Virus record (IMG/VR): IMGVR_UViG_3300044637_000695
Span: 1 to 28,011 of that record
DNA from: a virus
Length of the DNA stretch: 28,011 nucleotides
Reading direction: 5' to 3' (one strand)
Shown here piece after piece: positions 1-28,011 of the stretch. The notes under the pieces are model-generated. The model ran no database searches, was not told the DNA's origin, and saw only the letters and a list, made by a program, of their open reading frames with translations. Position numbers and translations under genes: made by a program. Each line of letters begins with the position of its first letter. Within the stretch, counting starts at the first letter, position 1.

Positions 1-63
1 AAACAACCAGATTGTTGTTGATATAGTTGCTCCTAATATGAATGACTTCTCTTCTGTTTTCAT
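1..63 (-). CDS. Start of a small leftward protein, truncated by the window edge
   Basis: The first 21 codons are visible, reading leftward from the ATG at 63 to base 1 without a stop. The N-terminus is MKTEEKSFILGATISTTIW followed by Leu-Phe: a short charged stretch and then an uncharged Ile/Thr/Leu run that may begin a membrane segment. It lies downstream of the leftward gene at 310-495 and beyond that gene's terminator, so it probably has its own promoter, although no clear TAnnTTTG box is visible. The same frame stays open upstream without an ATG (see 64-237), so the true start could be further upstream at a rare codon. Function not recognised. Confidence 0.5.
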   Translation of the reverse strand, partial: MKTEEKSFILGATISTTIWLF

Positions 64-77
64 AACAATAGTGTTAT
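62..77. repeat. Short inverted repeat at the start of the left-edge gene
   Basis: ATAACA-ATAG-TGTTAT is a perfect 6-bp inverted repeat with a 4-nt loop, touching the start codon of the left-edge gene. It could be an operator or a hairpin over the start site, but so short a repeat may also be chance in AT-rich DNA. Confidence 0.3.
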
Positions 78-237
78 AGAATTGAATAGATTGATTTTGA
101 GGTATCAATCGAATGACCTTGAATGTGGGTTGTGATGCCTGGCAACCACTAACACGATAAAAATAAGAACAGGAAGGTAGTCCTCCTTTATAGCAACTGC
201 AGTTACTGTAAAGTCCTTGCCTATTAATAACCTGCTC
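64..237 (-). other. Start-less open frame or leader upstream of the left-edge gene
   Basis: Reading leftward from the in-frame stop TAA at 240-238, 58 codons stay open and run directly into the frame of the left-edge gene. The translation contains a cluster of four Cys within about 20 residues (SNCSCYKGG, PSCSYFY, SGCQ). There is no ATG or GTG; the only conventional alternative start is a TTG at 108-106. It may be a 5' leader that is open by chance, a gene with a rare start, or the remnant of a longer gene whose start was lost. Confidence 0.3.
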
Positions 238-283
238 TTATTTGGTATCAGTGATTATTACCCAAACACCACAACATTTTAAA

Positions 284-309
284 GAGAAGGGGACGAAGTC
301 CCCTCTCTC
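284..309 (-). terminator. Rho-independent terminator of the leftward gene at 310-495
   Basis: GGGGAC/GTCCCC stem with a 3-nt loop, extended past one bulge by GAGA/TCTC, immediately after the stop codon of the leftward gene. On the minus strand it is followed by TTTAAAATG, a short T-run. Position and stem strength fit an intrinsic terminator. Confidence 0.7.
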
Positions 310-495
310 TTACTTCTCGTCGAGGAACTCAACTTTGGAACCTGCAACAATGTTGTACTTGTCTGCCCACTGCTTTAGCACTGGACGAGAAGGTACAAAC
401 TTGGTAACATCTTCAACTACGATTGGCTCGAAATGGAGCATAAGATAGTTCTCATTGTTCTTTGCAGGAATGGTAAAGGCTACTACTTGTATCAT
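310..495 (-). CDS. Small leftward hypothetical protein (61 aa)
   Basis: Starts with MIQVVAFTIPAKNNENYL and ends with GSKVEFLDEK. Composition is ordinary for a soluble protein, with no Cys and no membrane segment. Two things support a real gene: a strong terminator begins right after its stop codon, and the neighbouring left-edge gene reads the same way. A TATAAT sequence lies about 10 nt upstream of the ATG on the minus strand, but that is not the usual Bacteroidetes box. It may be an early or regulatory protein transcribed away from the late genes. Family not recognised. Confidence 0.6.
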   Translation of the reverse strand: MIQVVAFTIPAKNNENYLMLHFEPIVVEDVTKFVPSRPVLKQWADKYNIVAGSKVEFLDEK

Positions 496-668
496 AAGAT
501 TGTGGTATTATACAGGACGGGACATTCCGAACTGCAAAACTTAGCCGGGGTCTTTGAGTAAGTAGGGAATCACTCTCAAAAAATTTTCCCCTAAAAATTT
601 TTTTTCCAGTCGGTTACAAATTCTAACCATCTTGTTGATGTCAACTTTATGGTGCAGTTTACTTGACA

Positions 669-730
669 AATTCTATATGCTTTTGCATGCTGTATTAGGC
701 ATTACCCCAATTCTATATGTAAATGCATAT
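669..730. repeat. Two copies of AATTCTATATG-N5-GCAT, 40 bp apart
   Basis: The 11-mer AATTCTATATG occurs at 669-679 and 709-719, each followed after 5 variable bases by GCAT. In copy one the ATGC/GCAT arms form a small hairpin; in copy two ATATG/CATAT form an imperfect palindrome. A related ACAAATTCTA is at 616-625 and again at 666-675. The ordered, dyad-containing copies in a divergent intergenic region suggest a protein-binding operator or iteron-like sites. Confidence 0.45.
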
Positions 731-1003
731 TAAACAATTCGGTAAACTTCCGAGTTTGGCAGCATTTTATTACAGAGTTTGGCAAAGGGGGTTGGGGATT
801 ATTTTCCACTAAAGGGCTGATTCTGGTGAATATTTTCCACAATGCTTGTCTCAAAAGTTTACTATACTTACGACAGAATTCGTACCCGTCGAGGTATTGC
901 ATTATGCAAAAACCACATTAAAGTATCATATAGGGTATAAAATCACAGAACATTGAGAGTTATAACGGACATTACTTACTATAGTGTGGTAACAATTTTT
1001 ACG

Positions 1004-1011
1004 TATATTTG
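1004..1011 (+). promoter_or_regulatory. Bacteroidetes-type -7 box (TATATTTG) before the 1019 gene
   Basis: TATATTTG matches TAnnTTTG exactly and ends 7 nt before the ATG at 1019, so the transcript would be leaderless or nearly so. No good TTG is seen 19-21 nt upstream, which keeps confidence moderate. Confidence 0.45.
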
Positions 1012-1018
1012 TTACGAA

Positions 1019-1171
1019 ATGCACAGCCTAGAACAATACCAATTTTTAAGAGTCCAAGTTAAGATGAAGAACCCTGACTGGACAGACGAGCAGATTAATG
1101 CCGAGATGGAAAAAATTATCAGTGGATATTATGACGACGATAATGAAGATTGTCTATACTGTGGAAGCTAA
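1019..1171 (+). CDS. Small acidic conserved-looking phage protein (50 aa)
   Basis: Begins MHSLEQYQFLRVQVK, followed by KNPDWTDEQINAEMEKI and an acidic tail ending EDCLYCGS. I chose the ATG at 1019 over the in-frame start at 953 because a TAnnTTTG box ends 7 nt upstream and the extra N-terminus looks non-coding. The pattern of a Gln/Leu-rich helix, 'NPxWTDEQI' and a C-terminal CxxCGS resembles small unnamed proteins I associate with Bacteroidetes phage genomes, but no function is known to me. The two Cys near the end could bind metal with a partner. It heads the rightward cluster. Confidence 0.65.
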   Translation: MHSLEQYQFLRVQVKMKNPDWTDEQINAEMEKIISGYYDDDNEDCLYCGS

Positions 1172-1184
1172 AAAATTTAAAGCA

Positions 1185-1340
1185 ATGAAACTAAGAGCAA
1201 CAAAAAGAAAGATGAAGCTTACCCAAAGGATCGGTATTGACTTCAAATTTGTACGTCCAGAAAATAAATTGTGGTGGGAATTGTACTTAAGTATATATTT
1301 GTACAAGTACTCAATTAGAATCACATTAGAAAAGCACTAA
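1185..1340 (+). CDS. Small basic hypothetical protein (51 aa)
   Basis: Starts at the ATG at 1185, 13 nt after the previous stop. The longer in-frame start at 1098 would overlap the previous gene by about 74 nt. The N-terminus is very basic (MKLRATKRKMKLTQR), followed by an aromatic stretch (NKLWWELYLSIYLYKYS) that could form a short amphipathic or membrane-associated helix. No recognised family. It is followed 6 nt later by another very basic small gene. Confidence 0.5.
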   Translation: MKLRATKRKMKLTQRIGIDFKFVRPENKLWWELYLSIYLYKYSIRITLEKH

Positions 1341-1346
1341 GATAAG

Positions 1347-1481
1347 ATGGCCAAACTAACCAATACTACTAGCTTTAATCCGAAGCCAAAGAAGAAACGT
1401 CCAGGAATTCACGGTAAGAAAAAGTCGTCTAAGTTGAAAACTTCCAAGTTATACAAGAAGATTTCAGTTGGACAAGGGTAA
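1347..1481 (+). CDS. Tiny Lys-rich phage protein with KRPGIHGKKKSSK motif (44 aa)
   Basis: An ATG at 1347 opens a 44-codon gene ending with TAA at 1479-1481. The product is extremely basic: PKPKKKRPGIHGKKKSSK is followed by a second Lys/Ser block and a final YKKISVGQG. The order 'RPG(I/V)H-x-K-(K/T)-(K/x)-SSK ... YKK ... GQG' is one I recall in very small proteins of many unrelated phages, annotated as hypothetical. The charge suggests nucleic-acid binding or packing with DNA. A strong promoter for the downstream gene-free stretch lies in its last codons. Confidence 0.7.
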   Translation: MAKLTNTTSFNPKPKKKRPGIHGKKKSSKLKTSKLYKKISVGQG

Positions 1482-1498
1482 CAAAATCACTACATTTG
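1468..1498 (+). promoter_or_regulatory. Strong Bacteroidetes promoter reading into a gene-free stretch
   Basis: TTG at 1468-1470, a 20-nt spacer, then TACATTTG (TAnnTTTG) at 1491-1498. Both elements and the spacing match the Bacteroidetes housekeeping sigma promoter. The -33 element is inside the end of the 44-aa gene. Transcription would begin near 1503-1506, about 280 nt before the next start codon. Confidence 0.65.
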
Positions 1499-1502
1499 TA
1501 TC

Positions 1503-1783
1503 TGCAACCGTAAGCCAATACGATCACCCCTGAGGTAACCAAAGTAAGGGGTCAGAAGTTGGGTTCTATTTCTATCAACATAGTTAGAAAAAGTTGTCCC
1601 CAATAGTTGCAAAAATTGAATTGATATAGGATACTGGGGAGGGTTAAAACTATAGGCTGACAGAAATGTTCCTCCGAAGGCTAAAGACGGCAGTAATCTG
1701 AAGGTCAATTTTAAACACAAAAATCACCAAGGGGATAACTATGTCCAAGAATTTGACTATCTTTGATTTCAAATTGAGGACAA
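1503..1783 (+). ncRNA. Candidate structured ncRNA or long 5' leader
   Basis: Gene-free stretch of about 300 nt downstream of a well-formed promoter. It is richer in G/C tracts than the surrounding DNA and shows several stems: ACCCCT (1526-1531) with AGGGGT (1547-1552); TCCCCA (1597-1602) with TGGGGA (1635-1640); and a CCT-CCGA-AGG hairpin near 1673. No tRNA fold or known riboswitch was recognised and no clear terminator ends it. It could be a phage small RNA or the leader of the gene at 1784, which may also have its own weak -7 box (TATCTTTG, 1758-1765). Confidence 0.4.
1758..1765 (+). promoter_or_regulatory. Possible -7 box (TATCTTTG) before the 1784 gene
   Basis: TATCTTTG fits TAnnTTTG and lies 18 nt before the ATG at 1784, leaving a short A-rich leader. 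No matching TTG upstream was found, so support is partial. Confidence 0.35.
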
Positions 1784-2014
1784 ATGCCTACTTACATCAA
1801 AACTGGAATTTATCAACCACCTTTCACTAAAACTGATGAGGAGGCCGAGCAAGCTCTAGTGTATATTGATGAGAATGTTATCCAAGTCTTAAATGACTCT
1901 GATGACTTGATTATTCAATTTACCTATGAAGAGCTTCGAGGGATAATGGCTGTAATGGCTGCAGAGCAAGAGAAGTCACATTTGTACATTCAAGCTAGAA
2001 CTAAACTTAACTAA
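1784..2014 (+). CDS. Small acidic hypothetical protein (76 aa)
   Basis: Begins MPTYIKTGIYQPPF, then an acidic, probably alpha-beta soluble region (TDEEAEQALVYIDEN, DSDDLIIQFTYEELRG) and a helical end. No Cys, signal peptide or membrane segment. It precedes the first virion-fibre block by 12 nt and may be co-transcribed with it. No family recognised. Confidence 0.6.
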   Translation: MPTYIKTGIYQPPFTKTDEEAEQALVYIDENVIQVLNDSDDLIIQFTYEELRGIMAVMAAEQEKSHLYIQARTKLN

Positions 2015-2026
2015 AACTTTGAAATA

Positions 2027-2581
2027 ATGCCAACTAGATTTATAAACGAGCTTAACTACGATAAAAAGCCGTACGATTCTTTTGATAAAAACCCAGCTAA
2101 GATTGGGTATGTAAATGATATTGCAGATATTGTTACTACTGGGGGATCTTTTTACAACTCTAATACTATTACTACTGCAGCAATCAACACAGCTTACCCA
2201 GTCCCAACCCCAACTACTGTTTATACAGAAGGAATGGGCTATGCTTCAAACACTATTGTAGTAGCTGAGCCTGGGACATATAGCTTTGACTACACAATCC
2301 AAGTGTTTAAAAACAACACAACTACTGAAGGATCTTTAACTGCATGGCTAGCTGTAAACGGAGTTAACCAAGATTACACTGCCAATACAATATCAATGGC
2401 AATTACAAATCAAATTGGGGTCCTTACTCTCCACTCTCACGTAGTAACAACTGCTCCTAACACTAGAGTTGGATTATTGTATGCTGCTAATTCAACAGAT
2501 ATGCAACTTAGAGCATCTGCTGCTTCAGCTCCATACCCAGCAATTGCATCAGTTACTTTAGAAGTAGATAGAATTCGATAA
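2027..2581 (+). CDS. Putative virion decoration/adhesin protein, C1q/TNF-like (184 aa)
   Basis: The first 50 residues look like a virion attachment segment (MPTRFINELNYDKKPYDSF). The rest is beta-rich with few charges and much Thr/Ala/Asn; 'EPGTYSFDYTIQV' followed by 'GSLTAWLAVNG' resembles the C1q/TNF-like jelly-roll domain common in phage and bacterial surface proteins. The fold call is from pattern only. It opens the first adhesin block, with the next start 5 nt after its stop. Likely role: a trimeric surface or fibre-tip protein. No SD is seen before the start, as elsewhere. Confidence 0.6.
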   Translation: MPTRFINELNYDKKPYDSFDKNPAKIGYVNDIADIVTTGGSFYNSNTITTAAINTAYPVPTPTTVYTEGMGYASNTIVVAEPGTYSFDYTIQVFKNNTTTEGSLTAWLAVNGVNQDYTANTISMAITNQIGVLTLHSHVVTTAPNTRVGLLYAANSTDMQLRASAASAPYPAIASVTLEVDRIR

Positions 2582-2586
2582 GATAG

Positions 2587-4134
2587 ATGGATACTTACAA
2601 CCCTAATGAACTTACTGCTGCCCCTAAGAAGGTCGATATTAGCTTGAGACAACTTGCTGATTTCGACCAGACTGGGGGTGACCGTAATAGGGTTGACAAT
2701 GTAAGGGACAATCAAGTCCTAGTATCCTTATCTAAGTTCAATCGTCCAAAGACGTTTAGCTTTCGATACATCTCAGATATTCTCTTAGAGGGTAACGGGG
2801 TAACAATTGCTACAGACAAGGATGGAATAACAACTATCTCAAACTCAGGGGTTACTAAAATTATAGCTGGGACTAACATCACTATATCCCCGACAAGTGG
2901 AGTTGGGGATGTCACAATCACCTCAACAGGTGGTGGTGGCGGTGGAGTTCCATACACAGGAGCTATTGCAAATGTTGATCTTGGGGTATATAACCTTAAA
3001 GCTGATGCCTTAGAACTTTCTCAAACCCCAGTAGATACTGCTGGAGTAGGGAAAATGGTTTGGAATAATAGTGATGGAACTATTGAGTTTCAGTTAAAAG
3101 GAGGTAATGTCACTTTACAAGTTGGGCAAGAGCAAGTTGTTCGTATAGTAAACAAAGTTGGATCAAATTTACTTGAAGCAAACTATCAATGTGTTCGTGT
3201 TAGAACACAGGCAGAAGGTGGAGCAGCAGGTCAACGTTTAGCAATTAAGTTAGCACAGGCAAATACAAAGGCAAATCACACAGGAATTTTAGGGTTAGTT
3301 ACTGAAACGATTAACAACAACCAAGAAGGGTTTATAACTACGTTTGGATTAGTTCGAAACATTGACACAACTGGAAATCTTCAAGGAGAAACATGGTTAG
3401 ACGGAGATACATTATGGTTATCTGAAACAACTGCTGGAGGTCTTACTAATGTAGAACCGACAACGCATCCAGTTCAAATTGGTTATGTTGTCTATGCACA
3501 TCAAAACAACGGAAAGATTTTCGTGTCAGTAAGTCAAGGTGTTGACGAATTAGGAGAGTTGCATAATGTGGATATCTCTTCCCCAACAAACTGGCAATTA
3601 TTAAGATACAATAGTTCTACAAGCCGCTGGATTAACGATACTTTAGTAGCTTCTGTGCTTCCAAGTGGAATTGATGCCTCTAAAATTGGAGCAGGAACTG
3701 TAGATAATACAGAGTTTGGGTATCTTAATGGGGTAACATCTTCAATACAGACACAATTAAATGCAAAACAAGGTACATTAACACTTACCACTACAGGAAC
3801 AAGTGGAGCAGCTACTTTGGTTGGCTCAACTTTGAACATTCCTCAATATGGAGGTGGTGGAGGAGGTGGAACTATATACAAACTAACGGCTCAGACATTA
3901 ACTGCTGCAAGTTGGACTTTATCAGGAAGTTATTATACCTACACATTCTCTAATGTAAACATAACTACTAATACAAGAGTGGATTTTACACCTGACAACT
4001 CAGCATACAATGAAGTTACAACTTGTGGAATGCTTCCTGAAGTTGATGTTTCATCTGGAAGCTGTACATTTTATTCGTTATTTCCACCTCAGAGTAATAT
4101 CTTAGGAGAGGTAACAATATTCCCAACAGTTTAA
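2587..4134 (+). CDS. Putative tail fibre protein with Gly linkers (515 aa)
   Basis: Features in order: an N-terminal virion-binding region; a short beta repeat AGTNITISPTSGVGDVTITS ending in a poly-Gly linker near residue 120; a globular beta domain to about residue 350; the segment DNTEFGYLNGVTSSIQTQLN near 385 (a pattern widespread in phage tail fibres); a second poly-Gly linker near residue 425; and a compact C-terminal domain with two Cys (CGM, GSC). Two Gly hinges flanking a fibre shaft and a tip domain fit a host-binding fibre. It sits between the C1q-like protein and the LRR protein, spaced 5 and 2 nt from them. Confidence 0.75.
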   Translation: MDTYNPNELTAAPKKVDISLRQLADFDQTGGDRNRVDNVRDNQVLVSLSKFNRPKTFSFRYISDILLEGNGVTIATDKDGITTISNSGVTKIIAGTNITISPTSGVGDVTITSTGGGGGGVPYTGAIANVDLGVYNLKADALELSQTPVDTAGVGKMVWNNSDGTIEFQLKGGNVTLQVGQEQVVRIVNKVGSNLLEANYQCVRVRTQAEGGAAGQRLAIKLAQANTKANHTGILGLVTETINNNQEGFITTFGLVRNIDTTGNLQGETWLDGDTLWLSETTAGGLTNVEPTTHPVQIGYVVYAHQNNGKIFVSVSQGVDELGELHNVDISSPTNWQLLRYNSSTSRWINDTLVASVLPSGIDASKIGAGTVDNTEFGYLNGVTSSIQTQLNAKQGTLTLTTTGTSGAATLVGSTLNIPQYGGGGGGGTIYKLTAQTLTAASWTLSGSYYTYTFSNVNITTNTRVDFTPDNSAYNEVTTCGMLPEVDVSSGSCTFYSLFPPQSNILGEVTIFPTV

Positions 4135-4136
4135 TT

Positions 4137-6347
4137 ATGGCATTTAACCTACCAGTACAGAATTTTTTTAACAGAACAGTAGAACCACCTGCTTGGGTAA
4201 GACCTGCAGATTGGCCTGTTATTACAGATGCTCCTAATGAAGTTCAGTTTTTAATGTCCGATATTAATGATGCATCTTGTACAGTTAGAACACAATTCAC
4301 AAGAACATCAGGATCTCAAAATATTGTCATTGATTGGGGAGATGGTAACACTGATACCATTTCAGCTACTGGACAAACAGATACAACTCATCAGTATGTT
4401 GTAGGCTCAGGTACACCATGCTCAAGGGGATATACTACATTTAAGATAAGAGTCTACTTTACAGGAACTGGTGTATCTGTATTAAGTGCTTGTAGACTAT
4501 TTGGTCTTTTAATTTCAGGAAATAGTAATACTCCTTTTTACAATGTAGGATTACTTGAGGCATACTATGGAGATGGAACGCAGACTTCAAGTATTGCACA
4601 GTATTATAATTCTAATACTACAAGCAGTACCTCACAAGGTAATTTTAATTATCTAGAATATGTAAAGCTACCTGCAACGGTTTCTTGGACTAGTATGGCT
4701 TCTACTTTTTCTAACTGCTTTTCTTTAGCAGTTGTTGTTATGCCTACCTCTGCAAGTTCTTTACAAGCAGTTGCCAATACATTTACTAACTGCTACAATT
4801 TAAGATCTGTAATATTTCCATCAAATTCAACAGCAATAACTTCTCTCGCTAGTGCTTTTGCTAGTTGTTATGAATTAACTTCAGTTACACTTCCTGCAAC
4901 TTTAAATTCGTGTACTTCTATTCAAAGTACATTTAGTAACTGCAGAAGCTTGAAGAATTTAGTAGTCCCATCTATTAACGCTTGTACCAATCTTAGTAAT
5001 ATGTTTACAGGATGTACATCTTTAGAATGGGTTAAATTCACAAGTTTACCAACATTTGGAGGTACAACTGCTGTTGATGCTTCAAGCTTATTTTCAAGTT
5101 GCCGTAACCTACAGAATGTATACTTTCCAGCAACGTGTTCTTCCAATGCAAATTATAATTTCTCAACTGCATTTAATAGCTGTTCAAATCTAAAGTCTAT
5201 AGTATTCCCATCAGGATTTAATCCAAACACATTAAATGTTTCACTTAATGGATGTTCAAGTTTAGTTAGATGTGTTTTCCAGTCAGGAGCATCTAACTTG
5301 ACTGATATGGGAAGTTGCTTTAGTGGATGTGCTAATTTAACATCAGTTACTTTACCTAGCTCAGTTAGTGCATCTGGAATTGTTTTATCATCCACATTTA
5401 TTGGCTGTTCATCTCTGAAAAGTATTACTATTCCTAGTGGCTATTTATTTACTAACTTATCTTCAACATTCAATAGTTGTCTTTCCCTACAAACAATTAA
5501 CTGGACACCAGGAACTCAAAATTCATTAACTACTTTAAACGGAACTTTTACTGGATGTTTCCTCTTAACTTCAGTTACATTACCGTCAAGTATGACCGCT
5601 GTAACTGATTTAAATAGTACATTTAGTAACTGTTCATCTTTAACTTCAGCTGTATTTCCAGCAACAATGAATGCTGTTACAACTATGAGTGCAACTTTTG
5701 GGAACTGCACTTCATTAACATCTGTAACACTTCCAACAAGTATGTCTAGTTGTACTCAATTCGGTTCAACATTTAGTGTATGTAGTAACATTAGAAGTAT
5801 TACAATGCCTAATACGGTGTCTACAGCTATAACATCTTTTTCTAATACATTTAATGCTTGCAATGCATTGTCAACTGTAACTCTTCCAGGTGCTGCCCAA
5901 TTATCAAGTGTAAATAGTATCTCTTCTATGTTCTTTGGGTGTAGTAATTTAACAACTATAACTAATTTTGATAAGATAGGCTCTTTAACAGCAACACCTT
6001 TAGTAATTGCTACAGGTAATTTAAATGCTAGATTGACATCGATTTCTTTTGTAATGCCACTAAGTGGATTGCAACTTTCTGGATCAGGTGCTACTGCAAG
6101 AGCAGATGTTCGATCTGTAAGACTACTTAACACATCAGCAGGACAATGGACAATAACGTCTCCTCAAATCAACGTGAGTTTTACAAATATGTCTACTGCT
6201 CAATTAGTTCAACTATTTAACGATATGGCAGCACAAGGAAATGTAGTGTCAAAAACAATAAATATTACAAGTGCAACAGGTGCAGCAGGATTAACAGCGG
6301 CTGATAGATTAATAGTAACATCTAAAGGCTGGACAATAACAGGATAA
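4137..6347 (+). CDS. BspA-like leucine-rich-repeat adhesin/tail fibre (736 aa)
   Basis: Residues about 1-35 resemble a virion attachment segment. Residues about 40-120 carry a PKD-like stretch (VIDWGDGNTDTISATG). Residues about 188-617 are roughly 17 tandem units of 23-28 residues built on 'F-x2-C-x2-L-x-S-V-x-L-P', matching BspA/LRR_5-type repeats in which the conserved Cys or Asn stacks inside the solenoid. The end (about 620-736) is a separate domain with no known name. BspA-like proteins are bacterial surface adhesins; inside a phage fibre cluster it most likely binds a host surface receptor. Ser/Thr/Asn content and A/T-ending codons are extreme compared with the capsid genes. There is no signal peptide, as expected for a virion protein. 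Confidence 0.75.
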   Translation: MAFNLPVQNFFNRTVEPPAWVRPADWPVITDAPNEVQFLMSDINDASCTVRTQFTRTSGSQNIVIDWGDGNTDTISATGQTDTTHQYVVGSGTPCSRGYTTFKIRVYFTGTGVSVLSACRLFGLLISGNSNTPFYNVGLLEAYYGDGTQTSSIAQYYNSNTTSSTSQGNFNYLEYVKLPATVSWTSMASTFSNCFSLAVVVMPTSASSLQAVANTFTNCYNLRSVIFPSNSTAITSLASAFASCYELTSVTLPATLNSCTSIQSTFSNCRSLKNLVVPSINACTNLSNMFTGCTSLEWVKFTSLPTFGGTTAVDASSLFSSCRNLQNVYFPATCSSNANYNFSTAFNSCSNLKSIVFPSGFNPNTLNVSLNGCSSLVRCVFQSGASNLTDMGSCFSGCANLTSVTLPSSVSASGIVLSSTFIGCSSLKSITIPSGYLFTNLSSTFNSCLSLQTINWTPGTQNSLTTLNGTFTGCFLLTSVTLPSSMTAVTDLNSTFSNCSSLTSAVFPATMNAVTTMSATFGNCTSLTSVTLPTSMSSCTQFGSTFSVCSNIRSITMPNTVSTAITSFSNTFNACNALSTVTLPGAAQLSSVNSISSMFFGCSNLTTITNFDKIGSLTATPLVIATGNLNARLTSISFVMPLSGLQLSGSGATARADVRSVRLLNTSAGQWTITSPQINVSFTNMSTAQLVQLFNDMAAQGNVVSKTINITSATGAAGLTAADRLIVTSKGWTITG
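4698..5987 (+). repeat. About 17 tandem LRR-coding units (69-84 bp each)
   Basis: In-frame tandem units coding F-x2-C-x2-L-x-S-V-x-L-P. Neighbouring units share short DNA blocks such as variants of ACATTTAGTAACTG and TTAACTTCAGTTAC, so the array probably grew by duplication and then diverged. Units 5, 6 and 16 are longer than the typical 25 residues. Confidence 0.75.
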
Positions 6348-6348
6348 T

Positions 6349-6522
6349 ATGGAAGATACATCAGGATTTTACAAGCAAAATGAAGAGGGTGAATGGATTT
6401 TTGCCCCTAACTTTGTATTCTCATCAGAATATGAATTAAGAAGAGAGTTGAAGGATACCTATACCTACCCCATAGATGGATGGAATTGGTACGATGAATG
6501 CCCAGAAGAAACAAATATTTAA
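6349..6522 (+). CDS. Small tail-fibre-associated protein (57 aa)
   Basis: The ATG at 6349 begins 1 nt after the LRR gene's stop and the frame ends at TAA 6520-6522. The product is MEDTSGFYKQNEEGEWIF, then an APNFVFSSEYELRREL segment, then TYPIDGWNWYDECPEE. The order 'GFYK...G.W.FAPN.V....Y.L......Y..P.DGW.W.D' is one I recall for a short protein that often follows tail-fibre genes in many phages. Role unknown: a fibre chaperone or a small virion part are possibilities. It is rich in Trp/Tyr and acidic. Confidence 0.7.
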   Translation: MEDTSGFYKQNEEGEWIFAPNFVFSSEYELRRELKDTYTYPIDGWNWYDECPEETNI

Positions 6523-6526
6523 AAAT

Positions 6527-7072
6527 ATGAAAAAATACTCTTACGTAGAATTAGAAAACAGGTTCAAAGAACTTGGGTATCAGTGGCCACTATTCCATAT
6601 CATTGGAGTTCGTTCAAAAGCTAACGAAAAAAACAAGTTTGATGATCGTTTCTACTTGATTAAAGGCCCAATAATGTATGAGTTTACAGGAACAACTAAT
6701 CCTGGGACTCACTGGCTTAAAAATTTGCTAAATCCTAAGGGAACTGCAGTCCTTAAGCCAGGACAATACGTTGATGCTTACCAATTAGGATTGCATCAAG
6801 GTAAGTATGAAGCATTAGTACAACGTAAACCTGTAACTGTGTACCGTGATGGAGACAAAGATGATTTAGCTGAGGAGCAAGGCAAAGAAGATACTGGCTT
6901 ATTTGGAATTAACATCCATCGTGCTAACCCATCGGCTATTTCTAACTTTATAGATAAATGGTCTGCAGGCTGTCAAGTGTTAAATAATCCCGAACAGTTC
7001 AAAATACTGATTAGTTCTAGTAAAACATCGGGTAGAAAGGAATTTACTTATACATTATTAAGAGAATTTTAA
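6527..7072 (+). CDS. Putative endolysin with L,D-transpeptidase-like motif (181 aa)
   Basis: I chose the ATG at 6527, 4 nt after the previous stop; an in-frame ATG at 6476 would overlap the preceding gene by 47 nt. The C-terminal half has GINIHRAN with His131 and, 15 residues on, SAGCQ with Ser146 and Cys149. A His followed by S-x-G-C is the layout of YkuD-type L,D-transpeptidase active sites and of related phage peptidoglycan-acting proteins. Upstream are 'LGLHQGKYEALVQRKPVTVY' and 'YRDGDKDD', which I recall from a widespread phage family of unclear activity. It sits directly before two holin candidates, so the likely role is cell-wall degradation at lysis. There is no signal peptide, so it would need a holin. 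Confidence 0.65.
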   Translation: MKKYSYVELENRFKELGYQWPLFHIIGVRSKANEKNKFDDRFYLIKGPIMYEFTGTTNPGTHWLKNLLNPKGTAVLKPGQYVDAYQLGLHQGKYEALVQRKPVTVYRDGDKDDLAEEQGKEDTGLFGINIHRANPSAISNFIDKWSAGCQVLNNPEQFKILISSSKTSGRKEFTYTLLREF

Positions 7073-7073
7073 A

Positions 7074-7241
7074 ATGGAAAACGCTATTGTAAACAAACTC
7101 CTTGAATTTGGGCTACTTGGGATAATCTGTGTAGTAATGGGAATCGTTATTTACAAATTTTGGCAGCAAGATCGAAAGGAGAAACAGAGGTTAATCGAGA
7201 GACTTGAGAAACTTAACGACGAATTAAGAAAAGACAAATGA
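7074..7241 (+). CDS. Small one-TM protein, BhlA/UviB-like holin candidate (55 aa)
   Basis: Starts 1 nt after the endolysin candidate's stop. One hydrophobic segment (LLGIICVVMGIVIYKFW, about residues 14-30) is followed by a highly charged, coiled-coil-like tail (QQDRKEKQRLIERLEKLNDE). A short N-terminus, a single membrane helix and a charged C-terminal coil are the architecture of BhlA/UviB-type holins. It overlaps the next gene by 4 nt (ATGA). Position in the lysis cassette supports a holin or holin regulator; sequence alone does not prove it. Confidence 0.6.
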   Translation: MENAIVNKLLEFGLLGIICVVMGIVIYKFWQQDRKEKQRLIERLEKLNDELRKDK

Positions 7242-7486
7242 AAAAATGGATAAAGTCAATGTTTTCTGCTGAAGGAGATGTAAGTTACAAAAGAGTTGGG
7301 TCATTCCTAGCTCTTTTGACGTGCTTAGTCATTGCACACGTATCTACATTTACAATTTATGTATGTCCTGAGTTTATTTATGATGGCTTGCTAATCCTTT
7401 CAGGAGCTGGAATGGGATTCACAGCTGTAGAAAACGTATCAAAAGTATTCGGAAAACCAAAATCAAATGAGCAGACAGAACAGTAA
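7238..7486 (+). CDS. Two-TM putative holin (82 aa)
   Basis: A cationic, amphipathic start (MKKWIKSMFSAEGDVSYKRV) leads into a first membrane helix (about 21-44, SFLALLTCLVIAHVSTFTIYV) and a second one (about 50-63, GLLILSGAGMGFTAV), ending in a polar tail. 'DG/NGLLILSGAGxGFT' is a pattern I associate with small membrane proteins next to lysis genes in Bacteroidetes phages. Two helices with both ends probably in the cytoplasm fit a class II-like holin. It overlaps the gene before by 4 nt and the gene after by 20 nt. Confidence 0.6.
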   Translation: MKKWIKSMFSAEGDVSYKRVGSFLALLTCLVIAHVSTFTIYVCPEFIYDGLLILSGAGMGFTAVENVSKVFGKPKSNEQTEQ

Positions 7487-7832
7487 AGCAATTTCCTGGC
7501 AAGGCATAGCATTTATAGCTTGTGCAATCTTAACAGTCATAGTTCTTGGCCTAGTTTCTCAATTACAGGCCAGTAAAGAAGCCAAATCTAAAGCAGATGC
7601 TAAATTAAAAGTGATATCAGATTTGTATGAGCTCAAGATTGACTCAATACAAACAATGCACATTGTAGATAGCCTAGCTTATCACGATAGTATCAACAAA
7701 TACAAGATACTAGCAAATGCACACCTAATCATTAACATAAAAAAAGACAGAGATGAAGTCATTGGTCGTATTTCTAGTGCTGATAACAATGAACGTGATC
7801 AGCTATGGGCAACTTACTCCCCAAAGAATTAA
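7467..7832 (+). CDS. i-spanin-like inner-membrane coiled-coil protein (121 aa)
   Basis: One N-terminal membrane helix (about residues 12-32, WQGIAFIACAILTVIVLGLV) is followed by a long charged helical region and the ending ISSADNNERDQLWATYSPKN. This topology (anchor in, coiled coil out into the periplasm) and the place after the holins match an Rz-type i-spanin. Its last 80 nt contain, in the +1 frame, the start and signal peptide of the next gene, an arrangement like Rz/Rz1. Family not confirmed by similarity; the role is inferred from topology and context. Confidence 0.6.
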   Translation: MSRQNSKAISWQGIAFIACAILTVIVLGLVSQLQASKEAKSKADAKLKVISDLYELKIDSIQTMHIVDSLAYHDSINKYKILANAHLIINIKKDRDEVIGRISSADNNERDQLWATYSPKN

Positions 7833-8199
7833 CTACAACGGCCAGGCCGGAGTATTCTTTACAACTAAGCAGGAAGAAACCTTGCTAAAAGCAATGGTGG
7901 ACTTAGATGCTTGTAAGAAAAGTGAATTCCTGCTAAATCAAAATGTTAAATCCTATGAAATAAGATTAGCAGATAAAGATTTGGCTATCAAGACGTTAAC
8001 TGACTCATATGTTAAATCGGTAGATTCGAATAAAACAAATCTTGAAAAGATTGGGACACTACAGCTAGATGTCGACAACTTAAACCTTGAGCTTGATAAT
8101 ACCAAAGAAGAGTTACGAACTTACAAAGCCTCAACGGGAATATTCGTACTAACAACCTCTGTATTCATTGCTACTACTATCATTGCAGTGTTTAAATAA
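7753..8199 (+). CDS. Secreted coiled-coil protein nested into the spanin-like gene (148 aa)
   Basis: MKSLVVFLVLITMNVISYGQ is a Sec-type signal peptide ending SYG before Gln, the cleavage context usual in Bacteroidetes. There is no lipobox Cys, so it is not a lipoprotein like classic Rz1. The middle (about 45-120) is a heptad-like coiled coil (LDVDNLNLELDNTKEELRTY) and the end is a membrane helix (about 126-146, GIFVLTTSVFIATTIIAVF). It would therefore be a periplasmic coil held by a C-terminal anchor. It overlaps the i-spanin-like gene by 80 nt in another frame. Likely a partner in outer-membrane disruption, but an unusual one. Confidence 0.55.
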   Translation: MKSLVVFLVLITMNVISYGQLTPQRINYNGQAGVFFTTKQEETLLKAMVDLDACKKSEFLLNQNVKSYEIRLADKDLAIKTLTDSYVKSVDSNKTNLEKIGTLQLDVDNLNLELDNTKEELRTYKASTGIFVLTTSVFIATTIIAVFK

Positions 8200-8204
8200 A
8201 AAGT

Positions 8205-8236
8205 TTGCTTATATAAGACTATTTGTTATACATTTG
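8205..8236 (+). promoter_or_regulatory. Promoter of the groES-like operon
   Basis: TTG at 8205-8207 (within GTTTG), a 21-nt spacer, then TACATTTG at 8229-8236. Both boxes and spacing match the Bacteroidetes consensus. It follows the end of the lysis cassette and lies 20 nt before the ATG at 8257, with an A-rich leader. Confidence 0.75.
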
Positions 8237-8256
8237 CACAAAGCAAATCAAAACAA

Positions 8257-8532
8257 ATGGAAAAATTAAATTTCGAACCAACACGTGACTGGTTGGTAGT
8301 CCCAAAGCCGGACAAAAAAGTTACAGATGCAGGTATCATCTTATCAGATCGTTCAGCATCACAATTACGTTCTAACGTACTTCCAGTATTAGCTGCAGGT
8401 CCAGATTGCAAATGCAAAGTTGGGGATGTAGTTTACATTCATCCGTCTAGTGATGGAGTAATCGTTGAGTTAAATGACTCAGAGTACGTTATGATTAACG
8501 AATCAATGGCAGTTCTTGGAATAGTAAAATGA
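8257..8532 (+). CDS. groES: GroES-like co-chaperonin (91 aa)
   Basis: Matches the GroES (Cpn10) layout across its whole length: PTRDWLVVPKPDKKVTDAG at the N-terminus, the mobile loop around residues 25-35 with GIIL (the hydrophobic triad that contacts GroEL), LPVLAAGPDCKCKVGDVVYI in the centre, and VIVELNDSEYVMINESMAVLGI at the end. Bacterial GroES is about 97 residues, so this is a complete small version. Phages such as T4 (gp31) encode their own co-chaperonin to fold capsid protein with host GroEL. It is first in an operon leading to the terminase, overlapping the next gene by 4 nt. The family call is firm; the capsid-folding role is inferred. Confidence 0.9.
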   Translation: MEKLNFEPTRDWLVVPKPDKKVTDAGIILSDRSASQLRSNVLPVLAAGPDCKCKVGDVVYIHPSSDGVIVELNDSEYVMINESMAVLGIVK

Positions 8533-8798
8533 CAGGAACAGTTACAATGACCATAGAAGACTATGAGACATTGAAACTAGGTGCCCAAGCCTCAAAAATA
8601 GAAAGAACAGGATTACTGAAAGCTGCAAAAGAGCTTGAGGTATTCCTGACTTTCTTAATTACAAGAGAAAACATTGACGAGCATCTAGATGAATTCAACT
8701 CATACTCCACAACATGCAAAGTTCGTATCGTTGATGGTCGAGCTAAGATTGAGCTTTTAGATAACGGAAAACAAATAGAAGAAGATGAGGAAGATTAA
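8529..8798 (+). CDS. Hypothetical helical acidic protein (89 aa)
   Basis: Begins MTGTVTMTIEDYETLKLGAQ; a helical region predicted to be amphipathic follows, then a beta stretch (TTCKVRIVDGRAKIELL) and a strongly acidic end (EEDEED). It overlaps both neighbours (4 nt with groES, 14 nt with the next gene), which supports translation coupling. 'TIEDYExLK' is a common opening in small phage proteins, but I know no function. No membrane segment. Confidence 0.6.
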   Translation: MTGTVTMTIEDYETLKLGAQASKIERTGLLKAAKELEVFLTFLITRENIDEHLDEFNSYSTTCKVRIVDGRAKIELLDNGKQIEEDEED

Positions 8799-9096
8799 CA
8801 TCAAAACAAATAACACTCTTAAATTCCTCCAAGTGTTTAACGGAATTCTAGAACTTACAGACACTGAGCTGAGAGTTCTAGCTAACCTAATTGACTTGAG
8901 TGAAACTGTAAACCTATGCTCTCCTGCTAACAAAAAGAAAGTAGCAGATGCAATGGAAATCAAAGATCACAACACGTTAAACAATTACGTTAAACGATTG
9001 AAGGATAAGAAAGCTATCGTACAGACAGCAAATGGGTATGCCTTGGCCCCTCTACTTAAGAAAGAACCAGTGCAAATTAACATACTCCCACAATGA
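8785..9096 (+). CDS. Winged-helix DNA-binding protein (103 aa)
   Basis: Residues about 20-85 carry a winged-helix pattern: LTDTELRVLANLIDLS (first helix), KKKVADAMEIKDHNTLNNYV (helix-turn-helix with the recognition helix), then KRLKDKKAIVQTANGYALAP (the wing). The layout is that of small MarR/replication-initiator-type domains in phages. It sits in the operon leading to TerL, so it could be a late regulator or a DNA-binding packaging factor; the gene just before TerL is a better small-terminase candidate. It overlaps genes on both sides. Confidence 0.65.
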   Translation: MRKINIKTNNTLKFLQVFNGILELTDTELRVLANLIDLSETVNLCSPANKKKVADAMEIKDHNTLNNYVKRLKDKKAIVQTANGYALAPLLKKEPVQINILPQ

Positions 9097-9218
9097 TTAC
9101 ACTAAACTCAAACAAAGTAATTACATACTTTTACATGGAGGGTATGTGTTTATCAGTTGTGCAGGATGGAAAAGGTAACGTAGTATTATTGCAATTAACA
9201 GAAGTTCCAAATGAGTAA
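9093..9218 (+). CDS. Tiny hypothetical protein (41 aa)
   Basis: The ATG at 9093 overlaps the previous stop (ATGA) and the frame ends TAA at 9216-9218, overlapping the next start by 8 nt. The product starts MITLNSNKVITYFYMEGMCL and ends LLQLTEVPNE, mostly beta-like with no charge clusters. It is supported mainly by the exact stop/start overlaps on both sides. No function recognised. Confidence 0.5.
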   Translation: MITLNSNKVITYFYMEGMCLSVVQDGKGNVVLLQLTEVPNE

Positions 9219-9540
9219 ATTACCATCAAGACTTAAAATGCTGGCTAACTTTACAGTAGCAGTAATCAAGCATGCAGCTTCAGGAATGAAACCTGTAACT
9301 GAAGCACAGTTCTTAGAAAGAATGGATGCATGCAACACATGCCCAAACTTAGTTTTAGACGAAAAGAAGGACGGACGTTGCAGTCTGTGTGGATGTTGGG
9401 TAGAATCTAAAGGTGCTTGGCAAAGCCAGAACTGTCCAGACACACCATCTAGATGGCCAAGAATTAAAGTTGGGGAAAATGGGAAACCTTTAAAATTGAA
9501 AAATGAAAGAAAAGACGATAATCCAGAAGCTGGCAACTAA
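9211..9540 (+). CDS. Zinc-ribbon protein (109 aa)
   Basis: Six Cys in a metal-binding layout: C41-x2-C44, C57-x2-C60-x-C62 and C75. The motifs are DACNTCPN, GRCSLCGCWVESK and NCP followed by a Trp-Pro element. 'CxxCP ... CxxCGC ... K ... CP' occurs in small zinc ribbons of many phages. The basic N-terminal helix could contact nucleic acid or membrane. It lies among packaging genes, with a 38-nt overlap into the HU-like gene after it. Role unknown; regulatory or structural zinc protein. Confidence 0.65.
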   Translation: MSKLPSRLKMLANFTVAVIKHAASGMKPVTEAQFLERMDACNTCPNLVLDEKKDGRCSLCGCWVESKGAWQSQNCPDTPSRWPRIKVGENGKPLKLKNERKDDNPEAGN

Positions 9541-9736
9541 GTACAATCTTCCTCTTACAAAAGTAGAAGATATGGTGTACCACCAATTTAAGTATGCTGC
9601 TAAGATTATCAAACTTGGTGATTTTGAAACAATTAGGCTCCCATATTTTGGAAAATTTCATGCAAAGAAGTCTAGAATTGCCCACATAAACGAACTAAAA
9701 AGAAGGAAGAATGAAAGACTTGCTAACGGTAAATAA
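9503..9736 (+). CDS. HU/IHF-like small DNA-binding protein (77 aa)
   Basis: A basic protein with KVEDMVYHQFKYAAKIIK in the helical half and ETIRLPYFGKFHAKKSRI in the beta half. 'I-R-L-P-Y-F-G-K-F' matches the position of the HU/IHF segment 'L-x-G-F-G-T-F-x-V', and the preceding 'VED...QF' matches its helix. It is shorter than HU (about 90) and seems to lack most of the DNA-clasping arm. The start at 9503 makes a 38-nt overlap with the zinc-ribbon gene; no better start was found. Likely role: DNA bending for packaging or chromosome architecture. Confidence 0.65.
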   Translation: MKEKTIIQKLATKYNLPLTKVEDMVYHQFKYAAKIIKLGDFETIRLPYFGKFHAKKSRIAHINELKRRKNERLANGK

Positions 9737-9740
9737 TAAC

Positions 9741-10208
9741 ATGGTCATACCATCAGTGTATGCCCTGACAATCCCTGAATTTGAGAAGCTATCCATCAAA
9801 GAGCTAAGCTTTATCTACTTCTTTGTGGACCACAGATCTAGTTATGCAGCATATGACGATGAAGAACGTCAAGAAGTTTTGATGAAAGACTTAGGGGTGA
9901 AGATAACCCCTAAATTAACAGCCGGAGTAGACAAGTACAAGGAACTATCTGATACTCATGCTACTAAACTTCTTAAATCTGCACGTTTGTCTGTGAACAA
10001 ACTAGAAAACTACTTTAAAACAATTGACCTTACAGCTCTGGATGAAAATGGAAAGTTAGTATACCAAGCAAAAGACCTTCTATCAAATCTATCAAAGGTT
10101 GGAGAGGTAATCGAAGGCCTAGATAGACTAGAAGAGTTGATTCAAAAGCAACAAGCCAAGGATAGTCCAAACAGAGCAGGAGTAAAAACTAATAAGTACA
10201 GTGAGTAA
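9741..10208 (+). CDS. Putative terminase small subunit (155 aa)
   Basis: The most likely start is the ATG at 9741, just after the previous stop; an ATG at 9711 would add 10 residues and overlap. The protein is helical: ELSFIYFFVDHRSSYAAYDD, then HATKLLKSARLSVNKLENYF, then NLSKVGEVIEGLDRLEELIQ. 'SxYAAYDDEER' and 'LLKxARxxVxKLxxYF' are patterns I recall in proteins directly before TerL in other phages. Its stop overlaps the TerL start by 8 nt, as TerS/TerL pairs often do. No DNA-binding motif is obvious, so the call rests on context. Confidence 0.55.
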   Translation: MVIPSVYALTIPEFEKLSIKELSFIYFFVDHRSSYAAYDDEERQEVLMKDLGVKITPKLTAGVDKYKELSDTHATKLLKSARLSVNKLENYFKTIDLTALDENGKLVYQAKDLLSNLSKVGEVIEGLDRLEELIQKQQAKDSPNRAGVKTNKYSE

Positions 10209-12174
10209 GCTTAAAGACACACATTTATTTGCCCCAGCTGCAGCTCATTACATTGAGTACGGCTTTTATACTGATGCTCTTCCAGGTACAAAACAGTACT
10301 ATGAGTATTGGGATGAAGAGCAGAATAGATGCATGCATGGATATGAAGTTAATGGGGTAAAAATTTCTGGATTTCACTATTTTTACTTAAATTATTGTCC
10401 AATAGATAGGATTATAGATGAAGAACAACCTGATGGTGAAATTATCTCACGACGTGATAGAAGCTTCCCAGCATTTTATGACGGTGACTTCGAATACTTT
10501 AACTCGGTTGATAGAGCACGTAGAGAAAACAAACATCTCGTGGTTCTCAAGGCTCGTCGAAAAGGATTCTCCTACAAAGCTGCAGCTATGCTTTGCCGTA
10601 ACTACTTCCATATTAGGAATTCTAAGAATTTTGTATTTGCTTCTGACAAGCAATACTTAACTGGAGATGGAATGCTGTCAAAAGCTTGGGACATTGTCTC
10701 ATTCATAGATGACAACACAGCTTGGACTCAGCCTCGACTTATCGACAGAGAAATGCACAAGCAATCTGGGTACAAAAAGAATGTAAACGGAGCCGACGTA
10801 ACTTTAGGGTTTAAATCACAGATTATCGGTGTCAGCTTGAAAGATGATCCAGATAAAATCCGTGGTAAAGCAGGTGAATTAATCTTTTTCGAAGAAGCAG
10901 GATCTTTTGCAGGCTTATTAAAAGCTTGGGAGGTAGCCATGCCTACGATGAGACAAGGGTCAAAGACACTTGGGACAATGATTGCATTTGGAACAGGTGG
11001 AGAAGAAGGCCCAGGCTTTGAAGGTATGGAGGAATTATTTTATCACCCTGAAGCTTATGACTGCCTTGGATTTGAAAACGATTGGGATGCTGGGGCCATG
11101 GGAACTACTTGTGGTTACTTTGTTCCTATCTACAAAAACTTAGATGGATTTATTGACGAGAATGGTAACAGCTTAGTCGAAGAAGCAATTGCTTACGAAG
11201 AAGCTCAAAGAGAAAAGAAGAAGAAAGGTAATGACCCAAAAGCTTTTGACCAGTACATTGCAGAGATGCCGTTCACCCCACAAGAAGCTACATTACAAGT
11301 TACTGCAAATACCTTCGACGTATCATCTTTAAAAGAACAGTACAACAGAGTAATTGCTAACGATCTTCAGAAAATTGGGGTAGCAGGTGAGATGTATTAC
11401 GATAGTAAAGGTAAAGTTAGCTTCAGACCTGACTTCAACCTTAAACCTATTGTTAAATTCCCACACAGAAAGGATGACAATTTAACCGGGGCCATAGTTA
11501 TCTACGAACCTCCATTTAAAACAGAAGTAGAAGATATTACCCCAAAGAACTTATACATAATTTGCCATGACCCGTATGCACAAGGAAAGTCAGCATCAGC
11601 TACATCTCTCGGTGCTGCTTATGTTATCAAAGTCCCGAACAACATTTCTAAGCCTGATGATATCATTGTGGCTTCGTATGTCGGAAGGCCTCAGACCCAA
11701 GATGACTACAATAGAAATCTATTTATGCTGGCTGAATACTACAATGCAAAGATTGGATTTGAGAATGACCGAGGAGAAGTTATTGCCTATGCAAAACGAT
11801 TTAGAAAAATGCATATGCTACAGGAAGAGTTCGAAATGCTGGATAAGAGAGATCTTAGAAGTAAGACAGTAAAACGACAGTACGGTATGCACATGACTGA
11901 GCAAAGAAAAGCTCAAGGTGAATTGTATATCAGAGACTGGTTAGTTAGTGGTAGAGGGGTAAACGAAGATGGAGACGTAACTCTAAATATGCACAAGATT
12001 TATGACCCAGCACTTTTACTAGAGTTAATCAAATTTAACAGACAGGGCAACTTTGACCGTGCCATGGCATTCATGATTGGGATGTATCACACACGAGAGT
12101 TATATAATAAGGAACTCAAGTTTGATGACCATGACAACTCAAAAAATGACTGGTTTGACAAAAACTACGGTTAA
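10201..12174 (+). CDS. terL: Terminase large subunit (657 aa)
   Basis: DNA-packaging motor of the head. The N-terminal ATPase shows a Walker A-like segment VLKARRKGFSYKAA (residues about 115-128) and a Walker B-like LIFFEEAG (about 227-234, catalytic Glu 231/232). The C-terminal RNase H-like nuclease shows IICHDPYAQGK with Asp457, and IGFENDRGEV with Glu521. Length fits TerL of large or crAss-like phages (about 600-700). The start is GTG at 10201, overlapping the TerS candidate by 8 nt; the next codons SKLKDTHLFAPAAAHYIEYG read as real protein. It ends 81 nt before the portal gene. Walker A is the deviant form usual in terminases. Confidence 0.85.
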   Translation: MSKLKDTHLFAPAAAHYIEYGFYTDALPGTKQYYEYWDEEQNRCMHGYEVNGVKISGFHYFYLNYCPIDRIIDEEQPDGEIISRRDRSFPAFYDGDFEYFNSVDRARRENKHLVVLKARRKGFSYKAAAMLCRNYFHIRNSKNFVFASDKQYLTGDGMLSKAWDIVSFIDDNTAWTQPRLIDREMHKQSGYKKNVNGADVTLGFKSQIIGVSLKDDPDKIRGKAGELIFFEEAGSFAGLLKAWEVAMPTMRQGSKTLGTMIAFGTGGEEGPGFEGMEELFYHPEAYDCLGFENDWDAGAMGTTCGYFVPIYKNLDGFIDENGNSLVEEAIAYEEAQREKKKKGNDPKAFDQYIAEMPFTPQEATLQVTANTFDVSSLKEQYNRVIANDLQKIGVAGEMYYDSKGKVSFRPDFNLKPIVKFPHRKDDNLTGAIVIYEPPFKTEVEDITPKNLYIICHDPYAQGKSASATSLGAAYVIKVPNNISKPDDIIVASYVGRPQTQDDYNRNLFMLAEYYNAKIGFENDRGEVIAYAKRFRKMHMLQEEFEMLDKRDLRSKTVKRQYGMHMTEQRKAQGELYIRDWLVSGRGVNEDGDVTLNMHKIYDPALLLELIKFNRQGNFDRAMAFMIGMYHTRELYNKELKFDDHDNSKNDWFDKNYG

Positions 12175-12178
12175 TACT

Positions 12179-12250
12179 GAGTGAGATATAATAAATAATC
12201 AACTAAAAATCATTATCTTTATACCCGTAAGTAAAACGACACTAATTTTG
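12179..12250 (+). promoter_or_regulatory. Putative late promoter module before the portal gene
   Basis: GAGTGAGATATAATAAA starts 77 nt before the ATG at 12256, and TAATTTTG (TAnnTTTG) at 12243-12250 ends 5 nt before it. The same two elements at the same distances stand before the scaffold gene. No TTG -33 box is at the usual spacing, so the upstream 17-mer may substitute as an activator or special sigma site. Transcript nearly leaderless. Confidence 0.6.
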
Positions 12251-12255
12251 TATTA

Positions 12256-14466
12256 ATGTACGGACAAGCCCATATCCCAAAACAACGAATCCCATTGTCT
12301 CAAAAAAATGAGGCTTGGCAGAAATCATGTGTAGATGCATTTATCAATCTTTCTAAGTTTGGTATTAGTGAACGTCGTACATATCTTAAATCTCTTTACG
12401 ATTATTACAATGGTGTAATTGATGAAGAAGATTACAACTACGTACTTAAACCTTACGGAAAAACTAGAAAGAATTTCCCGTCAAAGCTACGTAACTATCC
12501 TATCATCAAGCCAGTTATCGATTTATTGTTAGGGGAAAAATCTAAACGTCCATTAGAGTTCACTGTTACGGTGCAAAACTCTGATTCAATTAGCATCAAA
12601 GAAGAGACACTTAAAAACTTAATGCTTACAAACATTAAAGCAAAGTTCTTAAGTGAGTTAGCTAAGCAAGGCCAATTGCCTGAAGGAATGGAAGCTGAAG
12701 AGCCGCCACTCCCAAAACAAATACAAGAAGAATTCAATAGAAGTTATGTAGACTCTAGAGCAATCAGAGGGCAGGCTGCTCTAAACTACATTATGTACTT
12801 CACAGAGTTTTACGACAAATTACAAAAGCAATTCTTCCACTTCTTAGTAACTGGGGAATGCTACTCACACAAAGGGGTACGTCGTAACGAACCTTTCTAC
12901 GAAGTTATTAACCCATTAGATGTCGACTTTGATAAAGATCCAGACATTGACTTCGTAGAAGATGGTGACTGGGCTATTCTTAGAAAGTATGCACATGCTT
13001 CTACAATCATAGACAATCTAGGAGACTTTTTAACTGACGATCAAATTCTTCAATTAGAAACTCCAACACATACAGCAGCACAGGCTTACTTACTTTACCG
13101 TGCAGAAGCAGCTGGAGCCGATGACAACATTTATCGTAACCGACTTGTAGAAGTTGTAACAGTTTATTGGAAATCAAGAAAGAGAGTTGGGTTTGTTGTT
13201 TACAATGATCCTAACACTGGTAATCAAGAAACATTCGATATAGAAGAAGATTACAAAATGCCAAAAGAGTTAAAAGATCTTGGGGCTAAAATCGAATGGG
13301 AGTGGGTTAACGAAGTTTGGGAGGGTACACGTATCGACGGTCTTTACTACATTAAGATGAGACCTTACGTTAACCAAAGAAACAGTTTAGACAACCCATC
13401 AATTTGCAAACTTCCAATTAACGGAAGAAAATACTCAGACATCAACTCACAGAACGTGTCGTTGATCAGCCTTGGTATTCCATATCAGCTTAATTATAAC
13501 ATCTATAAGTACCGTCTTGAATTAGCAATTGCTAGAAGTAAAGATATCGTAGCTCAGTTTGATATTAACATGATCCCTAAAAACTGGGACATGGATAAGT
13601 TTATGCACTATGTAGAAGGTACAGGTATTGCTTGGGTTGACTATAACAAAGAAGGAATTCAATTGTCTCCTCAACACCAGTCAGTATTAGATATGTCAAT
13701 TAAGACCATATCACAATACTTAACTCTCCTTGAATCTATCATGTTAGAATGGGAAAAACTTTCCGGGGTAACAAGACAGAGACAAGGGCAAATGGGAACT
13801 TATGAAGGAAAAGCCACATCCCAGCAATCCATTGTTCAATCTTCTCACATTACTGAAGACATCTTCAGGAAGTTTTCTAACTTTGAGCAGAGAGAACTAC
13901 AAGGTCTACTTGACTATTCGAAAGAAGCTTGGCTTAACGGTAAAAAAGCAACGTACGTAATGCCTGATGGTTCATTTGATGAGCTAGACATTGATCCAAT
14001 CACACACATGGAAAGTGAGTATGGAATCTTTGTATCTGATGCAGGTAAAGACATTGATAAGAAACAAAAGATTGAAGGACTTGCTCAAGCAGCAGTTCAA
14101 AATGGTCTTCCACTTTCTGCAGCAATTGCTATGTACGAATCAGATAGCTTGAGCCAAATTAAAGATAAAATTGTTCAAGCTGAGAAAGCTCAAGAGCAAC
14201 TTAAGCAAGCACAAGACCAAGCTATGCAACAGCAAGAGCAGGCTAAACTTCAAGTTCAGCAACAAGCTATTCAACAAGCAGCTTTAGATAAAGAAAAAGA
14301 TCGTCAACTTCAAATTGAAGTAGCATTAATTGCAGCTGAGTCTAAAGACAAAGATTCTAGTGCAAGTCTTGAAAAGATGATGCAAGATTTCCAATTAAAA
14401 CAACAAGAGCTAGCTCTAAAAGAAAGAGACTTAGAAATTAAAGCTAACTCACAAAATCAACAGTAA
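12256..14466 (+). CDS. Portal protein (736 aa)
   Basis: Forms the dodecameric ring at the head vertex through which DNA enters and to which the tail attaches. The N-terminal part has RTYLKSLYDYYNGVIDEEDY, then FPSKLRNYPIIKPVIDLLLG followed by EKSKRP; 'YPIIKPVIDLLLGEK' is a pattern I associate with portals of crAss-like and related phages. The centre is alpha-beta. The C-terminus (about residues 645-736) is a Gln/Ala/Lys-rich helix, as in the portal barrel or a coiled coil. Length (736) fits that group. It is the first gene after TerL and overlaps the next start by 1 nt. The family name rests on recall and order. Confidence 0.75.
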   Translation: MYGQAHIPKQRIPLSQKNEAWQKSCVDAFINLSKFGISERRTYLKSLYDYYNGVIDEEDYNYVLKPYGKTRKNFPSKLRNYPIIKPVIDLLLGEKSKRPLEFTVTVQNSDSISIKEETLKNLMLTNIKAKFLSELAKQGQLPEGMEAEEPPLPKQIQEEFNRSYVDSRAIRGQAALNYIMYFTEFYDKLQKQFFHFLVTGECYSHKGVRRNEPFYEVINPLDVDFDKDPDIDFVEDGDWAILRKYAHASTIIDNLGDFLTDDQILQLETPTHTAAQAYLLYRAEAAGADDNIYRNRLVEVVTVYWKSRKRVGFVVYNDPNTGNQETFDIEEDYKMPKELKDLGAKIEWEWVNEVWEGTRIDGLYYIKMRPYVNQRNSLDNPSICKLPINGRKYSDINSQNVSLISLGIPYQLNYNIYKYRLELAIARSKDIVAQFDINMIPKNWDMDKFMHYVEGTGIAWVDYNKEGIQLSPQHQSVLDMSIKTISQYLTLLESIMLEWEKLSGVTRQRQGQMGTYEGKATSQQSIVQSSHITEDIFRKFSNFEQRELQGLLDYSKEAWLNGKKATYVMPDGSFDELDIDPITHMESEYGIFVSDAGKDIDKKQKIEGLAQAAVQNGLPLSAAIAMYESDSLSQIKDKIVQAEKAQEQLKQAQDQAMQQQEQAKLQVQQQAIQQAALDKEKDRQLQIEVALIAAESKDKDSSASLEKMMQDFQLKQQELALKERDLEIKANSQNQQ

Positions 14467-14891
14467 TGAAATACATGGACAAAGTAGCCTCAGCTAAAGG
14501 TAAAGTAACCGTACCTGGGTTAGTAGTAGAATTGCTAGATGCAACACTTAAATTTCACATCTTACACTTAACAATCACAGGTCCAAATTCTTATGCTGCT
14601 CACAAAGCACTTAACGAATTGTATGATGCATTACCTGACCATGCAGACACAATTGCAGAAGGCTATCAAGGAGCAACTGGAGAAATTCCAAAGTATCCTG
14701 CAGATATGCCCTCGTACGTGTGTGCACCTGCAATGTCAAATGTTAAAGAAGCAATTAGCTACATCGAAGAACTTCATTCTAAAATCTGTAAGTTACAAGA
14801 CACTATAACTTATTCAGAAATCATAAACGACTTAGACACCATCAAGTCTACTTTAAACTCAGCTAAGTATAAGCTTAAATTCTTGTCATAA
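14466..14891 (+). CDS. Dps/ferritin-like protein (141 aa)
   Basis: Residues 34-65 (HLTITGPNSYAAHKAL continuing to DTIAE) match the Dps ferroxidase signature with exact spacing: His34, His46 (+12), then Asp61 (+15) and Glu65 (+19), corresponding to E. coli Dps H51, H63, D78 and E82. The position of Dps D67 is Asn50 here. 'L-H-x3-G-P-N-x-Y-x2-H-K-A-L' is also a pattern of phage ferritin-like proteins. The rest is helical, consistent with a four-helix bundle slightly shorter than Dps (about 167). It overlaps the portal stop by 1 nt. It could bind iron, protect DNA, or be carried in the virion. Fold well supported; iron oxidation uncertain with D67 changed. Confidence 0.7.
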   Translation: MKYMDKVASAKGKVTVPGLVVELLDATLKFHILHLTITGPNSYAAHKALNELYDALPDHADTIAEGYQGATGEIPKYPADMPSYVCAPAMSNVKEAISYIEELHSKICKLQDTITYSEIINDLDTIKSTLNSAKYKLKFLS

Positions 14892-14896
14892 ATCTT

Positions 14897-16966
14897 ATGG
14901 ATAACGCTACTAGGAGGGAGCTTCTGTATAAAGCAAGAGCTGCTGGATATCCTGGCAGTATCTTAGATGTCTATGCTAATTATGCACAAGGCAGAGATTT
15001 AATTGCTGAATTTCAACAGCAACAACAACTGCAGCAGGCGCAGCAGATGTCTGATATGGCTGCACAACAAGTTGGGATGCAAATGCCTCAACAGCAAATG
15101 CAACAACCTCAGCAACAGATGCAACCACAAATGCCTGTTGTTCCGAGCTCCCCAACTCCGGCCCCTAACTTTACTCCTCCTCAGCCCCCTGCTCCAATTG
15201 GAGTTCAATCACAAGACACTTCAGTAGGAATCGTATCAGGGCAATCAGGGCCTAATCAAGGCAGAGCTATATTTGCTACTGGTGGATTTACTGAAGAAGA
15301 TCCAATTAAAGATCTTTATGCTGCTTATAATAAAAAGAAGTTAGAAAAAATAACAGATCCTAGAACAGGTAAACTTCTTCCTACAAATGATCCAAGAGCT
15401 CAATCTTTATTAAGAGAAACTTTTGAAGGAAATGCTCCAGCAGATAGAAAAACTCCTTATACAAGAGCAGAAATGCAACGGGAGCAAAATAAAATAGACG
15501 TGGGGTATCCAATAGGTGCTGGTCAAAATGATATGTTCACTAATTATTTTCCAAACGAAGCTAAAAATTTGGGAATAAAAGGACTTTTTGAACCTACACA
15601 TTTTGTTGATTTTAATGGAAAAGCAACTAAAAACCCAAACTACTGGAAAGGAAACTTAACAGAAGACGGAAAAGAATGGTTAGAATTAACTAAATCTAAA
15701 TTTGGAATAGATCCTGCAGTTTTAGGGTATTACTCTGATACAGAAGGTAAAACCATGGCAGATTATGCTCCAGAACTTTTAGTAGAATCTGAAAAATATT
15801 CAAAACAGCCAATTATTTCTGTTGGAAAATTTGGAAACCAACTAACATGGGCTCCAAGGAAAGGGGATATAATGACTAAGAAAAATGTAGCCGACGAAGA
15901 AGGGCAACTTAGAGTCGTAGGAGCAACTAATATGTCAGGAGTAGATATACCTAAAAAGAAAAAAGCTACAGGAGGTTTTAGTGGTGAAGGTCCTGGATGT
16001 CCTGATGGATACTTTAAAGATAAAGAAGGCAATTGTGTTCCATTAATGCAACCTTCAGACTCTAGAGGAGAAGAATATTATGCCGACTCTAAAAACGAGG
16101 GATGGAACTTTCCAAAGTCTCCTGGATGTTTTAATTATGATTGTGGAGAAGTAGGATATAAAGAATATCCTAGATATGCAGCTAACAATATTACTTATTA
16201 CGGAAAAGTATTATCAAGAGGTAAAGAGGGGCTTGACTATAGTGGGTCTGATACAGCTGCAGCAAGTGATGAAAAACTTATAAATCAGTATCTAGATCAG
16301 ACCGACACCAAAGCCAAACAAATACCTTATCCAGGTGTGCAAGGTGCATTTACAACTGTAACTACAGAAACAGCTGAAGAAAGAGCACAAAGAGCTAAAA
16401 CTGTAGATGTAGCTAAGATTAGAGAAGATTCAAGACGCCATCATCAAAATTCTTTTGCAGAAAATGTTACAAACTTTGCAAAATTTAATAGGTACGGTGA
16501 GCAAAAACCATTAACTTTTGAAGAGTTTAATAATTTGACAAAAGGGTATGCTCACGAATATTTATTTGAAAGTGATGCATCTGCAGAAAATAAAAAAGCA
16601 GTTGCTGCTACTATAGAACCAAAAAGCTATGAAGCTTATATTGCAAATGCTCTTGCTTTTAAACCTCAAAAAGAACAATTACTAAAAAAGAATGTAGCTG
16701 ATGAAGAAGGAGGGCTTAGAGTATTTGGAGAGAATGTTACTGGAAAATCTGAGATAACAATTAAAAAAGAAAAACCATATTCTAAACTTTCAGAAGAAGA
16801 ACGTGCAAAAGCAGATGAAGAAGAAGAGTATAGAAAAATGGAGAGAGATAACTACTATCGTGAAGCTAAAACAAAGTACAGAAAGAAGCAGCAAGATTTA
16901 CAAGAAAATAAAAAATTAGGAGGAGTTAAATGTTACACTTGTGTAGGCAGAAAACGACGAGTGTGA
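14897..16966 (+). CDS. Large Q-rich virion protein, probable head/internal component (689 aa)
   Basis: Residues about 38-80 are a Gln/Met-rich low-complexity tract, then a Pro-rich linker (PTPAPNFTPPQPPAPIGVQ). A short motif ATGGF occurs near residues 127 and 353, the second followed by GPGCPDGYFKDKEGNCVPLM, a small Cys module. A nine-residue repeat KKNVADEEG appears at about 328 and 597, in each case followed by LRV-x-G or similar. The C-terminus is charged (RAKADEEEEYRKMERDNYYR) and ends KCYTCVGRKRRV. I know no exact family; place between portal and scaffold genes and multi-domain, linker-rich build suggest a virion-internal or ejected protein. Confidence 0.55.
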   Translation: MDNATRRELLYKARAAGYPGSILDVYANYAQGRDLIAEFQQQQQLQQAQQMSDMAAQQVGMQMPQQQMQQPQQQMQPQMPVVPSSPTPAPNFTPPQPPAPIGVQSQDTSVGIVSGQSGPNQGRAIFATGGFTEEDPIKDLYAAYNKKKLEKITDPRTGKLLPTNDPRAQSLLRETFEGNAPADRKTPYTRAEMQREQNKIDVGYPIGAGQNDMFTNYFPNEAKNLGIKGLFEPTHFVDFNGKATKNPNYWKGNLTEDGKEWLELTKSKFGIDPAVLGYYSDTEGKTMADYAPELLVESEKYSKQPIISVGKFGNQLTWAPRKGDIMTKKNVADEEGQLRVVGATNMSGVDIPKKKKATGGFSGEGPGCPDGYFKDKEGNCVPLMQPSDSRGEEYYADSKNEGWNFPKSPGCFNYDCGEVGYKEYPRYAANNITYYGKVLSRGKEGLDYSGSDTAAASDEKLINQYLDQTDTKAKQIPYPGVQGAFTTVTTETAEERAQRAKTVDVAKIREDSRRHHQNSFAENVTNFAKFNRYGEQKPLTFEEFNNLTKGYAHEYLFESDASAENKKAVAATIEPKSYEAYIANALAFKPQKEQLLKKNVADEEGGLRVFGENVTGKSEITIKKEKPYSKLSEEERAKADEEEEYRKMERDNYYREAKTKYRKKQQDLQENKKLGGVKCYTCVGRKRRV

Positions 16967-17030
16967 TATAATAAAGCAAAGTATAAAAATAAAATTTATG
17001 CTTTTTGATTGAAAACAAGTAATAACTTTG
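16959..17030 (+). promoter_or_regulatory. Putative late promoter module before the scaffold gene
   Basis: GAGTGTGATATAATAAA starts 77 nt before the ATG at 17036, and TAACTTTG at 17023-17030 ends 5 nt before it. The upstream 17-mer is identical at 16 of 17 positions to the one before the portal gene and at the same distance. It overlaps the last codons of the Q-rich gene. No TTG -33 box at normal spacing. Confidence 0.6.
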
Positions 17031-17035
17031 TATCT

Positions 17036-18169
17036 ATGAGTAAACCAAACGACAAATTAGATTTCTCAGACATCACTTTCGACGACTTTATTGGTGATGG
17101 TCTTGAGGCAGCTGATCCAAAAGAGGATAAAGCTGAAAACATTGAAAATGATGACGATCTTGAAGATCAAGATGACGACATCGAAGATAATAACAATGAT
17201 GATGAAGATGATGAGGACAATGATCCTGCACCTCGTAAATCGTCTACTAGGAAAGGAGTCTTTGATGACTCTGATGATGAAGTAGATGATGATGACATTG
17301 AGGATGACGGTGAAGGTTCTATCACAGATTCAATTGCAAAAGCTTTAGGCTACGAATTAGAAAAAGAATATGCTGATACTGAAGAAGGATTAGCAGAGTT
17401 CACTAAAGATGTAGCTAAAGAGATTGCTGAGGATCAACTTCAAGCATTGTTTGAGCAGTTCCCAACTGTGCAGAAACATCTTGACTATGTTCTTGCTGGT
17501 GGAGACCCTGACAAATTCTTTCAGACTTACAATCCTTCATTGGATTACGGTCAGATTCAAATTGACAGAGATGACGCTAGAACTCAAAAAGGATTCTTAA
17601 CTGAGTACTTGAGAGAAAAAGGACACGATGATGATTTCATCAAAGATATGATTGAGGATTATGAAGACTCTGGCAAATTATACGACAGAGCTTTAAATGC
17701 TCAAAAACATCTTGCAGCTGGTCAAGCTAGAGAAAGAGAAGAGATTGTAGCTCGTCAAAGAGAGATGCAAAAGCAACAAGAAAAACAAACTGAAGAGTTT
17801 TGGGAGAGTGTTGCTACTACAATTGAACAAGGAAAAGAATTTGCTGGGATTAAAATTCCAGATCGTGAAAAAGCAAAATTCTTTGACTACATCTCTAAGC
17901 CTATGGATAAGCAAGGTCGTACCCAAAGAGATATGGACTATGCTTCTGCAGAAATGGATGCTAAATTAGCATTGGACTACTTGATGTATAAGAAGCTTCA
18001 GTTGAGTGATATTATCTCAACTAAAGTTAAATCAGCAAGTGCTCAAAACTTAAGACAAAAAATTCAAAGCAATCAAGAAAGAGTAAAGAATTTCGGAAAG
18101 GCTGAGAAAGGAAAAATAAAAACATTTGATCCAGACCAACTGGATGTAAAGAGGCTGTTTGAAAAATAA
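17036..18169 (+). CDS. Scaffolding protein (377 aa)
   Basis: Extremely acidic N-terminal third (runs of Asp/Glu/Asn, for example DLEDQDDDIEDNNNDD near residue 40), then helical regions rich in Lys/Glu/Gln (REREEIVARQREMQKQQEKQ near 240). Acidic, helical, low-Cys proteins directly before the major capsid gene are scaffolds that guide procapsid assembly and then leave. The ATG at 17036 was chosen because it follows a promoter-like TAnnTTTG by 5 nt; a TTG at 17009 is less likely. It ends 28 nt before the capsid gene and shares its operon and terminator. Confidence 0.75.
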   Translation: MSKPNDKLDFSDITFDDFIGDGLEAADPKEDKAENIENDDDLEDQDDDIEDNNNDDEDDEDNDPAPRKSSTRKGVFDDSDDEVDDDDIEDDGEGSITDSIAKALGYELEKEYADTEEGLAEFTKDVAKEIAEDQLQALFEQFPTVQKHLDYVLAGGDPDKFFQTYNPSLDYGQIQIDRDDARTQKGFLTEYLREKGHDDDFIKDMIEDYEDSGKLYDRALNAQKHLAAGQAREREEIVARQREMQKQQEKQTEEFWESVATTIEQGKEFAGIKIPDREKAKFFDYISKPMDKQGRTQRDMDYASAEMDAKLALDYLMYKKLQLSDIISTKVKSASAQNLRQKIQSNQERVKNFGKAEKGKIKTFDPDQLDVKRLFEK

Positions 18170-18197
18170 CGCAAATTAACTTTAAAAACTAAGAATC

Positions 18198-19619
18198 ATG
18201 TCAGTAATGCAAGTTTTAAAGACGTACTATAACGATAGTCAGATGACCGACACTAACTCGTTGGTTAATGCACTTATGGAACGTCCAGAGGAGTTATCTC
18301 CTATTATCACTCACTTAGCAGGTCGTGAAGAGAAAAAGTTCCCATTGTCTTTCTTAACAGAAGGTGTTGGAAACACTAAATCTATCGATCGTTTCGAGTA
18401 TGAGTACCGTGTTAAAACACACGAAATTAATGTTCGTCCTGTTGTTGTAGGATTGGGTGCAGCTGCTGGTGCAGGTGGAGCTCCTTTCTACTTAACTTTC
18501 CCAGACAAATGGTTCGTATTCCCTTACACTCTTGTTTCTCAATCAGGTGTATTGGCACGTATCATGGCTGAGCCAGTTGCAGACGGTGCAGGTTGGAAGT
18601 ATACTTTGAAAATTGTATCTCCTGACACTGCTAACGTTCCTGCTGCTGACGTAGCTGCTGGTGCTCTTTGGGGTCAATTGTATGCTAACGTAGGTGTAGA
18701 TTTCTCTCGTGGAAATGCTTCTAACTGGACTGCTCCAGGTTTAGTTCGTTCTAAGATTGGAACTATCCGTAAGTCTTACCACTTCTCTGGAAATGCTAAA
18801 GATTACGTTGCACAATTCGAACTTCCTTTGAAAGAAGGTAGCAAGACTAAGTTGTGGATGGATTACGAAGAGTACCGTCACATGTTGAAGTTCAAAGAAG
18901 AGTGTGAAATGTACTACTGGTACGGTCAAAAAACTCACGATGCATCTGGTACTTCTACCATGTTGGATGAGAATGGTCAACCAGTTATTTCAGGTCCTGG
19001 TCTTCTTGAGCAAATCATCAACAAAGACACTTACTCTACGTTGACTCAAACTAAACTTGAAGAAACAATTGGAGATTTGTTCTATGGTATGACTGATGCT
19101 ACAGACAAGCAAGTTACCCTTTACACTGGTATTGGTGGAGCTCGTGAGTTTGACAAAGCTCTTAAGTCTTACTATGGTGCTAATTCTTTCCTACAAACAA
19201 CTCAACCATACTTCATCACTGGATCTGGTCGTAACTTGGGAATCACCGGTTACTTCACTAGCTACCAACACGTTGATGGGTACTCAGTGAATGTAGTTAA
19301 GTCTCACTTGTTTGATCATGGTCCTGTTGCTCAAGCTTCTCAAAAGCACCCAGTATCAGGTCTTCCACTTGAATCTTACCGTATGGTATTCGTTGACCAA
19401 TCAACTTATGACGGAGAAAACAACTTGCAAATGATCAATAAAAAAGGTCGTGAGTTACTTCGTTGGTGTGTTGCTGGTTCAGTAGTTCCAAAAGGATTTA
19501 CTGCTAACGATAGCCGTGCTAGTGATATAGACGGTGCATCTGTTCATATGCTTAAGACTGCTGGTATCTTACTTCGTCGTTTCGATACAAGCTTAGATCT
19601 TAAGTGTATTGCATCGTAA
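18198..19619 (+). CDS. Major capsid protein (473 aa)
   Basis: Position after scaffold, length near 470-500, and HK97-like features suggest the major capsid protein. The segment REEKKFPLSFLTEGVGNTKS near residue 50 is a pattern I recall in crAss-like capsid proteins. Codon use is strongly biased (GCT, CGT, ACT, TAC, AAC) compared with flanking genes, as expected for the most abundant virion protein. It is followed by a strong terminator 20 nt after its stop, closing a scaffold-capsid transcription unit. No cleavage site for a prohead protease is obvious. Confidence 0.8.
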   Translation: MSVMQVLKTYYNDSQMTDTNSLVNALMERPEELSPIITHLAGREEKKFPLSFLTEGVGNTKSIDRFEYEYRVKTHEINVRPVVVGLGAAAGAGGAPFYLTFPDKWFVFPYTLVSQSGVLARIMAEPVADGAGWKYTLKIVSPDTANVPAADVAAGALWGQLYANVGVDFSRGNASNWTAPGLVRSKIGTIRKSYHFSGNAKDYVAQFELPLKEGSKTKLWMDYEEYRHMLKFKEECEMYYWYGQKTHDASGTSTMLDENGQPVISGPGLLEQIINKDTYSTLTQTKLEETIGDLFYGMTDATDKQVTLYTGIGGAREFDKALKSYYGANSFLQTTQPYFITGSGRNLGITGYFTSYQHVDGYSVNVVKSHLFDHGPVAQASQKHPVSGLPLESYRMVFVDQSTYDGENNLQMINKKGRELLRWCVAGSVVPKGFTANDSRASDIDGASVHMLKTAGILLRRFDTSLDLKCIAS

Positions 19620-19638
19620 TTTGTGTTTGGTTTGCACT

Positions 19639-19670
19639 AAAAAAGGGGCAGGTTCTGCCTGCTCCTTTTT
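19639..19670 (+). terminator. Rho-independent terminator after the major capsid gene
   Basis: GGGGCAGG (19645-19652) pairs with CCTGCTCC (19658-19665), with one G-T pair and a 5-nt loop, flanked by A6 and T5. The stem and T-run are those of an efficient intrinsic terminator. Confidence 0.85.
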
Positions 19671-19688
19671 ATCTTAATATAAAAGCAT

Positions 19689-19711
19689 GTTAGGTTATTC
19701 TTTCCCCTAAC
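19689..19711 (+). promoter_or_regulatory. Hairpin in the leader of the 268-aa gene
   Basis: GTTAGG (19689-19694) and CCTAAC (19706-19711) form a 6-bp stem with an 11-nt loop 22 nt before the ATG at 19734. It may stabilise the message, bind a regulator, or be the start of the transcript after the terminator upstream. Confidence 0.35.
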
Positions 19712-19733
19712 GATAAAGAAAAAAGAACAACAA

Positions 19734-20540
19734 ATGAAAACAGTTATTATTAGAAGACAGGAGGTATTAAATCACCTCCCAAAAGAGATCCGAGCAGGAG
19801 CAAAGATCAAAATCGGTTCAATTTATGTGAACCGTCAGCCACTCAAAGGATTGGATGGAGAAGAAGAAAACAAAATTCTCTCAAAAGTAATTGATGTACC
19901 ACCTGGACATGAGAAATGGCCAGAGAAGACCAAAGACTTCTGGGCAAGTTTAAACTTAAAAGTTCCTTTCGAGGGAGTTGAGTTAAACATTGCAACAGAT
20001 GAAAATGGAATGCCGGAGAATGTAATGGATTTTATTCATTACCAATGGTGTAAAAAGCATAGACAAGTGGCAGCAAATGAGGAAGAGATGAAAAGCAACT
20101 CTGAAAAGAAGTTCTACATCTACGATCCAGCTAAAGACTTGTTGAAGAAACATGCTAGAGTCCAAGTTAAAAAGGATGCTGATAAGGAATTTATCAAGCT
20201 TACTGGAAACTTCGACAAGATGAGAGCAATTACAAGAGTATTAACTTCAGGAGATCCTTCAAGATTGTCTGAAATTGAACTCGAAAACAATTTGTACGAG
20301 CTTAAAGAAGCTAGTCCAGAAAGATTCTTACGTTATGCTTTAGATGCAGATCTAGAACTACGTGCAGAAATTGAAGAAATGGTTGAACACTCTGTTCTTA
20401 GAAGAATCGGAAATCAAGTTATCTTTGAAGACGAGACTTTGGGAGAGGACATTAAGGATACAATCATCTACTTCAAAAACAAGAAGAACTCTGGAGCAGT
20501 GAATACTATGAGAGCTCGTTTGAAAGAAGTACAACACTAA
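19734..20540 (+). CDS. Structural or head-completion protein candidate (268 aa)
   Basis: Begins MKTVIIRRQEVLNHLPKEIR. Mixed alpha-beta in the first half, with two similar charged helices later (about 145-265, including TSGDPSRLSEIELENNLYEL). No Cys cluster, signal peptide or membrane segment. Located between the capsid terminator and the ring/connector candidate, starting a new transcription unit. In crAss-like phages several unnamed structural proteins occur here, but I do not recognise this one specifically. Could be head-tail adaptor or assembly factor. Confidence 0.5.
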   Translation: MKTVIIRRQEVLNHLPKEIRAGAKIKIGSIYVNRQPLKGLDGEEENKILSKVIDVPPGHEKWPEKTKDFWASLNLKVPFEGVELNIATDENGMPENVMDFIHYQWCKKHRQVAANEEEMKSNSEKKFYIYDPAKDLLKKHARVQVKKDADKEFIKLTGNFDKMRAITRVLTSGDPSRLSEIELENNLYELKEASPERFLRYALDADLELRAEIEEMVEHSVLRRIGNQVIFEDETLGEDIKDTIIYFKNKKNSGAVNTMRARLKEVQH

Positions 20541-20553
20541 AACTAACTAGTCA

Positions 20554-21690
20554 ATGACTGTTAACGAAATGCATATAGCTGTCAACCAAGGGGTGCAAAA
20601 AATTGCATCCTTCCAGGTTGACAACTTGTTACCTCAGGAGATAGACCATGAGTTAAACCTTGCTATGATGAGATTCATTAAGCAAAGATTCAACTATACG
20701 TCTAATCGTTTGGGGAAAGGTTTCGAGCAGTCACAGAAAAGAATAGACGATCTTCGTAACTTATTAGTAGAAAACTCAGGTGCTACTACAAGTGAAGGTC
20801 TTGTCTATACTTCAAATTATTCAAATGTCTATGTGGATCGGTATACCTTTCCACTAGACTATTTGTTTTTAGTATCAGTAAGAGCTGAGGTTTATTATAC
20901 TTGCAATGTAAACATTAATAGCTTAATAGTCCCAGTATCAAATACTGTAAGTGGTGTTAGAATTGATTTAACTCCTCCTGCACCTGGTTATGTATTAACT
21001 ACCTTCGACAGATGGAGCAGTTCAATGGGAGATTGGGAAGGAATCATGAATCTTCCTATCGGGGAAACCATTACAACAGACCAATTGTACGATAGCAACA
21101 ACTATAACTTCGGTATAAGACCTGCAATGTCTTTCCCAGAAGGCACAGCTGGAGCTACTTCACAACAAAACCCATACTTAGATAGCAACCAAGTTTATTT
21201 AACTAATACTTCTTGGGATGGAACAGTTTGGGGAAGTGGAAATCCTGTTTCAGTACAATCAACTTGGATACTGCCAGGTGATATGTCTAGTGCAATTTAT
21301 GTGCAACATTCTGTAACTGAAACAATTACTAAGACAACTAGAACGTATCCAACAGGAAGCTATAGAATAAGCTTAGCTTCATTTGGACAACATGACGATA
21401 TTCTGTATATGATGGACGATCCATTCAATAGAGCTTGGTACAAAGAGCCAACATATACAATTGAAGAGAATTACATCGATGTTTACACCGATCAAGAATT
21501 TGTAGTACCGAGTGTTAAAATAAAATACATTCGGAAACCTGTAGAAATCTCATATACTAATGGAGTAGGTTGTGAATTAGCTGTTCACACTCACCATGAA
21601 ATAGTTGAGATGACTGTAAAAAGTATACTGGAAGGTATTCAAGACCCAAGGTATCAAACTCAAACAATGGAAACATTCGAGAGTGAATAA
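20554..21690 (+). CDS. Probable tail ring/connector (stabilisation) protein (378 aa)
   Basis: The N-terminal region 'MTVNEMHIAVNQGVQKIAS' and then 'LPQEIDHELNLAMMRFIKQR' fits a pattern seen in crAss-like head-tail ring or stabilisation proteins (a helix with 'LPxExDxxLNxAxxxFIKxRY'). A central beta domain follows, with YTFPLDYLFLVSVRAEVYY, and the end is helical. It sits two genes after the major capsid protein. I infer a portal-adjacent ring or stopper. It ends 37 nt before the next, highly expressed structural gene. Confidence 0.6.
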   Translation: MTVNEMHIAVNQGVQKIASFQVDNLLPQEIDHELNLAMMRFIKQRFNYTSNRLGKGFEQSQKRIDDLRNLLVENSGATTSEGLVYTSNYSNVYVDRYTFPLDYLFLVSVRAEVYYTCNVNINSLIVPVSNTVSGVRIDLTPPAPGYVLTTFDRWSSSMGDWEGIMNLPIGETITTDQLYDSNNYNFGIRPAMSFPEGTAGATSQQNPYLDSNQVYLTNTSWDGTVWGSGNPVSVQSTWILPGDMSSAIYVQHSVTETITKTTRTYPTGSYRISLASFGQHDDILYMMDDPFNRAWYKEPTYTIEENYIDVYTDQEFVVPSVKIKYIRKPVEISYTNGVGCELAVHTHHEIVEMTVKSILEGIQDPRYQTQTMETFESE

Positions 21691-21727
21691 TTAAATAATG
21701 TGTTTAACGCCTAAAACTTAAAACAAA

Positions 21728-22750
21728 ATGGCACCTCAAAATCTAAATCAAGTATTCATCGCTAACAACGTTGACATGCTTGCTACTACTACCTTCAGTA
21801 ACAATGCTGCAGTGACTGCATCAAACGTTAACGTATGGGACGTAGATGCTGGAACTAACTTCTCTGCAACAACTAATATGATGGGCAGAAAGAGAATCCA
21901 AATCACTCAAACAATGCCTAGTGGAAACTGTATTGCTTCTCCTATCATTGACACTAAAGACATCAAACGTATCAACTACCGTGAGTGGACTTCTGTAGTT
22001 CCTAACGTACAAGTTCAAACAGTAACTTGGTCAGGGTTGCCTACTGCATCTAAAGCTGTAATGGTTCGTATTGCACTTCGTACTGCACCTACCGATTACA
22101 ACAGTTTTGCTGCTCCTACTGCTGCTGGTAACGATCTTTCTGGTGGTGGCTACACTTTCCCATTGGTTGGTAACTTTGCTGCTGGTCGTATGATCTTCAA
22201 CATTGAAGTACCTGCTGGAACTTATGCTGACACTACTGCTTTTGGTAACTACGTTAGAAATGCAATTGCTGCTAACCCAACTTTGAATGCAATTTTTGCT
22301 ACAAGTGGTACTAGCACTTTAGTTCTTACTGCTCGTCACTACGGAGTTGATTTTGATTTGACTGTTCAGTATTCTGACGGATCTACTAACAACTTTGTTA
22401 CTAGCATTGTTGCTACTATGGCTGCTGCTGCAGCTGCTTCTAATTACATCGTAGCTCTAGGAGACGAGAAAAAGCAACGTGCTCGTTACGGAAACTTCAA
22501 CCGTATGTACTTTCCATTTGCATTCCCTGAGTTTGCTCAACCTGGGTTTAAGTACGATGTGATTGAAATCCAATATGCTCACAACTGGCCATCATCTACA
22601 GGTATTGCTCGTGCAGGTGAGTTGAACACTATTCGTATCTATGCTGGTACTGGGTCTACTGCATTATCTTATGCTGGAGCTTCTACTGGTAGTGAGTTAG
22701 CATTTGTATTCGGTTACACTGGTGGTACTGATTCTGAACAATTGTTCTAA
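21728..22750 (+). CDS. Abundant structural protein (340 aa), capsid accessory or tail candidate
   Basis: Beta-rich, Ala/Thr/Asn-rich protein beginning MAPQNLNQVFIANNVDM, without Cys-rich or membrane regions. Codon choice (GCT, ACT, CGT, AAC) matches the major capsid gene and differs from flanking genes, implying very high expression. A perfect 12-bp terminator follows its stop. Accessory head proteins or a major tail tube protein are the usual second-most abundant virion components. It has no extended coil, so it is not a tape-measure protein. Exact identity not recognised. Confidence 0.55.
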   Translation: MAPQNLNQVFIANNVDMLATTTFSNNAAVTASNVNVWDVDAGTNFSATTNMMGRKRIQITQTMPSGNCIASPIIDTKDIKRINYREWTSVVPNVQVQTVTWSGLPTASKAVMVRIALRTAPTDYNSFAAPTAAGNDLSGGGYTFPLVGNFAAGRMIFNIEVPAGTYADTTAFGNYVRNAIAANPTLNAIFATSGTSTLVLTARHYGVDFDLTVQYSDGSTNNFVTSIVATMAAAAAASNYIVALGDEKKQRARYGNFNRMYFPFAFPEFAQPGFKYDVIEIQYAHNWPSSTGIARAGELNTIRIYAGTGSTALSYAGASTGSELAFVFGYTGGTDSEQLF

Positions 22751-22767
22751 TCTAGAAATCTATTTTT

Positions 22768-22798
22768 AAAAGTAGGGGAGTCAAATCCCCTACTTTTT
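22768..22798. terminator. Perfect 12-bp terminator after the 340-aa gene
   Basis: AAAAGTAGGGGA (22768-22779) and TCCCCTACTTTT (22786-22797) are perfectly complementary with a 6-nt loop. Because the arms carry A4 and T5 at their ends, it works in either direction, but it is downstream of a rightward gene. Confidence 0.9.
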
Positions 22799-22800
22799 AT

Positions 22801-22808
22801 TATCTTTA
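22801..22808 (+). promoter_or_regulatory. Weak -7-like box (TATCTTTA) before the Cys-rich gene
   Basis: TATCTTTA differs from TAnnTTTG at the last base and starts just after the terminator, 17 nt before the ATG at 22826. A promoter is expected here because the terminator upstream is strong. Confidence 0.35.
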
Positions 22809-22825
22809 CATTCAAATTAACTTCA

Positions 22826-23320
22826 ATGGCTATTACTTCCATTACCAGTGTTTCAATCTCTGCTGACTGCAAAACATTAACTGCAGTATTTGAAGGACAA
22901 CCTACTCCTGCAAATTTTACTAATGAGATTACCACTACTACTTTTAATTCAACTACTGTTGGTACGTTAACTAACACAAGTGGTACAACATGGCAATGGG
23001 TAGTTACATCAATTCAAGCCAATGAAACCTTTACTGGAGTTATTACAATTGATTCTTTAAACGGATCATCCGTTAGCATTGAAAAATATTCAGTAGGAAC
23101 CTGTGAGCTAGACTGCTGCATAGCAAATCTAGTAAATGATGCAATTAATTGCACATGTGAATGTGATCGTTGTGATGAGGATCTGCATAGAGCAGAAAAA
23201 GTTCACTTACTTGCAGAGTCTGCTAAGTATAGTGCAATTAACAACAATGTAACTGATGCAATTAATAAATACACCAAAGCCAAAGAATTCTGTACAGAAG
23301 TTTGTGCTTGTGGATGTTAA
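22826..23320 (+). CDS. Cys-rich virion-associated protein (164 aa)
   Basis: The N-terminal half (1-92) is beta-rich with Thr/Ser and resembles a small Ig-like virion domain. The C-terminal half has a helical core (HRAEKVHLLAESAKYSAINN) flanked by Cys: C93, C97, C98, C109, C111, C113 and C116 before it, and C156, C160, C162 and C164 after it; counting C15 there are 12. Two Cys clusters that bracket a helical hairpin suggest a compact metal- or disulphide-bound knot. The combination of CxCxCxxC with a helical 'KxxLLxxSAKY' segment recalls small proteins of Bacteroidetes phages. Role unknown; beside virion genes. Confidence 0.6.
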   Translation: MAITSITSVSISADCKTLTAVFEGQPTPANFTNEITTTTFNSTTVGTLTNTSGTTWQWVVTSIQANETFTGVITIDSLNGSSVSIEKYSVGTCELDCCIANLVNDAINCTCECDRCDEDLHRAEKVHLLAESAKYSAINNNVTDAINKYTKAKEFCTEVCACGC

Positions 23321-23329
23321 ACAGGAAAT

Positions 23330-23764
23330 ATGGGGTACGTTCCAAATAGAATAAATAATGTAACGTTCGACCAGATGTTGAGCACTTTAGGTCAATGTCT
23401 TGACACTAAAGGTACTGGCTTCTACAACAAAATTGTAGGAGGTATGAAATGCTCAACCTTAGAGCTTAAAAAACTAGAATTAGTTCTTTATCTTCTAAAC
23501 AGAAAAGATGCAACGTCATCTTTAGATTGTATATTTAATGGGGCTACAATGCCAGGAGTATCTTACACAGGTACTGTAACTCCATCAGGCACTACTCCAT
23601 ACATTCAAACATTTGTAAATTACTTTACACTTAATTTTTGTAAAGATTGTATTACATCAAATTCAACTGCAACAACACCTGTAGTAGATACTACACCGTA
23701 TTTATTGCTAGAAGATTTGAGCTATATTTACCTAGAAGACTCTTCAAAAATAAAATTAGAATAA
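23330..23764 (+). CDS. Putative virion or fibre-accessory protein (144 aa)
   Basis: The N-terminal segment is helical with Cys23 and Cys41 (QCLDTKGTGFYNKIVGGMKC), the middle is Thr-rich, and the end has three short similar units at an 8-residue period (YLLLEDLS, YIYLEDSS, KIKLE). Such C-terminal L-x-L-E-D repeats are seen on small virion proteins of several phages. It starts 9 nt after the Cys-rich gene and ends 1 nt before the fibre gene, so it is co-transcribed with them. Confidence 0.55.
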   Translation: MGYVPNRINNVTFDQMLSTLGQCLDTKGTGFYNKIVGGMKCSTLELKKLELVLYLLNRKDATSSLDCIFNGATMPGVSYTGTVTPSGTTPYIQTFVNYFTLNFCKDCITSNSTATTPVVDTTPYLLLEDLSYIYLEDSSKIKLE

Positions 23765-23765
23765 C

Positions 23766-25172
23766 ATGTCATTACCTATAAGTTCTCTTACATTAATTGC
23801 TAAAACAAGCATAGGAGCTACTCACTATCTTCCTTTAGCAGACGGAACAGCAGCTAACTATAAGCTGTTAATTCAAGATTTGTTCCCTGCAATGAATACA
23901 TTAGGGGCATCTAGTGAATCATTATTTGTAAGTGTGACAAATAAGAACACTTTGAATTTCAAAGGTATCAAGTCTTTAGATAACTTGTTAACAGTAACAA
24001 CTGCAAGTAATAATATTACATTGCAAGTAAACCCTGCTAATATTGATTTATCTCTTTGTGATAATTCTACATCAGGATTTATTACAGGTCCTGTAAGCTT
24101 AACCAGTGGAATCTCAGGAACATTGCCTGTTGCTAATGGTGGTACAGGCCTTGCTACTTTAACAGCTAACAGCTTATATGTAGGTAACGGAACATCAGCT
24201 TTAACAGCATTAGGTGCTGCAACTAACGGTCAAATCCCAATTGGTCGTACAGGTTTGTCTCCAGTACTTGCAACATTAACTGCAGGAACTAACGTAACAG
24301 TTACAAACGGTTCTGGTTCTATTACAATTGCTGCAAGCTTAACAACTCTTACTCAAAACTTAAATGGAGCTGGGTATAATATCTACGGTCTTGGATGGTT
24401 AAGTGGTGATGGTCAAAATGAAGGTATTGCAGTTAACTCTGCAGGTAAAGTATTTGTAGGATCTTCAACTCCAACTGCATTCTACAATTATGACTTAAAT
24501 GTAAATAATGGAATTGGGTTAAATGGGTCTATATCTCAAAATATTACAATGAGTAGTAGTGCAACACCAGGGTGGCTAACTGTTACGGGGTCACAAGCTA
24601 TAGTAACTAATGTAGCTGGAGGTAATATAAGTATTGATGGTGGTACTGCTACTGGTACAGGAGCAGGTGGAGGACTTTTCTTTCAAGGTGGGGCTAATAT
24701 ATCTGGATCTGGATCTGGAGGTCCAGCATGGTTAAAAGGTGGCAATGCTGATGCAGGACCTGGAGGTACAGCATTAATAGCTGGAGGAGCTTCTACATCA
24801 GGAGCTGGAGGAACTGTATCTATCACTGCAGGGGCTGGAGTTACCGTAGGTGGAACTGTAGCTATTACTGCAACTGGAGCAGTACAGGGAGGTCCAGTTA
24901 ATATAACAGCTGGTTCTGCAACAACAGGTACAGCAGGAAGTGTTAATATAACCCCTGGTAAAAGCACCTCTGGAGCAGACGGTAAAACAGTAATTAATGT
25001 ACCAGTTGGATCTACTACTGCTCCATTAGTTAACTTTACAGGAATCTCAGGAGCAGCCTCGGCTAACTCCTTCTCAACCTCGACTGCATCAGCTTCAGCT
25101 AAAACTGGAGCAATTAAAATTCAAATTAACGGAGTAGACCACTGGATCAGAGTGTATGCTACCGCTGAATAA
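23766..25172 (+). CDS. Tail fibre with Gly-rich shaft (468 aa)
   Basis: N-terminal virion-binding region; a fibre repeat near residues 110-195 (LPVANGGTGLATLTANSLYV, then NGQIPIGRTGLSPVLATLTA and AGTNVTVTNGSGSITIAAS), a pattern common in phage fibres; a shaft of about 130 residues very rich in Gly, Thr and Ala (residues about 280-410, GTGAGGGLFFQGGANISGSG in it) that may form a beta-helix or collagen-like shaft; and a compact C-terminal tip (KTGAIKIQINGVDHWIRVYA). It resembles the 515-residue fibre in overall build, suggesting that both fibres share an evolutionary module. Likely host binding. Confidence 0.75.
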   Translation: MSLPISSLTLIAKTSIGATHYLPLADGTAANYKLLIQDLFPAMNTLGASSESLFVSVTNKNTLNFKGIKSLDNLLTVTTASNNITLQVNPANIDLSLCDNSTSGFITGPVSLTSGISGTLPVANGGTGLATLTANSLYVGNGTSALTALGAATNGQIPIGRTGLSPVLATLTAGTNVTVTNGSGSITIAASLTTLTQNLNGAGYNIYGLGWLSGDGQNEGIAVNSAGKVFVGSSTPTAFYNYDLNVNNGIGLNGSISQNITMSSSATPGWLTVTGSQAIVTNVAGGNISIDGGTATGTGAGGGLFFQGGANISGSGSGGPAWLKGGNADAGPGGTALIAGGASTSGAGGTVSITAGAGVTVGGTVAITATGAVQGGPVNITAGSATTGTAGSVNITPGKSTSGADGKTVINVPVGSTTAPLVNFTGISGAASANSFSTSTASASAKTGAIKIQINGVDHWIRVYATAE

Positions 25173-25204
25173 TAAATAAGTAAAAACCAAACAAACAAAT
25201 AGTT

Positions 25205-25639
25205 ATGAACGTAGTTGAACAAGAAAAGAGATACGGTGTGAACATCACCGCTACTCGTCGTGAGTTTTTAGAAATGTACAAAGTATTACATGAAACTCGT
25301 GGAGAAAAAGGAGTTAAGTATGCAATGATTGTCCTAAAGAATTGTGACGTCATTAAAAAAGAACTTGACTTTTTAGAAGCTAAAGCTGCTCCTACTGAAG
25401 CATTTATTGAGTTGTCAAGAAAAGCTCAAGAATTTATGCAAGCTGAAAACGAAGAAGGTTTGAAAGCAATGGAGGCAGAACACATGGATGAAATTAATGC
25501 TCGTAAGCAACAGATAGCAGATGTAAACATTGAACTTGACCAAGAGGTAACTCTAGAACTCAAGATGATTAATGAAAAACTTCTCCCTGAAAGCTTATCA
25601 GCAGATCAGATAGAAACTTTAATTAAAATAATTAACTAA
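25205..25639 (+). CDS. Coiled-coil structural or assembly protein (144 aa)
   Basis: Mostly helical, with ITATRREFLEMYKVLHETRG, VKYAMIVLKNCDVIKKELDF and a long charged coil (LKAMEAEHMDEINARKQQIA). One Cys. The second helix ('YAMIVLKNxxxIKxEL') resembles helical proteins found between fibre and tail genes in siphoviruses (DUF1617-like pattern), but I cannot confirm the link. Translation begins after an A-rich leader. It ends 1 nt before the next start. Role unknown, maybe tail or fibre assembly. Confidence 0.5.
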   Translation: MNVVEQEKRYGVNITATRREFLEMYKVLHETRGEKGVKYAMIVLKNCDVIKKELDFLEAKAAPTEAFIELSRKAQEFMQAENEEGLKAMEAEHMDEINARKQQIADVNIELDQEVTLELKMINEKLLPESLSADQIETLIKIIN

Positions 25640-25640
25640 C

Positions 25641-25931
25641 ATGAGCTATAATAGTGGTGTAGAAGTATTGTTAAACGATGGTTTAAATAACCAACGTAAA
25701 AAAGCACAATTTTACAATATAGAAGATGCAGGTGCTGAAACTTTAAACGTTGCAGTAAACAGCATTTCATTTTCTAATGTTGGAACAGTTGCAATTACAT
25801 TAAATGGATACGAAATTCCTGTAGGATCAACTGTAAGTTTTGATGCAGGGGGTGCTGAAAACAGATTTCCAGCAGGAACTTTTGAATTCGATACTACTGG
25901 TGGAAAATTATTAATTGCTTATACTTGGTAA
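25641..25931 (+). CDS. Small virion protein candidate (96 aa)
   Basis: Begins MSYNSGVEVLLNDGLNNQRK, with a beta-rich remainder (VAITLNGYEIPVGSTVSFDA, EFDTTGGKLLIAYTW). Beta-sandwich-like, no Cys, no membrane part. It lies between the coil protein and a larger beta-rich protein and probably belongs to the fibre/decoration block. It ends 1 nt before the next start. No family name known to me. Confidence 0.5.
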   Translation: MSYNSGVEVLLNDGLNNQRKKAQFYNIEDAGAETLNVAVNSISFSNVGTVAITLNGYEIPVGSTVSFDAGGAENRFPAGTFEFDTTGGKLLIAYTW

Positions 25932-25932
25932 T

Positions 25933-26442
25933 ATGGGAACAATAATTACAAATACACCGACTGGTGGTAGTGAGTACCCAATAAAATTGGCAAGAAGTTT
26001 TTCTGGAACTGAAATCACAGGTCAAACACTTACTATTTCTGATAGTTTATATATTCCAGCTAATACCATTGCCGCAAAAGAATTTGTTTTACAAATTAAT
26101 GCAACTTTATACAGAACATTTTCTGGAGTGGGAGGTACTGTTCTTGGTTGGTTATATTTAAACACTACAAATAGTTTAACAGGAGCAACTTTAATTGGAC
26201 GATCTGGTCAATTAGCAACAGGTCAACAATGGAGTGGTTTTAATAGAAATTTTCCAGTAAGAACGTCAACAGCTTATGGATTAGGTACAGGTAATCAATT
26301 TGGATTAGATTACACTTCTAACTCTGGGTTTACTTTTACATTTGATAAAACACAAAATAATTATTTAATTTTTGCAATTAGCTCTGTCAATGTAAATGAC
26401 GGTGGTACTTGGATTAACTCTAAAGCTGATTTATATGTTTAA
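25933..26442 (+). CDS. Beta-rich virion decoration or receptor-binding candidate (169 aa)
   Basis: The ATG at 25933 was chosen (1 nt after the previous stop) instead of a TTG-type start at 25915 in the preceding gene. It reads MGTIITNTPTGGSEYPIKLA, then beta strands with Phe/Leu/Thr/Gly (FVLQINATLYRTFSGVGG; GFTFTFDKTQNNYLIFAISS). The build is of a single jelly-roll domain, like phage fibre heads. It overlaps the next gene by 8 nt (ATGTTTAA). Function inferred from composition and position. Confidence 0.5.
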   Translation: MGTIITNTPTGGSEYPIKLARSFSGTEITGQTLTISDSLYIPANTIAAKEFVLQINATLYRTFSGVGGTVLGWLYLNTTNSLTGATLIGRSGQLATGQQWSGFNRNFPVRTSTAYGLGTGNQFGLDYTSNSGFTFTFDKTQNNYLIFAISSVNVNDGGTWINSKADLYV

Positions 26443-26638
26443 TATAGAAAAAACAGAAAATGGATTTATTCTAAATGATATGGAATATATTCTAATCACA
26501 GAAGAAGAAATAATTTCAGAAACTCAATGCAACTTTGATACAGATAAAGGAATTATTTTACTTGACCTATCGTGTACAATTAACGGTGTGCACTTTACAG
26601 ATATAAATTTATTTGTTCAATCCCTTAAAGGAGAATAA
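26435..26638 (+). CDS. Small acidic accessory protein (67 aa)
   Basis: The ATG at 26435 overlaps the previous stop by 8 nt and is preferred to a longer in-frame start at 26396. The product starts MFNIEKTENGFILNDMEYIL and is acidic and beta-rich with two Cys. It ends 6 nt before the phosphoesterase gene. The close overlap and same orientation support a real gene, but I recognise no function. Confidence 0.5.
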   Translation: MFNIEKTENGFILNDMEYILITEEEIISETQCNFDTDKGIILLDLSCTINGVHFTDINLFVQSLKGE

Positions 26639-26644
26639 TAACTA

Positions 26645-27805
26645 ATGACCTTACTAGAACTAACTCAGACATTAACAGCCAGACCATGGTTCTTAAAGAA
26701 AGGACCTGGTTTAGTAGCTAGAAAATTTAAGGTTAGTTTGCAAGATGCTGCTGCAGCATTAAAGATTGTAAGAGCAAAACAAAGAGAGATTAACAGAAAG
26801 GTCGTAAAAGTTGAAACACTTACTAACGATTCTGACAATGTTATCACAGAGTTTGAACAGTATTTAGATAAAAACGGGATTGATCACTCAATGGTCAATT
26901 CCGTTAAATACTGGCAAAACATGAAAGGAGAACAACGGTTCTCTGTAGTTACCAAAAATGAAAGAACGGCAGAAGATATTCAAAAAGAGATTGAAGAATT
27001 TGCAGCCAGCTACAGCCCTAGAACTAGAGTGATTACTAAGGGTAGAGGAGTTGACTACAAAATGAAGTCTACTTTAGAGATTTCTCTTCCTGATATTCAC
27101 TATGGAAAGTTAACGGATATTACCCTAGAAGAAATGGAGAAACAATTCCTTGATACAATTGAGGACTTGGTTAACAAAGGAAGAGGGTTAAATATCGAGA
27201 AGATTCTTCTCCCAATCGGAAACGATGGGATGAATACAGATGGAATGAGGATGGCTACAACAAAGGGTACCCCTCAGCATGATGTAATCGGATGGAAAGA
27301 ATCATTTAAAGGATACTGGACTCTAATAGTTAGAGCAGTAGATTTCTTGAAAAGTGTGGCTCCAGTTGATATCATTGTTGTATCGGGGAACCATGACTAC
27401 GAGAGAATGTTTTATGCTGGGGATGTCCTAGCAGGGTGGTACCGAAATGACCCAAATGTTACTGTAGATAACTCTACAATGCCAAGAAAGTATTACAAGT
27501 ACGGGAAAAACATGATAATGTTTACCCACGGAGATAATGAAAAACCTGCTGATATGCCACTAATAATGGCTACTGAGCAACCGGAAATGTTTGCAACAAC
27601 TGAGTTTAGAGAAGCTCATTGTGGACATTACCATAAAGAACAGGTAAATGAATACCGAGGTGTTAAGGTGAGATTTCTCCCTTCAATATGTGCATTAGAT
27701 GAGTGGCATAAGAAGATGGGATATCAATCACTCAGGGCAGCTCAGGCATTCATTTGGAATCACGACGAAGGACTTGAAGGATACTTACAAAGCAATGTTA
27801 GATAA
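26645..27805 (+). CDS. Calcineurin-like metallophosphoesterase (386 aa)
   Basis: All five metal-binding motifs of the family are visible: DIH (D150, H152), GNDG (N193, D194), GNHD (N249, H250, D251), THGD (H295), and GHYH (H328, H330). This is the active site of metallophosphoesterases such as Mre11/SbcD and UDP-sugar or nucleotide phosphatases. The N-terminal 60 residues look like a small helix-turn-helix domain (LVARKFKVSLQDAAAALKIV). Substrate is not shown by sequence: DNA ends and nucleotides are options. It lies downstream of the fibre block and before a structural gene, so its virion or host target is unclear. The fold call is strong. Confidence 0.85.
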   Translation: MTLLELTQTLTARPWFLKKGPGLVARKFKVSLQDAAAALKIVRAKQREINRKVVKVETLTNDSDNVITEFEQYLDKNGIDHSMVNSVKYWQNMKGEQRFSVVTKNERTAEDIQKEIEEFAASYSPRTRVITKGRGVDYKMKSTLEISLPDIHYGKLTDITLEEMEKQFLDTIEDLVNKGRGLNIEKILLPIGNDGMNTDGMRMATTKGTPQHDVIGWKESFKGYWTLIVRAVDFLKSVAPVDIIVVSGNHDYERMFYAGDVLAGWYRNDPNVTVDNSTMPRKYYKYGKNMIMFTHGDNEKPADMPLIMATEQPEMFATTEFREAHCGHYHKEQVNEYRGVKVRFLPSICALDEWHKKMGYQSLRAAQAFIWNHDEGLEGYLQSNVR

Positions 27806-27816
27806 AATACAGAAAG

Positions 27817-28011
27817 ATGACTTTAGATGAAATTTCATTTAACCTTTTAAATCTATTTAGAGGTGGACGCAGCTCACAGGATGAGGTAATATCCTTGAGC
27901 CAAATCAAATTTAACGTTAAGCACTATCGTGCTGTATTTATACGTAGAGACTATGCAAGAAATGGTCTAGTAACTCGTCACTTAGAACAAGACTTAAAGT
28001 GTGTTAAACTA
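27817..28011 (+). CDS. Structural gene cut by the right edge, probable tail ring/adaptor protein
   Basis: The first 65 codons are visible: MTLDEISFNLLNLFRGGRSS, QIKFNVKHYRAVFIRRDYAR and NGLVTRHLEQDLKCVKL, with no stop. 'NLLNLxRGGRS' and 'QIKFNxKHYRAxFIRRDYARN' are patterns I recall in a crAss-like ring/tail-adaptor protein. The remainder is outside the window. It starts 11 nt after the phosphoesterase stop. Confidence 0.6.
   Translation, partial: MTLDEISFNLLNLFRGGRSSQDEVISLSQIKFNVKHYRAVFIRRDYARNGLVTRHLEQDLKCVKL

Follow-up and report, generated by a model that had tools for sequence, protein, structure and literature searches.

The window analysed here is an IMG/VR virus record of 28,011 bases. 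PHROG matches were obtained in it for terminase, portal and head proteins. The terminase large subunit matched proteins in 164 phage records, with identities of 36.7–42.5% in the 30 of these that were listed, mostly crAss-like phages from human faeces. Likewise, the major head protein had matches in 139 records (29–31% identity in the 12 of them listed). On the matches of the terminase large subunit, portal and major head protein, the window can be assigned to a crAss-like phage, of which it would be a fragment. ARAGORN found no tRNA in the window, and only mechanical open reading frames were seen on its minus strand. A preliminary description of this DNA had placed a gene for leucine-rich repeats (LRRs) in a phage fibre cluster. 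The gene order agrees with this, as the LRR reading frame lies between a fibre-type gene on its upstream side and an endolysin-type gene and head genes on its downstream side. The features referred to below are:

2027–2581, plus strand: 184-residue protein encoded 5′ of the fibre gene, possibly a further appendage part (sub-cutoff BclA_C match, E 0.095)
2587–4134, plus strand: fibre-type protein of 515 residues; 2 nt separate the end of its stop codon from the LRR start codon
3868–4131, plus strand: connector, the conserved C-terminal domain (~88 residues) of the fibre gene (alignment, translated searches, AlphaFold2)
4137–6347, plus strand: LRR protein of 736 residues, proposed distal receptor-binding tip (adhesin) (ORF, Pfam, motif lattice, AlphaFold2)
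4137–4241, plus strand: residues 1–35 of the LRR protein, a conserved N-terminal segment proposed to serve in docking
4242–4571, plus strand: residues 36–145, an all-beta domain with an IDWGDG motif, PKD-like (AlphaFold2)
4668–5969, plus strand: LRR solenoid of 17 units (Pfam, motif lattice, alignment, AlphaFold2, VIA-align)
4698–5945, plus strand: span of the 85 hypervariable codons, at offsets −3, −2, +1, +2 and +4 from each F (entropy, dN/dS)
5970–6344, plus strand: residues 612–736, a conserved C-terminal domain that ends in GWTITG (alignment)
6476–7072, plus strand: endolysin-type protein, downstream neighbour of the fibre–LRR pair (phrog_33083, E 1.3e-11; best match phrog_3000)
10201–12174, plus strand: terminase large subunit, crAss-like (PHROG, record matches)
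18198–19619, plus strand: major head protein, crAss-like (PHROG, record matches)

The LRR protein matched Pfam LRR_5 with 180.5 bits (E 1.5e-53), above the gathering score of 27.7, and also matched DUF285 (E 3.1e-9). The motif [FL]xxCxx[LI] occurs 18 times in the protein. Seventeen of these occurrences share one lattice with a spacing of 24–29 residues; when the protein was shuffled 2,000 times, the maximum was 4 and the mean 0.48. The F of FxxCxxL (an L in unit 8) lies at residues 191, 216, 241, 266, 290, 319, 346, 370 and 395 in units 1–9, and at residues 421, 445, 471, 496, 521, 546, 572 and 599 in units 10–17. Profile searches matched the solved LRR_5 proteins 4fs7 (7.1e-35), 4gt6 (1.1e-32) and 6mlx (2.9e-16). 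When the protein was modelled by AlphaFold2 with an alignment (A1) of the window protein and 33 relatives, an LRR solenoid was predicted with a mean pLDDT of 90.7 and a pTM of 0.81. The predicted layout is an N-terminal beta domain, the solenoid and a C-terminal alpha/beta domain; the very start of the protein, within residues 1–35, is a low-confidence coil. VIA-align superposed the model on 6mlx with Z 18.5 (199 residues aligned, rmsd 3.5) and on 4fs7 with Z 17.5 (355 aligned, rmsd 4.0). The preliminary description had read about 17 BspA-type units from the sequence and had suggested structure prediction as a check; both the lattice and the model agree with it.

The same description had called the N-terminal part PKD-like. 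The beta-strands predicted at residues 36–144 and the WGDG motif favour this label, as the motif IDWGDGNTDT is one that we take to be of the PKD type, but Pfam PKD gave no match. Searched alone, residues 1–170 matched no Pfam family at E ≤ 0.5, and the same was true of the C-terminal domain (residues 612–736). Some BFVD matches of the whole model bear the name PKD-domain protein. On the motif and the beta fold, the PKD label is plausible. A search for tandem DNA repeats between positions 1700 and 6600 gave four very short arrays, none of them inside the repeat-coding part.

Relatives were collected from the matches listed, up to 80 in each case, in two scans of viral contigs. The window and 80 full-length relatives made up a set of 81 (61 at 90% non-redundancy), in which the match of L203 ends one residue before its stop codon. 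Left out were L028, whose frame is interrupted, the partial matches L032, L033, L037, L038, L040, L041 and L208, and likewise duplicates of a contig already included and the more distantly related L042–L081.

Directly upstream of the LRR gene, the coding sequence of one domain was found throughout this set. We call this domain, the last 88 residues of the fibre protein, the connector. Two of the 81 loci had too little upstream DNA; in translated searches, the connector lay next to the LRR gene in all of the other 79, the window included, for which 300 bp or more of upstream sequence was available. The distance from the end of the connector match to the LRR start was 4–34 nt in 78 loci and 314 nt in one (L196). 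When the search was reversed, 48 connector loci were obtained, one of them at a contig end, and the LRR gene was directly downstream in 47 of the 47 with enough DNA; many of these loci are on the same contigs as in the forward count. The identity to the connector of the window was 67–92% in 16 of 18 aligned relatives and 38–41% in the other two.

The part that precedes the connector is not conserved. The upstream genes of 60 of the 81 loci were examined and, contig-end pieces aside, ranged from stand-alone connectors of about 100 residues to proteins of 1,482 residues, some with collagen-like GXY runs. When 23 stalk N-termini were compared by phmmer, they fell into six groups with no link between groups at E ≤ 1e-3, and by this comparison the stalks are unrelated. 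In two 234-kb contigs (L192 and L193), the upstream gene consists of a part resembling T4 gp15, the tail sheath stabiliser, then collagen, then the connector. The gp15-like part is borderline (24.2 and 25.3 bits in two runs against a Pfam cut-off of 25); these records hold no other gp15 match, and about 1.5 kb beyond the LRR gene there is a head-closure gene (phrog_218). This stalk is the best sequence evidence that the fibre–LRR pair may belong to the virion.

Modelled alone, the connector reached a pLDDT of 95.9. Foldseek gave no match to this model at E ≤ 0.001, a sequence search for solved relatives gave none at E ≤ 1, and among named phages a single weak partial match was obtained (E 8e-3). 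The top rows of VIA-align were C-terminal parts of tailspikes, K64-1 depolymerase (Z 5.2) and HK620 (Z at most 4.8), together with the H-type lectin of Helix pomatia (4.9) and the R1 pyocin fibre (4.4). These matches would suit a cap at a fibre end, but at Z of at most 5.2 they are too weak to rest on; by the program's own notes, matches at Z 4–5 may reflect only a common arrangement. In close pairs, the divergence of the connector correlated best with that of LRR residues 1–35 (r 0.63, against 0.41–0.57 for other parts). Over all pairs, it was highest for the C-terminus (0.77 against 0.73), so that the close pairs give a weak hint of docking which the whole set does not bear out.

The preliminary description had proposed that the protein varies by gain or loss of repeats, and that repeat number be compared among related phages. 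The number turned out to be nearly fixed. The 81 proteins have 719–771 residues (median 732), and 1,279 of the 1,280 inter-repeat intervals in the 80 relatives differ from those of the window by −4 to +6 residues. The remaining interval, in L204, carries an insert of +31 residues between two units, about the size of one unit. A count of anchors gave 16 instead of 17 in 79 of the 81, an apparent effect of the L204 insert, which would split one of the anchor columns; hence, interval lengths were used for the repeat count. Among the 34 sequences of A1, no near-identical unit copies were found off register, the best being 83% over 54 nt. On the nearly fixed intervals, repeat gain or loss is rejected as the way in which this family varies. 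Since more distant proteins are shorter (584 residues in L079; 600–629 in L042, L043 and L076), the unit number may change over longer times. Motif counts also differ among these proteins, though they come from a looser pattern and are not unit counts.

What does vary is a set of positions inside each unit. The entropy of each position, counted from the F of its unit, was calculated for 25 sequences of less than 95% identity. It exceeded 2 bits in all 17 units at offsets −3 and +1, in 16 at +4, in 15 at −2 and in 13 at +2. The same level was reached at −5 in 13 units, and at −1 and +7 in eight each. In contrast, the core residues F (0), C (+3) and L (+6) showed 0.29–0.39 bits. In the model, the main beta-strands occupy roughly +8 to +10, and these positions are more conserved (1.35 bits at +8 and 1.18 at +10), so the variable stripe is placed away from the main strands; offset +7, which adjoins the strand, is moderately variable. 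As the face of the stripe was read from strand positions and repeat logic, it is to be taken as probable.

Nine listed pairs with a nucleotide identity of 79–82% had an amino acid change in 66–77 of the 85 variable codons and a silent change in 1–6. NG86 estimates of dN/dS, with positions chosen on all sequences, were 1.74 for the variable codons of clade A (eight sequences), 0.51 for the rest of its LRR and 0.27 for residues 1–45, and all dN/dS figures given here are limited by the near saturation of NG86 at these distances and by recombination, which breaks the independence of pairs. The PKD-like part (0.71) and the C-terminal part (0.86) of clade A are not strongly constrained. With the same choice of positions, clade B (four sequences) gave 1.16 against 0.27 and clade C (three sequences) 0.95 against 0.41; the value of 0.95 offers no evidence for positive selection in clade C. 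The offsets were also chosen independently, as the five most variable in 17 sequences outside clade A (−3, −1, +1, +2 and +4). At these, clade A gave 1.53 (1.25–1.90 by bootstrap over units) against 0.55 (0.44–0.71). On these sequence estimates, five positions per repeat are hypervariable, with an excess of amino acid-changing substitutions in clade A.

A second phage LRR family repeats this pattern, both in hypervariability and in dN/dS. It comprises nine relatives at about 27% identity (L042–L044, L046–L050 and L076). Among 19 offsets scanned in the nine sequences, the highest entropies fell at the same five. In seven of them, L042 (incomplete) and L047 (a copy of L046) being left out, dN/dS at the five offsets was 1.30, a point estimate only, against 0.27, 0.26 and 0.30 in other parts. 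In L046, the gene of this family follows a gene for 454 residues and a gene for a J-type central tail fibre (phrog_31, E 2.3e-108).

Pairs of related loci indicate how alleles are exchanged. In L008/L015 and L007/L023, 300-nt windows of the downstream flank at +2.4 to +4.8 kb are 98–100% identical, and identity further out is 90–99% where the sequences can be aligned; the repeat-coding windows at +0.6 to +1.8 kb stand at 0.68–0.83. L002/L004 and L016/L020 are alike (0.86–1.00) over the LRR gene and the final ~0.3 kb of the fibre gene, and blastn gave no collinear match between the flanks of these pairs. The L016/L020 pair is a mosaic, with units 13–16 identical and unit 8 at 0.77. Identical LRR genes were found in records of different samples in four pairs (L021/L022, L030/L031, L017/L018 and L003/L004), and on that account we take the alleles to be stable and not assembly noise.

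The carriers are of more than one kind. In 16 larger records, the window included, seven had the crAss-type head protein (phrog_11589), six others had T4-type Gp23 (PF07068) and three had neither; in G015, one of the six Gp23 records, the sole relative is more distant (L079, 30%). One of the larger records searched, that of 322 kb, gave a tail sheath match. The terminase large subunits of G003, G007 and G008 are 28–29% identical to that of the window; their LRR proteins are 54–60% identical. In a tree of 28 of the 81 proteins, the crAss carrier L186 falls inside a clade, supported at 100/100, that is otherwise made up of T4-like carriers. Carrier labels change twice on nearly all bootstrap trees, and the fully supported branches alone force one change. 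Transfer between crAss-like and T4-like carriers is likely, being the most parsimonious reading of this tree.

Borrowing from Bacteroidetes hosts, also put forward in the preliminary description, did not gain from a search of cellular DNA. A single scan of genome_contigs returned 15 loci with weak partial matches (25–54% identity in the best segment). The widest span was residues 25–621, and none of the 15 cellular loci spans the whole protein. The loci belong to Bacteroidota and also to Rickettsiales, Bacilli, Clostridia and Streptomyces. A bacterial donor of the LRR gene was set aside on this one scan, which gave weak partial matches only.

The host range of a phage is decided by its receptor-binding proteins, about which little is known in uncultured crAss-like phages. 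We consider it probable that the LRR protein forms the distal receptor-binding tip, or adhesin, of a virion fibre. The sequences show the conserved gene pair, the fixed repeat number, the hypervariable positions, the excess of amino acid changes in one clade and in a second family, and a cassette-like exchange; place on the virion, docking, binding and the face turned to the receptor are inferred. The fibre gene ends in the conserved connector and the LRR protein would be made right after it, docking on the connector through its conserved N-terminal part. Away from its main beta-strands, the 17-unit solenoid would then offer some 85 residues, arranged as a stripe, to the host surface. Substitutions and the exchange of alleles between phages, entire or in part, would diversify this stripe, whereas the number of repeats, the core residues and the two end domains hardly change. 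As a cassette, the pair or just the 3′ part of it would move between unrelated stalks and between crAss-like and T4-like phages. The proposal of a receptor binder, already made in the preliminary description, thus gains from the gene context, the hypervariability and the range of carriers.

Other readings of the same data have to be weighed against a receptor-binding tip. The protein could be an assembly chaperone, coded after the fibre gene and absent from the virion, as is gp38 of T4, a released chaperone for gp37 (PMC12892980). That its gene directly follows a connector-bearing one in 79 of 79 loci would suit such a role; a chaperone would not be expected to show an excess of amino acid changes at shared positions in two families, and 17 LRR units would also be large for one, so that we find this quite unlikely. 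It could instead be a virion appendage that tethers the phage to environmental glycans or a mucus-like matrix and not to an infection receptor. Modular, Ig-like adhesins with BACON and PKD domains are reported for myoviruses and for crAss-like phages of the gut (PMC13370021), but the term ‘leucine-rich’ has no occurrence in the main text of that paper. That phages whose flanks are nearly identical differ in their LRR genes is more in keeping with a changing host receptor than with a tether, which we hold to be improbable, if the least so of these alternatives.

The variability itself might have another origin. If the five positions were merely the relaxed, solvent-exposed sites of any LRR_5 solenoid, a dN/dS of about 1, as in clade C, would be in order. 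The value of 1.53 in clade A with its range above 1, the 1.30 of the second family (a point estimate) and the conservation of the main-strand positions +8 and +10 speak against relaxation, which is in our judgement unlikely. A diversity-generating retroelement that writes the variable codons would explain why, in a protein that is likely to be exposed on a surface, only fixed codon positions vary. Adenine counts from four close allele pairs point partly in this direction: in three pairs, adenine was involved in 10/15, 102/144 and 111/162 changes in variable codons against 8/21, 95/168 and 127/211 elsewhere in the LRR, but in the fourth it was not more frequent (21/38 against 27/46). Third codon positions change too (37/144 and 43/162), the variable codons extend across about 1.25 kb, and identical alleles recur in different samples. 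No reverse transcriptase (PF00078) was found in 29 distinct records, the window included, of up to 322 kb and all possibly incomplete. It is mainly on this last result, obtained on many fragments, that the retroelement is disfavoured and deemed very improbable.

For a receptor-binding tip, the nearest known case is gp38 of the T2 type (T2, S16 and PP01). According to PMC12892980, it forms a tip on the gp37 trimer, contacts gp37 through its N-terminal part and carries hypervariable receptor-binding parts. Like gp38, the LRR protein is encoded next to a fibre gene, in all the loci counted forward and in reverse, and has constant and hypervariable regions. Unlike it, the LRR protein is a predicted solenoid with five variable positions per repeat, whereas gp38 joins a beta-helix to a polyglycine-II sandwich with loops. 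Because the fold differs, the LRR protein is not a member of the gp38 family but only a functional analogue; that it works like gp38, with a corresponding docking and virion position, is the best reading by analogy. The BspA-type LRR_5 proteins of cell surfaces (4fs7, 4gt6, 4h09 and TpLRR, 6mlx) share the repeats and the solenoid fold. The protein described here differs from them in being phage-encoded, in its fixed three-part architecture and in its linkage to a fibre gene.

Lampreys have variable lymphocyte receptors that vary in the concave beta-sheet and are assembled somatically from their units. The phage protein resembles them in having a diversified recognition surface on an LRR scaffold; it varies away from the main strands, in register and between phage lineages. 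More tentatively, and with somewhat less than even confidence, we suggest that unrelated tailed phages share interchangeable tips of a ‘variable LRR’ kind: of fixed length, with five positions in each of 17 repeats under positive selection, the connector–LRR cassette being swapped among crAss-like and T4-like virions, and with a parallel family behind J-type fibres. If this is true, viruses would possess, in such tips, a counterpart of LRR-based immune receptors that recognises through another face of the repeat. A fixed scaffold with regular variable positions, readable from sequence, offers a direct way to recognise tips, to type their alleles across metagenomes and to test which part of the host surface they bind. 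Their presence in crAss-like and T4-like phages would show that tips can pass from one phage lineage to another without the remainder of the virion.

Variable tail spikes have been reported in crAss-like isolates (PMC10354031); neither ‘leucine-rich’ nor ‘leucine’ occurs in the main text of that paper or of PMC13370021. A search of titles and abstracts returned no phage LRR receptor-binding tip, connector pair or variable positions, which is weak evidence, as most subscription papers lie outside such a search. Databases already contain LRR_5 proteins from phages; what we describe would be a fibre-tip adhesin, itself a known kind of protein, on another scaffold. A protein annotated ‘tail protein’ in the Klebsiella phage ST16-OXA48phi5.4 (Peduoviridae) also has an LRR stretch, matched over 50% of the query at 28.5% identity. 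There, the LRR lies inside a longer protein and adjoins baseplate genes, and the record gave no connector match. One family member is already in UniProt: A0A6J5NXB1, ‘Leucine rich repeat 5’, of an uncultured Caudovirales phage, which matched in BFVD with 42% identity over 795 alignment columns (TM 0.73/0.70) and is named by its repeat only, with no function given. Other phage LRR_5 proteins in BFVD bear names such as ‘BspA family leucine-rich repeat surface protein’.

A second phage LRR family, comprising nine of the viral-contig loci that match the LRR protein of the window (L042-L044, L046-L050 and L076), had the same variable positions as the first family, that is, offsets -3, -2, +1, +2 and +4 from the F of each repeat. 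Most LRR proteins of this second family ended C-terminally in KGWTIAT, and in L046 the LRR gene was preceded by a J-type tail fibre gene.

The reading frame of L028, which is closely related (best segment 64% identical), was broken within the LRR part; this interruption may be an assembly error or may be real. Among the matches listed, the 22 of L054-L075, on contigs of up to 272 kb, all had 26% identity and were confined to residues 10-293 of the window protein. A further match lay in a named phage, and the conserved C-terminal connector of the upstream fibre gene recurred in an apparent fusion:

L101 (Klebsiella phage ST16-OXA48phi5.4, MK416015, Peduoviridae), 5001-6095: LRR_5-like stretch within an annotated tail protein

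L192, 2179-3993 (L193 likewise): T4 gp15-like tail protein, collagen-like stalk and terminal connector, apparently fused

The apparent L192 fusion was carried on a 234-kb T4-like contig, and in L192/L193 the tail end ring may serve as the anchor of the fibre. In another T4-like contig (L203, 322 kb), a sulfotransferase-like gene (6770-7591; Pfam Sulfotransfer_3, E 1.2e-14) was located downstream of the LRR gene.

The window itself carried a second fibre-type gene (23766-25172; phrog_31660 tail fiber, weak, E 1.2e-4), distant from the LRR pair. A DUF5856 match (14466-14891; Pfam, E 1.3e-15) directly followed the portal gene. The 164-aa product of 22826-23320 was rich in cysteines in its C-terminal half (CC, CTCECDRCDED, CTEVCACGC).
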